Source of the DNA: Chloroflexota bacterium | Lineage (GTDB): Bacteria; Chloroflexota; UBA11872; VXOZ01 | Assembly (NCBI GenBank): GCA_958295775.1 | Contig: CATQHC010000009.1 | Span: 620,001-684,000, forward strand | Reading direction: 5' to 3' | DNA length: 64,000 nucleotides | Shown: piece by piece, positions 1 through 64,000 of the stretch | Position numbering within the stretch: the stretch's first letter is position 1 | Layout: each line of letters opens with the position of its first letter | Notes under the pieces: model-generated | What the model was told of the DNA's origin: nothing | Databases searched by the model: none | The model's input: the letters and a program-made list of their open reading frames with translations, nothing else | Position numbers and translations under genes: made by a program

Positions 1-292
1 GGGTGAGGGGAATCTTCTCGCCTGCCGCCCTGAGTTGTGCAAAGGTCTCCTCGGGGAGAAGAAACTCGGAGCCTTTCGCTGGAGCAGGGCGCGGGTCACT
101 CGCGGCCTAGGAGATTTCTCGCTCTTTGACCAGTCTATGCGGATTACTTTAAAGGCTTGGGCCGGCGCTACCGTTCACTATATTCGCCCGCAATTCTTGG
201 CTGGCGCGGGAGCACTACTTTTGGATTACCAAGGATCACGCCGCAAGTTAAGATCATGGTTATCAGCTCATTACCAATAGAGGACCACACCC
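1..292. other. Upstream intergenic stretch, no supported gene
   Basis: This stretch has no gene I can support. The first 75 bases resemble the GC-rich 'gggtgaggg ... ctcggggagaag' type of intergenic repeat also seen near 27.7 kb and 62.3 kb. An open frame at 35-280 has arginine-rich, unpatterned composition and no family resemblance. A weak ribosome-binding sequence (AGAGGA, about 280) precedes the GTG at 293. Confidence 0.5.
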
Positions 293-1492
293 GTGAAGAT
301 AATTGACGTCGAAGCGTTCATCCCCCATTTACCGCCTGAGCCGCCCAGTTGGCTCTCGCACATTCGGGTGGCCAATCCCATGTCGCGCTATGCGGAGTAT
401 GGCGAACGGCGGGCGCTGTGGCAGGGGCCCTTGGGACCCATCATCGTGCGTATCAAGACGGATGACGGGCTGGAGGGTCTTGGACTTGGCGGCGGCGGCA
501 ACCCGGCGTGCTTTATCGTCGAGCAACACCTCAAGCGTCTGCTCGTCGGCCAAGATCCACGAGATACCGAACGCCTCTGGGACCAGATGTTTCGCGCTTC
601 GCTGCCATACGGGCGCAAAGGACTGCCGCTCATGGCCATCAGCGGCATTGACAACGCCCTTTGGGACATCAAGGGCAAGGCCGCCGGTCAGCCGGTCTAC
701 AAACTCCTGGGCGGCGCTACCAAGCCGTCGATACCGGTCTACGCCACCGGCAACCAGTCTGCGGTGTATAAGTCCCTGGGTTTCGTGGGCAACAAAGTCG
801 CCATGCCCTACGGCCCGTGGGACGGCATCGAGGGCATGAAACTGAACGAAAAGCACGTGGCGGACGCACGTGAGGCGTTGGGGCCCGACATGCTCTTGAT
901 GCTCGATTGCTACATGGCCTGGGACGTCACCTACACGCTGCGCATGGCTGAACGCCTGCGGCCGTACCACGTGTACTGGATCGAGGAAGCGCTGCCCCCT
1001 GACGACTACGAGGGCTACGCCGAACTGCGCCGCCGCATCTCCTGGACGCGCATCACCACCGGCGAACATGAATATACCCGCTTCGGCTTTCACGAACTCA
1101 TTCAACGCGGCTGCGCCGACATCCTACAGCCCGATCTCGCCTGGTGCGGCGGCATCACCGAGGCCCACCGCGCCGCGCAGATGGCCGAACCCCACGGCAT
1201 CGACGTCATTCCCCACGTGGGGGCAACGGCCAGCTATCATTTCTGTCTTGCACATGCGAATGCGCCTCTGGTTGAATTCATTTTCCGCGCGGGCGACGGC
1301 AGCGAACTCGTACCCGTGCAGCCCTTCTTTAGCGGCGAGCCGCTGCCGGAGAACGGACGCGTACGCCCGCCGGAAGTCCCAGGTTGGGGCTACGAGATTG
1401 CGCCGGAAGTTACCCTGGAACGCCCACATCCGACATCCGAAAGCAAAGGGGATGCCGCGCCCGGTTCGGCAGGCTTGGGAACAGGGGAATAA
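293..1492 (+). CDS. Enolase-superfamily dehydratase, L-rhamnonate dehydratase-like (copy 1)
   Basis: A 399-residue mandelate racemase/muconate lactonizing enzyme-type protein of the enolase superfamily. It should abstract a proton alpha to a carboxylate and dehydrate a sugar acid in the cytosol. Mg ligands are visible as Asp in LMLDCYMAWD, Glu in YWIEEAL and Glu in TTGEHEYTR. The His-Asp dyad is likely Asp in ILQPDLAWCGG and His in VIPHVGA. The PYGPWDG and GEHEYTRFGFHEL blocks are those of the L-rhamnonate dehydratase group, so that is the best guess, but the substrate is not proven. Translation starts at GTG 293; no better ATG fits the expected MKIIDVEAF start. A paralogue follows 230 bases downstream. 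The C-terminal tail after about residue 380 is poorly conserved. Confidence 0.85.
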   Translation: MKIIDVEAFIPHLPPEPPSWLSHIRVANPMSRYAEYGERRALWQGPLGPIIVRIKTDDGLEGLGLGGGGNPACFIVEQHLKRLLVGQDPRDTERLWDQMFRASLPYGRKGLPLMAISGIDNALWDIKGKAAGQPVYKLLGGATKPSIPVYATGNQSAVYKSLGFVGNKVAMPYGPWDGIEGMKLNEKHVADAREALGPDMLLMLDCYMAWDVTYTLRMAERLRPYHVYWIEEALPPDDYEGYAELRRRISWTRITTGEHEYTRFGFHELIQRGCADILQPDLAWCGGITEAHRAAQMAEPHGIDVIPHVGATASYHFCLAHANAPLVEFIFRAGDGSELVPVQPFFSGEPLPENGRVRPPEVPGWGYEIAPEVTLERPHPTSESKGDAAPGSAGLGTGE

Positions 1493-1657
1493 TGACGGTA
1501 GGGTCGCGCAGGCTGCGACTGTGGGCGCAACTGGGAGACCCAAGGGTCCGTGATGACTCCGGGGAAGAGTCCGTTGCGAAACGCCATCCCTCTTGTTAGC
1601 GATGAGGCCGCGATAGGGAGGCGGGACGCGTTATGCGGATAGGCGCCGCAAATCCCC

Positions 1658-1686
1658 TGGATTCCGGCTCTCGCCGGAAAGACGCA
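1658..1686. repeat. Stem-loop repeat of the 'ATTCC...GGAAT' type
   Basis: TTCCGGC (1662-1668) and GCCGGAA (1673-1679) form a perfect 7-bp stem with a TCTC loop. The flanks (GGA before, AGAC after) resemble the 'GTCATTCCCGC...GCGGGAATCC' element at 40044-40070. It lies between the two dehydratase paralogues, inside a spurious N-terminal extension of the second. Confidence 0.6.
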
Positions 1687-1722
1687 TTCATGCAAGGATT
1701 CATGTGCAGCGATGGGAGCGCC

Positions 1723-2883
1723 ATGAGAATTGTCGATATCGAAGCCCTCATGCCCGCCGCGCCCGCGCGCAGTAGCTGGCTCGTGGCGGAGCGCATGGCG
1801 AGCCCTATGTCCGCCTACCCGGAATACGCCGAGACCCGCAGTTCATGGCAAGGCATGGTGCCCAGAACTGTAGTCCGGGTAACTACTGATGAAGGTATTG
1901 TCGGCATCGGTGTGGGAGGCGGGGGCGTACCCAGTTGCCACATTATCGAACACCACCTCAAGCCGTTGCTCCTGGACAGAGATCCCCGCGATACGGAATT
2001 ACTCTGGGACCTCATGTTTCGCGCCACGCTGCCCTATGGGCGCAAGGGACTGCCCATAATGGCCGTCAGCGCTATCGACAATGCCCTCTGGGACATCAAG
2101 GGCCGGGCGGCAGAGCTGCCGGTCTATGTGCTGCTCGGCGGAAAGTCCAAGGGGCCTTCGCATAAGCCGCCGCGTGTGCAGCTCTACGCCAGCGGCAACC
2201 GCACGGACGCCTACCCGTCGCTGGGGTTTAGCCGAAACAAAGTCTTCATGCGCTATGGCCCACATGACGGACCTGAAGGAGTGCGCAAGAACGAAGCGCA
2301 GGTTGCCGCGGCCCGGCAGGCGCTGGGACCGGATAGGCTTCTCATGGTGGACGCCTGGATGGGCTGGGATGTTCCCTATGCCATCGCCATGGCCGAGCGA
2401 TTGCGCCAGTACGACATCTACTGGCTGGAGGAACCGCTGCTTCCCGATGATTACGACGGCTATGCCACACTACGCCGGCGTCTGCCTTGGCTGCGAATTG
2501 CTTGCGGCGAGCATGAATATACCCGCTATGGGTTCCACGAACTCATCCAACGGGGCTGCGCCGACGTGCTGCAGCCGGATCTCGCCTGGTGCGGCGGCAT
2601 CTCCGAAGCACGCCGCATCGCTGCTATGGCTGAGACTCACGGTCTGCAAGTGATCCCCCACATTGGCGGCGCGCTGAGCTATGCCTTTGTCACAGCGCAT
2701 GCGGTCTGTCCCATGGCCGAATTCATCTTTGGCAGCGGCGACGGCACGGCAATCGCGCCTATTCATCCCTTCTTTGAGGGTGAGCCATTGCCTGAGCGCG
2801 GTGAGGTAGTCCTGCCTAATACCCCGGGCTGGGGACTGGATCTCTCGCCGGAGGCCACGTTTACCCGTCCCCATCCGACATAG
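1723..2883 (+). CDS. Enolase-superfamily dehydratase, L-rhamnonate dehydratase-like (copy 2)
   Basis: A 386-residue paralogue of the preceding gene. It has the same order of motifs: Asp in LLMVDAWMGWD, Glu in YWLEEPL, Glu in IACGEHEYTR, Asp in VLQPDLAWCGG and His in VIPHIGG. It differs by a short insertion (GGKSKGPSHKPPRVQ) in the barrel region. The frame is open from 1633, but the ATG at 1723 (MRIVDIEAL) aligns with the start of copy 1, has GGGAG just upstream, and leaves out a stem-loop repeat. Two adjacent copies suggest duplication followed by divergence in substrate, possibly for two related sugar acids. The exact substrate is unknown. Confidence 0.85.
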   Translation: MRIVDIEALMPAAPARSSWLVAERMASPMSAYPEYAETRSSWQGMVPRTVVRVTTDEGIVGIGVGGGGVPSCHIIEHHLKPLLLDRDPRDTELLWDLMFRATLPYGRKGLPIMAVSAIDNALWDIKGRAAELPVYVLLGGKSKGPSHKPPRVQLYASGNRTDAYPSLGFSRNKVFMRYGPHDGPEGVRKNEAQVAAARQALGPDRLLMVDAWMGWDVPYAIAMAERLRQYDIYWLEEPLLPDDYDGYATLRRRLPWLRIACGEHEYTRYGFHELIQRGCADVLQPDLAWCGGISEARRIAAMAETHGLQVIPHIGGALSYAFVTAHAVCPMAEFIFGSGDGTAIAPIHPFFEGEPLPERGEVVLPNTPGWGLDLSPEATFTRPHPT

Positions 2884-3060
2884 CCACTGCCGTTTACACT
2901 CCATTCGTGCATGTGCAGGCAAGAGACACGAGCATACAGTCGGGCCAGGCTAGATTCCAGCATGGGGCGGGTTTGGTGGGACTCCGCCGGACGGACTCTC
3001 CAATTGCGATCTATGCCGGTGATAGCCAGCAGTCGCCAGCAGGAATCCAAGTTTTTCTAC

Positions 3061-3777
3061 TCAAAACCACTGCTCTACGATCCACTCTTGAATGAGCGTA
3101 AAGAGCTGGCTTTCGCTGAGGATCAGGCTCACCACCAGCAAGCCGGTCCAGCCAATGAAACTGGCAAGGAGTGCCTTGGCGATCGATCCTCTCAACGCCG
3201 GACGCAGCGCCAAGACGCCGTATTCAATCAGCGCCAAGTAGGTAAGTGCGGCCAGCGTGACGCCGTACAGCGGAATTACCTGAAAGAACAAGAAGATGGC
3301 GGGCACGTATGCAAAGGCGAGGGTGCGAAACACCTGCATAAGACCGGCCCGGCTGCGGAAGAGCACTTTGCACAGTACGTATGCGACAAACAGCCAAATG
3401 AACCAGGACACCAGCGCGTCGCTCATCGCTCTGGCGACAAATCCGATTGAGCCCAGAAGTCCAAACCAGAACAACCCTACCAGGAACAGGCTGATGTTCT
3501 GCACCACGATGACGATCAAGAGGGCCGTGAGCGCTTGCAGGTTCGCAGAATCGTCCTCGTGTACTTCCTTGAAGACATCGGTGTTTAGCATCACGCCGTG
3601 CACCATGCGTTCGAGGAGTTCCCACCACCGGACATAGGGGTCGACGCGCCGAATTGGGACCATCACGGCCCGGCCCCAAGCAGATTCCTGCCAAGGCCGC
3701 CGCTTGGGCTCCGGTAGCGGCTTGGCCTTATAGTCGTCATCGAGCGGTTTCATCCACGCTCGCGGTACGCGGCTCAT
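3061..3777 (-). CDS. Yip1-like multi-pass membrane protein
   Basis: About 238 residues. A basic, proline-rich cytosolic N-terminus (roughly residues 1-60) leads into four or five hydrophobic segments, for example ALLIVIVVQNISLFLVGLF, WFIWLFVAYVLC and LAFAYVPAIFLFFQV. The spacing and the ALxxYLALIEYG-type end fit the Yip1 family, common as uncharacterised membrane proteins in Chloroflexota. I chose ATG 3777 (MSRVPRAW) over an in-frame TTG at 3789 because GGGAG sits 6 bases before the ATG. It converges with the dehydratase gene and diverges from the secreted protein at 4138. Function is unknown. Confidence 0.75.
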   Translation of the reverse strand: MSRVPRAWMKPLDDDYKAKPLPEPKRRPWQESAWGRAVMVPIRRVDPYVRWWELLERMVHGVMLNTDVFKEVHEDDSANLQALTALLIVIVVQNISLFLVGLFWFGLLGSIGFVARAMSDALVSWFIWLFVAYVLCKVLFRSRAGLMQVFRTLAFAYVPAIFLFFQVIPLYGVTLAALTYLALIEYGVLALRPALRGSIAKALLASFIGWTGLLVVSLILSESQLFTLIQEWIVEQWF

Positions 3778-4137
3778 GTATTCTCCCAAGTACGTGGCAA
3801 CTGCCGTTTGGCCCTGCGGGCACGCCGGACTCTAGGCTTGATGCTTCAGAAGACCACTTGGCATTCCAAGTAAACTGGCAAGCTCAGACACACCAACCTT
3901 CACTTTCCCATACAGAGCCCCGATTCGCAACGACGAGCACACCAAGCAAGTGCTATACTCGCGTGGGAATATTTAGCTCTCTAGGCCAAGGCAAGTGCGG
4001 GTTCAACCAATACTCGCTAGGATGTTAGAAAATCGCCATCTAATGTTGCTGCGGGCAGCCCATTATCCGTTGTCACGGCGCATTACATCCGCTAGCATAG
4101 AGGGTACTGTTATTAACACTGTACCAAAACCAAGGCT
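3778..4137. other. Divergent intergenic region
   Basis: About 360 bases separating two divergent genes, so it should contain both promoters. No convincing -35/-10 pair stands out. The only clear structure is the inverted repeat at 4103-4125, annotated separately. Confidence 0.5.
4103..4125. promoter_or_regulatory. Imperfect inverted repeat, possible operator
   Basis: GGTAC-TGTTA (4103-4112) and TAACA-CT-GTACC (4114-4125) are inverted repeats around T4113, broken only by a two-base bulge. It ends 12 bases before the ATG at 4138, so a bound repressor or an RNA hairpin there could affect expression. No regulator gene is adjacent. Confidence 0.4.
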
Positions 4138-5601
4138 ATGCAAAAGCAACACATTCGCCTCTTCGGCAGCATTACTCTCGCAATCCTCATTTGGTTTGCC
4201 TCAGCAATTCCGGCCCACGCTCAAGCAGTCGGCGACCCGGATTACGCGATAGAAAACGGCTGGTACTATACGCAGACCGGCAGCAATACCGGCAGAGGTT
4301 ATGCCATCCTGGACAGTGGCGGCATTGCCTTCTGGAGCGGCTTCCAGCAGCTTGGCGGCGTGCCGGAATTGGGGTACCCGGTATCTGGGCGATTTGTCAT
4401 CGACGGCTTTGTCTACCAAGCCACCCAGAAGGCCTTGCTACAGTGGGATCAGGCAACGAGCAGCGTGAACATTGCGAATACGTTCGATTTACTCTCCGCT
4501 GCCAACTACGACGCCTGGCTTGAAGCGTTCCGTCAGATTCCCGGGAGTTTCGACTGGTCGGCTGACGATCCAATTAATGACTGGCCGGGCACGGTACAGA
4601 ATCACCTCAGCCGCATCTTTGACGCGCAGCCGGGCGATACGCCGGAGTTAACCGCCGCCCGCGCCGCATTGCGAGAGCGCTTTCTCAGCAATCCCAATTG
4701 GCTGCAACTCTCCGGACTGCCGCTTGCCATCCAGGATTTTGGGCCGATGGTAGTAATGCGCGCCCAGCGCGTGGCGTTGCAGTACTGGAAAATCAAGGTG
4801 CCCTGGGCTAACCCGGGCGATGTTACAGTAGTTCTTGGCGGCGACCTCGCCAAGGAAGCCGGCCTCATTCCGGAAGCCGCGACGGTTCCGTTGGACGCTG
4901 CCGCAGCCAGCTTGGCGGCAGCCACGCCGCCCAGTGCGACGCTCCCTCCCGCAGGACAGCAGACTACTCAGCCGCCACCACCTCCACCGCCAGTCACTGC
5001 GCCGGGACTCCCAATTGAACGTATTGCGACTGACGGCCCCGCGGATCAACTGTCCATCGTCGGACCTGCTGGAGTAATATCTTCACCTCACGGCAATCTG
5101 CGCGTCTATCTGCGCCTGCGGAATGACGCCAATTTCACGCTCACTAGCGGCATCGACGTGCTCGTACTCAATGCCGGCGGCGGCGTCATCGGTCATGCCA
5201 GCGGCGATGTCGTCGCGCTCTTGCCGGGGTTTACGCGCACGGTTCAATTGCTTTCCAGCGATCCGTTCGCAGAACCTGCAAAGCTAGAACTCCGCTTTAC
5301 CGGCGCGCTGGTCGGAGGAGCGGAACATGAGCGGACGATCGGCTTCAGTGGCGTGCAATACGCGCAGGAAGGTTTCGCCCACGTGCTGCGCGGGTCGGTG
5401 ACGAACAATGGCCCGCGTCCGTTTAGCCTCGACCTCGGCGGCGCCTTTCTCGATGCCGGCGGCGGCGTGCTGGGCATGGCTACCGGCCAGGTCAGCAACC
5501 TGCTTCCAGGCGAAAGCCGTGTGTTCACGCTGACTACCACGGAGAATGTTCTCGGTGTGGTCTCCTACGAAGTTGCCGTAAACGTGATCATTCCCAGATA
5601 A
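4138..5601 (+). CDS. Secreted protein with FxLYD-like C-terminal domains
   Basis: 487 residues. The N-terminus is a classic signal peptide with a hydrophobic core (ITLAILIWFASAI) and a PAHAQA cleavage region near residue 29. Residues 40-100 hold a GYAILDSGGIAFW ... GVPELGYPVSGRF block seen in extracellular proteins of Chloroflexota. A Pro/Ala-rich linker (about residues 245-290, with a run of seven prolines) leads to two beta-rich repeats (about 300-390 and 400-487) with NDANFTLTSGIDVLVLNAGG and LLPGESRVFTL phrases typical of FxLYD-type domains. It is probably extracellular and involved in binding; no catalytic motif is visible. ATG 4138 is supported by the signal peptide. Confidence 0.75.
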   Translation: MQKQHIRLFGSITLAILIWFASAIPAHAQAVGDPDYAIENGWYYTQTGSNTGRGYAILDSGGIAFWSGFQQLGGVPELGYPVSGRFVIDGFVYQATQKALLQWDQATSSVNIANTFDLLSAANYDAWLEAFRQIPGSFDWSADDPINDWPGTVQNHLSRIFDAQPGDTPELTAARAALRERFLSNPNWLQLSGLPLAIQDFGPMVVMRAQRVALQYWKIKVPWANPGDVTVVLGGDLAKEAGLIPEAATVPLDAAAASLAAATPPSATLPPAGQQTTQPPPPPPPVTAPGLPIERIATDGPADQLSIVGPAGVISSPHGNLRVYLRLRNDANFTLTSGIDVLVLNAGGGVIGHASGDVVALLPGFTRTVQLLSSDPFAEPAKLELRFTGALVGGAEHERTIGFSGVQYAQEGFAHVLRGSVTNNGPRPFSLDLGGAFLDAGGGVLGMATGQVSNLLPGESRVFTLTTTENVLGVVSYEVAVNVIIPR

Positions 5602-5891
5602 TTCCGCCACTCTTGGCAGAATTCCGCTGCGGCAAGCCTTGTGCAAGGCTTTCTCCCAGTCTATCTGCAGGCCGGCATCCCACTCTGTAGCTTCGGTTAG
5701 GCGCTTAACTTCACTCTTGCTTGCGGAGCACGCTCCGGCCGCGACCCCTTGGCAAACTTGGCCTCATCAGGATAGTAGCTGCCATTGCGCAGCGGCTGAA
5801 CAGTGAGCAACGAAAGAGATTCGACTGAATTCCAACTCAATCTCTTTCACCGAATCCTCAGCTCCGCTAGTCCTGGGCCAGCCCCATTGGA

Positions 5892-7775
5892 ATGCCTATG
5901 CAATTCATGATTTCGACATGGCTAATGGAGCCATTTGTTCTCCTCCGGGCAACGACGGCACGAATCGCATTTGTTATCGGCCTCGTAATCAAGGAGGTCC
6001 CAGTCGCCGGGTTCCTGCTTGCGGTACAGAGCCTTGCCTCCGGCGCCACCATACCGCTTGTCGTGTGGGCCATTAGCGGACTCATCGACACTTTGCAGGG
6101 CTCAGTCGCCGACCGGTCCGACGCATGGTCTGCCATCGTCCCCTGGTTGCTCGTGCTGCTTGCGGCTCTTGCCGTGCGCAGCCTTGACGGCGCACTAGGC
6201 GATTTCCTAAGTCAGCAGACAGGCTTACGTCTTGGCGCCGTTGTGCAACATATGGTGTGCGAAAAAGCTATCTCACTGCCGCTGCGCACCTTTGAACAGG
6301 AAGATTACTACACCAAGCTGGAAGTTGCCGGGAAGGCAGATGGCAGCAACCTAAGTTCCTTCCTGGAGAACGTATCGTGGCTGGTCGCGTCGCTCATCGG
6401 CGCTGTCGGATTGATGGCATTGTACTTCCGTGCCCACTGGCTCATTGGAATCGCATTGGTAGCGGTGATGGGGTTGCGCGCCGTCGTGCAATCCTATATC
6501 GAAAACAGCTTCTTGGAGGTCTCCTACCAAAACTCTCCCCGCAGGCGGGAGATGGTCTACTGGTCGCGCCTCCTCACTAGCCGCGACGCCTCCTCCGAAC
6601 TACGGCTGACTGCTCTTGCCGACCACGCCCTGCTGCGTCGCCGCGGCGCCTTCCGGCGCTTCTTGCGCGAGATCATGGCTGCCCAGCGCAGAATGGGCGT
6701 GCCAGATCTGGCAAGCGTCGCCGTCCAGGAAGTGGTGACACTGGTCATAGTCTTCATCCTGCTGATTGCACTCGGCGGGAGTATCAGTCTTGGCAGCATG
6801 GTAGCGCTCCTGTACGGTCTTAGCCGATTCCGCAACCTCACCGACAGTATTTCCGCCGCCTTGGGGAACGTCTATTCGGACCTGCAATACGTGGAGTACC
6901 TGCGCGAATTTCTTGCGCAGGAAGCAGAGGCCCCTGCGCCGCAAATTGCCGAGCAGACGCTCCACCGACCCTTGCGCGAGGGGATTCAGTTCCATGAGGT
7001 TAGCTTCACGTACCCGGGCGCAAAGCGACCGGCCCTTTCTGGCATTGACCTGTCACTCCGACCGGGAGAACGGATTGCGCTCGTGGGAGAGAACGGAGCA
7101 GGCAAGACCACGCTGGTGCGCTTGCTCCTGGGTCTATACCGGCCTACCCGGGGAACTATCACCGTGGACGGCATGGACTTGGCTGCAATTCACCCCGACA
7201 CATGGCGGCGCGAGGCGACGGCCGTCTTTCAGGACTTCGTCCGCTACCCCACGACGGTGGGCGAGAACATCGCATACGGTGACCCATCCTTGCTTGCGGC
7301 AGCCGCCCAAAACTCTGAAAACACCCACCTCCGCGTCGCCGTCGCCGCGGCTCAGAGCGGCGCCGCTACGTTCATCGCTGATCTGCCGGCAGGGTACGCA
7401 ACAAAGCTTGGCAAAGAGTGGTCGGACGGCATGGAACTCTCTTCCGGTCAGTGGCAGCGGCTGGCGCTCGCCCGGGCTTACCTGCGCGACGCCCAGATTA
7501 TCGCCCTGGATGAGCCGACCGCTGCCTTGGACCCCCGGGTCGAGGTAGAGTTCTACCGGCAATTCACCCGGATCACGGCTGAGCGCACCGCGGTCCTCGT
7601 CTCGCACCGGCTGGGGGCGGCCCGCCTGGCGGACCGGATTGTCGTGCTGGCAGACGGTCGCATCGTGGAGGAAGGCGACCATGAGGCGCTATTGCGCCGT
7701 GATGGCGTGTACGCCCGGATGTACAACCTGCAAGCGCGCTGGTACACCGATACCCCAAACACGGAGCAGGGCTGA
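5892..7775 (+). CDS. ABC exporter half-transporter, subunit 1
   Basis: 627 residues: an N-terminal six-helix transmembrane domain (about 1-330) fused to a nucleotide-binding domain (about 350-600). The latter shows Walker A GENGAGKTTL, signature LSSGQWQRLALARAYL, Walker B IIALDEPTAALD with the catalytic Glu, and the switch His in LVSHRLGAARLADR. This is the B/C-type exporter fold in the inner membrane. The stop codon overlaps the ATG of the next gene by one base (TGATG), so the two are almost certainly co-translated and form a heterodimer. Substrate is unknown. The start may be ATG 5892 or ATG 5898; neither has a strong ribosome-binding site. Confidence 0.88.
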   Translation: MPMQFMISTWLMEPFVLLRATTARIAFVIGLVIKEVPVAGFLLAVQSLASGATIPLVVWAISGLIDTLQGSVADRSDAWSAIVPWLLVLLAALAVRSLDGALGDFLSQQTGLRLGAVVQHMVCEKAISLPLRTFEQEDYYTKLEVAGKADGSNLSSFLENVSWLVASLIGAVGLMALYFRAHWLIGIALVAVMGLRAVVQSYIENSFLEVSYQNSPRRREMVYWSRLLTSRDASSELRLTALADHALLRRRGAFRRFLREIMAAQRRMGVPDLASVAVQEVVTLVIVFILLIALGGSISLGSMVALLYGLSRFRNLTDSISAALGNVYSDLQYVEYLREFLAQEAEAPAPQIAEQTLHRPLREGIQFHEVSFTYPGAKRPALSGIDLSLRPGERIALVGENGAGKTTLVRLLLGLYRPTRGTITVDGMDLAAIHPDTWRREATAVFQDFVRYPTTVGENIAYGDPSLLAAAAQNSENTHLRVAVAAAQSGAATFIADLPAGYATKLGKEWSDGMELSSGQWQRLALARAYLRDAQIIALDEPTAALDPRVEVEFYRQFTRITAERTAVLVSHRLGAARLADRIVVLADGRIVEEGDHEALLRRDGVYARMYNLQARWYTDTPNTEQG

Positions 7776-9580
7776 TGAGCCAGGCAAAGCCCACGAGCGC
7801 ACGATCTTGGCAAAGCCTGCGACAACTGCCGCGCGCAGTAGGCTTGCTGCTGTCCGCCGATGCCGGAGGCACAATCCTCCTGGCCGTTCTGAGCGCAGGC
7901 ATGGGGCTGTTTGCCGTGGCAGACGTGCACGTCTTGCGCCGGTTCATCGAGACAGCCGAGCAGATAGTTGAGGGCAGTGCGCCGGCAAGCGCAGGTCTCC
8001 TGTGGGGACTGGCCCTTGCGTTGCTCGCGCTGCTGCAAGCTGCAGTCCATTACGGGAAGGAATTATTCACCCGCCACCATCAGGAAATACTAGGTGCGCA
8101 CGTGGAGGAGCAGTGCCTGCAACAGGCCCAGGCCATGCCCCTGGAATGGTACGAGCACGACGAGCACTATGATCTGCTGCACCGGGTGCGGCTGAGAACG
8201 GCCGGACGCCTGAGGTCAGCCATGCGCCTCACTATGGAATCTTTGACACTCTTCGTAGCGTTGGTATCGCTGCTCGTCTATTTATGGCAATTCCACTGGG
8301 GACTACCGGTACTCATCGCAATCGGGACGACGCCAGGAGTGATTCTCCGCACGCGACTCTTGCGCGAGCAGTATCTCTTGGAACACGCGCAGACACCGCG
8401 AGAACGACGATTCGGGGTCTATACGGGCTTGCTGACGGGTCGACATGCGGCCGCTGAGATTCGGCTCTTCGGCTTGGGGCGGTGGCTCCTCGCTCAGGCT
8501 GGAGAGCTCCGCCGCGGCCTGCTCGGAGAGCGTCTGCACCTGGCGGCGCGCGTAGCGAGACGCGAGGTGATCGCTTACGGACTTAACGGCGTCGTGCATA
8601 TTGCGGCGCTTGGCTTGAGTATTGGGCTGCTCGTCAACGGCCACATCAGTATCGGCGCCGCGGCAGCGCTCTTCGCGGCGATCGAGAGCTTTCAAAGATA
8701 TTACGCCGACATCCTTTGGGAGGGCTCTTTGCTCCATAGCCACTTCCGCTTTCTTCAGGACTACTTTACGCTGATGGATAGCCCGCGGGTGGACCTGAAT
8801 GCCGGGCGGCGGCTGGAGGCGCCGCTGACCTCACCAATCGTCTTGGAAAACGTCTCATTCACCTATCCGGGCGCCGCGGCTCCGGCTCTTTCCCGCATAA
8901 GCCTGTCTATTCAACCCGGTGAAAGGATAGCGCTCGTCGGGGAGAACGGCGCGGGCAAGACCACGCTCGTCAAGCTCTTGATGGGTCTCTATCGGCCCAC
9001 GTCGGGACGCATCATGGCTGAAGGCAGCGACCTGAATCAAATTGCTCTCGCCGACTGGTACACAAAGTTCGGCGCCGTCTTCCAATCCTTCCTGCGCTAT
9101 CAGACCAACGTGAAGGAAAACGTCACCTTCGGTTGGCTGGATGGCGCGGAAGCTAGCGCACACCTGGAATCAGTGCTCGCGCGCAGCGGCGCGGACGAGG
9201 TAGCAGCAGCGCTGCCAGAGGGCCTCGACACGCCATTGGGCAAGGAATTCCATGCCGGCGCGGAGCTTTCGGTAGGACAGTGGCAAAAACTCGCGATTGC
9301 CCGAGCCTATTTTCGTCCCGCCGAAATCCTCATCCTGGACGAACCGGCCTCTGCCCTCGACGCCAAAGCCGAAGCGGCCGTCTATGCGCACTTTGCCGGC
9401 ATGGCCCAAGACCGCACCGCCGTGCTCATTTCTCATCGTCTGGCATCTTGCCAGATTGCCGATCGCATCCTAGTGCTGCGGGAAGGCCGCTTGGTCGAGC
9501 AGGGCACCCACGACGCGTTGCTGTCCGCCAACGGCGAGTACGCCGAACTCTACCGGCTCCAGGCGGCTGCATACAACTAA
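7775..9580 (+). CDS. ABC exporter half-transporter, subunit 2
   Basis: 601 residues with the same architecture as subunit 1. The transmembrane part covers about residues 1-330. The nucleotide-binding domain has Walker A GENGAGKTTL, signature LSVGQWQKLAIARAYF, Walker B ILILDEPASALD and switch His in LISHRLASCQIADR. Both ATP sites of the predicted heterodimer therefore look canonical, unlike many heterodimeric exporters that carry one degenerate site. The gene is translationally coupled to subunit 1. No processing peptidase, precursor peptide or regulator is adjacent that would identify the cargo. Confidence 0.88.
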   Translation: MSQAKPTSARSWQSLRQLPRAVGLLLSADAGGTILLAVLSAGMGLFAVADVHVLRRFIETAEQIVEGSAPASAGLLWGLALALLALLQAAVHYGKELFTRHHQEILGAHVEEQCLQQAQAMPLEWYEHDEHYDLLHRVRLRTAGRLRSAMRLTMESLTLFVALVSLLVYLWQFHWGLPVLIAIGTTPGVILRTRLLREQYLLEHAQTPRERRFGVYTGLLTGRHAAAEIRLFGLGRWLLAQAGELRRGLLGERLHLAARVARREVIAYGLNGVVHIAALGLSIGLLVNGHISIGAAAALFAAIESFQRYYADILWEGSLLHSHFRFLQDYFTLMDSPRVDLNAGRRLEAPLTSPIVLENVSFTYPGAAAPALSRISLSIQPGERIALVGENGAGKTTLVKLLMGLYRPTSGRIMAEGSDLNQIALADWYTKFGAVFQSFLRYQTNVKENVTFGWLDGAEASAHLESVLARSGADEVAAALPEGLDTPLGKEFHAGAELSVGQWQKLAIARAYFRPAEILILDEPASALDAKAEAAVYAHFAGMAQDRTAVLISHRLASCQIADRILVLREGRLVEQGTHDALLSANGEYAELYRLQAAAYN

Positions 9581-9604
9581 GCACCATACCCAAGACCGCG
9601 TTTG

Positions 9605-9639
9605 CTCTTGGCGCCAAGAGGCGGGGGGCAAGCCCCCGC
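9605..9639. repeat. Tandem palindromes downstream of the ABC genes
   Basis: A perfect 16-bp palindrome CTCTTGGCGCCAAGAG (9605-9620) is followed directly by a GCGGGGG (9621-9627) / CCCCCGC (9633-9639) stem with a GCAAG loop. There is no T-run, so an intergenic repeat is more likely than an intrinsic terminator. The rest of the gap to 9871 holds no gene. Confidence 0.55.
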
Positions 9640-9871
9640 GCTACGGCGCTCTTGACGCGGCTCGCTCTTGTAAGGCACGCGCGCAGCAGGCAAGTTAATC
9701 GAGTCCAAGTGCTCAGCACCCACGGAGAGTATCAACATCGTCCTTTGGAGCTAACCCCGAAAACAGGTCTATGTTCAAGGATGACGTCCGGCCAGGGTTT
9801 ACACGGTATCGTCAAATGTAGCATCATAAGGCGGTACGAATTGCGCTCATGGGCTAATCAGGAGGTCGGTT

Positions 9872-10837
9872 GTGGGAGAACCGTACGCGTTTTTCGAGGG
9901 AAATGTGGTGCCGCTTAGCGCAGCCAAAGTAGGCATCATGACTCACGCGTTGAACTACGGCACCGGCTGCTTTGAAGGCATTCGGGGCTACTGGGTGCCG
10001 GAGGATGAGCAGGTCTATCTCTTCAGGGCGCGCGAGCACTTTGAACGACTGCATCGCTCTGCGCACATCTTGCGCATGAAGCTGCGCTTTAGCCCTGAAG
10101 ATCTGACGCAACTTGCCTGCGGCCTCATTGCGAAGTCCGGTTTTCGCGAGGACGTGTACGTGCGTCCGCTTGTCTACAAAAGCGCCGAGCAGGTCGGCCT
10201 TTCGTTGGTGCGCGCGTCAGCCGACGGCGGTTTGGAAGACGTGCCCGACGACTTCTTCATGTTCACCGTGCCTTTTGGGGCGTATCTGGACCTGGACAAG
10301 CCGATCCGCGTCACAATCTCCCCCTGGCGGCGCATCGACGACAACGTGATCCCGCCGCGCGCGAAAGTCACCGGATTGTACATCAATTCGGCCCTGGCGA
10401 CCTCCCAAGCCAAAGAACTGGGATTCGACGAAGCGATCATGCTGAATGGCGACGGCACGGTATCGGAAGGCCCTGGCGAGAATATCTTCTTGCTGCGCGA
10501 CGGCAAGCTCATTACCACCGGCCCGGACTCCAACATCCTGGAAGGCATCACGCGTCACGCGGTGATGACCCTGGCACGGGAGGAACTCGGCATTGAAGTG
10601 ATTGAGCGGCGGGTCGCGCGCACCGAACTCTACATCGCCGACGAGCTTTTCTTTACCGGCACCGCCGCCCAAATTTCGGCCATCGGCGAGGTGGACGGCA
10701 GAACTATCGGCAATGGTGAGATCGGCCCCGTCACCGCACAGTTGCAGAAGGTCTTCTTCGATGCGGTGCGCAACCGCAGTCCGAAATACAGCGACTGGTG
10801 TGCAGCCGTCTACCCCATCGGCGCCGTAGTCCCGTAG
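9872..10837 (+). CDS. ilvE: Branched-chain amino acid aminotransferase
   Basis: A 321-residue class IV (fold-type IV) PLP aminotransferase, which exchanges amino groups between glutamate and the keto acids of Val, Leu and Ile. Family markers are ALNYGTGCFEGIRGYW near the start, the PLP lysine in PPRAKVTGLYINS, EAIMLNGDGTVSEGPGENIF, and NILEGITRHAVM. Translation starts at GTG 9872, with GGAGG at 9861-9865 giving good spacing. The length is normal for bacterial IlvE. It stands alone here, with leuCD 10 kb away. Confidence 0.9.
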   Translation: MGEPYAFFEGNVVPLSAAKVGIMTHALNYGTGCFEGIRGYWVPEDEQVYLFRAREHFERLHRSAHILRMKLRFSPEDLTQLACGLIAKSGFREDVYVRPLVYKSAEQVGLSLVRASADGGLEDVPDDFFMFTVPFGAYLDLDKPIRVTISPWRRIDDNVIPPRAKVTGLYINSALATSQAKELGFDEAIMLNGDGTVSEGPGENIFLLRDGKLITTGPDSNILEGITRHAVMTLAREELGIEVIERRVARTELYIADELFFTGTAAQISAIGEVDGRTIGNGEIGPVTAQLQKVFFDAVRNRSPKYSDWCAAVYPIGAVVP

Positions 10838-10985
10838 AAAACTGTCGGCCTGCGGTAGACAATAGGCGCCCGTTTCCCCAGCCGCGGGCGTGACCGGGTC
10901 GGGCTTTCGGGCTGCATGCGTAGCTGTGTTAGACAGAGAGACCCACTGGCGCGCGTGACATGCACGCCACTGTCGAGGTAGAAGG

Positions 10986-11363
10986 ATGGCAGAGCAGACA
11001 CGCGGCAACGGAGGCTCGGAACTCGCGCCCCACTACCGGCTTTGGACGGATAAGGCATTCTACCTATTGCTCTTGCTCGCCGTGCTCATCAACCTGGGAC
11101 TGCTCTGGGCAACATACACTGTCTTTCCTCAACTCCCGGAGCGGCTGCCCATTCTCTTCAATGCCCAGGGCCAGGCCGATCTCGTCGTGAATAAATTCTC
11201 TCTCTATCGCCTGCCACTCGGCGTAGCCTTAATAGTTCTCTTCAACAGTGTGGCTACCGCTCGTATCATGGGAAACAACACCTTTGCCTGCCGCATGCTC
11301 ATGTTGGCAACCTGTTGGATAGGACTGCTGGCCTTTGCAGGCCTCTGGTTTATCATTCGCTAA
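10986..11363 (+). CDS. Small DUF1648-like membrane protein
   Basis: 125 residues with three or four hydrophobic segments (AFYLLLLLAVLINLGLLWATY, LPLGVALIVLFNSVATA, MLMLATCWIGLLAFAGLWFII). The first pair are joined by LPERLPILFNAQGQADLVVNK. The P-x-L-F/H-x-N-x-x-G-x-x-D pattern matches the DUF1648 loop found in SdpI-like proteins. It lies 13 bases before the ATG of the downstream dehydrogenase, suggesting one transcript. No immunity or toxin partner is visible, so function is unknown. Confidence 0.65.
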   Translation: MAEQTRGNGGSELAPHYRLWTDKAFYLLLLLAVLINLGLLWATYTVFPQLPERLPILFNAQGQADLVVNKFSLYRLPLGVALIVLFNSVATARIMGNNTFACRMLMLATCWIGLLAFAGLWFIIR

Positions 11364-11376
11364 GGAGGATACACAT

Positions 11377-12123
11377 ATGCAATTGGAAGGAAAGTGTGCC
11401 ATCGTAACCGGCGGCGCAACCGGCATCGGTCGGGCCGTCTGTCTCTGGCTCGCGCGTGAGGGAGCGAACGTGGTCGTCAACTACTCCAGATCTGAGCGTG
11501 AGGCTGAACAAACTGCCAGCGACGCCACCGCGGCCGGCGGACACGGCGTGACCTTCAAGGCCGACGTGGCCGATGAAGATAAGGTCAAAGAGATGGTGGC
11601 ATTCGCCCATGACTCATTTGGGCGCGTGGACGCCCTGGTAAACAACGCAGGCTACACGCAATTCATCGACCATACCGAACTCGATAAACTGACGGACGAG
11701 CTCTGGGACCGCATTTTCGCCGTAAACGTAAAAGGCGCACTCTATGGCATACGCGCCGTAGCGCCGATCATGAAGGCGCAGGGCGCCGGCTACATCGTCA
11801 ACATTTCCTCGGTTGCGGGCATCACCGGCGGCGGTAGTTCGGTGCCGTATGCCGCGTCCAAGGCCGCAATGATTGCCCTCACCAAGTCTATGGCCGCCGC
11901 CCTCGGTCCGGAAATTCGCGTGAATAGTGTTGCGCCCGGTCTCATCTACACGCGCTGGACGGAAGATCACCCGGTGCGAAACGAGGAGATCCGCCAGTCT
12001 ACGATTACCCAACGATTGGGCACGCCCGATGACATCGCAGGCGCGACACACTACCTCATTTGCAACGGTGAATGGGTCACCGGCCAAACTCTCGTCATCG
12101 ACGGGGGCCGAAGGATTGGCTAG
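11377..12123 (+). CDS. Short-chain dehydrogenase/reductase (SDR)
   Basis: A 248-residue classical SDR. It has the cofactor motif TGGATGIG, NNAG, catalytic Ser in VNISSVAGITGG, the YxxxK pair in YAASKAAM, and a C-terminal TGQTLVIDGG. It is an NAD(P)H-dependent oxidoreductase, closest in appearance to glucose-dehydrogenase/FabG-type enzymes; substrate is unknown. The frame opens at a TTG at 11335 inside the previous gene, but ATG 11377 has an ideal AAGGAGG (11362-11368) and aligns with the family start. Confidence 0.88.
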   Translation: MQLEGKCAIVTGGATGIGRAVCLWLAREGANVVVNYSRSEREAEQTASDATAAGGHGVTFKADVADEDKVKEMVAFAHDSFGRVDALVNNAGYTQFIDHTELDKLTDELWDRIFAVNVKGALYGIRAVAPIMKAQGAGYIVNISSVAGITGGGSSVPYAASKAAMIALTKSMAAALGPEIRVNSVAPGLIYTRWTEDHPVRNEEIRQSTITQRLGTPDDIAGATHYLICNGEWVTGQTLVIDGGRRIG

Positions 12124-12296
12124 ATTCTCGTCCTGCTGCCTGCGGTCGGGCCGGTCGGTGCGGTGCGCCACCCTGGAATGGAATGCTACCTAAGCGCCGC
12201 ATGTCGACCCGAGTTAACACCAAGTGCTCCACAGCCGGGGTACCTGACCTGAGGACAAGTGATGTTTTCCCAGAAAGCAACTGAAGGACGGTCCAC

Positions 12297-12809
12297 ATGC
12301 CAGTCGACGAGAAATTCCTAGACGAAATGAACATCCGCGTCTATCAGCCTGCAGATGAGGCGCGGGTGAAAGAGCTCACCATCGCCGCATTCAACGGCGT
12401 CAGCATCGAGCATAATATCGAGAACTCCTGGCCGGGACTCCTGCCGGTCCCATGGGGTGAGCGCAAGTGGCCCATGGTAGCCGGGGACCTCACCGCGCAC
12501 CCTGAGGACTGCTTCGTTGCCGAATATGAAGGCGAAGTCATCGCGTTCGCGACGACGCGCATTAATCGCGCCAATAGCGTCGGGCAACTTCCCGATATGG
12601 CAGTGGATGCGAAATTTCGCGGCAAGGGCATCGGCCGCAAGTTGATCGAGCACTGTCTTCAGTATTTCCGCGACCAGCAACTCGTCATGGCACGCATCGA
12701 GACCCTAACCCAAAATCCCATCGGCCGTCACCTGTACCCCGATCTAGGCTTCGAGGAAGTGGCGCAACAAATCTTCTACGCCATGCCGTTGGCGCAGGAG
12801 GACGAGTAG
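12297..12809 (+). CDS. GNAT-family N-acetyltransferase
   Basis: 170 residues with an acetyl-CoA binding signature: DMAVDAKFRGKGIGRKLIEH (beta-4, RxxGxG loop) and the C-terminal NPIGRHLYPDLGFEEV, where GNAT enzymes close over the acceptor. The NIRVYQPADEARVKEL start is also typical. It transfers an acyl group to an amine of unknown identity. ATG 12297 precedes an in-frame ATG at 12327; the family homology begins close to the latter, so the true start could be either. Confidence 0.8.
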   Translation: MPVDEKFLDEMNIRVYQPADEARVKELTIAAFNGVSIEHNIENSWPGLLPVPWGERKWPMVAGDLTAHPEDCFVAEYEGEVIAFATTRINRANSVGQLPDMAVDAKFRGKGIGRKLIEHCLQYFRDQQLVMARIETLTQNPIGRHLYPDLGFEEVAQQIFYAMPLAQEDE

Positions 12810-13116
12810 CGTCGGTTCGCTTGGCCGTTTCTACATTTCAGTGCCCTGTGATCCAGTGCCACCTGGGTCAAGCTTCACGGTACGAGAACCATAGTAATGG
12901 CCGGTTTCGCGGTGGGTATTTGCATTTCTGCAAGATCCTGAGTCCATCCGGTCCGCGTTTTCCGAACTCCGGCCTTCACCGCGCTGCGCACAAGTTTGGC
13001 CGGCGTTGCCTGGGCGTGTCTCACATCCCCCATTCGCACGCGTAATGCTTTTTGGTATGCTTTAAGGAAAGACTTCCCCGCACACGCACACTTCCGCGAA
13101 AGAGCAGATTCATACT
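12810..13116. other. Intergenic stretch
   Basis: About 306 bases with no coding frame that I can support, no clear hairpin and no repeat family member. It should contain the promoter of the gene at 13117, but I could not identify a -35/-10 pair. Confidence 0.4.
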
Positions 13117-13647
13117 ATGGCAAGTGATAGACCCTCTTTGGCAACCCGGCTGGGTAGCTGGATTCGCACCATCACGCTGGCGCTGGCCCTAGCCGGCATT
13201 GTGATTGGAATCGCCGCCTTGGCGCTGGGGTACATTCTCTGGCGCGACCGACCCACAGTACAGACCGCGGCCGACCAGGCCCAGAACGCGGCGCAGGTCA
13301 CGAGCGCAATTGACTCCCGCGTGACCGGCGTGGAAGAGCGCGCGGACGCTTTGGCTGAAAACGTCAAAGTGCTTCGGTTTCAGAATCACCTCTTGCGGGC
13401 ATCGGTCCGCATCAACCGCGCGCGCCTGCACCTCCGCGAACGCAACAGTGGGCTTGCCGTGCGCGAACTGGCTGAGATCGATCGTTCCCTCAATGCCGCG
13501 GCTGAGCTAGGCTCTATCGGGCAGCAAGAGCAGATTATTGAGATTAAGACTCTGCTCGCCGATCTCAAGAATGTCGTCGAGACAGGCACCTTTCCCATAC
13601 AAACATTGGAAGTAATCGGCGACCGCATCGATGCTATGATCCGGTGA
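13117..13647 (+). CDS. Membrane-anchored coiled-coil protein, unknown function
   Basis: 176 residues. One transmembrane helix near the N-terminus (ITLALALAGIVIGIAALALG, about residues 20-43) is followed by a long helical region with heptad character (VTSAIDSRVTGVEERADALAEN...), then an acidic/basic helical end. It is predicted to be a single-pass inner-membrane protein with a coiled-coil soluble part. The tail, with alanine-rich turns such as SLNAAAELGS and LLADLKNVVETG, may mediate oligomerisation. I recognise no family. It is followed after 97 bases by the pantothenate genes. Confidence 0.6.
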   Translation: MASDRPSLATRLGSWIRTITLALALAGIVIGIAALALGYILWRDRPTVQTAADQAQNAAQVTSAIDSRVTGVEERADALAENVKVLRFQNHLLRASVRINRARLHLRERNSGLAVRELAEIDRSLNAAAELGSIGQQEQIIEIKTLLADLKNVVETGTFPIQTLEVIGDRIDAMIR

Positions 13648-13744
13648 TGTCCACTCCGGTTCGTACTTCTCCAGTAATCTCCAGCGAAAGTGCGCTCAAA
13701 CCGATTTCGCGCAGTCGCGCCGTGGGTTTCCGAGGCAGAGACCA

Positions 13745-14689
13745 ATGAAAATCGGCGTAATTGGGCCCGGACGGGTGGGGACCGGCCTGGCAAGACTCCT
13801 CTCGGATCGCGGGTTCGCCGTCAGCGCGGTAGCCGGGAGATCCGCGGTACACGCCCAAGCGCTTGCCGCTGACGTGCCGGACTGCAAAGCTACCACCGCC
13901 CAATCCGCCGCAGACATCTGCGATCTCGTCTTCATCACCACGCCGGATGACGCAATTACCTCCGTGGCTGGCGCCATTGCATGGAGTCGCGGACAGGGGG
14001 TCGTGCATTGCAGCGGCGCGCTGCCTGCCGCCGTCCTTGCGTCTGTAACGCGTTACGGAGCGCTGCCCGGCGCATTCCATCCGCTGCAAACCCTGCCCGA
14101 TGCCCAGGCGGCATTTGAAAACCTGCCCGGCTCGTTCATTGCCATCGAGGCGGAAGCGCCGCTAGAAGAGCGACTGGTGGCAATCGCTGATGCCTTGGGG
14201 TGCAGGTGGGGCCATGTGCCGCCGGAAGCGCGGCCGGCCTATCATGCCGCGGCCGTGCTGGTCTCCAACTACACCGTGGCGCTCACCCATGCTGGCGTCG
14301 ATCTCTGGCGCGCGCTGGGAAAGACAGACGAGGAAGCGCTGCACGCCCTGGCGCCGTTGCTGCAAGGCGCCGTCACCAATCTGCGACGACTGGGCCCGGT
14401 AGCTGCGCTCACCGGTCCGGCTGCGCGTGGGGACTGGGCAACTGTTGAAAAAAACCTGGCAGCAATAGCCGCTACCGCGCCGCAACACACGTTCACGTAC
14501 GCTGCAATGGCACTCGCAATGATATACAATAATCTCGCGTCGCCAACCGGTGACGCTGCACCCGGTACTGATGCCGCCGTCGGCAAGGATAGTGCTGTTG
14601 GCAGAGATTCCGCCGGTGGCAAAGAAGCAATCGAGAGAGAGTTGCGGTCCCTCCTGGAAGCGTCACTGAGGAACCGAGGAGCACTATGA
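13745..14689 (+). CDS. DUF2520 / Rossmann-like NAD(P)-binding protein
   Basis: 314 residues. The N-terminal Rossmann domain begins with IGVIGPGRVGTGLARLL, a GxGxxG dinucleotide fold. The DUF2520 region contains GALPGAFHPLQTLPD and RPAYHAAAVLVSNYTVALTHAG, resembling the second domain of ketopantoate or beta-hydroxyacid reductases. The stop overlaps the ATG of panB (ATGA), so it is translationally coupled to pantothenate synthesis. That supports a role as ketopantoate reductase (the PanE step, absent from this window) or an associated factor, but this is inference. The C-terminus carries a short degenerate repeat (GDAAPGTDAAVGKDSAVGRD) encoded by an imperfect tandem DNA repeat. Confidence 0.75.
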   Translation: MKIGVIGPGRVGTGLARLLSDRGFAVSAVAGRSAVHAQALAADVPDCKATTAQSAADICDLVFITTPDDAITSVAGAIAWSRGQGVVHCSGALPAAVLASVTRYGALPGAFHPLQTLPDAQAAFENLPGSFIAIEAEAPLEERLVAIADALGCRWGHVPPEARPAYHAAAVLVSNYTVALTHAGVDLWRALGKTDEEALHALAPLLQGAVTNLRRLGPVAALTGPAARGDWATVEKNLAAIAATAPQHTFTYAAMALAMIYNNLASPTGDAAPGTDAAVGKDSAVGRDSAGGKEAIERELRSLLEASLRNRGAL

Positions 14690-15558
14690 GCACCGCGCGC
14701 GTGACCGTCGCCGATCTCAAGCAAATGAAGGTGGAGCGACGCAAGATTGTGATGCTCACGGCGTATGACGCGCCGTTCGCGTACTTCGTTGAAGCCGCCG
14801 GCGTGCCTGCGATTTTGGTAGGCGACAGCGTGGGCAATACGGTGCTGGGCTACGAAAACACGCTGCCGGTCACCGTACAGGATATACTGCGCCATACCCA
14901 GGCGGTTGTGCGCGGTACACGCCAGGCCATGGTGATTGCCGACATGCCCTTCCTCTCGTATCAGGTGTCAAACGAGCGTGCGTTGCGCAATGCCGGACAG
15001 TTGCTTCAGGAGGGTGGGGCGCAAGGCGTCAAACTGGAAGGCGGCAAGCAGACCGTTACCGTAACGGCGCATCTGGTGGATGCCGGCATCCCGGTGATGG
15101 GGCACCTGGGCCTCACCCCCCAGTCGGTCCACCAACTGGGGGGCTATCGCGCGCAGGGACGGACGTTGGCCGAGGCGGAGGAACTTCAGAGCGACGCGCT
15201 TGCCCTGGAACGCGCGGGCGCGTTTGCCCTCGTTCTTGAGAGCATACCGGCCACACTTGCACAGAAGATTACGGAGTCTCTTACTATCCCCACCATCGGC
15301 ATCGGCGCCGGCGTCCATTGCGATGGGCAAATTCAAGTCCTGCACGATGTCCTTGGGCTAAACCCGCGCGCAGGCCACCCACGCCATGCGAAGGCATACG
15401 CAAACCTGGGTGAGAAAATCCGCGCCGCCGTGAACACCTACGTGCAGGAAGTCGAGAATGAATCGTTTCCCACCCGCGAACACAGTTTCAAGCTGCCCAA
15501 TGAGTTAGCCCGCGCCTTGCGCAAAGAGACCGCGGTTCCAGCCCAAGACCAGAGCTAG
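14686..15558 (+). CDS. panB: 3-methyl-2-oxobutanoate hydroxymethyltransferase
   Basis: 290 residues. It transfers a hydroxymethyl group from methylenetetrahydrofolate to alpha-ketoisovalerate, making ketopantoate, the first step of pantothenate synthesis. Recognisable are VMLTAYDAPFAYFVE, the Mg-binding Asp in AILVGDSVGN, DMPFLSYQ, VKLEGGK, MGHLGLTPQSVHQLGGY and IGIGAGVHCDGQIQVLHD. Length and motif order are normal. It overlaps the DUF2520 gene by four bases. panC follows after 178 bases of repeat-containing DNA. Confidence 0.95.
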   Translation: MSTARVTVADLKQMKVERRKIVMLTAYDAPFAYFVEAAGVPAILVGDSVGNTVLGYENTLPVTVQDILRHTQAVVRGTRQAMVIADMPFLSYQVSNERALRNAGQLLQEGGAQGVKLEGGKQTVTVTAHLVDAGIPVMGHLGLTPQSVHQLGGYRAQGRTLAEAEELQSDALALERAGAFALVLESIPATLAQKITESLTIPTIGIGAGVHCDGQIQVLHDVLGLNPRAGHPRHAKAYANLGEKIRAAVNTYVQEVENESFPTREHSFKLPNELARALRKETAVPAQDQS

Positions 15559-15589
15559 CTGATGCGTAGTAATAGCGCGAGACGAAGCA

Positions 15590-15670
15590 TCCTTTCGCCC
15601 TGAACGCGTCGATGGGCGATAAGACGCAAGATGAAAGCTCCGTTCGCCCTGAGCGTGTCGAAGGGCAATA
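15590..15670. repeat. Two direct copies of a 'TTCGCCCTGA..GTCGA.GGGC' element
   Basis: CCTTTCGCCCTGAACGCGTCGATGGGCGATAA (15591-15622, written here as separate words CCTTTCGCCC TGAACGCGTC GATGGGCGATAA) is followed 18 bases later by CCGTTCGCCC TGAGCGTGTC GAAGGGCAATAA (15640-15671). Each can fold on itself, GCCC pairing with GGGC. The core resembles the TTCG(T)GCTGAGC...GTCGAA elements at 45.8 kb and 62.5 kb. They sit between panB and panC. Confidence 0.7.
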
Positions 15671-15736
15671 ACGGCACGATAGGCGGTTGAGACGAAGAGC
15701 ACGACACGCCGCCAAGCAGCAACCAACCACGCACAC

Positions 15737-16588
15737 ATGCAGATTCTGCGCACGATCCCGGAAGTACGCGCCGCCCGACAGCAAGTCCAAGGCAGCATCG
15801 GACTTGTGCCCACAATGGGGTATTTGCACGAGGGCCATCTGGCGCTCGTGCGCGCCGCCCGCACTCAGAACGATCACTGCTGGGCGACGCTATTCGTTAA
15901 TTCCCTGCAATTTGGGTCCAATAAGGACTTCACCACGTACCCGCGCGACCTGCCCCGCGACCTTGCCATGTTTGAAGCGTGGGGTGCGGACGTTGTATTC
16001 GTGCCGGAAGCAGGGACAATGTACGCGCAAGATTTCAGCTCATTCGTTGAGGTCGAGAATCTTACTGAGCGCTTGGAGGGGGCGGCGCGGCCCGGCCACT
16101 TCCGGGGCGTCACCACGGTTGTCTGCAAGCTGCTCAACATCACGCAGCCTCACCGCGCTTACTTTGGCCGCAAGGACGCCCAGCAACTGCGGGTCATCCA
16201 ACGGATGGTGCGCGATCTCGCAATGCCCACCACCATCGTGCCAATTGAAACGGTGCGGGAGGCGGACGGCCTCGCGCTTGCCAGCCGCAACGTCCACCTG
16301 CAGCCGGACGAGCGCCAAGCGGCGCAAGCTCTCCATCAGGCGCTCCAAGCAGCGCAGCAGCGTTACGCCGCCGGCGAGCGCAACGCGGATGTCCTGCGCG
16401 CCGCCATGCATGCGGTGCTCGCAAACGAACCCCTCATCAACGTGGACTACGTAAGCATCGCCGACGATGAATCCTTGGCAGAACTGACCACCGTTGCGGG
16501 CCCGGCACTCGCATCACTCGCCGTGCATATCGGCACCACACGCCTCATCGATGCGATGGAGTTGCGTTGCGAGATTACCACACTTTAG
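15737..16588 (+). CDS. panC: Pantoate-beta-alanine ligase (pantothenate synthetase)
   Basis: 283 residues. It joins pantoate and beta-alanine using ATP, through a pantoyl-adenylate. It belongs to the nucleotidyltransferase superfamily: the HIGH-like motif is in PTMGYLHEGHLALV, followed by FVNSLQFGSNKDFTTYPR, FRGVTTVVCKLLNI and YFGRKDAQQLRVI, and the KMSKS-equivalent region LASRNVHL. Length and order are typical. It lies downstream of panB, probably on the same transcript. The usual proline in the NPxQFG motif is changed (NSLQFG), a minor deviation. Confidence 0.95.
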   Translation: MQILRTIPEVRAARQQVQGSIGLVPTMGYLHEGHLALVRAARTQNDHCWATLFVNSLQFGSNKDFTTYPRDLPRDLAMFEAWGADVVFVPEAGTMYAQDFSSFVEVENLTERLEGAARPGHFRGVTTVVCKLLNITQPHRAYFGRKDAQQLRVIQRMVRDLAMPTTIVPIETVREADGLALASRNVHLQPDERQAAQALHQALQAAQQRYAAGERNADVLRAAMHAVLANEPLINVDYVSIADDESLAELTTVAGPALASLAVHIGTTRLIDAMELRCEITTL

Positions 16589-16732
16589 ATAGTCCTGCAG
16601 GCAGGGCGTCTCGCGCTCTCTAGTTCGTCTCTCCCAAAAGGCTACTCTAGACATCCATGCCAGCCACCGAAACCGCCAGTGGCTTGCGTCCAAAGGCGGA
16701 GAATCCGGCGGAGAGAACGCAAATCCCCGGTT

Positions 16733-17929
16733 TCAATCAACCAGGTTTCCGACAACTTGATCGGTCTCAAACTGTTCGAGCGCGTCGGCGAATTCGCTCA
16801 AAGGGACAGCCTCGCCAACACCGCGCGACTGCCGGTCTGTGCCGCCGTAAACGACAAGCTTGGCAGTAATGTCCGGTACAAGCAGTGCCACTCGTTTGAG
16901 GGAATCGAAGTAGTCGGATGCAAGCGTAGCGCCGGACTTAATCTCGATGGCGCCGATGCCGCGACCGGTCTCGTAGAAGAGATCACACTCAAGACCTCGT
17001 TGATTGCGGAAGAAGGACACGTTTGCTCGCTGACCTTGATTGAATCTGTGTTTGAGCGCCTCCATAACAACTGCATTCTCGAAAAGGTGTCCGCGCAACG
17101 GATGCGTAGCAATCTGTTTGGCGTTTTCAATGCCAATGAGATAGCTCGCCAAACCGACGTCGTAGAAGTACAGCTTTGGCGATTTGATGAGACGTTTCCG
17201 CACATTGGAGTCGAATGGTTGCAACTGGAAGACGATGTAGCTCGCTTCCAATATCGTGAGCCATTCGCGGGCGGTGGTATGGGAAACGCCGGCATCGGCG
17301 CCAAGGGAAGAGAGATTCACCAATTGCCCCACACGCCCGGCGCACAGGCGCACGAATCTTTGAAAGCTTGACAGGTTGCGGATCTCGCCCAATTGTCGCA
17401 CATCGCGCTCCACGTATGCCTCAAAGTAGTCGCCGAGCGCTTGACGCGGGTCTAGTCTTTGGTCGTGAATACGAGGATAGAACCCCGAAAAGAGGATGTC
17501 GTCCACCTCGTTGCTTGCCCCAGCCTGTTGCCTCTCCGCCAATGTAAACGGCAAGAGCCGCAGCAACGCCGTCCGCCCTGCCAGCGACTGGCTGATTGCG
17601 TTTGAAAGCCGGAACTGCTCGCTGCCCGTCAGCACAAAAAGGCTATTGGTCCGCTTCTCATCGGCGATGACTTGCAGATACGAAAGGAGGTTCGGTACCC
17701 GCTGTATTTCATCGAGAATGGCGCCGCCGCCGAGACGTACCAAGAAAGACCTGGGATCAGATTCGGCAAACTCCCGCTGATCAGGCGCTTCTAAATTTAC
17801 ATATGCCAACTCAGGAAATACCTCGCGGCACAACGTCGTCTTACCTGATTGCCGCGGCCCGGTCACAGTCACAAAGGGGTACTGCCTGAACAAGCTGACG
17901 AGAGGGGTAGTGATTTCGCGCCTAACCAT
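16733..17929 (-). CDS. AAA_14 / DUF4143 ATPase
   Basis: 398 residues. The N-terminal AAA_14 ATPase has Walker A GPRQSGKTT (about residues 24-32), Walker B GAILDEIQR, and sensor LTGSEQF. The C-terminal DUF4143 domain ends with RNQRGLECDLFYE ... AIEIKSGA, resembling a PD-(D/E)xK nuclease-like active site (Asp, Glu, Lys). These proteins are widespread, often highly mobile between genomes, and of uncertain function. I chose ATG 17929 (MVRREITTPL), the normal family start; an in-frame extension to 17995 runs through a 39-bp palindrome and is unlikely to be translated. Two perfect palindromes lie immediately upstream. Confidence 0.85.
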   Translation of the reverse strand: MVRREITTPLVSLFRQYPFVTVTGPRQSGKTTLCREVFPELAYVNLEAPDQREFAESDPRSFLVRLGGGAILDEIQRVPNLLSYLQVIADEKRTNSLFVLTGSEQFRLSNAISQSLAGRTALLRLLPFTLAERQQAGASNEVDDILFSGFYPRIHDQRLDPRQALGDYFEAYVERDVRQLGEIRNLSSFQRFVRLCAGRVGQLVNLSSLGADAGVSHTTAREWLTILEASYIVFQLQPFDSNVRKRLIKSPKLYFYDVGLASYLIGIENAKQIATHPLRGHLFENAVVMEALKHRFNQGQRANVSFFRNQRGLECDLFYETGRGIGAIEIKSGATLASDYFDSLKRVALLVPDITAKLVVYGGTDRQSRGVGEAVPLSEFADALEQFETDQVVGNLVD

Positions 17930-17932
17930 GGG

Positions 17933-17946
17933 CTCAGTATACTGAG
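17933..17946. promoter_or_regulatory. Perfect 14-bp palindrome beside the AAA_14 start
   Basis: CTCAGTATACTGAG reads the same on both strands and ends three bases upstream of the minus-strand start codon at 17929. Its place suggests an operator or translation-control site for the ATPase. It also contains TATACT, which could serve as a -10 element. Confidence 0.55.
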
Positions 17947-17947
17947 A

Positions 17948-17986
17948 GTGTGTAAGATTGCAAGTACTACTTGCAATCTTACACAC
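17948..17986. promoter_or_regulatory. Perfect 19-bp inverted repeat with one-base centre
   Basis: Two exact 19-base arms (17948-17966 and 17968-17986) surround C17967; the arm reads GTGTGTAAGATTGCAAGTA. It lies 19 bases upstream of the AAA_14 start codon and almost abuts the 14-bp palindrome. With no room for a loop it is better as a protein-binding site, cruciform or recombination site than as a hairpin terminator. No T-run follows. Confidence 0.8.
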
Positions 17987-18236
17987 AGGAGCCAACCAGT
18001 TGTGCTGTTTACAGCGCGTTCCGAGGCCCGCGTCAAGAAGCTGTAATGGCCGATGCGCCTAACCCGCCCAGATGTGACGATCATGCCGCTGTTGCGCTAC
18101 TATTGAAGACGTGCGCCAGCGTACATTCCCAATTCCCAGAGCGGACAAAGGGCACCGATACGACGGTGCCTTATTTGTGTGCTGACCCCTTGGTCCCAGA
18201 TGGGGCCTTTGACTTAGACTGCTGAAGGATGCCTAG
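17987..18236. other. Intergenic stretch before terC, with a terminator-like hairpin
   Basis: No gene is supported. GGCACCG (18151-18157) and CGGTGCC (18164-18170) form a perfect 7-bp stem with a six-base loop, followed by TTATTTGTGT. That is compatible with a weak intrinsic terminator or attenuator about 65 bases before terC. I looked for a yybP-ykoY manganese riboswitch, which often precedes terC-like genes, and did not recognise one. Confidence 0.4.
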
Positions 18237-19232
18237 ATGTTCGGAACGTTAAATTCGCCGGTTCTTTGGATTGGCTTCACTCTGGCCGTCGTCGTGCTTC
18301 TGCTGCTCGACCTCACGGTGTTCCACCGGAATGCCCACGAGATAAAGCCCCGCGAAGCTGCTTTGTGGTCGGTAATCTGGATTGTGCTCGCCCTGCTATT
18401 TGGGGCCGGCATGTATATCTTTGCCGGGGCCGAACGCGGCACCGAGTATCTCACCGGCTATCTAATCGAGAAGATGCTGAGCGTGGACAACCTCTTCGTC
18501 TTCTTGATCATCTTCACGTATTTTGCCGTACCCAAAGAGCACCGCTATGGCGTCCTCTTCTGGGGCATACTCGCCGCCATCGTGTTGCGCGGCGCGTTCA
18601 TTCTCGTGGGCGCGGCGCTCCTCGCCACGTTCAGTTGGATGATCTACGTTTTTGGCGGGTTCCTGATCTACACCGGTTTTCGCATCCTGGTCTCGGGCGA
18701 CGAAGAAACCGATCCCGAACGCAATATCGCCGTCCGCGTCTTTAGCAAGATCCTGCCCACTACCGCCACTTACCATGGCGGCAAATATGTCGTGAAGCTT
18801 GACGGCCGCTTGTTGGCCACGCCGCTGCTGCTCGTGCTGCTCGTCGTGAACGTCACCGACGTGGTATTTGCCCTGGATTCGGTGCCGGCCATCTTCGCCA
18901 TCACCCGCGAGCCATTCATCGTGTATTCCTCCAACATCTTCGCCATACTCGGCTTGCGCGCCCTCTATTTCCTGCTCGAGAACCTCATGGGCAGTTTTCG
19001 CTACCTCGGCGTGGGCCTCGGTCTCGTGCTCGTCTTTGTGGGCGTCAAGATGGTGGTGGGCGACTTTCACGATTTTCCCAAAGGCGACCACATGCTCACC
19101 CCCGTTCTCAAGGGAATCGAGGTAGTGGCATCTGCGTTCCACGAGCAACCGGTCTACTCTCTGGCTGTGGTTGGGGTGTTGCTTTCTGGGTCAATCATCG
19201 CGTCGGTATTGCGGCCCCATGAAGTCGAGTAA
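18237..19232 (+). CDS. TerC-family integral membrane protein
   Basis: 331 residues with about eight transmembrane segments. It has the TerC/Alx signatures: an acidic FAGAERGTEYLTGYLIEKMLSVDNLFVFLIIF segment, and LVVNVTDVVFALDSVPAIFAIT, in which the buried Asp residues are thought to bind metal. Related proteins export manganese and protect exported metalloproteins. ATG 18237 is preceded by AAGGA. An 11-bp stem terminator follows. It is transcribed toward leuD. Confidence 0.9.
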   Translation: MFGTLNSPVLWIGFTLAVVVLLLLDLTVFHRNAHEIKPREAALWSVIWIVLALLFGAGMYIFAGAERGTEYLTGYLIEKMLSVDNLFVFLIIFTYFAVPKEHRYGVLFWGILAAIVLRGAFILVGAALLATFSWMIYVFGGFLIYTGFRILVSGDEETDPERNIAVRVFSKILPTTATYHGGKYVVKLDGRLLATPLLLVLLVVNVTDVVFALDSVPAIFAITREPFIVYSSNIFAILGLRALYFLLENLMGSFRYLGVGLGLVLVFVGVKMVVGDFHDFPKGDHMLTPVLKGIEVVASAFHEQPVYSLAVVGVLLSGSIIASVLRPHEVE

Positions 19233-19347
19233 TCTACCTTTCGCAGTATCACTTCTAGCGGAGCGGGGACCTAGGGCCTTCTCCATAGGATCGCAATAGT
19301 CTCCACCGCAAAGCTTCTGCTAGTCCCACCTGCACAGGATTAACGAA

Positions 19348-19377
19348 AAGACCGCACCAGAACTCCGGTGCGGTCTT
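19348..19377. terminator. Bidirectional intrinsic terminator between terC and leuD
   Basis: AAGACCGCACC (19348-19358) pairs perfectly with GGTGCGGTCTT (19367-19377) around an eight-base loop. The stem begins with A and ends with T residues, so it can end transcripts from both sides. It lies between the stop codons of the convergent terC and leuD genes. Confidence 0.8.
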
Positions 19378-19413
19378 ATGCATTATCTTACGTCGTTTCG
19401 CGAGTTTTCTCGA

Positions 19414-20022
19414 TCAGAAAACAGTCAACCAATTCGGGCGCTTTGCTTCGAATGCAGTGATGGCATCTACCTGCTGCAACGTGAGGCCGACCGCGTCCAG
19501 GCCGTTGAGCAGGCGGTGTTGAACAGTGGCATCAACCGCGAACGACGTTGCAAAGCCGTGGTTATCCTGGACTATGGTGTTGGCGAGGTCAACCGTAATC
19601 TGATAGTCGTCAATGTTCTGCGCCCGCTGAGTCAGTTCAGCCACGTCTGCCGGTGGCAGCACCACCGTCAGCATGCCGTTCTCCACGGCGTTATTGGCAA
19701 AGATATCGGCAAAACTGGGGGCGATGATTGCGATAAAACCGTACTCTTTCAGCGCCCACGCCGCATGCTCGCGCGAAGAGCCGCAGCCAAAGTTGCGGCC
19801 GGTGACGAGGATCGTCGCGCCCGCGTAGCGATCGTCATTGAGTTCAAACGCCGGGTTTAGGGTTGTGCCGTCCTCAAAGTAGCGCCAGTCGAAGAACGCA
19901 AAGGGGCCGTAGCCCGTCCGCTCGATCCGCTTGAGAAACTGCTTCGGAATGATCTGGTCGGTATCGACGTTAACCCGATCGAGCGCGGCTACTCTGCCTG
20001 TATGCTTTACCAGTGGTTCCAT
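19414..20022 (-). CDS. leuD: 3-isopropylmalate dehydratase small subunit
   Basis: 202 residues; the swivelling domain of the aconitase-type isomerase that turns 2-isopropylmalate into 3-isopropylmalate in leucine synthesis. Diagnostic sequences are VDTDQIIPKQFLKRIERTGYG, ILVTGRNFGCGSSREHA (substrate loop) and AIIAPSFADIFANNAVENGML. ATG 20022 has AAGGAAG upstream and matches the family start; an in-frame TTG at 20040 is rejected. It follows leuC on the same strand by 115 bases, as part of one operon. leuA and leuB are not in this window. Confidence 0.95.
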   Translation of the reverse strand: MEPLVKHTGRVAALDRVNVDTDQIIPKQFLKRIERTGYGPFAFFDWRYFEDGTTLNPAFELNDDRYAGATILVTGRNFGCGSSREHAAWALKEYGFIAIIAPSFADIFANNAVENGMLTVVLPPADVAELTQRAQNIDDYQITVDLANTIVQDNHGFATSFAVDATVQHRLLNGLDAVGLTLQQVDAITAFEAKRPNWLTVF

Positions 20023-20137
20023 CCTTGCTTCCTTACGCAATGCACGTTGGTTAAGCGTTTATCTCGGTTTCAACCACTACCGGATTTCTTCCCACACTTG
20101 CCCATCCCCTTGGTAGCTTCACGCAACGGGGATGTTC

Positions 20138-21538
20138 TCACCACTCCCGCACATCTACAAAGCGGCCGGCAATCGCGGCGGCGGCGGCCATCTGCGGGCT
20201 GACAAGATGGGTGCGTCCGCCTTTGCCCTGGCGGCCCTCGAAGTTGCGGTTAGAGGTAGAAGCGCAACGCTCGCCCGGCGCCAAAATGTCGGGGTTCATG
20301 CCCAAGCACATGGAGCAACCGGCCTCACGCCATTCGAAGCCTGCGGCCTGGAAAACCTCGTTGAGGCCCTCTGACTCCGCTTTCTGCTTGAGCAGCGTTG
20401 AACCCGGCACCACCATAGCATGGACATCGGGATGCACTTGCCTGCCGCGTACGACTCCCGCGGCCGCGCGCAGGTCTTCCAGCCGGGCGTTGGTGCAAGA
20501 CCCGAGAAAGACGCGGTCCACGGCAATATCTTGGATGGGCGTGCCGCCCTCCAGACCCATATAGGTCAGCGCGCGCTCGGTGGCTGCCTGCTCGTCCGAC
20601 GTGAGCATCTCCGCAGGACTGGGCACTCTGCCGGTTACGGGGACCACTTGTCCCGGATTTGTGCCCCACGTAACGTGCGGCGCCAGCGAGGCAGCATCGA
20701 TCTTCACCACGCTATCGTATTCAGCATCAGCGTCAGTCGTCAGTGTGCGCCAATGGGCGAGCGCTGCTTCCCAGTCGCTGCCCTGCGGCGCATACTTCCG
20801 GTCCTTGAGATAGGCAAACGTCTTCTCGTCAGGTGCGATCATGCCGGCCCGCGCGCCGCCCTCGATGGACATGTTGCAGACGGTCATGCGCCCTTCCATG
20901 GAGAGTGAACGAATAGCCTCACCGGTATACTCGATGACGTGGCCCACGCCGCCGTCTACGCCAATGTGCCCGATGATGCCGAGAATGATGTCCTTAGCCG
21001 TCACGCCCTGGGGCAGGACGCCGTCCACGCGCACTTCCATCGTCTTGGGTTTCTTCTGTATAAGGCATTGGGTAGCGAGCACGTGTTCCACCTCGGACGT
21101 GCCGATGCCCAGAGCAAAAGCGCCAAACGCGCCGTGCGTCGACGTGTGGCTGTCACCGCAGACAATTACCTTGCCGGGTTGTGTATAGCCCAATTCCGGT
21201 CCAATCACGTGCACGATGCCCTGATTTGGACTCCGGTAGCCATAGAACGTCAGGCCGAACTCTGCGGCATTCTGCTCCATGGTCTCGATTTGGCGGCGGG
21301 AAATGTCGTCGGCAATCGTCTCCGAGCGCCCCGTCGTGGGGACGTTGTGGTCTACGGTCGCTACGGTCAGAGCAGGCTGCCGCACGGAACGACCGCTCAA
21401 GCGCAAGCCCTCAAACGCTTGCGCCGAAGTAACCTCATGCACCAAATGTAAATCAACGTAGAGGAGCGCGGGACCACCCGGGTCCTCATGCACCAAGTGA
21501 CTCTCCCAGACCTTTTCAAAGAGCGTTTTACCAGCCAT
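20138..21538 (-). CDS. leuC: 3-isopropylmalate dehydratase large subunit
   Basis: 466 residues; the catalytic [4Fe-4S] subunit of isopropylmalate isomerase. It starts with [14 protein letters not shown] and contains the [15 protein letters not shown] and [17 protein letters not shown] blocks. Cluster cysteines are expected in [14 protein letters not shown] and in the C-terminal [12 protein letters not shown] pair. Length is standard. ATG 21538 follows a GACAGGA ribosome-binding sequence. It is first in the leuCD operon. Confidence 0.96.
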
Positions 21539-21916
21539 TCCTGTCTCTCACTTTACAGCGACCAAAATTTCATTGAGCCGGGCCCGATAGAGACCCGTCC
21601 TCATCGAATCTATTCTAACCTACCTGTCACGGACTGTTGTAGCGACTAGCTTCTCTGATTTACGTAGACCGGTATACGTACGCAAGCGGTCGCGTGTGTC
21701 GCCGCTTTCTCAATTTGGGGGAAAGCGTGGCAAACTGCGAACGCACCTTAGAAGTGGCAGCGCAGGCTTGCAGTCCGCACACTTGACGTAGGGGCAGCCC
21801 TAGTGGCTGCCCCAATCTTAAATCCAACTGCAACGCCGCTCATCCGCCATGCTTCTCAGGCAAACATGCGGCAGGCCACACCATCCGCTCAGCCATAGCC
21901 CCCGTTCCCCAAGACA
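21539..21916. other. Intergenic stretch with a GGGGCAGCC hairpin
   Basis: About 378 bases between two minus-strand genes. It should hold the leuC promoter; no T-box or leader peptide with Leu codons was recognised. GGGGCAGCC (21791-21799) and GGCTGCCCC (21805-21813) form a perfect 9-bp stem preceded by GTA, a member of the GTAGGGGC hairpin family seen elsewhere in the window. In the minus direction no T-run follows. Confidence 0.5.
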
Positions 21917-23755
21917 TCACACCTCGCCAGCTTCGGCATCGGCGTACACAGCCTCACCCCGGTGGAGACGGCGGGCGATGGTGTAGGTCTGCGTGGTGGC
22001 GCGCCGCGTGGGGCCGTGCGCGGCTTGCCAACGGGCAATCGCGACCAGTGTCTGGTAGGAGGCTTCTGCATGCCCGGCTGCGGCCAGGTCTTGGGACAAG
22101 CGCACGCCTTCCTCCAGCATTTGAAAATCGTGGAACCCGGGGTCTTCGCGGAGCACGGCATGCCCGAGCGTAGCCAACAAGGCCGATGGATCGTGGCCGA
22201 GGGTCAAATAGCGATACGTGACCGCGCCGGCCTCATCCACGCCTCCTTGACTCTCGCAGAACTCCAGGAGTTGCTGCTGCAAGGCCTCAGGATCGGTCGG
22301 CAGTGCCGCCAGCGCCTTGGCATGAGGCAAGCGCGCGGCGGGCATGTTGAGGAAACGCGCCTGGTACACCACCATCGCGCCATGCAGCACCCCCCGTGCC
22401 AGTTCGACTGACGGCGCGCGCTTGGCCACTTGGGCGAGGGATGCGCAGTAGGTGAAGTGGTGCAATGCCGTATCCCAATCGCCGAATTCGTTGCTGATCG
22501 GAAACCGCGCGAGGCGCAGCGCGGACGCATACGCCAGCGCCTGCGCCGCGTCGGCCAAGGCCAACCCCGCCCGGAACGCGGTCATGAGCATGTCGATACT
22601 CTGCTGCGGGTCTTCACCCAGTAATGCCGCGATAAGGTCCTCGTTCCAGCCTCCCGTGGGCCGCGCAGTTAGGTCGATGGCGTCATCCAGCTCGGCCACT
22701 GCCGCCTCTACAATCTCCACGAGATTCTCCGGTCGCAGCCAGGCGTTCCGTTCTTCCTCGCGCGTCGCCTGCGCCCACTGGCTCGTGAGGGCCGGCAGCA
22801 CCGCCGGCGCGTGCTCCCACCCCATGATGTCCAGGAGTTCGGCCGCCTTGGCGAGGGTATCCATCACGTGGGAGAAATCGCGGTAGTAGTGGTCGGTGGC
22901 GGCAGCCGCCAGCATGTCGAGCAACTGATCGGGCGTCCAGCCCACCGCTATTGCGGTACGCAACGTCCGCTCCGCGGCATCCGCGTCCCGCACCTCCACG
23001 TAGTCACGAAACCACCGTTTCAACCGTGCCTCCGGGATCGCCGCCGTAGGCAGGGGATCGAGCATGATGCGCTCCTGCCGGTTCATGGCGTCGGAACTCA
23101 CCCGCCGTGTGCCGTGGTAAAGGGAGAGCGGCCGATCATCCGCAGCCAGATGCGGCTGCAAATTCGCCATCGCCGTAAGGATGGTGAGGCCGTCGCCCCA
23201 ACCGCCCGGATTGCGGCTGGAACCGCGCCGCACACCGAATTCGGCCGTGGTAGCGACAATCTGCCCCGTTGCGTCCGCCGGCTTCAGATCGCGCATTGCC
23301 AGAATGGACTTCGCTTGGTTGAGGGAAATTCCTTGCTCCAAGGCCTTCGCCAACCGCAGACCTTCTTCGGCGTACAGCTCGTCCGCGTTTTGCGTGGCGC
23401 GCAAGTCAATCCATACGTCATCGTCTCGCACGGTGACTGGAAACGTGCGCAGGTCGCCGGCCCAGATGTCGAACGCCCCGCCCGAATCCAAGTCGAATCG
23501 CGCGTAGTGCCAGTAGCAAGTCAGCACCCCGTCTTCGCAAATGCCCTGCGCAAGCGGGAAGCCCATGTGCGGACAGCGGTTATCCACCGCATAGGCACGC
23601 TCGTTATGCCAAAAGACCGCGACGGTGTGCCCATTTCCCGTGGCCGTCACCACGCCCTTTGCCTGCAATTCAGCCAAAGTGCACACACGGAGCAGCCCGT
23701 TCTCACCAACAAAATCGTGCTCGACCGGGGCACTATGCGGCGTTTTCGTAGCCAT
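21917..23755 (-). CDS. Rieske [2Fe-2S] protein with large helical C-terminal domain
   Basis: 612 residues. Residues 15-120 form a Rieske domain with both ligand pairs, Cys-His in NRCPHMGFPL and Cys-x2-His in LTCYWHYARFD. This ligand pattern is that of soluble ferredoxin-type and oxygenase Rieske domains. The remaining 490 residues are mostly helical and hold several paired or clustered histidines (ATDHYYRDFSHVMD, ALHHFTYC, GVLHGAMVVYQARF) that could bind a metal or substrate. I do not recognise this part; it lacks the usual 2-His-1-carboxylate catalytic domain of ring-hydroxylating oxygenases. It could be a redox enzyme with its own electron-entry domain. ATG 23755 has AAGGA upstream. Confidence 0.75.
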   Translation of the reverse strand: MATKTPHSAPVEHDFVGENGLLRVCTLAELQAKGVVTATGNGHTVAVFWHNERAYAVDNRCPHMGFPLAQGICEDGVLTCYWHYARFDLDSGGAFDIWAGDLRTFPVTVRDDDVWIDLRATQNADELYAEEGLRLAKALEQGISLNQAKSILAMRDLKPADATGQIVATTAEFGVRRGSSRNPGGWGDGLTILTAMANLQPHLAADDRPLSLYHGTRRVSSDAMNRQERIMLDPLPTAAIPEARLKRWFRDYVEVRDADAAERTLRTAIAVGWTPDQLLDMLAAAATDHYYRDFSHVMDTLAKAAELLDIMGWEHAPAVLPALTSQWAQATREEERNAWLRPENLVEIVEAAVAELDDAIDLTARPTGGWNEDLIAALLGEDPQQSIDMLMTAFRAGLALADAAQALAYASALRLARFPISNEFGDWDTALHHFTYCASLAQVAKRAPSVELARGVLHGAMVVYQARFLNMPAARLPHAKALAALPTDPEALQQQLLEFCESQGGVDEAGAVTYRYLTLGHDPSALLATLGHAVLREDPGFHDFQMLEEGVRLSQDLAAAGHAEASYQTLVAIARWQAAHGPTRRATTQTYTIARRLHRGEAVYADAEAGEV

Positions 23756-23818
23756 CGGCAGTCCTTTCAGGTTGGCCGTTTGTAGTCTGTGAATAATTCC
23801 CGTGCAGCTTCTGAGTCG

Positions 23819-24391
23819 CTAGTCGCCTTGGACCGCGGCCTCTAGACGTCGAGCAAGTGAGTCGAAGTCATCGGGACACTTTTCCCGAATCAAACCAACC
23901 TGATGTGCGGCCTCTTCACCCAAGTGCTTTCGACCGCCGCCGAGCGTCTCGGACAAGCCGCGCTGCTCCGCAAGGAGCTCAAAGTATCGCTCTTTGACGT
24001 CTTTCTCCGCACGGACTTCCTTCCAAATCCAATCAGCGGGCAATTCCAGTCCCGCCAGGAGCCAGGTCTCGATTTCTTCCCATGCATTTTCAGCCAGTAG
24101 AACCCATTGACCGCCATAATTCGACTCGAGCGCGTCAAGCTTGCGACGCCTGTGCTCATTATTGTCCCTATCCACACAAAGTATGAATATGTCCATCATG
24201 CCTCTGTAGCGCTCTAAGATTTCTGACACTTGCTGAGGATCCAGTGCTTGGTCGACTCCACGAAGCCTCGGTTCTTGACAAACCCGAACCTTCGCTCTTG
24301 TCTTTCCGAACGACTGAATCAACCGCACAAATATGGGCTTAAGGATGAACTGGTCTTTGAGAAAGTCTTCCGGGATGATGAGGATGTTCAC
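23819..24391 (-). CDS. TOPRIM/DUF4276-like partner of the OLD-type ATPase
   Basis: 190 residues. Features fitting a DUF4276 or RloB-like TOPRIM-type domain are a conserved acidic residue after the first strand (NILIIPED, Glu8), the Asp-x-Asp pair in IFILCVDRDNNE (74-76), and a following ENAWEEIETWLL helix with Glu 106/108. Such domains supply the nuclease part of OLD and PARIS-like systems. The GTG start at 24391 overlaps the end of the ATPase gene by four bases (GTGA), so the two are translated together. The nuclease role is inferred from motifs and partner; the family assignment needs a profile search. Confidence 0.65.
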   Translation of the reverse strand: MNILIIPEDFLKDQFILKPIFVRLIQSFGKTRAKVRVCQEPRLRGVDQALDPQQVSEILERYRGMMDIFILCVDRDNNEHRRRKLDALESNYGGQWVLLAENAWEEIETWLLAGLELPADWIWKEVRAEKDVKERYFELLAEQRGLSETLGGGRKHLGEEAAHQVGLIREKCPDDFDSLARRLEAAVQGD

Positions 24392-25740
24392 ACTCCGCGC
24401 TCTCCATCTTCATCATCCACCTGCGAGAACGCTAGAATATCTTCCATCCAACCGGCCGTGTGAAGTCTCCCCAAGCCCTGGGACTTTCGCAATTCTCTTG
24501 CGTTTGGCAACTCCGCCACTCGGCGGATTACGGCATCTGCCGAGTCCTCGTCACGGTATACAACTGAAGTATTCTCAAAGGTCGTGTCATTGATGAGATT
24601 CAGCACGTCAGGCGAATGCGTGGTGGCGACTACCTGAATCTTCCCCTTTGCGGTTTGGCGTTCGATGAGGTCTAACAAGAGGTGCAGCCGCGCGGGATGT
24701 ATGCCGTTGTCGATCTCCTCAATGAAATAGAGGCCGTCAGCATCCTCGTTCAGCAGCGCAGCCAGCATACCGAGAAAACGCAGCGTGCCATCGGACGCAC
24801 TGTAGGCCGAAATCCTTCTCCCGTCGGCCTCTCGGATTTGGAGGTTTACCCTGCCGTTGAGGTCGACTGGAAACTCCAAGTCACTAACGTCCATTGGCGT
24901 AAGTTCGTGTATCCATGAAAGAAGAACATCTTTGCGCTTTGGATCGGCGCAGATTGCCTCAAGCACTGTGGGAAGATTATCGCCTGAGTCTCCTAGTTTG
25001 ATTGCGCCCGGGAGGGATGGCTCTCGCAGTCGTTCAGGCGAGATTTCCAGAAATCTCAACTTTGCGAATTTCAAGATAAATTCTAGCCATCCCCAACTGG
25101 CCTTCGTGTTATTCCAGCGGTTGTCAGTCAATTCGGTACCATCAATTAGAGACCGTCCCACTTCCTCCAATGGTCCGAGAAGCCGCCTTGGAAGCTGGTT
25201 GAAGACTGGCTGATCCGCTGAAACCTCTACTGATTCCCCAATGTCCGGTAGGTCGATCAGTAGCTTAGAGTCTCGCGGGTGTTGGTGTTTGTCGCCATGC
25301 AGAGATGGGCTGGTTGTATACAATGTGCCGGAAACCAGCGAATCAGATGTTCTTGGATCAGCGGTGAGCGATTCGGCTGCAACCCGAAACCGGCCGCCGC
25401 TTTGCCCATCGCGATGGATTCGAATTGAATAGCGCAGTCGATCCACTTCGTAAAGGGGAAATCTAAACGACTTAATCTCGAATTCAAGAGAAAAGTCACT
25501 GCGTCCAAAGCGCACAATTTCATTGGGAGCGCCGCGTATCGGCTGCCATTCAGCCCCATACTTGCCACCAAATATCTCAGCTAGGGTATAGCCGAGACCA
25601 ATTCCGTGCAAGAGTCGGAACGCATCCCGAATGTTGCTCTTGCCGCTGGCATTTGCGCCCACGATCAACGTAAACGGACCGAGATGGAGTGTCTCATCGG
25701 CGAAGTTCTTGAAGTCGACCAGGCGGAGGGAGGTAATCAT
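24388..25740 (-). CDS. OLD-like AAA_21/AAA_15 ATPase
   Basis: 450 residues of an ABC/SMC-type ATPase with a large insert. It starts ITSLRLVDFKNF, then has Walker A GANASGKSN (about 28-36), an ABC-type signature SASDGTLRFL (about 315-324), Walker B GLYFIEEIDNGIHP (about 336-349), and switch His in VATTHSPDVL. This layout is that of OLD and RecF-like ATPases that pair with TOPRIM nucleases in anti-phage systems. It overlaps the TOPRIM-like gene by four bases, making a compact two-gene unit. ATG 25740 begins the canonical MITSLRL. Confidence 0.85.
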   Translation of the reverse strand: MITSLRLVDFKNFADETLHLGPFTLIVGANASGKSNIRDAFRLLHGIGLGYTLAEIFGGKYGAEWQPIRGAPNEIVRFGRSDFSLEFEIKSFRFPLYEVDRLRYSIRIHRDGQSGGRFRVAAESLTADPRTSDSLVSGTLYTTSPSLHGDKHQHPRDSKLLIDLPDIGESVEVSADQPVFNQLPRRLLGPLEEVGRSLIDGTELTDNRWNNTKASWGWLEFILKFAKLRFLEISPERLREPSLPGAIKLGDSGDNLPTVLEAICADPKRKDVLLSWIHELTPMDVSDLEFPVDLNGRVNLQIREADGRRISAYSASDGTLRFLGMLAALLNEDADGLYFIEEIDNGIHPARLHLLLDLIERQTAKGKIQVVATTHSPDVLNLINDTTFENTSVVYRDEDSADAVIRRVAELPNARELRKSQGLGRLHTAGWMEDILAFSQVDDEDGERGV

Positions 25741-26163
25741 GATGATGCTCTACTGGCAGGGACGTTATCCCGCTTACACGTCAAAGGCCGCCGAGTTGCT
25801 AGTAACTCTTAGCCAACGCAATTACTTTTCTACCGTTCATGCAGCTTGGCGGGCTAGGCAGAAGCGAATCGTCCGTCATTCTCACTACTTCAATGGTACC
25901 AGAGCAAGCGCGACATGCGGGAATACCATGCCTAGAAGGGATTCCACACCTGGCGCAAGCAATTGGATGTAGGCTACCCAATACCCAGATTCCCCAATTA
26001 GGCGAGTACTTACTTCCACTAAGAAATACCGTATACTGCGCTGTGTGCGGGAACCTTGTAGACTAGCGCCTCAGTGCGCTTTCAAGAGCACAAGTATCCT
26101 TTAGTCAATGCCCGATCTACCAAATTGCAGTTCGCCTATTCATCTTTACGAGGAGCAGTGCCC
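25741..26163. other. Divergent intergenic region
   Basis: About 420 bases between the divergent ATPase operon and the alcohol dehydrogenase, so it should hold both promoters. TATACT near 26032 could be a plus-strand -10 element, without a clear -35. Cysteine-pair frames occur on both strands (for example near 25.9-26.06 kb), but they start only at TTG or lack support, so I do not call a gene. Confidence 0.4.
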
Positions 26164-27333
26164 ATGGCAATCCTGTCGTTTTCTATGCCCACTGAGATTC
26201 ACCTTGGGAACGGCGCGTTAGACATACTGCCATCGTTGTGCGGCCAGCGGGTGCTGGTGGTGGCGGACCCGGCGATGACGCAGTTAGGGTTCACCGAGCG
26301 CGTATGCGCGTTAGCGCAGCAAGCGGGCGCGGCAACGACCGTATTCGACGCTATTGAACCCGACCCCTCGCAAGAACTCTGCGCCGCCGGCGTGGAGCTG
26401 GCTGAAGACTTCGCGCTGGATACGATCATTGGTGTGGGCGGCGGCTCCACGCTTGACGTCACCAAGACCATGCGTGCCGCGTGCGAGACGCCCGCTGTCA
26501 CCGTGGCGGAACTCATGGCCGCGGGCTTCAGTCCCCCGCCGCGCCAGACCGGCCAAATCTCGTGCATTGCCATTCCCTCGACCAGCGGCACGGGATCTGA
26601 AGTCTCGCGCGGTGCGGTGATTACGGACAGCAGCGCAGGAGCGCCCGTCAAGCGCGTCCTCTTCACGGGCGCCCCTGACGCCGCCATCATAGACCCGGCA
26701 TTTCCCGCGACCATGCCGCCTCACGTGGCGGCAGATACCGGCTACGACGCCTTGGCGCACGCCGTGGAATCTTACGCTAGCGCAGAAACCCATCGCCTAA
26801 CTCAAGCGCTGGCAAGCGATGCCATTGCCACCGTCTTGGCGCAATTGCCCGCTTCCGTGCAAGAGTTTGGGAACACACCGGCCCGCTACGCGATGCACGT
26901 GGCGGCGACCATGGCCGGGGCGACAATGCGGGCCGGGCTGGGTCTGTGCCACGCGCTCTCGCACCAGATCACGCCGGCGTTCGGCATCTCCCACGGACGC
27001 GCGAATGCCCTGCTCTTGCCTCATATTGTCGCCTATAACGCAGGCGTTGCCGGAGACAGCTACAGTGAATTGGCGGCGCGCCTCGGCATTGGGGGCAGCA
27101 ATCCGGTAGCCGCGCTCGTCGGCACTCTAGCAGAACTCCGCACGCGGGCGGGTATGCCCGCCTCCCTGCGCGAGGCCGGTGTAACCAAAGAGCAACTAAC
27201 CCAGGCCCTGCCGCAAATGGTTGCCAACGGCTCCCGGGACCCCAACGTCGCCAGCAATCCCCGTCAGCCGACGCCGGAAGACATCGAGGCCCTCTACTGG
27301 GACGCCTGGGAGGACAGGCGCGCAGAAGTGTAG
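26164..27333 (+). CDS. Iron-containing alcohol dehydrogenase
   Basis: 389 residues of the group III metal-dependent dehydrogenase fold. The NAD(P) region shows VGGGSTLDVTK, followed by PSTSGTGSEVS. Iron ligands are expected in GYDALAHAVESYAS, GLCHALSHQITP and ISHGRANALLLPHI. It would interconvert an alcohol and aldehyde or ketone; lactaldehyde, propanediol or maleylacetate-type activities are possible and cannot be separated by eye. ATG 26164 has AGGAG upstream; upstream in-frame starts at 26074 lack one. It stands alone. Confidence 0.88.
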   Translation: MAILSFSMPTEIHLGNGALDILPSLCGQRVLVVADPAMTQLGFTERVCALAQQAGAATTVFDAIEPDPSQELCAAGVELAEDFALDTIIGVGGGSTLDVTKTMRAACETPAVTVAELMAAGFSPPPRQTGQISCIAIPSTSGTGSEVSRGAVITDSSAGAPVKRVLFTGAPDAAIIDPAFPATMPPHVAADTGYDALAHAVESYASAETHRLTQALASDAIATVLAQLPASVQEFGNTPARYAMHVAATMAGATMRAGLGLCHALSHQITPAFGISHGRANALLLPHIVAYNAGVAGDSYSELAARLGIGGSNPVAALVGTLAELRTRAGMPASLREAGVTKEQLTQALPQMVANGSRDPNVASNPRQPTPEDIEALYWDAWEDRRAEV

Positions 27334-27861
27334 GCGGGGTTGGTTGCCAATACCCTAGCGACACCGGCCTTAGAGGCGGCGGCAACCCGGCGCGTCATTC
27401 ATGCGAACGCGGGAATTCGTCTGCTCTGCACCACGGGCACATCGTGCCAAGCGGAGAACAGGCTCCCGAACTGCACGCTAATTGTCATCCTGAAGGAGCT
27501 AAGAGGTGGAGGGAATGGCGTATAGCTCTTGTTGTGAGGAGACAAGTGTTGCGGGCTCAACCAAAGCCCCGATTGAAGTACACAGGCGTGACAGGTTGCC
27601 GGCCGCGCCAGCGAATTGATCGAGGTGTGCCCTCACCCTTGCGCTCTCCCACCAGAGACCTTTGCATAGCCCTTGCCGAGGCGAGAAAGTCCCCTCTCCC
27701 GGCGGGAGAGGGAGTATTTCTTGCGCCGCTGGCTGAGGTTACGCAAAGGTCTCCACCAGGAGAGGGAGCTTCACACTTCACGCTAAGCTTGGTTAGGCGC
27801 TAATTGGCGGGAAACGCAGAGCTTTCATGGCGTGGACTTGCAAGCGCATCCCACGTCCGAC
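27334..27861. other. Intergenic stretch made of GC-rich repeats
   Basis: About 530 bases with no supported gene, between two convergent genes. It holds fragments that resemble dispersed repeats: a 'TTGTCATCCTGAAGGAGC' piece near 27483, and two 'CTCTCCC...GGGAGAGGG' stem-loops (27690-27715 and around 27755). The latter also appear at 58.4 and 62.3 kb. Confidence 0.5.
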
Positions 27862-29307
27862 CTAGCTGCTGGCGAGCCGGGTGTATTGCTCGCGGCCGGC
27901 GTTGAAGATCTCCAGCATGCGTTGCCGTTGGTCGTCGTGGTCGAAGCGGCCCTTCGTCGTAATCCACGTGATAGCGCGCTCCAGCTCTGCCACAAAGAAC
28001 TCGGCAGACGGTCTGGTCGCCGGGTTCTTGCCGCTTGAATTCACGTAGACCGGACTGGTGTGCGCCCATTGGGCGTGGCCGTAGCTATCACGCTGGCGTC
28101 CCCAGCAGCGGGCGGCGATCCAACTATCGTTGGGCACCGTCAAGCGAGTGCGCAAAACGCCCTCGCGCAGACCCTCGCTGTACTCCTCGCGCGCCACCAC
28201 TTCGCCGTTGCACACGATCTCGATGCGCTGCACGGGACGCAACGCTTGCCAGCGCACGAAAGTATTCACCTGCTTGCGACGGCTCGCGCGCAGATCCACC
28301 ACCTGCCCCGGCGGTTGACCGGCAACACGCAGCGTGAGCGCGGGGCCGTTGGTTATGAACGTCGCGCCGCTCTTAAGGCCGTCAAGCCACGTATCGTACG
28401 AGAACGATTCCTCAAGCTGGACGTATACGCGATTCGCAGAACAGACGAACCAGTCCGAGCCCGTACTCACCGGCAAATTGAAGCCGCAGTTCAGCAGATG
28501 GTACCAGAGGTCGTATTCGGGGTCCGACCAATAGGGATCAAAGAGATTCAGGGCGTCCAGACGCCCCAGACCGGCGGCAATGGGCGCCTCCATTCCCTGG
28601 CCGTTGTGACACCAAATCGTCACGCCGCCCTGTTCCTGCGCCGCGGCGCAGGCATCGATCAACGGCGGATAGTCCGGCGCCGATTCGTCCACCAGCACGC
28701 CGCGGCTGAGCGGCTCCACCTGCTCCTGCAGCCGCACCAGCATCACGTGGCCGTAACCGATATCCCATGGTGAGGCATTGTGACGTGTCTCTTCACCGAC
28801 GTCCAGCACGTGGCCCGGCGTGGTGGGGTGATCCATCCGTCCCACCGGAAAGCGATTAGTGGCGTACTCAAGCTCCTGGCGCTGCAGCACGCTAACGATG
28901 GTAACGGTGAGGTCCTCCACCGAGGAATCGAAGCGCAAACGCTCCTCGGGACGGGTCTCGAATTCGCGGTAGTGAATGTGGGTGTTGCCGGGATAGAGCC
29001 CCTGGTTAGGCAGACTTATCCAACGCTGGAGCGGCAATTCGATATTTACAGAGCCGTGCAGCGGCAGGTCTACGGTCATGTGGAGCGGCGCGTACTCCGT
29101 GCCCCGTTCCACAGTCACGTCCACCTGCCCACGGGTGCCTTCCAGCGAGAATGTCTCATCCGCATAGAAGAACGGATTGGTGGTGCCTACGGTCTCCAGG
29201 CTGCCCTCAGGCGCCAGAAATCTGCCCTGACTGCTCTGTACCGAGACCTTAGCCGCCAGCGGGCTGCCGGTAGCCGCATCGCGAATTGTTCCAGTGAGCG
29301 TTGCCAA
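27862..29307 (-). CDS. CehA/McbA-type PHP-like metallohydrolase
   Basis: 481 residues. The N-terminal part (ATLTGTIRDAATGSPLAAKVSVQ) is a carboxypeptidase-regulatory-like beta domain. The catalytic PHP-like region follows, with GNTHIHYREFE, HNASPWDIGYGHVM, TIWCHNGQGMEAP, NLFDPYWSD and TGSDWFV. His and Asp residues in these blocks would bind divalent metals. CehA/McbA family members hydrolyse carbamate or related esters; the substrate here is unknown. There is no signal peptide. The start is TTG 29307: an in-frame TAG lies two codons upstream, and AGGAG is 9-12 bases before the TTG. Confidence 0.75.
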   Translation of the reverse strand: MATLTGTIRDAATGSPLAAKVSVQSSQGRFLAPEGSLETVGTTNPFFYADETFSLEGTRGQVDVTVERGTEYAPLHMTVDLPLHGSVNIELPLQRWISLPNQGLYPGNTHIHYREFETRPEERLRFDSSVEDLTVTIVSVLQRQELEYATNRFPVGRMDHPTTPGHVLDVGEETRHNASPWDIGYGHVMLVRLQEQVEPLSRGVLVDESAPDYPPLIDACAAAQEQGGVTIWCHNGQGMEAPIAAGLGRLDALNLFDPYWSDPEYDLWYHLLNCGFNLPVSTGSDWFVCSANRVYVQLEESFSYDTWLDGLKSGATFITNGPALTLRVAGQPPGQVVDLRASRRKQVNTFVRWQALRPVQRIEIVCNGEVVAREEYSEGLREGVLRTRLTVPNDSWIAARCWGRQRDSYGHAQWAHTSPVYVNSSGKNPATRPSAEFFVAELERAITWITTKGRFDHDDQRQRMLEIFNAGREQYTRLASS

Positions 29308-29440
29308 GTCTACTGTTTCTCCTCAATGAGCAATTAGCCGTGGCCTTCAAGGCGAGTGTGCCTGCCTCCACACACTACCACGCCTCCGCACCGTCAAGTG
29401 CCAACCGGACGCGCATCCAGTGCAGTGCGCCGAGCGACAT

Positions 29441-30628
29441 TTAATCTTCTGCAAACGGAAACTTCCGTCTTGCGGACTCCAAATCTATTTCCACGCCCAG
29501 ACCCGGCCCGGTCGGAACTGTCACGTGGCCTTCGCCATCGATGGCGGGCGCCGGCGTGATCAGATCGTCGAAGAGCGGATTGGCGCCCTGGCGAAACTCG
29601 ATTACCGGACAGTTGGGCAACGCCGCTGCGAGTTGCAGGCTCGCGTAGAAGAGGAGGGCCGAGCCCCAGATGTGTGGGGCTACCTGCAAGTTCGCGGCGT
29701 GAGCCAGCACGCCAATGCGGCGCGCCGCCGTGAACCCGCCCACCACCGCCAGATCAGGCTGCAGAATGTCCGCCGCCTCATGGGCTATTATGTCGCGGAA
29801 GTCAAAGTGGGTAAAATCGTTCTCACCGGTCGAAATGGGAATTGCCGTCGCATCTCGCACCCGCCGCATGCCCTGCCAGTTGTCGCTGCTCACCGGCTCC
29901 TCGAACCAATTTATGTCGTATTCCTCGGCTGCCTGTGCCAAGCGAATTGCTTGGGACTCATTGAGCGAACCGTGGGCATCGAGCATCAAGTCAGCATTGG
30001 GCCCGATAGCGTCCCGGACCGCCTGAATGCGGGCAATGCCGTCTCTAACGATTCGCGGCGCATCCATCGCGCCCACACGCATCTTAACGGCGCGGAAGCC
30101 GCGCGCGATGTAGGCCAGCGCTTCTTCGCCGGCCTCGTCCGCGGCTGCATGACCGCCGCTTGCGTACGTCGGCAAACGCGACCGGTAGCCGCCGCCCAGG
30201 AGCGTATAGATGGGCACACCGAGCGACCGGGCGAAAATATCCCACAGCGCCATGTCTATGCCGCCCATGGCGCAGACGGTCACGCCGCGGCGGCCCATGC
30301 GCGGCGCGCTCTGGCCGTACGTAAGCGCAATTCCCAAGCGCGGACCGTTATATAGCTTCTCCCAGACGTACTCAGGCTGGGTGGGGTCCTCGCCGACGAT
30401 CTCCGGCCCGAGTTCCTGCTCGACGATGGCCTTGAGAGACCGGCAGGCGCCGCGGGTATACCCGTAGCCGGGATGCACCTCGCCATGGCCCACCAGCCCA
30501 TCGTCGGTTTCCACCTTCACAATGACGGCATGGCTTTCGTCATGCGGCCCATAGTCTGACGTCCGCTCGCGTCCACTCTTCTTTACCGGCCACCGCAGCG
30601 GAACGGCCTCTACCGTGCGGATTTTCAT
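29441..30628 (-). CDS. Enolase-superfamily sugar-acid dehydratase or racemase
   Basis: 395 residues, a third mandelate racemase/muconate lactonizing-type enzyme, only distantly related to the pair at the left end. The active site shows KxR in RAVKMRVG, Asp in LMLDAHGSL, Glu in NWFEEPV, Glu in STGENDF, and His in APHIWGSALL with Asp in ILQPDLAVVGG. This His-Asp dyad with KxR is that of the mandelate racemase subgroup, which includes galactonate- and related dehydratases. The exact substrate is not predictable. ATG 30628 matches MKIRTVEAVPL. It is 130 bases upstream of the CehA-like gene on the same strand, possibly co-transcribed. Confidence 0.85.
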   Translation of the reverse strand: MKIRTVEAVPLRWPVKKSGRERTSDYGPHDESHAVIVKVETDDGLVGHGEVHPGYGYTRGACRSLKAIVEQELGPEIVGEDPTQPEYVWEKLYNGPRLGIALTYGQSAPRMGRRGVTVCAMGGIDMALWDIFARSLGVPIYTLLGGGYRSRLPTYASGGHAAADEAGEEALAYIARGFRAVKMRVGAMDAPRIVRDGIARIQAVRDAIGPNADLMLDAHGSLNESQAIRLAQAAEEYDINWFEEPVSSDNWQGMRRVRDATAIPISTGENDFTHFDFRDIIAHEAADILQPDLAVVGGFTAARRIGVLAHAANLQVAPHIWGSALLFYASLQLAAALPNCPVIEFRQGANPLFDDLITPAPAIDGEGHVTVPTGPGLGVEIDLESARRKFPFAED

Positions 30629-31061
30629 AGTCTCAATCCTCTGTGCCCGCCATTCCCTAATTCATGCCTCACGTGCCGAGCCAATTGCCCTGCTTCGTAC
30701 AATGTGTCAGTCTTTCGCTGCCAAGTGGTGCGGCAAGGGCCGGAATCTGCCCCTGTTTGCGCACGCTCACCCACCCATTGTAGCATTGCATTTCAGGCCG
30801 GTCTGCTCAATACCTCAACCATGTCCGCGCGAGATTGACGACGAGCAAACCCTGCACTTGAAAAACCCGTATAATTAGAACACAATTGCGTCCTGGTTCC
30901 GGCAGCGTGAACACAAGCCCAGGTTGGCGCGCATTCCAAGAGGCCGGCGCCAGTGACTTGCGCCAAGAGCCGAGTTGAGGGTAGTCACTAAAGAGAGTGA
31001 AGAGTCCCGCGGCGCTCCAGGATAGTGGGGGCGCACGTGTCGGATTGAGGAAGGTCTTCTA
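30629..31061. other. Divergent intergenic region with a long leader
   Basis: About 430 bases between divergent genes. TATAAT at 30870-30875 is a perfect -10 hexamer for the methyltransferase at 31062, but no matching -35 sits 16-18 bases upstream. The following 187-base leader has GC-rich stretches that could fold. I recognise no riboswitch consensus. Confidence 0.35.
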
Positions 31062-31904
31062 ATGAGTACAACCGCTGGAACTGATCACTCTTTCGAGCCA
31101 TTTGCTCGGCATGACTTCTACCGCGAAACCAACACGCATCTCGTAGACTCTGCATTGAGCTTCCTTGAGCGACTCGATCCGAACGTACAGCGGCGCATTG
31201 TGGACCTGGGTTGCGGCACCGGGGCCATCACCCGCCTTGTCCTCGCGAAAGTGCAAGATCTCGGACTGAAGGCGCAGATACTTGCCCTCGACCCTTCGCC
31301 ATTGGCCTTGGAAAAGGCACGGCAGAGCGTGGCGAGCGCAATGGTCGAGTTTCTCAGCGGCAGTGCGGAAAACGTCTCGCAGCTCGTCTCATCTGCCGAT
31401 GCGCTCTTCTTCTGCAATGCCATTCACCTCATCGAGGACAAACACACCGTCTTCAAGGAGATCGGCAAAGCGCTCAACCCCGGCGGCGTCGTGGCCTTCA
31501 ACACGACGTTCTTCGATGGCGCGTATCTCCCAATCACTGAGAAGACAAACCGCCTCTGGATCGTTCGCGCAGTGCAAAAAATGCGGCGTGAATACCCCAA
31601 TGTCAAGATCGTGAAGGATGCCAAGACTACCGCCATGCGCTGGCTTTCGCCGGAACAATATGAGGCGCTGCTTGATGAGTGTGGGTTTTCCGTCACCCGC
31701 CTAGAGTGCCAGCAGGTCGAAATGACCTTGGAGAGCATGGAAGACATCAGCGATTACTCGCTTTTCATTGAAGGAGTCCTGCCTGGTGTGCCGCTGGACG
31801 TAGGGGCCGATGTGCTCAAGCACGGCGTTCGGGAAGCAGTAAAAGAGTTGAATCTTTCCACGGTCCCCCGTTACTGGCTGCAGGTCGTCGCCGAAAAGAC
31901 GTAG
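31062..31904 (+). CDS. Class I SAM-dependent methyltransferase
   Basis: 280 residues. Motif I is VDLGCGTGAITRLVL, with the acidic LALDPSP end of beta-2, then SADALFFCNAIHLIEDK and the KALNPGGVVAFNTTF post-motif strand. It is a cytosolic methyltransferase of the type that modifies small molecules; the acceptor is unknown. The C-terminal 100 residues (QYEALLDECGFSVTRLECQQ...) are typical of such enzymes. It is monocistronic, with SDR gene 130 bases downstream. Confidence 0.85.
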   Translation: MSTTAGTDHSFEPFARHDFYRETNTHLVDSALSFLERLDPNVQRRIVDLGCGTGAITRLVLAKVQDLGLKAQILALDPSPLALEKARQSVASAMVEFLSGSAENVSQLVSSADALFFCNAIHLIEDKHTVFKEIGKALNPGGVVAFNTTFFDGAYLPITEKTNRLWIVRAVQKMRREYPNVKIVKDAKTTAMRWLSPEQYEALLDECGFSVTRLECQQVEMTLESMEDISDYSLFIEGVLPGVPLDVGADVLKHGVREAVKELNLSTVPRYWLQVVAEKT

Positions 31905-32036
31905 TCTCGCGCAAGCGGCGTTGACCGGTCACGCCGTACAGAGCAACCTACACCCATACACGTGCCGGACTACACCCATTAGCGCGGCCCGTGCCCACAC
32001 TTCAAGAGAGCTGGGCGCCTACAACGCATAGAGGCC

Positions 32037-32795
32037 ATGGAAAAACACCTCACCGGCAAGACAGCACTCGTGACCGGCGCCTCGCGGGGCATTGGCCGCA
32101 CCATCGCGCTGTATCTTGCCGCTCAGGGTGCAAGGGTAGCAATCAATTACCAAGTCAACGAAGAGGCCGCCCACGAGGCCGTGGCGCAGATCAAAAGTGA
32201 CGGCGGCGAGGCGCTCGCAGTCAGCGGCGACGTGCGGGACGCCGCGGCGGTGAAGTCCGTCGTTGACCGCACCTTGGCAGAGTTCGGCGAGTTGCACGTT
32301 CTCGTTAACAACGCCGGCATTACCAAGGATACGCTGGTGCTCAAGATGAGCGAGGACGACTGGGACCTCGTCGTTGACACCAATTTGCGCGGCGCCTTTC
32401 TCTGCACGCGGGCCGCGTTGCGACCCATGCTGGCACAGCGCTGGGGCCGCATCGTCAATATTACGTCAGTCGGCTGGTTGGTCGGGAATCCCGGCCAGGC
32501 CAACTATACTGCCGCCAAGGCCGGTGTCGTCGCGTTCACCCGCTCTACCGCCGTTGAGATGGGCAGCAGAGGCATCACGGTAAATGCCATAGCGCCGGGC
32601 TACATCCCCACCGACCTGACCCACGACATTCCGCCCCATCTCATGGACCGCCTGATGCAGAAGTTGCCCATCAAGCGCGCCGGCACGCCGGAGGAGATCG
32701 CCGTGCTCGTCTCGTACCTCACGAGCGATGCCGCCTCCTATGTCACCGGCCAGGTCATCCACATCGACGGCGGGCTAACCGCAGGCTTGCTCTAG
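32037..32795 (+). CDS. FabG-like short-chain dehydrogenase
   Basis: 252 residues. It has TGASRGIG, NNAGITKDTLVLKMSEDDWD, catalytic Ser in NITSVGW, YTAAKAGVVAFT with the Tyr-Lys pair, and TGQVIHIDGGL at the end. The NNAGITxDxLxxxMxxxxWD block is characteristic of beta-ketoacyl-ACP reductases, so fatty-acid or acyl-CoA reduction is likely. Other fatty-acid genes are not adjacent, so an alternative oxidoreductase role is possible. ATG 32037 is preceded by AGAGG. Confidence 0.85.
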   Translation: MEKHLTGKTALVTGASRGIGRTIALYLAAQGARVAINYQVNEEAAHEAVAQIKSDGGEALAVSGDVRDAAAVKSVVDRTLAEFGELHVLVNNAGITKDTLVLKMSEDDWDLVVDTNLRGAFLCTRAALRPMLAQRWGRIVNITSVGWLVGNPGQANYTAAKAGVVAFTRSTAVEMGSRGITVNAIAPGYIPTDLTHDIPPHLMDRLMQKLPIKRAGTPEEIAVLVSYLTSDAASYVTGQVIHIDGGLTAGLL

Positions 32796-32950
32796 GTGTG
32801 AGCCGTGCAGCGTACTAGCGAAATCGTCACACATACGCCTGTCGCCGCACACTGATAAGTTGCACTGCGCATTGCCTGAAAATGGCCCCAAAGGCTTGCT
32901 ATCACTTGCATCGTGTGCTATACACTCTGCGTTGACGATACCAGCCCCAT

Positions 32951-33859
32951 TTCCGCAAGTCGTTGTTTACCCTTTTCGTCTTTCTCCCCTGAGTGGAAGT
33001 CACATTCACGCCGAGCGGTCCGCGGGACTCGGACCTTAGCATAAATATCGAGTTCGCGTTGCGGGGAACGTCAGTAGATGAATCGGGAACGGCGCAGATA
33101 TCCCTTGGGACCAGCGAGGGTATTACGAGTATCAGTATCCCTATAGGTGCAAGCGAGCAACAAGTGCCAGGGACTACCCTCACCGTCAGCATTCTGGGTG
33201 GGGAAGGCTATACCGTCGGTTCACCCTCTTCAGTAAGTATCCGCATTGCCGGGCAGCCCTCGGCAGAACGTCAGTCCGACCCGCAGACCGCGCCAAATGC
33301 CGCACCAACCTCAAGTCCCGTAATTGGCAATACAAGCGTTGCTACGGCCACCGTACTGTCCAGCGATAAGCTCCGCATCGACGTGCACGGCCAGCCCGAT
33401 AACTCCTTGAAATTCGGCATCGGCTGGACCTCCACAGATGGTTCAGGCATCATCCTCGCCGGCGTCAACCGTGACCAAGTCCTCAGTCAAACTTACATCA
33501 TCGTCCGCCACTAAGGCTTCAATGCGGTCGTCCGCCGCTGGATTCCTCCCACCAGCCTCCTCATCTACGCTATATCCTGGGATGTCGTCAATTCCCAGTT
33601 CTCCGTGCCTGTGCACGTCTTGACCGCCATATCCTTGAATACCCACGTGCCCGAACACTACATGCTCGCCCGCCGCTTCGACGGGGCTGATGACCGCATC
33701 TTCGCCTATGACGCCAACCTGCAGCAGTGGCGCCACATCCCGAATTACAAGACCTTCCTGGCCATGGGCTTCCTCTGGCGCAACGTCACCGCCGCCGACT
33801 CCACCTTCTTCGACCGTGTAAACATCGGTCCGCCCTTCCCTGATCTCAGTTCCCCTTAA
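32951..33859 (+). pseudogene. Decayed secreted-protein gene with two in-frame stops
   Basis: One reading frame runs from 32951 to 33859. It is interrupted by TGA (32990-32992) after a signal-peptide-like FRKSLFTLFVFLP, and by TAA (33512-33514) between VRH and GFNAVVRRW. Sequence on both sides is protein-like: beta-rich (VEVTFTPSGPRDSDLSINIE) before the second stop, and LTAISLNTHVPEHYMLARRF ... WRNVTAADSTFFDR after it. The simplest reading is a degenerate secreted cell-surface or beta-sandwich gene. No ATG remains for the signal peptide. A programmed readthrough cannot be excluded but has no supporting signal. Confidence 0.65.
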
Positions 33860-34094
33860 CCGGCTGTCTACCGCTGCCGCTAGGCGCAATGCCGGGTTCG
33901 AGATCTTCCCATTTTCCCCATATAAAGAGTCTGTACGATGGAGTCTCGAGAGTGAGGTTACCCGCCTCCCGGCCTCCAGGCGAGCACGCTTTATCGAGTG
34001 AATCATTGCCTGCGATGGTATACTGGCGGCACACAACGACTACTCGCCGCCGCCACCAAACCACCACAAACCGAAACGAGCACGTGCATCGATC

Positions 34095-34565
34095 ATGTCA
34101 GGTTCCGTCACAGAGCGAATTCAAGAACTCCTACGCGCCAGCGGCATCGCCTTCACATTTAAAGAGCATGCCCCGGTGAAGACCAGCCAGGAGGCGGCAG
34201 CGGTACGGGGGACGCCCCTGCACGAGGGGGCAAAGGCGCTCGTCTTCGCCGCCGACGAAACCACGGTGCTGGCAGTAGTGCCTGCGAACAAACGTGTCGG
34301 CACGCGGGCGTTCAAGCGCGCCTTTGGCATCAAGAACCTGCGCATGGTTACGCCGGACGAGTTGCGCGAGTTGACCGGCCTGCCGGTCGGCGCGGTGCCG
34401 CCGTTCGGGAGCGTGCTCAGTCTCCCCACCTACGTGGACAGCGGCCTGCTGGAAAACGAGCGCATCTCGTTCAACGCGGGCAGCCAGACTGCCTCCATCG
34501 TCATGGCCTGTCGCGACTACATAGCCGTGGAACAACCTACTCTCGGCGAATTCGCCGCCGAATAA
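34095..34565 (+). CDS. YbaK/EbsC-family aminoacyl-tRNA deacylase-like protein
   Basis: 156 residues of the YbaK/ProX editing-domain fold. It has FKEHAPVKTSQEAAAVRG, KALVFAADETTVLAVVPANKRV, the central LRMVTPDELRELTGLPVGAVPPFGSVLSLPTYVD, and SFNAGSQTASIVMACRDYIAVE. Such proteins hydrolyse mischarged tRNA in trans, commonly Cys- or Ala-tRNAPro. The PVGAVPPFG motif and Lys in ANKR fit the catalytic pocket. It is monocistronic. ATG 34095 matches the family length. Confidence 0.85.
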   Translation: MSGSVTERIQELLRASGIAFTFKEHAPVKTSQEAAAVRGTPLHEGAKALVFAADETTVLAVVPANKRVGTRAFKRAFGIKNLRMVTPDELRELTGLPVGAVPPFGSVLSLPTYVDSGLLENERISFNAGSQTASIVMACRDYIAVEQPTLGEFAAE

Positions 34566-34649
34566 GCCCAGGCCGCTATCGCGTTCTTCCGTCTAAGGGC
34601 ATCGGGGGAAACCGCGAACGAGTCTACCACCCCCAAAAGACGCCCCGAC

Positions 34650-37592
34650 CTAGGCTTCACGCGGCAAGCGGCCGGCGGGAGACCCGCCGGAACGCGCTAT
34701 CAAGCTGGCAGCTTCAATGTATGGCATGAACCCGCTCTCGTCCGCGGCGCCGCCAGCGGTTCGTGGCGCAGACAAGAGTTTTTCCAGCAGGATTGCGACC
34801 TGAGCACCCTCAACCCGCCGCAGCCCGGCGCCGCGTCCAGGCGCTCCCAGCGGCGGAAACGTGCACTCCCAGACAATTCGGTCATCCACAATTACAAGAT
34901 TCGCCGCGAGCGCGCTGCGTTCCTCGACCACCACGCCCTCTTGTTCGCAAGTCTGCCGCGCTACTGCCAAGGGCACCTGCTGTGCTGCGCGCTGTCCTTG
35001 GGGTACCGTGACGACCCGCACTGCGCCACGCTCTCGCAGCGCTGACGGCAGCCAGCCCAACACTCGCTCCACAGTAGCTACCGCCAACTGGGGACTCCAC
35101 ACGGCGACGCTCCGCTCCGCGGCCTGCACGTCCTGCAGCAGCAGTTGCCAGCCATTCGCGGACTGAGACTGCCGATCATTCGTCAACCTGGTGCGCGTCG
35201 ATGACGCTGCCAGTGGCGGTATCGTTCCCGCACGTTCGCTTGGCACGAGTTCAGCAGCCGATACGACGGCCTCTGCGTGCGCGGCTTCGCCCAGCATGCG
35301 CCGCAAGAGTGCGCGCGTGCCGAATGAATCGCGCACGTGCTTCCAGTGCCCGACGAGCACCAGTCTTTGCCTCGCAAAAGCGCAAACGCAACTAAACAGG
35401 GCCTGCGCCTGGGAATCCGGGCGAGAGTCATCCAGCGCGGACCACGTGAAACCTCCCGGTGTCTCCACCGTGTCCAGAATTACCACATCAACCGTGTGCG
35501 TGGGCAGGCTGGGAGGCGCATAGACATCGATTGCGGTGACCTCGCGGTCACGCGCCAACTGCCGCAGCAGACGCGCTTGCGCGGCGTAGGGCGTGATGAG
35601 CGCAATTGAGGCCGCAGGATCGGCGGCGTGGAGCCGTTGCGCCAGCCCAACCGCCGCCAGCGCGCTTCCCAGGCTCACGCGCCCCTCACTCGCAATCGGC
35701 TCGCTCCATGGTTTCAGGGCGCCGGTATCGACAAACACCAGCGGGCCGCCCTGCGCCAGCGCCTCGCGGAGCGGCGCCGCGCGGACCCGCGCGGGCAGTT
35801 GCCTCGTCACCGTGCGCCGAGGACCTTGTAACTGCTGTGGTTCTTGTGAGGCAGGCGTTCTCATCGCAGCGCCCCCCGGGACGAACCAGCGCGAAACGGC
35901 CTCAGCAAACTGCGGATCAATGGAGTGTCGTTCGCTAAGCAGAGCTATCCACGGCGCGGCGCGCGCACCCTTGCCGGCCAGATGGTCCACCAGGGAACGT
36001 CCCAGCCAGCGCCCGGCAACAGTCTGAGTCGCACAGTGCCATGGCTGCAGTGTGGATGTATCGGTGGCAAGAACGACGCGGGACTTCGCGAGCGCGGCCG
36101 CCCAGAATAACTGCGGCAGGTGAATACAGTGGGCGTCGTCTATCAGCACCACGTCAAAGGACCCAATCTCGTATTCCTCATCCACGAGCGCGTGCGCTAC
36201 CGTGCTCGCCACCAACCGCGCTCGTGCCCGGGCCGCCTGTGCCACACCTTCCAAGGAGCGGCAGACCTCCCCGCGCTTCTCTTGAAGCGCACCTAGTTGT
36301 GTAGCCGATTGGGCGCATTCTGCGTCAACTTGTGCGCTGCGTAGTCCATACTCCTTGAGTTGACTGTCAAGGCTTGACGCTAAGCTCATCGCCGCTGCCT
36401 GCTTCTCTGCAAGCCGGCGTTGCGCCTCAGCAAGCTGCTGCGCCAATCTGTAGGCCTCCTGCCGTTGGCGCTCAGAATTCTCGCGATAGAAGCGACGGCC
36501 GCGGTCGGAGCGCCCGGCGAGACGTCTGGCGCGTTGCCAGACTCGCTCCCACCGCTCCTTCAAGACGTGCACGCCCCCGTGCTTCATGTCCTGCGGGGAA
36601 CTCTCCTCCTGCCGGGCCGCCAATGCGTCGACCTCTGCCTGCAACGAGTCGCGTTCCTCCAGCGTCCGCTGGGCAAGCGCTACGGCTTTCTGCAGAACGC
36701 TGAGCGCCTGGTTTCGCTCAACCGCCGCCACCAGTTCCGCATCGATAGCCCCCACCTCTTGCTCTAGATCTGCGCGGACGCGGTTCTCTACGTGTTCAGG
36801 CAGGAGCTGTAGGTGGGCATCCTGGAAGGCCGGATCAGCACTGCGGCCACAGCGGAGCAGATCACCATCGGCATAGGCGGCAGGAGCGCTCGCAGCGAAA
36901 AGCGCGGTGAGAAAGGCATCTATCCCGCTGTTGGTTGACGCAAGCAGCAGTATCCGGCGACCGGCAGCCAGGTGGGCTGCGGCAACTCGGCTTAGCAAGA
37001 GAGTTTTCCCCGAGTCCACCGGGCCGGCAATTACCGACACCGTCCATTGGAGCGCCGCTGCCAACGCGTGCTGCTGTCCCTCGGTGAGCGGCGCAGCTTC
37101 CACGCCAACCGCAGGTTCAGTAACGTGCTGCGCCCCAGAAGATTCCCCGGCAAAGAGCGCCGCACTCAAGCCCGCATCGCCGGCGCCATCCTTACCGGCG
37201 CAGCGGTCGAGCGCCTCGCTGAGCCGCTCCAGCGCCATCCACGGCTGCGCGACCAGCGTGGCCCGTTCGATAACTTGGGCGGGAGCGGTTGCCAGCGCCA
37301 CCGTGACCTGCAAACCCGCCACCACGCTGACGCGACACGGGTACACCTGACTCCCGATGTGAAGTTCGCCCGGCGTATCGTCCAAGACCGGCAGCACTGT
37401 ACTGAGCTGAAACGCATACGTATGGAAGCTGTCCGCTTTGGCGAGCAGCGCACCGGAAAGCACCTCCACCCGAAATATCGCCGCTTTGGCCCGGGTCGCC
37501 GCGATCTCGGCGCTAACCGCCTGCTGCACTTCCGGGAGCAAGCGGGGTGCATGCGGTGCGTCTGTGGCATTGTGGGGCAAGTGCACGTTCAA
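34650..37592 (-). CDS. Divergent SF1 (Upf1/Dna2-like) helicase with C-terminal PLD-like domain
   Basis: 980 residues. An N-terminal beta domain (1-170) precedes a P-loop GPVDSGKT (190-197). A helical coiled-coil insert (about 280-455) separates it from Walker B LIDDAHCIHLP (about 485). The later helicase motifs are present but altered: motif III reads LATDTSTLQPW instead of GDxxQLxP, motif IV LLSERHSIDPQF, and motif V VVILDTVETPGG. Residues 815-940 resemble a phospholipase D fold, but the HxKxxxxD motif is reduced to A-x-N-LVIV-D, so it should be inactive. The start is TTG 37592 or GTG 37586; neither has a good ribosome-binding site. Nucleic-acid role is likely, specific function unknown. Confidence 0.7.
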   Translation of the reverse strand: MNVHLPHNATDAPHAPRLLPEVQQAVSAEIAATRAKAAIFRVEVLSGALLAKADSFHTYAFQLSTVLPVLDDTPGELHIGSQVYPCRVSVVAGLQVTVALATAPAQVIERATLVAQPWMALERLSEALDRCAGKDGAGDAGLSAALFAGESSGAQHVTEPAVGVEAAPLTEGQQHALAAALQWTVSVIAGPVDSGKTLLLSRVAAAHLAAGRRILLLASTNSGIDAFLTALFAASAPAAYADGDLLRCGRSADPAFQDAHLQLLPEHVENRVRADLEQEVGAIDAELVAAVERNQALSVLQKAVALAQRTLEERDSLQAEVDALAARQEESSPQDMKHGGVHVLKERWERVWQRARRLAGRSDRGRRFYRENSERQRQEAYRLAQQLAEAQRRLAEKQAAAMSLASSLDSQLKEYGLRSAQVDAECAQSATQLGALQEKRGEVCRSLEGVAQAARARARLVASTVAHALVDEEYEIGSFDVVLIDDAHCIHLPQLFWAAALAKSRVVLATDTSTLQPWHCATQTVAGRWLGRSLVDHLAGKGARAAPWIALLSERHSIDPQFAEAVSRWFVPGGAAMRTPASQEPQQLQGPRRTVTRQLPARVRAAPLREALAQGGPLVFVDTGALKPWSEPIASEGRVSLGSALAAVGLAQRLHAADPAASIALITPYAAQARLLRQLARDREVTAIDVYAPPSLPTHTVDVVILDTVETPGGFTWSALDDSRPDSQAQALFSCVCAFARQRLVLVGHWKHVRDSFGTRALLRRMLGEAAHAEAVVSAAELVPSERAGTIPPLAASSTRTRLTNDRQSQSANGWQLLLQDVQAAERSVAVWSPQLAVATVERVLGWLPSALRERGAVRVVTVPQGQRAAQQVPLAVARQTCEQEGVVVEERSALAANLVIVDDRIVWECTFPPLGAPGRGAGLRRVEGAQVAILLEKLLSAPRTAGGAADESGFMPYIEAASLIARSGGSPAGRLPREA

Positions 37593-37918
37593 CGGTCAGT
37601 CTCCACTGCACACGGTACTTACTGTACCGCCCATGATACTCCCTTGAACCGGCATTGCTCCCAGTTTACCGCGTTCAAGCGCGCTGCCACGCACTCAATG
37701 GCAGTGAGTTGGCAAGTGACCGAGAGGTGAGTAGCATTGAAAAGAAGTAAAAAATCTGAGTACTTGAAACTGCATGGTGGTCGCAAGGCAACGCCAGATG
37801 CACGTACACCTGCATCCGGCACCCGCCGCATTCAACAACCACATCAATGCCGGGCCATCACAACCACAGTTGTAATCTGAGCACACACTCTAGGAATTTT
37901 AGCGGGGAGAAGAATTCA
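37593..37918. other. Divergent intergenic region
   Basis: About 325 bases between the helicase gene and the glycosidase gene, which are divergent. No coding frame is supported and I see no clear promoter hexamers or hairpins. The GGGGAGAAG ribosome-binding sequence for the plus-strand gene lies at its end (37903-37911). Confidence 0.4.
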
Positions 37919-39994
37919 ATGGCAGCAGCAGGCCCGAAACGCATTCTCATCGACAATCATCTTGGGCCGTACGGCGCGCATACACTGTCACAGGTGGATC
38001 CCGTTGCACAAATGTCAGCGCTGCGCGACATTGGCGCCGACGCGGTCTTGCTGCAAGCGAAGTGCCACTGGGGTCATAGCTACTATGACACCGCCGTCGG
38101 CAAGCGACACCCATCGCTGGACTTCGACCTGATCGCCGCTCAGACCGATGCGGCGCGCGAGCATGGTATCGACCCCGCGCTCTACTACTCCGTTCGCTGG
38201 GACGAGCACGCGTATCGCTCGCATCCTGAGTGGCGGAGCCACGACGCCGAGGGCAATCCGCAGCCCGGCCCGCACACGCGGTGGCGCTGGCTCTGCCTCA
38301 ACTCGCCGTACCGCGAATACACGTACACAATGCTCGCTGAGTTGCTGGCTGAGTACACCTTCTCGCGGCTCTTCCTCGACATCGTGCATTACCGGATGCT
38401 GTGCTATTGCGAACACTGCCGCGCAGCGTGGCAAGAACACTTTGGCGAGCCCTTTCCCAGCGTGCCTACGTTCCCGCGGGGCTCTCGATCCCGTGGGCGA
38501 AGGCGGCAGGCGTGGCGCTGGCATCGGCGCCGCTTTGGGCCCGAGCACCGGGTACGCCTCGCAGAGTTCGGCAGTCACGCGGTGGACACGTATCTCGCAG
38601 GCGTGAGGGAGCGCATTCGCGCCAGCGGCAAGAGTATCCAGCTCACTCACAATGCCTTCTGGCCACACACACACGACGACTATCTCTTCAGCGAATCTGA
38701 CGCTACCGGCGCGAATTTCTTTGCACCCGCGCTCAATACACACCGCCAGCGGGCACTGGCAAAGGGGCGGCCCGTCGAAATCGCATTTTGCTGGGATAAC
38801 GTCATGTACGCGGGAGTCAGTGAAAGCCAACTGACCTCCCAGGCGGCCAGCGCCCTTATTGCCGGGGCCGACGCCACGATGATCTGGGGCGCACCCGACG
38901 TGCGCACGGGCTTCTTTGGCAAACCGGTGCTCAACAAAGTGGCAACTACATTCAGGAAGATCGGCCCGCTCGCCGAGGAACGCGCCCACGCAACCGCGTA
39001 TGCAGATATCGGCCTGCTCTTTTCAGAGAAGCAGGTGTCATTGGGGAACGTGCCGACGGAGTCCGGCTTCAGCCGCGACACGGCCGGGGCCTACAAATAT
39101 CTGAGCGAGCAGCATTTTCCCTTCCGGCTCGTGTGCGACGACCTGCTGGAGGCTGACGACCTCGCCGGACTGAAGGCCATAATTGTCGCCCACCCCGGCG
39201 ATCTCCGTCCGGAGTCGATCACTCTCCTGCGAGAGTTCGTGGAGAACGGCGGACGGATGCTCGTCACCGGCGCGAACAACCTGCAACGCGAACTCGACAT
39301 CATTCTCGCCGATCGAAAAGACTCTCGGGGTGCACGCCAGGATGGTTGGTACATTCATGCACCTTCAGACTGGCAAATCCCAGATTGGGAGTTGGCCTGC
39401 TCCCTCGGCCACTGGCCACTGCGGAATTTTCCCGGCTTTGGGGAACTTGCTTACTCTCTAAAGCCCGTTGTCGAGCCCCATGGCGAGGTCTGGGACAGCC
39501 ACGGTACGCGCTGGGGCACGGAGACCGGCATGCCCGCAGTCGTCTTCGGTCGCTTCGGCGCCGGCCAGATTGCCTATTGCAACCATGAGCCGTTTGCCGA
39601 ATACATGCTGCGGGGCGCGCGGGCGTTCGGCCGCATGGCTATGCGCATCCTGATGTTTATTGGCTATGCCGCCGAGTTGCGCGTACAGGGCGTGCCCAAC
39701 GTCGAGGCCGCTTATACCAAAGACGGCAACGTGCTCAAGGTATTTCTTGTCAATTGCCCGGTCACCCGGCCCTTAGGCCAAGGCGCTGGACGTGGACGGC
39801 GCGCCGGCCCTTGGGTAGATGTGCCGGAAGCGGTTCCTCTGGCAGACGTGACCATAAAGTCGGTGCTGGGAATTCAGTCGGCAAGCGCCGCCAGCGGCCA
39901 GCCAGTGAACCTCCGCCAGCGCGGCAAGCATACATTCGTGACGTTGTCGCGCTTGTTGGAGACTGACATAGTTTCGCTGGAAATCGCTGAGTAG
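37919..39994 (+). CDS. GHL6-like glycoside hydrolase with beta-galactosidase-type trimerization domain
   Basis: 691 residues. Residues 1-380 form a TIM barrel of the hypothetical glycosyl hydrolase 6 type: DNHLGPYGAHTL, RDIGADAVLLQAKCHWGHSYYDT, DPALYYSVRWDEHAY, and the hallmark LFLDIVHYRMLCYCEHCRAAW, with a CxxC pair likely binding metal or stabilising the fold. The next about 200 residues resemble the glutamine-amidotransferase-like trimerization domain of family 42 beta-galactosidases (AIIVAHPGDLRPESITLLREFVENGGRMLVTG). No signal peptide is seen, so it is likely cytosolic. Substrate is unknown. ATG 37919 was chosen over an upstream in-frame start because of GGGGAGAAG and the MAAAGPKRILID start. 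Confidence 0.75.
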   Translation: MAAAGPKRILIDNHLGPYGAHTLSQVDPVAQMSALRDIGADAVLLQAKCHWGHSYYDTAVGKRHPSLDFDLIAAQTDAAREHGIDPALYYSVRWDEHAYRSHPEWRSHDAEGNPQPGPHTRWRWLCLNSPYREYTYTMLAELLAEYTFSRLFLDIVHYRMLCYCEHCRAAWQEHFGEPFPSVPTFPRGSRSRGRRRQAWRWHRRRFGPEHRVRLAEFGSHAVDTYLAGVRERIRASGKSIQLTHNAFWPHTHDDYLFSESDATGANFFAPALNTHRQRALAKGRPVEIAFCWDNVMYAGVSESQLTSQAASALIAGADATMIWGAPDVRTGFFGKPVLNKVATTFRKIGPLAEERAHATAYADIGLLFSEKQVSLGNVPTESGFSRDTAGAYKYLSEQHFPFRLVCDDLLEADDLAGLKAIIVAHPGDLRPESITLLREFVENGGRMLVTGANNLQRELDIILADRKDSRGARQDGWYIHAPSDWQIPDWELACSLGHWPLRNFPGFGELAYSLKPVVEPHGEVWDSHGTRWGTETGMPAVVFGRFGAGQIAYCNHEPFAEYMLRGARAFGRMAMRILMFIGYAAELRVQGVPNVEAAYTKDGNVLKVFLVNCPVTRPLGQGAGRGRRAGPWVDVPEAVPLADVTIKSVLGIQSASAASGQPVNLRQRGKHTFVTLSRLLETDIVSLEIAE

Positions 39995-40043
39995 CGCGAG
40001 CCTCAACGTGCGGCACTGACTAGGGTGTGTTTATACTATGACC

Positions 40044-40070
40044 GTCATTCCCGCGAAAGCGGGAATCCAT
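40044..40070. repeat. 'GTCATTCCCGC...GCGGGAATCC' hairpin element
   Basis: ATTCCCGC (40047-40054) pairs with GCGGGAAT (40059-40066) around a GAAA tetraloop. Flanks GTC and CCAT complete a short interspersed palindrome common in many bacterial genomes. A diverged version is at 1658-1686. Confidence 0.8.
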
Positions 40071-40340
40071 CTGCTAGAGGCACCAGGTTGTGGCGGCATG
40101 CAGGGAAAACAAGCGGTCGCATACGCACACAATGCGCTTGTCAACCGTTTTCGTGCACTCTGCGGCGCAAAGCGCGCTAGAATTCTGCGCTAAACCCTTG
40201 AGATTCCTCGCTGTCGCTCGGAATGACATTAAGATTAAACAGACCCTAGCTGTATTTACGCCCACTCGAATGAGTGTCGCTCAGTCGAACACGACACAGT
40301 CTCTCCGTACACCGTCCCCTTCCAGGTCCTGACCGGGCAT

Positions 40341-40368
40341 CCGGTAGCGCAGGTTTGCTATCTGCGCG
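40341..40368. repeat. CCGGTAGCGCAGGTTTGC repeat, copy 1
   Basis: The 18 bases at 40341-40358 are identical to 49308-49325. In both places the continuation can pair back (GCAGGTTTGC with a following TCTGC or AACCTGC). Confidence 0.7.
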
Positions 40369-40375
40369 GGCGCTG

Positions 40376-41312
40376 CTACCTGCGACTATTGCGATAGGCC
40401 AACGCAATCTGTTCTTCGATCTCCGACAGCGTTGTCCCTGCCCAGAGCGCTTGGTCCGGCGCAACCGGATTCACACGGGCGGGCTCTTGCGCCAAATCAA
40501 CGGTAGCGAGTGTCTGCTGCGGGCATACCACCTGCCAAGGCCAAGGGTCGCTGTGGAGCACGAGCAGGTATTCGGCTCCCTTGGCACGTGGTGACTCCCG
40601 GGCAGTGTCTTGCAGAAGCGTTATCATCCTACCCACGCTCGCGTGCTCCCGGTAGACCGAGTAGGGATAGAGGTTCCGCGACACACGTACGCTCTGCCAC
40701 GCCCACCGGCCGCTCGCAGCCACGGCGCTGCTCTCGACGCGACCGGCGATGACAAGTCTATCCAGTCGCACGATCTCACCGATGTTTTCACACGAATGAC
40801 CATCCCCGCTTACGGACCGCAGCGGCACAAAGATCACGAACCGCAACAGGCTGTTTTTGGCGCGGACCTCTATCTCCCAGGATCCGGCGGATAGGATGAT
40901 CATTCTGCTCGATTGAAAATCACCGACATAGCCTTCAGATATGTCGGCCCACAGCGGCGCGGCGTCGCCATCCAAGCGGCGTCCTTGCACGGTCAACGTC
41001 GAACCTCCCGGCTTGATCCATCCTACCTTTCGGCTCCCCAGCTCCCACACGCCCGTAGCCGTCCAGATTCCCCGATCTGCACTAACAAAAATACGCTCCG
41101 GTAGGCAGCGGGGAACGATATCGTGAGTCCGGCGGCGTAGCGATGGTGGGCGTGCTGACCGGACAATTCTCACCTTGGTCGGTGCGCGCTCCCGCGTTGA
41201 CGTCAACCCCTTCTCCCGAAACAGTCTTCGCAGTCGGCAAGCTGCCACAGCCCGCAAGCGCCAACAACAGCAAGAGCAACGGAAAGAGCTTTGCTGACCT
41301 ATAGCTGCGCAT
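40376..41312 (-). pseudogene. Lipoprotein gene with a single-base frameshift in a run of five T
   Basis: The 5' end (ATG 41312) encodes a lipoprotein signal with lipobox LALAGC (Cys 22), then a CPVSTPTIATPPDSRY segment. This frame stops after GAYFC. Dropping one base from the AAAAA run at 41087-41091 (TTTTT on the coding strand) joins it to the downstream frame as GAYFVSADRGIWTATGVWELG, giving about 311 residues. The middle matches a Chloroflexota lipoprotein type: GWIKPGGSTLTVQGRRLDGDAAPLWADI and SAGSWEIEVRAKNSLLRFVIFV. The last 150 residues form a separate unrecognised domain. It is either a true pseudogene, phase-variable gene, or an assembly error. Confidence 0.75.
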
Positions 41313-41549
41313 GACGGTTTCTTCCTCGCTGACCTTCGCAAGAACTATTGCTCGAAGGCAATCCGCTCAGGATACACTTTACACCCCATTCCATAGTCAG
41401 TCAATCTTATACCACATTTGCCATCCGTCCCTGGTCTGTATACATGGTGGACGGACTAAGTCTTGCAGCGGCCCAAATGGTTCTTCCCCCACAAATAAGA
41501 GAATCCAAGTGAAAGATCATCCACTTGGAAATCCACGACTTCAGCCAGG

Positions 41550-41903
41550 TTAGCGCGACTGTGCGGCGATAATTGCGCCGTCGGGCAGGCGCAGCCATTT
41601 AGGATCAGGTATTCCACTCGCACCCAGCTTGCCGTCGGGTTGCATATACTGGAAGACAACTGCAACGAGTTGCTTCTGGCCGTTTGGCAGACGCGCATAG
41701 TAAGCTACCAGTTGTGATACGGTGCCAGTTACTTGCTGTGCCCTGGCGGGTGTGAGGTACTCGGCGCGCAAGACCTGAGCCAATTCGCCTCTTGCGGCCT
41801 TGGCATCCAATTGCATACTATTGAAGTGAGCGCGAATCTCAGTAGGCGTAACGAAGCGATGCGGCTTCTCAGTGTTCCGGTGTCTGGCAGGAGGTTCTGA
41901 CAT
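41550..41903 (-). CDS. Small conserved-looking protein, unknown function
   Basis: 117 residues. An N-terminal helical part (PTEIRAHFNSMQLDAKAARGELAQVLRAEYLTPA, with basic residues) is followed by a strand-rich NGQKQLVAVVFQYMQPDGKLGASGIPDPKWLRLPDG. I recognise no named family, though the GxPDPKxL ending recurs in uncharacterised small proteins. Its ATG (41903) overlaps the ATG of the divergent gene at 41902; if that is wrong, an internal ATG at 41816 (MQLDAKAARG) would leave room for a promoter. Confidence 0.55.
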   Translation of the reverse strand: MSEPPARHRNTEKPHRFVTPTEIRAHFNSMQLDAKAARGELAQVLRAEYLTPARAQQVTGTVSQLVAYYARLPNGQKQLVAVVFQYMQPDGKLGASGIPDPKWLRLPDGAIIAAQSR

Positions 41904-42162
41904 GGATTCGTCCGCAGAGTTGATTGGCCGCGTAAGAGGGTACCTAGATAACCAGCTTTCACATGGTGAGCTATCGGAATGGCTTCTTGAACATGCGGAC
42001 TACTTCCTAATGAAACCTGAGAACGCATGCGAAGTGCAACTGTGGTCACGCGCTCTTAATCTGCTTTGTCTCCTAAACGACAAAGCCATCGACGAATTGC
42101 TCGTCCGCCAAGAAATCGAGTCGCTCCTTGCTCGTCATCAAGCTGTTGCAGGAATCGTTTAG
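41902..42162 (+). CDS. Small helical protein, unknown function
   Basis: 86 residues, acidic and helical: SAELIGRVRGYLDNQLSHGELSEWLLEHADYFLMK ... LWSRALNLLCLLNDKAIDELLVRQEIESLL. No signal peptide or membrane segment. ATG 41902 has GGAGG at 41890-41894 with good spacing and an in-frame upstream start at 41872 is less likely. It is divergent from 41550-41903 with overlapping start codons (CATG). Pairing of two small divergent genes hints at related function, but I can only infer that. Confidence 0.6.
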   Translation: MDSSAELIGRVRGYLDNQLSHGELSEWLLEHADYFLMKPENACEVQLWSRALNLLCLLNDKAIDELLVRQEIESLLARHQAVAGIV

Positions 42163-42684
42163 GCCGGCCTAAGGGATCTTGTCTTTGGCACCCGCCGAAG
42201 TCTGTCTCACAAGCAGGGGTTGCTGTTCTCACTCAGATTGCAGCGCGTAGCAACTGTCGCATGAGCGTGTATGCTGGACACGCAACCTTGACCGCTTCAG
42301 TCCCTCAAGAGACTCACAGCGCAAGTGCTTATCCCCCACATTTGGCGCCAAGCGTGTGAACCTCCCTTGAAAAGCTGCGTCAATACTACACCTGCTGACG
42401 ACTGAGAACGGCAGACCCACGCTATTGCGCCAATCCCACTACGTTGCTGAGAGACGTTCCACGCCCATGGTGTCCATAGCCTCTTGCCCATCGTACGTTG
42501 GCATAGATTGCCTTGGACTCTCAGTCCAACGAAGTCACTCAGCCCAAGCAATATCTACCCGACTGATCGGAATCTCGAGACGCCATGTGTCCGTGAGCAG
42601 CCGGACACAATTTTCCCCTACAATATGGGGTACCATTAAAAGCACGCTCTCGACCAAGAACAACGACATAGGAGCTATGGACTG
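42163..42684. other. Intergenic stretch upstream of lysA
   Basis: About 520 bases with no supported gene. GTGTCCG (42587-42593) pairs with CGGACAC (42602-42608) and AATTTTCCCC follows, a weak terminator-like hairpin about 75 bases before lysA. CCCC and GGGG flank TACAATAT just after it. I looked for a lysine riboswitch and did not recognise one. Confidence 0.4.
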
Positions 42685-44004
42685 ATGATTGAAGTAGCAG
42701 ATCGGGTGTTGCCCGTTTCCGCGGAAGTATCTGATACTGGCGTACTTGCGATAGGCGGGATGCCTGTCACGGAACTAGCGAGAGAGTTCGGCACGCCGCT
42801 CTATATTTACGATGAAGCGACCCTGCGCGCGAACATGCGCCGCTACGTCGATGCCCTCAATGCCGGCTATCCCGATGCCCTGCCCCTTTACGCCAGCAAG
42901 GCCTATTCCGATCCGCACGTGGTCAAGATTGCCGCAGAAGAGGGCATGGGGCTGGACGTGGTATCGGCGGGCGAGATCGCGGTCGCTCTCGCTGCCGGAT
43001 TCCCCTTGGAGCGCATTTATTTCCATGGCAACAACAAGCTGCCGGAAGAATTGGCCTATGCGCTGGAAGTCGGCGTGGGCCGCATTGTGGTCGACAATTT
43101 CAACGAAATCGACCTGCTTGATGCCATCGCGGGCGAAGCCGGCAAGCGCGCCAAGATTCTCCTGCGCATCGGTCCCGGCGTCGAAGCGCACACGCATGAT
43201 TACATCAAGACCGGCGCGCTCGATTCCAAATTCGGCTTTGCCCTGCCCATCGGCCAAGCGGAAGAGGCCGTTAAGCGCGCACAGGCCGCACCCAACCTGG
43301 ACCTCATCGGCATCCACGCCCACATCGGGAGTCAGATCTTCGATATCGAGCCCTACGTGGACACCCTCGATCTGCTCATCCAGTTCGCGCGAGAGATGAC
43401 TGACAAGTACGGCCTTGACCTCCAAGAGCTGTCACCCGGCGGCGGCTGGGGCATTCGTTACACAGGCGCCGACGACCCACCGCCCATTGAAGACCTGGCG
43501 AATACCGTAACCGCTACCGTGAAAGACCGCATGGCCGCGCTGGATTGGGACCTGCCGCGCCTGGTGGTGGAACCGGGTCGCTCCATCGTGGGGCAAGCCG
43601 GTGTCGGCCTCTACTCGGTCGGATCGAGCAAGACAATCCCGGGCGTGCGCAAGTACGTGGCCGTGGACGGCGGCATGGCGGACAATATCCGTCCGGCGTT
43701 GTACGACGCGCTCTACACAGTGCTCGTGGGCAACCGCATGCACGACCCGGCGGAAGAGACGGTGACTATCGCCGGACGCTACTGCGAAAGCGGCGACGTG
43801 CTCTTCAAAGACATCGAGATGCCAAAACTCAACCCGGGCGATCTGATCGCCGTGCCCAGTTCCGGCGCGTATTGTCTGGCCATGTCCAGCAATTACAACC
43901 TGGTGCCCCGTCCGGCGGTGGTGCTGGTAAATGACGGCAACGCCCGTCTCATCCGCCGCCGTGAGACGTTGGACGATCTCATCCAGCCGCACCTGGACGT
44001 GTAG
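42685..44004 (+). CDS. lysA: Diaminopimelate decarboxylase
   Basis: 439 residues; decarboxylates meso-diaminopimelate to lysine, the last step of lysine synthesis. It is a fold-type III PLP enzyme with the Schiff-base lysine in LYASKAYSDP, HIGSQI, the phosphate-binding GGGWGI, EPGRSIVGQAG, and the partner-subunit Cys in YCESGDVL. ATG 42685 has TAGGAG upstream; a nearby ATG at 42677 is out of frame. With dapL near 61 kb it outlines the aminotransferase route to lysine. Confidence 0.95.
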   Translation: MIEVADRVLPVSAEVSDTGVLAIGGMPVTELAREFGTPLYIYDEATLRANMRRYVDALNAGYPDALPLYASKAYSDPHVVKIAAEEGMGLDVVSAGEIAVALAAGFPLERIYFHGNNKLPEELAYALEVGVGRIVVDNFNEIDLLDAIAGEAGKRAKILLRIGPGVEAHTHDYIKTGALDSKFGFALPIGQAEEAVKRAQAAPNLDLIGIHAHIGSQIFDIEPYVDTLDLLIQFAREMTDKYGLDLQELSPGGGWGIRYTGADDPPPIEDLANTVTATVKDRMAALDWDLPRLVVEPGRSIVGQAGVGLYSVGSSKTIPGVRKYVAVDGGMADNIRPALYDALYTVLVGNRMHDPAEETVTIAGRYCESGDVLFKDIEMPKLNPGDLIAVPSSGAYCLAMSSNYNLVPRPAVVLVNDGNARLIRRRETLDDLIQPHLDV

Positions 44005-44086
44005 TGGCCGCGACTGTGTCCACTCACCTTGGATACACACACCTGTTTGGGCGGCAGATCAGCGCGGGCTTCCTCGCCTACCGGTG

Positions 44087-44116
44087 TTGACATTGCTACC
44101 GTTGGGCGGCTATAGT
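44087..44116 (+). promoter_or_regulatory. Predicted sigma-70-type promoter of the DUF5069 gene
   Basis: TTGACA (44087-44092) and TATAGT (44111-44116) are separated by 18 bases, close to consensus. Start of transcription is expected near 44123, with a leader holding a small CGCTGC/GCAGCG hairpin (44151-44168) before the AAGGAGG at 44174. Confidence 0.65.
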
Positions 44117-44187
44117 TATTCCGATATTGTAAGATGTGTTGTGTTCAAAACTCGCTGCCTTAGCGCAGCGTTCAAGGAGGAATTGTG

Positions 44188-44631
44188 ATGGCAGATGCAT
44201 TGGTACCCCTGATTGGTTCTAGTGAAGCCGGCCCCCTGGGCGCGGTGCACTTGCCGCGTCTGTGGCTCAAGGTCTCACTCGCGGCGGCCGGCAGGCTGCC
44301 CGACGACTACGACGAGTGCGGGGCGGGCTTCGACCAGATGGTGCTGGACGGTCTGGGAATTGACCGCGATGCGGCCCTTGGTTACTTGCGCTCCAACCGC
44401 CCAAGCTACCTGGAGTTCGAGCAGTGGGTCGTGGACCAGAATGGCGGCAGCATTTCCGCCGACACCATCAAGGCGAGCAACGACGCCATTCTCGGCTACA
44501 ATCATGACGGTGACACCATCGCCGGCATTTGCGACGCCACCGGCCTCGCCAACGACGGCAATGTCACCGATGCCGCATCCCTCAACGCCCTTGAGGACTG
44601 GCAAGAGTTGCACAGTTCGCTATCCGGCTAA
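44188..44631 (+). CDS. DUF5069 domain protein
   Basis: 147 residues matching DUF5069: LPRLWLKVSLAAAGRLPDDYDECGAGFDQMVLDGLGID and YLRSNRPSYLEFEQWVVDQNGGSISADTIKASNDAI. The family is found in Chloroflexota and planctomycetes-like bacteria, with unknown function. AAGGAGG (44174-44180) gives ideal spacing to ATG 44188; a GTG three bases earlier is less likely. It has its own promoter and is followed by a 12-bp stem hairpin. Confidence 0.8.
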   Translation: MADALVPLIGSSEAGPLGAVHLPRLWLKVSLAAAGRLPDDYDECGAGFDQMVLDGLGIDRDAALGYLRSNRPSYLEFEQWVVDQNGGSISADTIKASNDAILGYNHDGDTIAGICDATGLANDGNVTDAASLNALEDWQELHSSLSG

Positions 44632-44657
44632 CGAACGTATTCGGAACAAATGCAGGT

Positions 44658-44700
44658 GCCGTTCGGCCTAACCATAGCGGAAGGCCGAACGGCGCTTTAT
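44658..44700 (+). terminator. Intrinsic terminator after the DUF5069 gene
   Basis: GCCGTTCGGCCT (44658-44669) pairs with AGGCCGAACGGC (44682-44693) around a 12-base loop and is followed by GCTTTATTAG. The T-run is short, so termination may be partial and the next gene could be read through. Confidence 0.6.
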
Positions 44701-44721
44701 TAGTACGAAAGGGAGATTGTC

Positions 44722-45615
44722 ATGGCAGGAGATAACACCGTTGGCGTCGTCGGCGTGGGCCGGATGGGCGCGAATATTGCCCGTCACTTGCATGACGAGG
44801 GCTATGCCGTCACCGCCGTCTACGACGTGAATGCAGCCATTGCCCAGGAGCTTGCCGGAGAGATAGGCGCCCAGGCGTGCGCCTCGCTGGCGCAGGTCAC
44901 CGGCCTCGCCGCTACTGTCATTACCGTTGTCACCGACGATCAGGCGATGTACGCAATTTTCGCGGAAGACGGCGACAGCCTGCTGCAAGGCGCGGCCGGC
45001 AAACTCTTCGTCAACTGCGCCACCATCACGCCGCAGGTCCACGTGGACGTGGAGCAGCGCGCGGAAGCGGCGGGCGCGCAGAGCCTGGAAGCATGCATGG
45101 CGAGCAGCATCACGCAAGCGCGCGACGGCACGCTGTATCTCATGTGCGGCGGCAACGAGGATGCCTTTAACCGCGCGCAGCCAATGCTGGATACGATGAG
45201 CATCTCGCTGCGCTACATCGGCTCCGCGGGCAAGGCCGCTCAGGTCAAGGCGCTCGTGAACATGGTGATGAATATTAACACGGCAGGTCTGGCTGAGGGC
45301 CTGGGCCTAGGCGAAGCGCTGGGACTCGACAGCGGACTGCTGCGCGAGGTATTTGCGCAAACCGGCGCCAACTCGCGCGTCCTGGAGACCGACGGCGAGG
45401 ACATGGAAGCCCGCGACCACGAGTGCTACTTCTCCGCCGCCCACGCTTCCAAGGACTCCGGCATTGCGCTGGATCTCGCGGATGATGCCGGGCTCTCCCT
45501 GCCGCTTGCAAACGCGACCAAGGCCCAGTACGACAAGATGATTGACATGGGCCTGGGCGAGCTCGACAAGTCCGGCGTGGCAGAACTCACCTACCCCGGC
45601 AGAGGGGGTTCGTAA
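44722..45615 (+). CDS. Beta-hydroxyacid dehydrogenase (HIBADH family)
   Basis: 297 residues. The NAD(P) domain begins with VGVVGVGRMGANIARHLHDEGY; the catalytic lysine is in GKAAQVKALVNMVMNINTAGLAEGL. Substrate-loop SSITQARDGTLYLMCGG is also family-like. It reduces or oxidises a 3-hydroxy acid such as 3-hydroxyisobutyrate or tartronate semialdehyde; the substrate cannot be fixed from sequence alone. AAGGGAG precedes ATG 44722. The next 430 bases are repeat-rich. Confidence 0.88.
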   Translation: MAGDNTVGVVGVGRMGANIARHLHDEGYAVTAVYDVNAAIAQELAGEIGAQACASLAQVTGLAATVITVVTDDQAMYAIFAEDGDSLLQGAAGKLFVNCATITPQVHVDVEQRAEAAGAQSLEACMASSITQARDGTLYLMCGGNEDAFNRAQPMLDTMSISLRYIGSAGKAAQVKALVNMVMNINTAGLAEGLGLGEALGLDSGLLREVFAQTGANSRVLETDGEDMEARDHECYFSAAHASKDSGIALDLADDAGLSLPLANATKAQYDKMIDMGLGELDKSGVAELTYPGRGGS

Positions 45616-46046
45616 TTCAAGACTGATAGGTGTTGGCTGTTCGCACCTCGACAAATCCAGGGCGAATGGTTATGTGCTAGCTCAGTGCAACGGCGACCGC
45701 CTCTTTTCCGCCGACAAGATCCGGAAAGGTGAGCGCAGGCTAGAACGGGCAAGTTGAAGACATTCGAATACTCAATTTCCGTCCGTGCCGAGCCTGTCGA
45801 TGTACGCTCGCAGCGCCTGCCGTTCGTACTGAGTAAAGTACGTTCGGAGCGAGCCGTTCTTGCTGAGCTTGTCGAAACACACACGGAGCGCCTGCCGTTC
45901 GTGCTGAGCCCGTCGAAGCATGGACGGTCTTGGTGGTCAAGAGTTACTCAAACAGCATCCGGAATCTACGAACTGGCGGCGAGCAAAGTGAGGTGCTTGC
46001 CCCCAAGATTAGCCTTCCGTAGCCAACTCCTGTGACGTGAGAGCCA
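45616..46046. other. Repeat-rich intergenic stretch
   Basis: About 430 bases, no supported gene. 45781-45925 holds several nested copies of 'CCGTTCGTGCTGAGC.TGTCGAAGCA', annotated separately. The rest is unremarkable; the rhomboid gene start is at 46047. Confidence 0.5.
45781..45925 (+). repeat. Cluster of TTCGTGCTGAGC..GTCGAA elements
   Basis: Three clear copies and a part: CCGTGCCGAGCCTGTCGATG (45783-45802), a shorter CCGTTCGTACTGAG (45820-45833), CCGTTCTTGCTGAGCTTGTCGAA (45854-45876) and CCGTTCGTGCTGAGCCCGTCGAAGCATGGAC (45895-45925, split here as CCGTTCGTGCTG AGCCCGTCGAAGC ATGGAC). The segment GCGCCTGCCGTTCGT occurs twice (45813-45827, 45888-45902). A reverse-strand copy is at 62535-62565. 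Confidence 0.75.
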
Positions 46047-46619
46047 ATGGTCGCACAGATCAAGAGCAACTTGCTTATCGTCCTCGGAGTCGTTGTCCTG
46101 CTCTGGGCAGTGGCATTTGGGAACCTCCTGACGGGGCATCGCCTCAACACCTGGGGCATCCTGCCGCGCACACTTTCGGGACTGCGCGGCATCCCGTTGA
46201 GCCCGTTCCTGCACGCCAACCTCAGCCATCTGCTCGTGAACACCGTGCCGTTCTTGGTGCTCGGCGGACTTGTCGCCTTGCAGGGCAGGCGGGCGTTTCT
46301 CAGTGTTTCGCTCATCGTCATCCTCTGCGGGGGGATCGCACTGTGGCTCTTCGGCCGCACAGCCCCTTATCACATTGGCGCGAGCGGGCTCATCTTCGGA
46401 TACTTCGGCTACCTCGTCGCCCGCGCCTGGTATGACCGCAGTCTCCCATCGATCCTCATTGCGCTGGCAACCCTGTTCTTATACGGCGGTCTCATCTGGG
46501 GCGTGCTGCCCACTACCACCTACATCTCTTGGGAAGGTCATCTGTTCGGCCTGCTGGCCGGCGTTCTCTCCGCACGCATACAAGGTCAAAGCGCGGGCGC
46601 GAAAAACCAGCCGATCTAA
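46047..46619 (+). CDS. Rhomboid-family intramembrane serine protease
   Basis: 190 residues with six hydrophobic segments. The active site is Ser in HIGASGLIFGYFGYLVA paired with His in WEGHLFGLLAG. The upstream HANLSHLLVNTVPFLVLGG block carries the conserved H-x-x-x-H/N type turn. It cleaves membrane-spanning segments of unknown substrates. ATG 46047 is preceded by GTGAGAG, a weak ribosome-binding sequence. The protein has the compact six-helix bacterial layout. Confidence 0.85.
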   Translation: MVAQIKSNLLIVLGVVVLLWAVAFGNLLTGHRLNTWGILPRTLSGLRGIPLSPFLHANLSHLLVNTVPFLVLGGLVALQGRRAFLSVSLIVILCGGIALWLFGRTAPYHIGASGLIFGYFGYLVARAWYDRSLPSILIALATLFLYGGLIWGVLPTTTYISWEGHLFGLLAGVLSARIQGQSAGAKNQPI

Positions 46620-46644
46620 TCGCATCCGAACTGGGCGCTAATCT

Positions 46645-46677
46645 ACGTAGGGGCAACCACAAGGGTTGACCCTACGT
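46645..46677. repeat. GTAGGGGCAACC...GGGTTGACCCTAC hairpin
   Basis: ACGTAGGG (46645-46652) pairs with CCCTACGT (46670-46677), and the inner CAACC pairs with GGTTG. Placed after the rhomboid stop, it belongs to the GTAGGGG...CCCTAC family; it could end transcription but has no T-run. Confidence 0.6.
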
Positions 46678-46786
46678 GACGCGAATGCGGGCAAGGACAA
46701 TTATTGGACGGACCCCGCACTCAAACCCGCAGCGCGCCTTCACGGAGATGCTATGGCTGCGGGCACAGTGCCTCGTGCAGCGAAGA

Positions 46787-47542
46787 CTACACTGGCACCC
46801 CTTTGCGCTTGCACGCTTCCACCACGTGATCCTTCAGCCACTCGCCCTGGTGCGTTACGAAGTATTCCAGCAGGGCGCGGCCCGCCTCAGCGGTGGCCAC
46901 GTCCGCGTCACTCTCAGCGTATGCTCCCCAACTGCCGTCCGGCGTGAGCTTGTCCCACGTCATGTAGTCCATGTAGGCCTGTTCGTCTTCCGCCACCGCG
47001 CTGCCGAACGGGCCGGGGAGCACACAGTCCGGCGCGAGATAGAGCGCAAGCGCGCGGGACTCCGCCCCGCCGTGCACCTCACCGCGACCGGCGAGACCGG
47101 CGTGTTTCCGCGCCTCTTCCCAGACGCGGGCGCCGCCCTGATGGGCGTTGACGACCACAATGTCCGCAAACTGCCGGTTGATATGCTTGATGAAAGCAGT
47201 GAGCCAGTACGAGCCGCCGTGACCGCAGGTGAGCACCTGCTTGCGGAAGCCCTGCGTCCGCAGACCGGCCACAATCTCTTCCAACACGAGCATCACGGTA
47301 GCCGGCCGCAGCGTAACCGTGCCTGTGAACGAAGCGTGCTCTTCAGCGGTGTTGAAAGGCAAGGTCGGCAGCACGTAGGCGTTGAGCCGTTCGCCAAACG
47401 CGCGCGCAAAGTACTCCGCGACAAGCGTATCAACATGCAAGGGCAAGCACGGGCCGCACTGCTCGGTGGAGCCGACACTGATCACGGCCGTGTCAATGCC
47501 GGAATCTGAGAGTTGCTTCGTCGAGTTATCGAATGAAAGCAC
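46787..47542 (-). CDS. Creatininase-family amidohydrolase
   Basis: 251 residues. Metal-binding landmarks are GSTEQCGPCLPLHVDTLVAE near the N-terminus, the CGHGGSYW loop, NAHQGG, and HGGAESRALAL at the place of the family HAGExETS motif. Family members hydrolyse cyclic or linear amides such as creatinine, mycofactocin precursors or FAPy. I chose GTG 47542, which has TTAGGAT about 8 bases upstream, over an extension to 47608. Substrate unknown. Confidence 0.8.
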   Translation of the reverse strand: MLSFDNSTKQLSDSGIDTAVISVGSTEQCGPCLPLHVDTLVAEYFARAFGERLNAYVLPTLPFNTAEEHASFTGTVTLRPATVMLVLEEIVAGLRTQGFRKQVLTCGHGGSYWLTAFIKHINRQFADIVVVNAHQGGARVWEEARKHAGLAGRGEVHGGAESRALALYLAPDCVLPGPFGSAVAEDEQAYMDYMTWDKLTPDGSWGAYAESDADVATAEAGRALLEYFVTHQGEWLKDHVVEACKRKGVPV

Positions 47543-47653
47543 GTTCCAAATCCTAACTAAATCGCAACAGTGAACAGTTAATTCAGACGAGATATTCTTG
47601 TGGCACACTCAAGCACATTTAGCTAGAGTGTAGCGGGACAGGAGGTAACGTTG

Positions 47654-47839
47654 ATGGAGCGCTATGAGTTCATTGGATCTCTCGCCGTAACGGCAATGGC
47701 GGTTGCGGCACTCATTTGGCGCTTTGAGACCCGCATCACCAGTGTTGAAACACGCATCTCGGACTTGTCCGCTCGCGTTTCTCGCATTGAGGGCCTGCTT
47801 AAAGGCTATTTTCTACAAGCGAGCAAGAGTGAGGATTAA
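47654..47839 (+). CDS. Tiny single-pass membrane protein with coiled coil
   Basis: 61 residues: an N-terminal transmembrane helix (FIGSLAVTAMAVAALIWRF) followed by a heptad-rich ETRITSVETRISDLSARVSRIEGLLKGY. GGAGG (47641-47645) precedes ATG 47654. A terminator with T-run follows. It may anchor or oligomerise another membrane complex. Small size makes family assignment impossible. Confidence 0.6.
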   Translation: MERYEFIGSLAVTAMAVAALIWRFETRITSVETRISDLSARVSRIEGLLKGYFLQASKSED

Positions 47840-47890
47840 ACACCGCCACTGACGGCACTGCAGTCTACCAAGTACGAAGAATCTGGTAAG

Positions 47891-47922
47891 CCCGCCTTGC
47901 ATGAAGCAGGCGGGTTTCTTTT
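47891..47922 (+). terminator. Intrinsic terminator after the small membrane protein
   Basis: CCCGCCT (47891-47897) pairs with AGGCGGG (47908-47914) around a 10-base loop and TTTCTTTT follows. It also lies at the end of the convergent oxidoreductase gene. Confidence 0.8.
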
Positions 47923-49129
47923 ACGCTAGGACCGGGTAGAGGAGTTCATCGAAAGTCACCGCGCGGTTGTTGTGGTCGATACTCAGACGCACGGCCTCGG
48001 CGATGGCGGTGCCGACGACGGCCTGTTGCGGCAGGGGGCGGGACTTGGCGAATTCAGCCAGCATTCCGCGCCGCGCTTGGAGGGCCTGCGCCGCGTCCAT
48101 GCCCTCGGTCTCGCGCAGGATACGCCGCGCGTCGTGCACGCCCTGCATCACGCTATCGTAGCCGTAGCCCACGTATTCGGTGCCCTCGCCGTCCCACGGC
48201 TCATACTGCTTGAAGAAGTTGGGGTTGAAGTGCTCGAAGCCCTTGTCCTGGGTCACGAAGTGCAGCTTGCGGTCTTTGTGGTCGGCCCAGTATTCGCCCT
48301 GCGTGCCCGAAAGCTGCAGGCCCTGGTTCGTGAGCGAGCTATTTGCTTCCGCGCACACCCATGAGGTCTGCACCCAGAGCACCGAGCCGTCGGTCCATTC
48401 GATCACGCCTTGCACCGCGTCAAATGCATCCTGGCCCTGCGTCGGCAGGAATTTCTTCTGTCCGAAGCCCCACACGCGGGCGGGCTTGAGACCGGTAATG
48501 AAGTAGTAGGCGTCGGCATAGTGCACGCCAATATACTCAAAGGGAGAGCTCTCTTCCGCCCACAAAGAAAAAATATCCAGCGGCATCTCGCGCCGCTCTT
48601 CGATCCACGCGTGCCCGTGCAGCATCTCGCCCAAGTGTCCCCGGTGGTAATAGCGCTGGGCGGCGCGGATAGCGCGGTCGTGGCGTTTGTGATAGTCGGT
48701 GTAGACGTAGATGCCCTTATTCTCGGCGGCGGTCAGAATGGTGTAAACATCAGAGACCTTCAAGCAGAGCGGCTTCTGGACCACTACGTGGTGTCCGCGT
48801 TCGATAGCGGCCAGGATCATCTCGGTGTGCAGATGGTCGGGTGTCGCCACCATCACCACGCCGTGGGGGCCCAGATCGTCCAGAGCCGCCTTGTAGGAAT
48901 CGGGGAACGAAGCTTCAGGGTCGCATGTGTCCGGGTCGGGGTAGCCCTGAAACTGGTAGCCGGGAAAGAGTTCGCGTACTTTATGCAGGGTACTTGCCCG
49001 CCGTGACGCGATGCTCACGTCACCCACCACGCCCCGGTCTTGTTCTTGAAAGAGCGTCGGCAAGATCACGTCCTGGCTGATCATGCCGCCGCCGATGAGA
49101 AGTACGGGTACTCTACCATCCCACGCCAT
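47921..49129 (-). CDS. Gfo/Idh/MocA-family oxidoreductase
   Basis: 402 residues. The N-terminal Rossmann domain reads VPVLLIGGGMISQDVI; ATPDHLHTEMILAAIERGHHVVVQKPLCLKVSD contains the EKP-like QKP motif and Lys. The catalytic region shows YTDYHKRHDRAI and FEYIGVHYADAYYF with conserved His. It would oxidise a sugar or inositol derivative with NAD(P). With nearby enolase-superfamily and aldo/keto enzymes it fits catabolism of sugar acids or polyols; the substrate is unknown. Confidence 0.88.
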   Translation of the reverse strand: MAWDGRVPVLLIGGGMISQDVILPTLFQEQDRGVVGDVSIASRRASTLHKVRELFPGYQFQGYPDPDTCDPEASFPDSYKAALDDLGPHGVVMVATPDHLHTEMILAAIERGHHVVVQKPLCLKVSDVYTILTAAENKGIYVYTDYHKRHDRAIRAAQRYYHRGHLGEMLHGHAWIEERREMPLDIFSLWAEESSPFEYIGVHYADAYYFITGLKPARVWGFGQKKFLPTQGQDAFDAVQGVIEWTDGSVLWVQTSWVCAEANSSLTNQGLQLSGTQGEYWADHKDRKLHFVTQDKGFEHFNPNFFKQYEPWDGEGTEYVGYGYDSVMQGVHDARRILRETEGMDAAQALQARRGMLAEFAKSRPLPQQAVVGTAIAEAVRLSIDHNNRAVTFDELLYPVLA

Positions 49130-49502
49130 CAGGTTTTCACCTCGGATTCTGTGACTGCTATCTGCAAATCGTGCTAATTGTCACCTGTATACGCACAACT
49201 CCGCGCGAATAGTCCACTTGCCGCGCAGCGGCAGTCTACCATAGCGCCGCCATGTCCTCAATGAAGTACGCCTACCGCTCAGTGTATTCACTTACAATCC
49301 ATTTTCTCCGGTAGCGCAGGTTTGCAACCTGCACGGGCCTGCGAATGGGCGCGGCCTGCCGTGCCCCTACAATCTGCCGGTGCGCCGGCAGGATTCTCTC
49401 TCATTGGCAGAGGTGCGTAGTCGGGAGAAGCCGGCTGCCCGCTCTCGTGGAGAACCCGGTGTCTTGGCGGTCCGTCTATGAATTGAGAAACCTCCTTCTC
49501 GC
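49130..49502. other. Divergent intergenic region with repeats
   Basis: It separates two divergent genes and holds the CCGGTAGCGCAGGTTTGC copy at 49308-49334 and a half-element GCGGCCTGCCGTGCCCCTAC at 49351-49370 that matches one arm of the GTAGGGG hairpin family. No gene is supported. Confidence 0.5.
49308..49334. repeat. CCGGTAGCGCAGGTTTGC repeat, copy 2
   Basis: The first 18 bases are identical to 40341-40358. Here GCAGGTT and AACCTGC form a perfect 7-bp stem around TGC (49316-49332). Confidence 0.7.
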
Positions 49503-49532
49503 TTGACAGTCTCACTCTGCCAGTATCATACT
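49503..49532 (+). promoter_or_regulatory. Predicted promoter of solute-binding protein 1
   Basis: TTGACA (49503-49508) and CATACT (49527-49532) are 18 bases apart. The -35 is 73 bases before the start codon. Exactly the same arrangement (TTGACC-18-CATACT, 73 bases) precedes the second paralogue, which supports both calls. Confidence 0.7.
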
Positions 49533-49575
49533 TGTCATCAATAGCAGTCTGGTCAAACCCGTAGGAGGCAGAGCA

Positions 49576-50934
49576 ATGCAAAGTGAACGCGGTCGACTGA
49601 CACGCCGATTCCTGCTCAAGGGGGCCGCAGGCAGCGCGGGCATGCTGGCATTGGCGGCATGCGGCACTGTCACAACGATGCCTGAGGAAGGCGAAGCTCC
49701 CGCAGAAGAAGAATCCAAGGCGGAAGAAGCGCCCAAGGCGATGGAACCGACCATCGTCAATGCGCTCATGGTGCTGCAGGGCCAGAACGAGACGTGGATC
49801 AACTCGTGGAACACCATCTTCGCCAACTTCGAAGCCGCCAATCCCGAATACAAGCTGGAAATCACCGATTCAACCTTCGGCGAAGTTACCACCAAGGCTG
49901 GCGCATCCCTGGCGGCCGGCATCTCCTTTGACGACATCTACGGCTACTTCGGCTGGCTGGGGCCGTTCGTCGACGGCGGGATCATTCAGCCTGTCACCCC
50001 GTTGCTGGCGAAGGACACCGAAGTCTCCCCGGATGACTTCTACGAGTCCGGCATTCTCAAATATAAGGGCGTGGCCTACGGTCTCGCCTGGCTGCTCACC
50101 GCGCATCCCATTTGGTCGAACAACGACAAATTCGTGGAAGCAGGATTGAAGACACCTGCCGAGCTGGAAGCCGAAGGTAACTGGACGTGGGACGCGGCGC
50201 TGGAAGCGGCGACCAGGCTCACCCAGCGCGACGGCGATGAAATCACGTTCGGTGGTCTGCGGATCTATCCCATGTTCACCTCTTATCTACCCTACTACGC
50301 CTGGGCATGGGGCGCGGACTTGTGGAACGAAGGCTGCACCCAGGCCACGTTCAATACGCCCGCGTTCGCCGACGCCGTGCAGTTCTGCGTGGACCTCTTT
50401 GCCAAGCACAATGTCGTCGGCGGCAACTTCCTCGAGGGCACCATGGGCATGTTCGAGCGTGCCACCGGCGGCGTACGCCAATTCGAGGAGCAGATCGTCG
50501 CCAACGATCTCTTCGAGATCGGCATGGCGGGACGGCCCAAGGGGCCCAACGGCGACAGCGGCACGGTGATGACTCCCATCGGCATCTTCATCGGCGAAGG
50601 CGCCAAGAATCCCGATGGTGGCTGGGCCTTCCTCAAGTACACGGTGAGTGCCGACGCCTTGCCGGAGGTCGCTGCCACCGGCCAGGGCCGCTTCACCGCC
50701 AATAAGCATCTGGAGCCGTTGACGCTCTTCCCGTATGAAGACCCCGAAGTCTACAAGCAGATGGCGAGCGAGGGCCGGCCGGTGCCGCAACTGTTGAAGC
50801 AGGGCGACTTCAACACCGAGTGGCGCGCCACCTGGGACGCCATGGTGGAGGGCTCGCTCACGGTCGCCGAGGGTATGGCAAAGACCCAAGACCAGGTGCA
50901 GGGCTGGATCAACGAAGGCGGTTGCCTGCGGTAG
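49576..50934 (+). CDS. ABC-type solute-binding lipoprotein 1
   Basis: 452 residues of the family 1 extracellular solute-binding type. The signal has a twin-arginine motif (RLTRRFLLKG) followed by a lipobox LAAC with Cys 29, so it is exported folded or unfolded and lipid-anchored. After an acidic linker (PEEGEAPAEEESKAEEAPK), the binding domain begins near residue 55. Motifs ALMVLQGQNETWINSWNTIFANFEAANPEYKLEI and the C-terminal MAKTQDQVQGWINEGGCLR recur in the next gene. Likely ligand is an oligosaccharide or similar solute; no permease is adjacent. AGGAGG sits 8 bases before ATG 49576. Confidence 0.9.
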   Translation: MQSERGRLTRRFLLKGAAGSAGMLALAACGTVTTMPEEGEAPAEEESKAEEAPKAMEPTIVNALMVLQGQNETWINSWNTIFANFEAANPEYKLEITDSTFGEVTTKAGASLAAGISFDDIYGYFGWLGPFVDGGIIQPVTPLLAKDTEVSPDDFYESGILKYKGVAYGLAWLLTAHPIWSNNDKFVEAGLKTPAELEAEGNWTWDAALEAATRLTQRDGDEITFGGLRIYPMFTSYLPYYAWAWGADLWNEGCTQATFNTPAFADAVQFCVDLFAKHNVVGGNFLEGTMGMFERATGGVRQFEEQIVANDLFEIGMAGRPKGPNGDSGTVMTPIGIFIGEGAKNPDGGWAFLKYTVSADALPEVAATGQGRFTANKHLEPLTLFPYEDPEVYKQMASEGRPVPQLLKQGDFNTEWRATWDAMVEGSLTVAEGMAKTQDQVQGWINEGGCLR

Positions 50935-50989
50935 AAACGTCTTAGGCAACTCAGCAGACCGCTACTGCTGCAACAGACCGAGAACGCCG

Positions 50990-51021
50990 GTAGGGGTACG
51001 ACATGTCGTACCCCTACTTTT
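50990..51021 (+). terminator. 28-bp palindromic terminator after solute-binding protein 1
   Basis: The sequence 50990-51017 is a perfect 28-bp palindrome: GTAGGGGTACGACA followed by TGTCGTACCCCTAC. It is followed by TTTTG. It can form a 12-bp stem with a four-base loop. It also belongs to the GTAGGGG...CCCTAC family. Confidence 0.75.
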
Positions 51022-51173
51022 GCGTCGATGCGGCGAAACGCCCGCCCATCTTTCCCCTACAACAAGATGTGCTCAAGGAAAGGTGGATTCCGCGCCTCCG
51101 CGCGGGGACACGCTTACGCGCTAATGACGGCCTGCTGACGGGATACGCCGGGGACGATTGTTGTCTTGTTCAC

Positions 51174-51203
51174 TTGACCTTCTCGCCAATCCAGCACCAT
51201 ACT
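51174..51203 (+). promoter_or_regulatory. Predicted promoter of solute-binding protein 2
   Basis: TTGACC (51174-51179) and CATACT (51198-51203), spacing 18, 73 bases before the proposed TTG start. It copies the promoter of gene 1 in position and core sequence. Confidence 0.65.
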
Positions 51204-51246
51204 CGATACCGGTTGCAGACTGACCATGCACCGAGGAGGCAGCGCA

Positions 51247-52602
51247 TTGATAGGCAACCGCAGGCGAATGACACGCCGGGATCTGCTCAGCGGAGCGGCC
51301 AGCGTTACGGGCTTGACGGTCTTGGCAGCGTGCGGCACTGATACCAACACGCAAGAAGCCGGTGAAGCGCCGCAGGCAGAGACTACACCTGAGGTATCGC
51401 CTAAGACGATGGCGCCAACCACCGTCAGCATGCTCATGGTGCTGCGGGGCCAGAACGAGACGTGGGTCAACTCGTGGAACAGCACCTTCGCGAACTTTGA
51501 GGCAAGGCACCCCGAATACAAGCTGGCAGTCAGTGATACTGCGTTCGGCAGTGTTACCTCCAGGGCCTTGACGTTCATGGCTGCCGGTTTCACATTTGAT
51601 GCAGTCTATGGCTTCATTGACTGGCTGGGGCTGTTTGCCGACGCCAGCATCATTCAGTCGATCAATCCCTTTTTGACGACAGACAAGGAAGTCTCTCTCG
51701 ATGACTTTCATTCATTCGGCATCCTCAAACACAAAGACACTGTCTATGGACTCGCCTGGCAACTTACTGCGCATCCAATCTGGTTCAATGCCGATAAGTT
51801 TCGAGAAGCTGGCTTGAAGACGCCTGCGGCACTGGAAGCCGAGGGCAATTGGACCTGGGAGGCCGTGCTGGATGCCGCCTTAAAGCTAACCAAACGCGCA
51901 GGCAATGGCATTTCATTTGGCGGCTTGCAGGTTTTTCCCATGTTCACGTCGTTTCTGCCGTACTACGCCTGGGCGTGGGGCACGGATCTGTGGGATCCGA
52001 GCTGCACCCAGGCCATGTTCACTGCCCCTGAATTTGCGGACGCGCTGCAGTATTGCGTTGACCTCTTTGCAAAGCACAAAGTCATCGGCGGAAGCTTCCT
52101 GAACGGCACGCAAGGTATGGTAGAGCGTGCACCAGACGTCGCACGCCAATTCAACGAGAGGATCGCGGCGCGTGACCAGTTCAGTATTGGCATGGCGCCA
52201 CGGCCGCGGGGCCCAAACGGCGACCGCGGCACGGTCATGACGCCCAGCGCAATCCTCCTCGGCAACGGCGCCAAGAACGCCGACGGCGCGTGGGCCTTCC
52301 TCAAATTCACTGTGAGCGCCCCGGCCCGATCGGAGTTCGCCGCCTTCGGCCAGGGCCGCTTCTCGGCCAACAGACAGCTCGAGCCATTAACGCTATACCC
52401 TTTCGAGAACCCCACAGTCTACGAGCAGATGACGAATGAGGGAAGGCCCGAACCACAATTGCTGCAGCAAAGGGACTTCTATGCAGAATGGCGCGTGACG
52501 TGGGACGATATGGTGGAAGGTTCGCTAACGGTGCCTCAAGGCATGGCAAGAACCCAAGAGCAGGTACAGGGCTGGATCGACGCAGGCGGATGCCTGGGGT
52601 AA
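51247..52602 (+). CDS. ABC-type solute-binding lipoprotein 2 (tandem paralogue)
   Basis: 451 residues, alignable end to end with the preceding gene: RRRMTRRDLLSG Tat-like motif and LAAC lipobox with Cys 29, SMLMVLRGQNETWVNSWNSTFANFEARHPEYKLAV, and MARTQEQVQGWIDAGGCLG. The start is TTG 51247: AGGAGG (51234-51239) and the sequence AGGAGGCAGCGCA-TTG match AGGAGGCAGAGCA-ATG of gene 1, and the distance to the promoter is equal. An ATG at 51226 overlaps the ribosome-binding site and is rejected. A duplicated binding protein suggests two ligand preferences for one unseen transporter. Confidence 0.88.
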   Translation: MIGNRRRMTRRDLLSGAASVTGLTVLAACGTDTNTQEAGEAPQAETTPEVSPKTMAPTTVSMLMVLRGQNETWVNSWNSTFANFEARHPEYKLAVSDTAFGSVTSRALTFMAAGFTFDAVYGFIDWLGLFADASIIQSINPFLTTDKEVSLDDFHSFGILKHKDTVYGLAWQLTAHPIWFNADKFREAGLKTPAALEAEGNWTWEAVLDAALKLTKRAGNGISFGGLQVFPMFTSFLPYYAWAWGTDLWDPSCTQAMFTAPEFADALQYCVDLFAKHKVIGGSFLNGTQGMVERAPDVARQFNERIAARDQFSIGMAPRPRGPNGDRGTVMTPSAILLGNGAKNADGAWAFLKFTVSAPARSEFAAFGQGRFSANRQLEPLTLYPFENPTVYEQMTNEGRPEPQLLQQRDFYAEWRVTWDDMVEGSLTVPQGMARTQEQVQGWIDAGGCLG

Positions 52603-53014
52603 CACCTTGTCCTGCACTGCGTAGCTTAGATCTAGCTCTTTAGCGCACTTACGCCGGTTTGGGTACGATCTGCCGTACCGCTACGGCACTCCACCGCCTC
52701 TCGCAACAGCGTATTGGCGCTGCTCCACCACTGACGCATACAAGAGATGCGGCGCAGTTACGCTGGTTTCTCGTTCTTGCCGCTAGGGCTGGACAGCAGC
52801 CAGACACGTGCAGTGGCTTTGCACTGGTTTCCGTTGTATGTAGTTGATTTCTGCCACTCTTGCAAATCGAAGCTCAATAAGTCTAGAATTACTACCAAGC
52901 ATTCTAAGAGAGTTGCGCTTCAGCGGTAGAGAAAACCGCCAAGAACAGCGCTGGCATCTCAGTAGGGTGCAGGAAGTTTTCGGTTGTAGTTTTTACCCAG
53001 GAGGGGTGAACACG
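52603..53014. other. Intergenic stretch
   Basis: About 410 bases; a degraded GGGTACGATCTGCCGTACC hairpin (near 52659-52678) resembles the GTAGGGG family. No gene is supported. GGAGGGG (53000-53006) is the ribosome-binding site of the next gene. Confidence 0.45.
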
Positions 53015-54397
53015 ATGGCATCACTGTCCAGACGACATTTCCTTGGCACGGCTGCCTTGACGGGCGCCGGTGCGCTGCTCGCAGCGTGCGGCGCGCAAGC
53101 AGGCACCGGGGCCATGGAGGAAGCAGCCGCGCCTGAGGGCGACGGCGACGCCGGCGAGGCGATGATGGAGAAGTCGCCGGTCGTATTTTGGTACACCGGC
53201 ATTGCGCCATGGAATTTCGATACTGAGGAGATTCCCCAGCAGATTCGCGCGGAGTTCGACGAGACCACCAACTACACGCTGGTCCCACTCGTACGCGGCA
53301 ACGGCGGTTTCAATGATCTTCCGACCGTGGTTGCAGCCGGTGTCGCGCCGGATAACTCAAAGACGCAGTCCTACATCCAGCCCCAGTGGGGTCTGATTGA
53401 GCTCGTGCGGCCGCTCGATGCCTACATCGCTGCCTCCGCCAACGTGCCACTTGACGACCTCTGGCCGGGAAAATACGAGGCCATGCAGTGGGCGGGGAAG
53501 ACCTACGGCATCAGCTATAGCATCGACGCTCGCATCATCTATCTGAACGTCGACCACTCGCTGGAAGCCGGCCTCGATCCCGAAACTCCGCCGGCAACCC
53601 GGGAAGAGATGGACGAGGCGCTGCTGAAAGTGCACAAGGTCGAGGGCGACAACATCACCCGTCTCGGTTGGGACCCGTTCCGCGGCTCCGGCGGCATCCA
53701 CACCTGGATGGTGGGCTACTGGCAGCAGGGCGGCGAGATGCTTAGCGCCGACCGGACGAAGATCCAGGTCAACAATGATCTGGCCATCAATACCGTGGAA
53801 TGGCTTAAGAAGGTCCTGGACGGCCAGGGCGGGTATGATAAGGTCCGCGAGTTCCACGGCACGTTTGAGAACCGCCTGCAAGAGTACGGCAGCGGCGGCA
53901 ACACGTACATGTACCTTACCAACGCTACCCGCACGTCGATGGCCCCTTACGCGGAAGGCCTCAACTACGACTTTGCGCCCTACCCGCAGGCTAACGCCGA
54001 AGGCGGCCTGCCGGCCACCTACTCCGGCGACTGGGCGTTCTGCTTGCCGAACGGCAGCAACAATCCCGACGGCGGCTTTGCCTGGGCCGACTTCATGTAT
54101 GGCGCCGACGTGAACCTGCGCTGGTCGCTGGCCATGGACCGCATCCCGGTGCGCCAAGGTGTCGCACAGAGCGATGCCTACATTGGTGACGACAAGCTCC
54201 GCAAGCTCGCCATCGATGAGATGGTTGGCGCGCGCTTTGTCGTGAGTGTGCCCGGCGCGGGCGACATTCTGCCGATCACGAGCAGGAACCTGCAGGCAAT
54301 CATGCGCAATGAGGTCACGGTTGCCGAAGGTATGCGCAACTTCGAGGAGCAAGCCCAGACGGCGATGGACGAGTTCATCGCAGAGTTTGGTGGCTAG
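53015..54397 (+). CDS. ABC-type solute-binding lipoprotein 3
   Basis: 460 residues of another family 1-like extracellular solute-binding protein. SRRHFLGTAALTGAGALLAAC is a Tat-like motif with a lipobox (Cys 25). A Glu/Ala/Gly-rich linker follows. The binding region includes VVFWYTGIAPWNF, GISYSIDARIIYLNVD and WDPFRGSGGIHTWMVGYWQQGGEMLS, unlike the two preceding genes. ATG 53015 is preceded by GGAGGGG; longer in-frame frames from 52844 lack a ribosome-binding site and signal. It has its own 19-bp stem terminator. Again no permease is adjacent. The ligand may be a sugar. Confidence 0.88.
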   Translation: MASLSRRHFLGTAALTGAGALLAACGAQAGTGAMEEAAAPEGDGDAGEAMMEKSPVVFWYTGIAPWNFDTEEIPQQIRAEFDETTNYTLVPLVRGNGGFNDLPTVVAAGVAPDNSKTQSYIQPQWGLIELVRPLDAYIAASANVPLDDLWPGKYEAMQWAGKTYGISYSIDARIIYLNVDHSLEAGLDPETPPATREEMDEALLKVHKVEGDNITRLGWDPFRGSGGIHTWMVGYWQQGGEMLSADRTKIQVNNDLAINTVEWLKKVLDGQGGYDKVREFHGTFENRLQEYGSGGNTYMYLTNATRTSMAPYAEGLNYDFAPYPQANAEGGLPATYSGDWAFCLPNGSNNPDGGFAWADFMYGADVNLRWSLAMDRIPVRQGVAQSDAYIGDDKLRKLAIDEMVGARFVVSVPGAGDILPITSRNLQAIMRNEVTVAEGMRNFEEQAQTAMDEFIAEFGG

Positions 54398-54476
54398 ACA
54401 CCGCTTGGTGACGTGAGGATGTTGCGCTGCCAGTATTCGAGCGCGATTTCTCACAACGCCGGTAAGAGTCTGACAA

Positions 54477-54530
54477 GAACTAGCGTATCTACAGGCTACT
54501 GGACCTGTAGATACGCTAGTTCAGCTTTTC
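54477..54530 (+). terminator. 19-bp stem terminator after solute-binding protein 3
   Basis: GAACTAGCGTATCTACAGG (54477-54495) pairs perfectly with CCTGTAGATACGCTAGTTC (54504-54522) around an eight-base loop; AGCTTTTC follows. The stem is unusually long. Confidence 0.8.
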
Positions 54531-54776
54531 ACTTGAGACTACCTGCTTGGATGCCATACTTAGCCGCCAAAACGTAGGGGCACGGCATGCCGTGCCCGTG
54601 CATGCTATTGAGAGTCCCTCCGACTGAATTAGCTATTACCGCAGGGGGCTCATCCGGGTCAAAGGGATGACTACGCCACAGCCTTCTCCCACCTAACGTT
54701 CATCGCTTAGCGCAACCTGCGCCAAGACGGTATCCTTAAAGCCAAACATGTCGGGAAGTACTAAGGAGCCAGGACT
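54531..54776. other. Intergenic stretch with a GTAGGGGCACGG palindrome
   Basis: It contains a GTA followed by GGGGCACGGCATGCCGTGCCC, i.e. a 20-bp perfect palindrome at 54578-54597, a member of the GTAGGGG...CCCTAC family. No gene is supported. Confidence 0.55.
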
Positions 54777-55739
54777 ATGGAGTATCGCAATCTGGGAACC
54801 GCCGGTGTCAAGGTCTCGCCGTTGTGGCTGGGGACCGCCTACTTTAATACGCGTATCGCCGAAGAGGATGGGGCGGCGTTGATTCACGCCGCGCTCGACG
54901 CAGGCATCAACGTGGTGGACACGGCGAATGCCTACTCGGAACCCCGCGGCTACGCCGAAACGATTGTGGGCAAAGCCATCAAAGACTGCCGCGACAACGT
55001 GGTGCTGGCCACGAAAGTCTTCCACCCCATGGGCGACGGTCCCAACGACCGCGGCACCAGCCGCTACCACATCATGGAGCAGGTGCATGCGAGCCTGCGG
55101 CGGCTCAACACCGACCGCATCGACCTCTACCAACTTCACCGGCCTGATCCGGAAGTGCCGATCGAGGAGACAATGCGGACGCTCGAAGATTTGCGGCGTC
55201 AGGGCAAGATTCTCTATTTCGGCACCTCGAAGTTTGCCGGCTGGCAACTCTGCGAAGCCATGTGGACTGCCGATCGCCTCGGGCTCGCGCCCATCGTCTC
55301 GGAACAGCCCCCTTACAGTATCTTCAACCGCGCCATCGAGGCGGAAGTGCTGCCGTTCACCCGCAAGTACGGCATCGGTGTCGTGCCCTTCAGCCCTTTG
55401 GCCGGCGGCTGGCTCACCGGCAAGTACCGCCGCGACGAAGCCGCTCCTGCCGATTCGCGCTTCGCGGACCGCAGCATGGATTTTGGCACTGCAACGTACG
55501 CGCCGCACTTCGATGCGCTCGAAGCCTTGGAAGCAATGTCCGCGGCGAGAGGCGTCACCTTGAGTCAGTTTGGTCTTGCCTGGCTGCTGGCTCAACCCGG
55601 CATCACCGCGCCCATTATCGGCCCGCGCACCTTGGCGCAACTGCAAGACAATCTTGGCGCGCTTGAGATCGAGTTGACCGCCGACGAATGCGCTGCCGTT
55701 GACGACATCGTTCCTCCGGCTAGCGAACTCGTAAGCTGA
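54777..55739 (+). CDS. Aldo/keto reductase
   Basis: 320 residues. The catalytic tetrad is visible as Asp in VVDTANAYSE, Tyr in the same motif, Lys in VVLATKVF, and His in YQLHRPDPEV. TAxxYSxxRGxAExxVGxAI and the C-terminal TAPIIGPRTLAQLQDNLGAL (NADPH-binding) complete the family. It reduces aldehydes or ketones with NADPH; the sequence fits the potassium channel beta/YajO-like group with broad substrates. ATG 54777 has AAGGAG upstream. It is followed within 150 bases by the acetyltransferase gene. Confidence 0.9.
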   Translation: MEYRNLGTAGVKVSPLWLGTAYFNTRIAEEDGAALIHAALDAGINVVDTANAYSEPRGYAETIVGKAIKDCRDNVVLATKVFHPMGDGPNDRGTSRYHIMEQVHASLRRLNTDRIDLYQLHRPDPEVPIEETMRTLEDLRRQGKILYFGTSKFAGWQLCEAMWTADRLGLAPIVSEQPPYSIFNRAIEAEVLPFTRKYGIGVVPFSPLAGGWLTGKYRRDEAAPADSRFADRSMDFGTATYAPHFDALEALEAMSAARGVTLSQFGLAWLLAQPGITAPIIGPRTLAQLQDNLGALEIELTADECAAVDDIVPPASELVS

Positions 55740-55888
55740 CGGCACTGCACAAAGCTATGCAGCTCGCACGAGGACGTTGCGAGGGCGAGCGGGAAAGGAC
55801 GCTGCCTGTGGGGTCAACTGACAGCGCGAAACGTGCCGCCCAACGGCAGAAGTCTGCGGTGGAGGTCGAAGCGGCAGCGGGCGGTTAC

Positions 55889-56725
55889 ATGGACCACGAG
55901 CCGGGCGATCCTTCAATTCACGTTACGCGGAAAGGCGTGGCTGCCGCCTTGCGTGCAACCGGCCTGGGCCCAGGCGATACGGTGCTGTTCCATAGCTCCC
56001 TAAGCAGCATGGGCACTGTGGTGGGTGGCGCGGACGCCGTCATCGATGGCTTCCTAGATGCGGTGGGTCCCGCAGGCACCGTCGCGGCGCCGACGTTGAG
56101 TTCATGGCGCGAACTGCGTGAAAAGCGCCGGGTTTGGGACCTGTGGAGCATCTCGGATACGCCCACCTATTGCGGACTGATACCGGAGACTTTCCGCCGC
56201 CGGCCGGAAGCGTACCGCAGTAACCACTATTCCCACTCGGTAAGCGCAATCGGCCCGCGGGCTGAAGAGCTCACCGCAAACCACGGCCAATCCGGCCTGC
56301 GCGAGAGTCCCTGGGGCTCAGGCGCATTCGCCGTGCAGAGTCCCTGGCAGCGTTTCTACGATTGGAATGTCTTCTATTGCCTCATAGGTGTCAACTGCCA
56401 GCGCCTCACGATGGTGCACTTTGTTGAGACCCACCTGGTACACCGGACGCTGGCGCGCGCTGCTCCTGACCGCCGCCAGGCGTTGCTCGCGCAGGTGCGC
56501 GGCTGGACGAGCGACGGCATCTGGGCCAGTATCGGCACCGATAAGCGCTTGGTTGCGGAAGAGATCTTCAGGGAAAAGGGGTTGCTGCACTTCGGCAGTA
56601 TCGGCTCCGCCCGCCTGCGCTACATGCGCATTCAGCCGGTCGTGGCTGCATGGATTGCGCTGGCGGAAAATGATCCGGCCTACTGGTGTTCGGAGGGATT
56701 CGTACGCTGGTTGGACAACACTTAG
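55889..56725 (+). CDS. AAC(3)/YokD-family N-acetyltransferase
   Basis: 278 residues with VLFHSSLSSMGTVVGGADAVIDGFLDAVGPAGTVAAPTLSSW, the acetyl-CoA binding start of the aminoglycoside 3-N-acetyltransferase family, then GLIPETFRRRPEAYRSNHYSHSVSAIGPRAEEL with the catalytic His and HFGSIGSARLRYM at the end. In environmental bacteria most members are not resistance enzymes but acetylate other amines. ATG 55889 (MDHEPGDPSIHVT) starts the family homology; the frame is open upstream from 55757. The true start is not certain. Confidence 0.8.
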   Translation: MDHEPGDPSIHVTRKGVAAALRATGLGPGDTVLFHSSLSSMGTVVGGADAVIDGFLDAVGPAGTVAAPTLSSWRELREKRRVWDLWSISDTPTYCGLIPETFRRRPEAYRSNHYSHSVSAIGPRAEELTANHGQSGLRESPWGSGAFAVQSPWQRFYDWNVFYCLIGVNCQRLTMVHFVETHLVHRTLARAAPDRRQALLAQVRGWTSDGIWASIGTDKRLVAEEIFREKGLLHFGSIGSARLRYMRIQPVVAAWIALAENDPAYWCSEGFVRWLDNT

Positions 56726-56943
56726 CTAGAGTCTAATCCCTAGTCACTCTTAGCTAATCGCCGGAAGTTGATCCAGTAGACGGTCGGCGCGTCTCGCTGG
56801 GCTATCCGAACGACCATCCGTCACCCCTCTCCGGGCCGGACGTGACACTCTCTAGCCATAGGGCCCTCTAGGTTCTTTTACAAGAGGCAGAGATTGGCAA
56901 TTACGGGCTTCCAGGAGTCAGCCGACTCTTTGGGGGGTGCGAG

Positions 56944-57333
56944 CTACACTTCATAGTCCAGCATCATGTCGTGCTCCTCGCCATGCCCAGCAGAAAATCC
57001 GCCGGTACCCGAAATCCCGGCGAGCTCGTTGGTACCCGATCCCGGGACGACCTCGTACTCCACATTGGCCTTTTCTCCGTCGTACGTCCCCGTGTGGCGC
57101 AGCACGAAGCTGCCGTTCCGCCCATCTAGGGTGCCCACAACCTTCTCAAAACCTGTGAACGATACGATCCCACTGTCGAGATGCGTCATAACGTACATTA
57201 GATTGCCTGTCCCGGACAGATCACCGTGGAAAGACTTCCTTATGTGCGCCCGGGTCAGCTTTGGTCCGTCCTCCGGTTCGTCGAATGACTCCTCGTCCCA
57301 GCTAATGTGCTTGAACGTGGCTTTTGTGAGCAT
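56944..57333 (-). CDS. DUF3224 domain protein
   Basis: 129 residues of a beta-barrel type: KATFKHISWDEESFDEP, HIRKSFHGDLSGTGNLMYV, GIVSFTGFEKVVGTLDGRNGSFVLRHTGTYD, and GSGTNELAGISGTGGFSAGHGEEHDMMLDY. DUF3224 proteins form a lipocalin-like barrel of unknown ligand. ATG 57333 has GAGGAGAAG upstream; an extension to 57378 is unlikely. Confidence 0.8.
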   Translation of the reverse strand: MLTKATFKHISWDEESFDEPEDGPKLTRAHIRKSFHGDLSGTGNLMYVMTHLDSGIVSFTGFEKVVGTLDGRNGSFVLRHTGTYDGEKANVEYEVVPGSGTNELAGISGTGGFSAGHGEEHDMMLDYEV

Positions 57334-57569
57334 CTTCTTCTCCTCAATTGGATGGAAATGAGCGTCACTGCCATGCACGCTACCTTGTGTCTGCAGTCGT
57401 TGTCACTTGCTAGACGCATACGCTCTGCTCAATCAGGCGTCCGACACAGATGTCCATAAGGCATGGCGGTCAGACGACGGCAGAGTACGCAACACTTACG
57501 CCAAACCATAGCCGTTCATGCTTCGGCTAGAGCTTTGCAAATACCACCCGGCACGAACGGCTTCTATTC

Positions 57570-58364
57570 TCACATGCCCTCGAGGGCAGCCAAGAACGCA
57601 TCCGACGCAATCGTCCCCGCAATGTCGCGCAATTCAAACTGGTGAATCATCACACTAGTAGCCGCAAGCGTCGGATACGTGTCACTCGCCTCCACGCCGG
57701 TGGTAGCGTCACGCAATAGCACCAGCGCGTAGCCGCGTTCGCGCATTGCCCGCATGCCGTAATTGCGGTCCGGCACGCAGATGTTGGTGGCAAAGCCAAC
57801 GTAGAAGAGGTAGCGGATGCCCCGCGCACGGCAAAGCCGGTGGAGTTGGTCGCCCGTGGCAATCACATAGTCATCGGTCTGCGGCAAGACAGACGGATGG
57901 ATGGAACGGCCGCGGTCGATGCGGTCGAGCTGCTCCTGGTGCAGGCCGCTGCGCCGTGCCTGCAAGTGCGCCCACTCCCCTCGTCGTTGCGCAAAATCCG
58001 GAGGCGGCCAGTCCGGCGCCGCCGGAGTTGCCGGCTCCTCCTCGTCCGCCGCCTCTGCCGGCCAGAACTGCCGAAACTTCTCAGCCACCGGCGGTGACGG
58101 CGCATGCACCACCACCATGTCCGCCATGCGGGCCGCTTCCAGCACCGGCCGTATCGTCTCCGCGCAGATGCGCTCGGCGCGCTCCTGAAAACTCTCGACG
58201 ATGATCCGGTCCCAGCAGTCCACGAGCACCAGCGCCGCCTGTTCCGGCCGAATGCTCACGGGTAAATTGACATAGCCGAAGTGCTCTTCCCGGTAGGGCA
58301 AGTGCGGCGGATTTGGCTCGTGAACAATGTGGCGGACTGAGAAGTGTATCGAAGATTCGCTCAT
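57570..58364 (-). CDS. Isochorismatase-family cysteine hydrolase
   Basis: 264 residues. The catalytic triad is likely Asp in ALVLVDCWDR, a Lys or Arg in the middle region and Cys in YVGFATNICVPDRNYGMR. The family hydrolyses vinyl ethers or amides such as isochorismate, nicotinamide or N-carbamoylsarcosine. An unusual acidic insertion EAADEEEPATPAAPDWPPPDF (about residues 120-140) is seen between the two conserved parts. ATG 58364 was chosen as first Met. With the creatininase-family gene at 47 kb it suggests amide or carbamoyl degradation. Confidence 0.8.
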   Translation of the reverse strand: MSESSIHFSVRHIVHEPNPPHLPYREEHFGYVNLPVSIRPEQAALVLVDCWDRIIVESFQERAERICAETIRPVLEAARMADMVVVHAPSPPVAEKFRQFWPAEAADEEEPATPAAPDWPPPDFAQRRGEWAHLQARRSGLHQEQLDRIDRGRSIHPSVLPQTDDYVIATGDQLHRLCRARGIRYLFYVGFATNICVPDRNYGMRAMRERGYALVLLRDATTGVEASDTYPTLAATSVMIHQFELRDIAGTIASDAFLAALEGM

Positions 58365-58425
58365 GACGCGCGCGTCCTTAGAAAGACCTACACAACTAAT
58401 CGGCTAAAGGTGACGTATCCCTTCT

Positions 58426-58482
58426 CCATTGAAGGAGAGGGCTAGAGCCTGCCCCGTACGTGATACGGGGGTGAGTGTGGGA
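58426..58482. repeat. 'CCTTCTCC...GGAGAGGG' repeat fragment
   Basis: Near 58427-58443 CCTTCTCC and GGAGAGGG pair, followed by CCCCGTACGTGATACGGGGGTGAG, which pairs again (CCCCGTA with TACGGGG). It matches the CTCTCCC repeat type at 27.7 and 62.3 kb. Confidence 0.6.
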
Positions 58483-58553
58483 ACCGCAATAAATTCAGCC
58501 TGGCTAACTAACTTGGAGGTTTTACTTGGGAAAGTCTTCAAGCATAGTACCCC

Positions 58554-59534
58554 CTAAAACGGCGTATGTACCCCTAGTTCTCGACCTAGTCCCTGGAGGG
58601 CCTCCGCGTGCTCAGGGCCGATAGGCACACCCTCTTTGCGCCACTGCCGTTCGCGCCGGGCCTCCATGCCGCCGGCGACTTCCGTGTCCGACTGGTTGGT
58701 TATCGGCGCAAGTTGGCGCACCTGGCGAATGTAGTCGTCAACCTCGCTCTTGAACTGAGCGAGCGGCAGGTAGTGGGAGACGTCGTGGGCAGTCATGAAC
58801 GAGCCCTGATTGGCGCCGGGCCATGTCCGTTTGGCCCGCTCCGGGGCGGAAGGAACGCCGCAGAGAAACCCGCCGAGAATCTGGCAGAACGAACCCAGCC
58901 CGATGCTGCGATACGTGGCGCTGGGCGCCAGCATCTCTATCGCTTTCACATGGGGCTCGCCGTCGTAAAGGTCATGAACAGCGCCAAAGTCGGCAATAAT
59001 CGGCGGTTCTTCACCTGCAGGCGCGGCAAAACTCATGGGCGAACCACCGGCGGCGTGACGATGGGGCGCGCCCGGCCGCATCTGCAATTGCGCGCCGGAG
59101 GTTACGTAAGCTATCAGGTCCGCGTTTACAATCACCCGCGACCATAACCCCGCCGCACCAAAGTGTCCATGGTTGCGCGTAGTCACGTTGGCTACACCGT
59201 GCTCTTTCGCCTTTTGCACTGCTAAGTTAGCCGCCGCGAACGAAGGGAAATAACCTAGGCCGCCGTCGCCATCGACGGTCGCCGTAACCGCGGTCTCGCT
59301 CACCACCCGGACATCCGGCGTTACGTTGAGGTCCTTATTCTGGAAATGCCGCACGTAGGCCACGGTCTGGCGCGTACCGTGGCTAAAGACACCGCGCAGG
59401 TCGTTGGCCGTCAGCCACCCGGCCATCTGCTGCGCGTGCGCATCCGACATACCAACCGCGAGAAAGCAGCCCTTTACAAACGCCTCCATCGGCGCGGCTT
59501 GGACGCGGATGAAGGTTTCAGGCGGTGTGTTCAT
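58554..59534 (-). CDS. Ldh-family oxidoreductase (malate/L-lactate dehydrogenase type 2)
   Basis: 326 residues of the NAD(P)-dependent Ldh/YlbC-type family: ANDLRGVFSHGTRQ with catalytic His, VDGDGGLGYFPSFAAANLAVQKAKEHGVANVTTRNHGHFGAAG, and SPMSFAAPAGEEPPIIADF. It oxidises a 2-hydroxy acid, for example malate, lactate or ureidoglycolate. AGAGGAG lies before ATG 59534. The C-terminal EHAEALQGLGRELGV matches the family end. Confidence 0.88.
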   Translation of the reverse strand: MNTPPETFIRVQAAPMEAFVKGCFLAVGMSDAHAQQMAGWLTANDLRGVFSHGTRQTVAYVRHFQNKDLNVTPDVRVVSETAVTATVDGDGGLGYFPSFAAANLAVQKAKEHGVANVTTRNHGHFGAAGLWSRVIVNADLIAYVTSGAQLQMRPGAPHRHAAGGSPMSFAAPAGEEPPIIADFGAVHDLYDGEPHVKAIEMLAPSATYRSIGLGSFCQILGGFLCGVPSAPERAKRTWPGANQGSFMTAHDVSHYLPLAQFKSEVDDYIRQVRQLAPITNQSDTEVAGGMEARRERQWRKEGVPIGPEHAEALQGLGRELGVHTPF

Positions 59535-59583
59535 TGGTAGCTCCTCTGGGTGGACTGATCGTGCAATTGAACACTATGCCTCC

Positions 59584-60948
59584 TCATTTTGAGGAGACTT
59601 GAAGGTGACAGCCTTTACATGCAGGGCTGATTGGCATCAGCTTGTTCCTTCTTTCGCAAACACTACAGCCGTATTTGCCAAAGATCCACAATGCCGGGTC
59701 CAACGCCGCGCAGGTGCCGGCTATGCCTGGCGGACCGCCAATACGTGCTGCTGCAATGGCCTCGCGCCATGCCGAGTGGATGATTGGCTTCGCCTTTCCA
59801 ACACTTAATTCGCCTGTATCCGTCACCCCAAGGTTTTCGGTGACGCGCTTAATGTGAACATCAACGGCGACGGGGATTGTGTCAATGTTGCTGATTGTAG
59901 CGCCGCCGGGAGCTGCGAGAATTCGGACCCACATCGGCCCAATTTTTGGACCTCTTAACTGCGGGAACCGGTTCTTACCGGCGCTCTTGCTCTGCAACTC
60001 ACGTAGCAATTCATGAGCATCACCAACACCGCCCTCAATTGCCCGGGATACCGGGCCATCCCCAGATGCCAAGCTGGAGGCAATTGTGCTCCATGCCTCA
60101 GAATCCGGCCCGTGGCGCTGGCTAACCCTGTAGCTTGCTAGTGTTTCCCGTATTATGTCAATTGGGATGGCTGCCATTCTAGCAGGTTCGAACATTTCCG
60201 GTCTCGACCGAAACATCCTCAAACCGTTGTGCCACAAACTCATGGCGTCTCTTGCACGGTCCAGCGCCGTAATGAAGGTAAGGAACAACCGTATATCCCG
60301 ATCCGGTACTTCTGAAGCTCGCAGTTGCTCTGTGCACTCTACTTCGGGCATTCGTGACCACGTGCCACTCTGTTCCATGCCTCGTGACGATAGATCCAAC
60401 CCAGCGCCATAGAATTCGTTGGCTACTTTCTCGGCTAGTTGTGCGGCGCGCGAAACGTCCAATTCACTCGATGTAGAGCCTCTTTCACTCTTGCTGGAAC
60501 CCAATGTCAACTGCTCACTGTACCATCTGGGTTGCTGAAACAACCCAACATGTGCGAGCGGTCGGTGAACAACTGCGCGAGCCTCACTCAGCCCATCCAC
60601 CAATCCATACTTGACATACTCTTTGCCCGCATGGATCTCGACAATCTTTCCCGCCAATGCCGAGCTTGTCGACTCAATATCTCTCAAGACACGCTGCGAC
60701 CACGCGCGGCGTTCGGCAACCGTCAGATCGGATAGGGCCAAGTCATACGGAGCAATCTCGACATCTGGAGCCAAAAGCCCGTGCTTTGCGCTGAGAATGT
60801 ACCAGAGACAGCCAGACGCCTCTGCGTACCCGCGTCGCCAACGCCAGAGCGTCGAGTCATAGAGGTCTCTTGCCGGAGCTCCATGGCTGCGCTTTTTCTT
60901 CAAGCATCCGACCAGAATGAGATCCGGCCTCGGGAGTTGATTGCTCAT
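59584..60948 (-). CDS. DUF6884-like domain fused to a HhH-GPD DNA glycosylase-like domain
   Basis: 454 residues. Residues 8-150 match DUF6884-type sequence (LILVGCLKKKRSHGAPARDLY, WYILSAKHGLLAPDVEIAPYDLAL). Residues 205-450 resemble a helix-hairpin-helix base-excision glycosylase: FLTFITALDRARDAMSLW, LRGPKIGPMWVRIL at the place of the LPGVGxKxA hairpin, and VAVDVHIKRVTENLGV where endonuclease III has VDTHVxRV with catalytic Asp (Asp 363 here). The end has Cys 413, 428, 431, 444 and 447, possibly an iron-sulphur or zinc site. It may excise a modified base. The combination is unusual; neither activity is proven. ATG 60948 is the first Met. Confidence 0.65.
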   Translation of the reverse strand: MSNQLPRPDLILVGCLKKKRSHGAPARDLYDSTLWRWRRGYAEASGCLWYILSAKHGLLAPDVEIAPYDLALSDLTVAERRAWSQRVLRDIESTSSALAGKIVEIHAGKEYVKYGLVDGLSEARAVVHRPLAHVGLFQQPRWYSEQLTLGSSKSERGSTSSELDVSRAAQLAEKVANEFYGAGLDLSSRGMEQSGTWSRMPEVECTEQLRASEVPDRDIRLFLTFITALDRARDAMSLWHNGLRMFRSRPEMFEPARMAAIPIDIIRETLASYRVSQRHGPDSEAWSTIASSLASGDGPVSRAIEGGVGDAHELLRELQSKSAGKNRFPQLRGPKIGPMWVRILAAPGGATISNIDTIPVAVDVHIKRVTENLGVTDTGELSVGKAKPIIHSAWREAIAAARIGGPPGIAGTCAALDPALWIFGKYGCSVCERRNKLMPISPACKGCHLQVSSK

Positions 60949-61016
60949 TAGTTAAGCCTGATTGTTCTTGCACGCACATCCGTGCCATCTCAGGGAATCC
61001 ATTGCGTGCTCAAGAT

Positions 61017-62180
61017 CTAAGTCTTCACTGCAGCCAGCCGTTCCATGGCCTCTTGCAGCCGGTCGGTGGGGCAGGCCAGCGAGATGCGGAAGTAGCCTTC
61101 GCCGGCGTCCCCGAAGCCGACGCCGGGAGTGATCACCAATCCGGCCTCGTCGAGCAGCCGCACCGAGAAGTCGATGGCGGAGATGCCCGCCGGTGTGGGC
61201 GACCACACGTAGAGGCTGGCTTTTGGCGTCTGCGCATTCAGACCCATGCCTGCCAGGGCGCTGAGGATCAGGTCGCGGCGTTCCTGATAGATGGCATTAC
61301 GCTCATCGATCCACGACTGCGGCGTCTCGTTCAGGGCCACCACGCCGGCCTCTTGGACCGCGCGGAAGATGCCGGAGTCTATGTTCGTTTTCACGCGGCC
61401 CAGCGCCTCGATGATGTCGGTGTTGCCCACGGCCATGCCGATGCGCCAGCCGGTCATGTTGTACGTCTTGGAGAGCGAGTGGAACTCGATGCCCACGTCC
61501 ATGGCGCCGTCCACTTCCAGGAAGCTCAGCGGCTTGTAGCCATCGAAGCAGACCTCGGTGTAGGCCGCATCATGGGCGATGATCAGGTCGTGCTCCTTGC
61601 CGAACGCCACACATTCCTCGAAGAACGAGCGCGGGGCCACCGCCGCCGTGGGGTTATTCGGGTAGCAAATCCAGAGCAGTTTGGCGCGTTTTATCACATC
61701 TTTGGGGATCGCCCCAAGGTCGGGCAAGAAATCGTTCTCCGCCCGCAACGGCACGTAGTAGGTCTCGCCATCGGAAAAGAGCGTGCCGGTGTGGTAGACC
61801 GGATAGCCGGGGTCGGTTGCCAGCACCACGTCGCCGGGGTCCACCACCGCCACGGGAAAGTGGGCGATGCCCTCCTTGGAGCCGATCAGCGAGACCACTT
61901 GGGTCTCAGGGTCGAGCTTCACGCCAAACCGCTGTCCGTACCACGCCGCCACCGCCTCGCGAAAGGCCGGCAGACCCTCGTATTCCGGGTACTGGTGGGT
62001 ATAAGGCTTGGCCGCGCCGGCAGCCAGCGCGTCGATCACGTGCTGCGGCGTGGGCAGATCGGGATCGCCGATGCCCAGCGAGATTACGTCCACGCCTTCT
62101 TTCCGCTTGGCGGCAATCCGCCGATCGACCTCGGCAAACAGATACGGCGGTAGTTTGGCAATCCGATTCGCAAAACGCAT
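61017..62180 (-). CDS. dapL: LL-diaminopimelate aminotransferase
   Basis: 387 residues of a class I/II PLP aminotransferase that makes LL-diaminopimelate directly from tetrahydrodipicolinate, a lysine route found in Chloroflexota and others. It has FANRIAKLPPYLFAEVDRR, DVISLGIGDPDLPTPQHVIDAL, NNPTAAVAPRSF and the PLP lysine in FHSLSKTYNMTGWRIG. The start matches DapL length. lysA lies 17 kb away. The gene is monocistronic, with a divergent repeat region upstream. Confidence 0.92.
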   Translation of the reverse strand: MRFANRIAKLPPYLFAEVDRRIAAKRKEGVDVISLGIGDPDLPTPQHVIDALAAGAAKPYTHQYPEYEGLPAFREAVAAWYGQRFGVKLDPETQVVSLIGSKEGIAHFPVAVVDPGDVVLATDPGYPVYHTGTLFSDGETYYVPLRAENDFLPDLGAIPKDVIKRAKLLWICYPNNPTAAVAPRSFFEECVAFGKEHDLIIAHDAAYTEVCFDGYKPLSFLEVDGAMDVGIEFHSLSKTYNMTGWRIGMAVGNTDIIEALGRVKTNIDSGIFRAVQEAGVVALNETPQSWIDERNAIYQERRDLILSALAGMGLNAQTPKASLYVWSPTPAGISAIDFSVRLLDEAGLVITPGVGFGDAGEGYFRISLACPTDRLQEAMERLAAVKT

Positions 62181-62286
62181 GTGTGCATCCTCTTTCGTGT
62201 GAGCGCGTGCTCAGCATGACCTCAAAGCAGACTCATGAGTGCCTTTGCGTAACCCGCCGAATTGGCTTACAGTCGGACAGAAGGTG

Positions 62287-62320
62287 CCCTCACCCTAACC
62301 CTCTCCCTCGGGGAGAGGGA
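62287..62320. repeat. 'CCCTAACCCTCTCCC...GGGAGAGGG' hairpin
   Basis: CCCTCTCCC and GGGGAGAGGG pair around CTC. It is a long-known style of intergenic repeat; related fragments occur at 1-75, 27.69 and 58.43 kb. Confidence 0.65.
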
Positions 62321-62534
62321 ACTTTCAGAGTTGTGGCGTTGATTCGCTGTCCGCGGGGCTTGGTTCAAGCAAGAGTCTCCTCGAGGAAGATTGGGGTTTT
62401 CCCAAGTGCAAAACAGTCGCAGTATACGGTATCACGAAATTGAAGGAGAGGGGTAGTTCCAGTGCTGTGCACGTGCCGTCAAGCTGAAGTGAAGAGTTGA
62501 ATTTGTCTTTGTGGTGGAATCTTGAGAAATGGTA

Positions 62535-62565
62535 TCCATGCTTCGACAAGCTCAGCACGAACGGA
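62535..62565 (-). repeat. Reverse copy of the TTCGTGCTGAGC..GTCGAA element
   Basis: The minus-strand sequence CCGTTCGTGCTGAGCTTGTCG AAGCATGGA matches 45895-45925 at nearly every base. The same element on opposite strands 17 kb apart shows it moves or is duplicated as a unit. Confidence 0.75.
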
Positions 62566-62648
62566 CGAGAAATGCTCTCGCAGTTGGCGACACTTGCCCC
62601 GGCACATGGCAACGTCTTACTGGCCTCTGCCCACGAATGCACCGTCCT

Positions 62649-64000
62649 CTACGGCGACCATGACGGATCGGCGTCGAGGGCCGGATTGTCGGTGAGGCGG
62701 GTGACGTTGCCGGTAGCAATGTCCATCACGTAGACTTCGTAATTTAACTCCCTGATGCTGTAGAAAGCCAAGCTCTGGCCGTCCGCCGACCACGCGGCGC
62801 CGAAGTCATCGGCCGGGTGGGTCGTCAGCCGGGTCAGGTCAGTGCCGTCGGCGTTTATCACGTAGATTTCCCAGTTGCCGTTACGTTTGCTGGTAAAGGC
62901 CAGTCTGCGCCCGTCCGGCGACCACGTCGGCGCGGTGTCCGCGGCGCGGTCGGTAGTAAGCCTCACTTGCTCACTGCCGTCGGCATTCATCACAAAGATA
63001 TCGAAGTTTCGTTCGCGGTCGCTGGTATACGCAATTTTCACGCCGTCGGGCGACCAGGACGGAGCCAGTTCACGCCCGCGGTCGAACGTAAGCCGCGTCT
63101 GTGCGCTGCCGTCGGCGTTCATCACGTAGACATCGACGTTATTGTCACGTTCGCTATAGAACACCAGCTTGCGTCCATCCGGCGACCAGCGGGGAGCGAA
63201 GTCGTCACCGGTATGAGTCGTCAGTTGTGTTACCTCGCTGCCGACTTCGTCGAAGACGCCGGCGGCGTTCATCACGTAAATGTCGAAGTTTCCGGCACGA
63301 TTACTCGCGAACGCGATGCGCCGCGCGTCCGGTGACCAGGTCGGCGCAACGTCGTTTGCCGGATCGTCCGTCAGGCGCGTCAAACCGCTGCCGTCGGCAT
63401 TCATCACATAGATTTCCCAGTTTTCATCGCGCAGACTGGCAAACGCAATCTGCGCCAGACGCTCCTCTTCACCGCCGGATACGACGACGAACTGCTTGTT
63501 ACCGGCATACGCGCTATTGTCAAAGATCATGCGAAAGGCAACATCCTCGGCGGAGACTTCCGCCACCACCACTTTGAAGAGCAAACCGAAATTCCCGAAC
63601 GGCAAGGGCGATGGACCAGTGACCTGCCAGTAGCCCACATCGTCCGGTTGGGAAAGTTCCCAGCCGTCCAGCAGTCCCCCTTCATGGGCCGGGACGAGCG
63701 AGACCGTAACCGGCCGGTCAATGTCGAGTGTAAAGCGCAAGTGCTGAATGTTGCGCGGCACATGGAGCGCGCGCACGAAAGTTGTCGCGGTCTGCTCTTC
63801 CAGGTCAATCGTGGGTGGATCTACCGCGATGCGTCCCTGCGTATCGGGACTGTAAATCTCGCCGAACGGCAGCGCCCCAGTGGCGAATTCGCCCGTGACG
63901 CCGTCCAGGGTCGACTCGATGCGTATCGCATACTCCCCATCGCGGCGCAGCGTGGTGTAGCTCAGCTTATATTGACCGGCAAAATCATTCACCAATGCAA
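62649..64000 (-). CDS. TolB/PD40 beta-propeller repeat protein, 5'-truncated by the window
   Basis: At least 450 residues; the frame stays open to the edge (…ALVNDFAG), so the N-terminus lies outside the window. The C-terminal half holds six WD40-like PD40 repeats with the pattern IYVMNADGSxxTRLTxxxxxDxxPxWSPDGRRIAFxSxRxGN. The N-terminal part is beta-rich (GQYKLSYTTLRRDGEYAIRIES, TTFVRALHVPRNIQHLRF), a separate domain. Such propellers bind other proteins or peptidoglycan-associated partners in the periplasm or outside the cell. Confidence 0.85.
   Translation of the reverse strand, partial: ALVNDFAGQYKLSYTTLRRDGEYAIRIESTLDGVTGEFATGALPFGEIYSPDTQGRIAVDPPTIDLEEQTATTFVRALHVPRNIQHLRFTLDIDRPVTVSLVPAHEGGLLDGWELSQPDDVGYWQVTGPSPLPFGNFGLLFKVVVAEVSAEDVAFRMIFDNSAYAGNKQFVVVSGGEEERLAQIAFASLRDENWEIYVMNADGSGLTRLTDDPANDVAPTWSPDARRIAFASNRAGNFDIYVMNAAGVFDEVGSEVTQLTTHTGDDFAPRWSPDGRKLVFYSERDNNVDVYVMNADGSAQTRLTFDRGRELAPSWSPDGVKIAYTSDRERNFDIFVMNADGSEQVRLTTDRAADTAPTWSPDGRRLAFTSKRNGNWEIYVINADGTDLTRLTTHPADDFGAAWSADGQSLAFYSIRELNYEVYVMDIATGNVTRLTDNPALDADPSWSP

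Follow-up and report, generated by a model that had tools for sequence, protein, structure and literature searches.

Organization of the locus

The window (the whole stretch of DNA that was analysed, 64,000 nucleotides) contains two adjacent genes, here called A and B, whose reading frames share four nucleotides (Table 1). This arrangement predicts translational coupling. The original prediction of a two-gene unit, in which the stop codon of an ATPase gene overlaps the GTG start of a 190-residue protein, was confirmed at the coordinates given. The neighbours of the pair were identified by sequence as a Rieske-type gene and an iron alcohol dehydrogenase gene.

Table 1. Coordinates of the A–B gene pair and its principal motifs within the window
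Feature	Position	Strand	Remarks
Gene A, OLD/SMC-type ABC ATPase, PDC-M07A-like	24388..25740	minus	450 aa, ATG start
Gene B, divergent DUF4276-superfamily TOPRIM-like protein (predicted)	23819..24391	minus	190 aa, GTG start
4-nt overlap GTGA, A stop (TGA) inside B start (GTG)	24388..24391	minus	from sequence
A, Walker A, GANASGKS, residues 28-35	25636..25659	minus	alignment of 20 relatives
A, ABC signature, SASDGTLRF, residues 314-322	24775..24801	minus	same alignment; columns nearly all invariant
A, Walker B and catalytic Glu, LYFIEEID, residues 337-344	24709..24732	minus	alignment of 20 relatives
B, Glu8, end of strand 1, TOPRIM motif 1	24368..24370	minus	invariant in both B alignments; model strand 2-7
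B, Asp74-x-Asp76, end of strand 3, TOPRIM DxD	24164..24172	minus	model strand 68-74
B, Glu106-x-Glu108-x-Trp110 helix	24062..24076	minus	invariant in 20-member B family alignment

A is an OLD/SMC-type ABC ATPase

A search of Pfam with A returned AAA_21 (8e-32). The Walker A (GANASGKSN), signature (SASDGTLRF), Walker B (LYFIEEID) and H-loop (TTHSPD) motifs are all intact, and they are among the most conserved columns of the 20 aligned relatives. An AlphaFold (AF2) model of A (pLDDT 81) matched the heads of SMC, Rad50 and PtuA as well as the OLD nuclease 6p74, with Z scores of 18–21 for the heads and 17.6 for 6p74. The description of A as an OLD-like ATPase with intact Walker A, signature and Walker B motifs was thus borne out by the Pfam result, the structural comparison and the alignment.

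B is predicted to be a divergent DUF4276-superfamily protein

Searched alone against the Pfam, NCBIfam and PADLOC models, B gave no match. hmmscan with DUF4276 (PF14103) detected weak similarity in 5 of the 20 B family members (best 5e-4), the window protein not being one of them. Comparison of the B profile with 27 DUF4276 proteins using hhalign yielded a match of 96.9% with an E-value of 1.6e-10 over 183 columns. Glu8, Asp74, Asp76, Glu106 and Glu108 are invariant throughout the 20-member family alignment, and in a joint alignment of 24 proteins, comprising B relatives and DUF4276 proteins, Glu8, Asp74 and Glu108 are invariant and Trp110 is nearly so. The profile–profile match and the joint alignment support the proposed DUF4276-like identity with its TOPRIM-type acidic set, and on this sequence evidence we classify B as a divergent member of the DUF4276 superfamily (PF14103).

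The AF2 model of B (pLDDT 90) has the order strand–Glu8–helix–strand–helix–strand–DxD–helix–strand–helix, which is that of TOPRIM domains. Structural comparison matched the model to the OLD TOPRIM domains 6nk8 (Z 8.4) and 6njx (Z 7.4) over ~160 residues, with unrelated lumazine synthases scoring equally; because of this tie, the model makes a TOPRIM fold likely for B, short of proven. The TOPRIM-type protein of the original prediction is therefore upheld in its acidic set and secondary-structure order, and OLD nucleases are not the only structures that its fold matches. Foldseek found no match of the model in the PDB at E<=0.001 and nothing significant in a viral library, and sequence searches of the PDB with B or DUF4276 profiles identified no true relative. 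HHalign of B alone with the OLD TOPRIM, RloB and DUF4435 profiles, which are shallow templates, gave no match. A merged B and DUF4276 profile placed the Glu and DxD residues in register with those templates at a probability of only 8–42%, which we count as weak support.

A and B are linked across bacterial phyla and can reside in Hma operons

Homologues of the two genes are neighbours elsewhere, as established by a co-occurrence check that searched one genome per species: 21 loci with a B relative were found, and in all 21 A lies directly upstream of B with the identical 4-nt overlap. These loci are labelled Latescibacterota, Gemmatimonadetes, Binatia, Chloroflexota, Acidobacteria and several proteobacterial groups. 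A pair with the same overlap is also carried by one cyanobacterial plasmid, the only plasmid occurrence found, and two more distant pairs were identified; phage and viral contigs yielded no relatives. Exceptions to intact linkage are L112 (5718-7650, another genome of the phylum), in which B lacks residues 17-114, and L162, in which A is present and B is not detectable. As all 21 loci have the linkage with the same overlap, and same-genus copies differ far more at synonymous than at non-synonymous sites, the association of A with B is not due to chance.

Hma is a candidate defence system of 26 phyla (PMC8565338). It is classed among the BREX-related systems, in which OLD-ABC proteins with TOPRIM or PIN nucleases are proposed to be back-up suicidal effectors; a 2026 report describes TOPRIM-linked OLD-ABC modules within BREX-related (Hma) loci (PMC12839542). 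At 5 of the 21 loci (L009, L011, L012, L013 and L018), the A–B pair has HmaB (methylase) on one side and HmaC (DUF499 ATPase) on the other. An HmaC fragment is found directly downstream of B in L008, HmaB fragments are found directly upstream of A in L024, and fragments of both genes flank the pair in L112. Most loci have no trace of Hma, and a search of the flanks of the window copy found no Hma remnants. The statement that no defence gene is adjacent hence holds for the window and fails for several relatives, where the pair is inside an Hma operon. Two of these operons have additional genes: in one, B is separated from HmaC by a gene for a STAND/NACHT-like NTPase of 395 aa (L009:6613-7800), and in the other, an inserted cytosine methylase gene plus a restriction-type GHKL-ATPase gene separate HmaB from A (L011:1678-4723).

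Comparison with known and candidate defence systems

A PADLOC search with A ranked PDC-M07A first (1e-67, full length), followed by HEC-01A (1e-37) and AriA (1e-34). HEC-01, an Hma-embedded PADLOC candidate consisting of an ATPase and a DUF4276 protein, resembles the window pair in the order of its genes (ABC ATPase, then DUF4276 protein) and in its conserved E, D and E-x-W columns, and window-type pairs can likewise be embedded in Hma. Of 29 DUF4276 genes taken from the window's phylum, nearly all are preceded by a gene for an OLD-type ATPase, and representative ATPase–DUF4276 pairs of the phylum are HEC-01A plus HEC-01B in PADLOC. However, A matches PDC-M07A more strongly than HEC-01A, and the HEC-01B profile does not match window B and matches 7 of 20 relatives only weakly (1.4e-3).

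The PADLOC candidate PDC-M07 combines an ATPase with a PIN-like protein, PDC-M07B. It shares the ATPase type with the window pair, A being recognized as PDC-M07A, and PDC-M07A genes often have the same 4-nt overlap with the gene downstream. The difference is in the partner, which is DUF4276/TOPRIM-like in the window pair; the PDC-M07B profile had no match at E<=10 in B or 19 relatives. True PDC-M07B adjoins other PDC-M07A genes and has PIN-like motifs, with Pfam PIN_12 reaching only E 0.1. By sequence, then, the window pair joins an M07-type ATPase to a DUF4276-type partner, and neither the PDC-M07 nor the HEC-01 definition appears to fit it. Several PDC-M07A-like ATPases (L134, L135, L137, L138 and L143) have no recognizable adjoining nuclease and are solo or have other partners.

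PARIS is a pair composed of AriA (OLD-ABC) and the TOPRIM tRNase AriB (PMC12409363), in which detection of a phage antirestriction protein by AriA activates AriB (PMC12409363, PMC12839542). It resembles the window pair in having a split ATPase and TOPRIM-type partner with the motif order Glu...DxD, but A matches AriA just as a general ATPase. Neither AriB nor DUF4435 matched the 20 B members at E<=10 (hhalign 0.3% for DUF4435), and RloB (PF13707) had no match among them (hhalign 0.2%). An ABC ATPase plus a TOPRIM-type acidic site is also common to RloAB, Gabija and single-chain OLD. The window genes differ from RloAB in the lack of an RloB match, from Gabija in being separate ORFs rather than a fused GajA with no GajB helicase among their neighbours, and from single-chain OLD in not being fused. 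The OLD-ABC/TOPRIM back-up modules of BREX and BREX-related (Hma) loci, as described in PMC12839542, belong to the same class, TOPRIM- or PIN-linked; the main text of that source does not name the window clade, which is also widespread without Hma.

These profile searches agree with the view that the partner is unlike those of OLD, PARIS and Gabija: B cannot be assigned to AriB, RloB, Gabija or single-chain OLD. The proposal of a distinct split system is borne out only in part, and the pair does not stand entirely apart from what is known: ATPase plus DUF4276 is already the candidate HEC-01, the ATPase type is already PDC-M07A, and OLD-ABC/TOPRIM modules in Hma loci have been reported (PMC12839542). 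The names PDC-M07, HEC-01 and DUF4276 did not appear in the literature searched; HEC is defined in a preprint (10.1101/2024.01.29.577857).

In trees with RloA-type or other outgroups, A groups with PDC-M07A and not with the DUF4276-linked ATPases (support 97/86 and 86/98). A three-group ATPase tree, being unrooted, cannot by itself show sister groups; with their long branches, the trees with more groups or outgroups lend moderate support to an exchange of partners.

The pair is under purifying selection in its genus and was probably lost in one genome

Within the window's genus the pair is present in 4 of 6 genomes, and it was found in none of the 55 other genomes searched nearby. The same site, between the Rieske-type and iron alcohol dehydrogenase genes, holds the pair in G000 (the window's genome), G001, G002 and G004, B being frameshifted in G004. 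In G003 the site is empty and consists of a 252-base spacer. Both flanking proteins identify G004 as the nearest relative of G003 (91%); since G004 still has the pair, albeit with B frameshifted, the pair was likely lost in G003. B is damaged and A intact in both broken copies (G004 and G155), and these two independent cases fit B as a costly effector.

Among same-genus copies, dN was 0.22–0.28 for A and 0.12–0.34 for B, with dS values, which are near saturation, above 1.2 and 1.5, respectively. The pair is under purifying selection in this genus. A search of five genomes of the genus found HmaC in none, so that the pair endures in this genus without Hma; in three of the five it is intact and under purifying selection. 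Identity between G000 and G001 is 69% for A and 58% for B, compared with 84% and 75% for the neighbours, and the pair therefore diverges faster. Its G+C content is 53% versus 64–65% in the neighbours, and its codon fit is poorer than that of 13 window genes. Window B is 58% identical to its same-site, same-genus counterpart and 62% identical to a Latescibacteria copy (L047), and the reverse is seen for window A (69% and 56%); B may have recombined or changed rapidly in the window's lineage.

Proposed function

Several observations favour a role in phage defence: the linkage with its constant overlap, the superfamily, invariant residues and TOPRIM order of secondary structure of B, the complete motif set of A and the similarity to PADLOC candidates, together with the Hma embedding, patchy presence, empty site, frameshifted B, low G+C content and poor codon fit. 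The published PARIS pair (PMC12409363) and the BREX-related OLD-ABC/TOPRIM modules (PMC12839542) favour it as well. We count against this reading that no defence gene adjoins the pair in the window, that B has no significant PDB or OLD/RloB/DUF4435 match, that relatives were found on one plasmid and in no phage or virus, and that Cran1 provides a non-defence precedent (PMC12796447). In our analysis, A and B quite probably constitute a coupled two-gene phage-defence module of the kind that combines an OLD-ABC ATPase with a TOPRIM-like nuclease.

The most likely form of such a module would be abortive, either stand-alone or Hma-embedded, with A sensing infection and licensing B. These sensor and effector roles are proposed by analogy with AriA and AriB of PARIS. 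We infer that A and B form a complex that responds to a trigger, that B is a nuclease whose substrate is nucleic acid (RNA or DNA), and that the pair confers phage resistance. A would dimerize via its Walker A and signature motifs, as in other SMC/OLD heads, and would hold B inactive in the resting state. An infection cue, e.g. a phage antirestriction protein or changes in nucleotides or DNA, would shift the ATP state of A, which would then release or activate B. B would bind metal via Glu8, Asp74 and Asp76 (with Glu106 and Glu108) and cleave nucleic acid, halting phage replication at a cost to the cell. In the window the module would act by itself; within an Hma (type-1 BREX-related) operon it would serve as a back-up.

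An unlikely alternative is that the pair serves Hma as an accessory and is not a system of its own, such that solo copies, including that of the window, are leftovers of lost operons. The five loci with an intact pair between HmaB and HmaC and the debris adjoining it in L008, L024 and L112 are what this explanation predicts, but most loci have no Hma trace, and selection has kept the pair intact in genus genomes devoid of HmaC. It is very improbable that the genes have a housekeeping role in DNA repair or chromosome maintenance as a RecF/RecR-like ATPase with a TOPRIM partner. The archaeal OLD-family protein Cran1 is a cell-cycle factor, and the OLD family is thus not devoted entirely to defence (PMC12796447); this precedent, the resemblance of A to SMC/RecF heads and the fixed position of the pair within the genus would all suit such a role. 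Most relatives nevertheless lack the pair, the G003 site is empty, B is broken in G004 and G155, G+C content is low, and the pair can be embedded in a defence operon.

We consider it equally doubtful that the genes form a toxin–antitoxin-like addiction module in which A restrains the toxin B without specific anti-phage action. The strict overlap and coupling would be expected of such a module, as would damage to a costly B with A intact in both broken cases, but the occurrence of the pair inside Hma operons, together with the sensor architecture of the ATPase, speaks for use triggered by infection. By sequence this explanation is hard to tell from abortive defence.

If the pair is a defence module, it is a compact and widely shared one that would be likely to escape catalogues whose definitions demand both genes of PDC-M07 or both of HEC-01, since a known sensor type is joined to a different nuclease. 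There is about an even chance that the PDC-M07A-type ATPase lineage swapped its nuclease partner (PIN-like versus DUF4276/TOPRIM), and that the TOPRIM branch both lodges in Hma operons and outlives them as a system in its own right. It would then be an embedded defence module that outlasts its host operon, and one sensor type with either a PIN-like or a TOPRIM-like effector would provide a natural comparison in which trigger and effector are separately testable. The window's genome also contains two further ATPase–DUF4276 pairs of other subfamilies (L113:4992-6790 on G000:C5 and L114:6275-8207 on G000:C3), which together with the window pair amount to three ATPase–DUF4276 modules in one genome.
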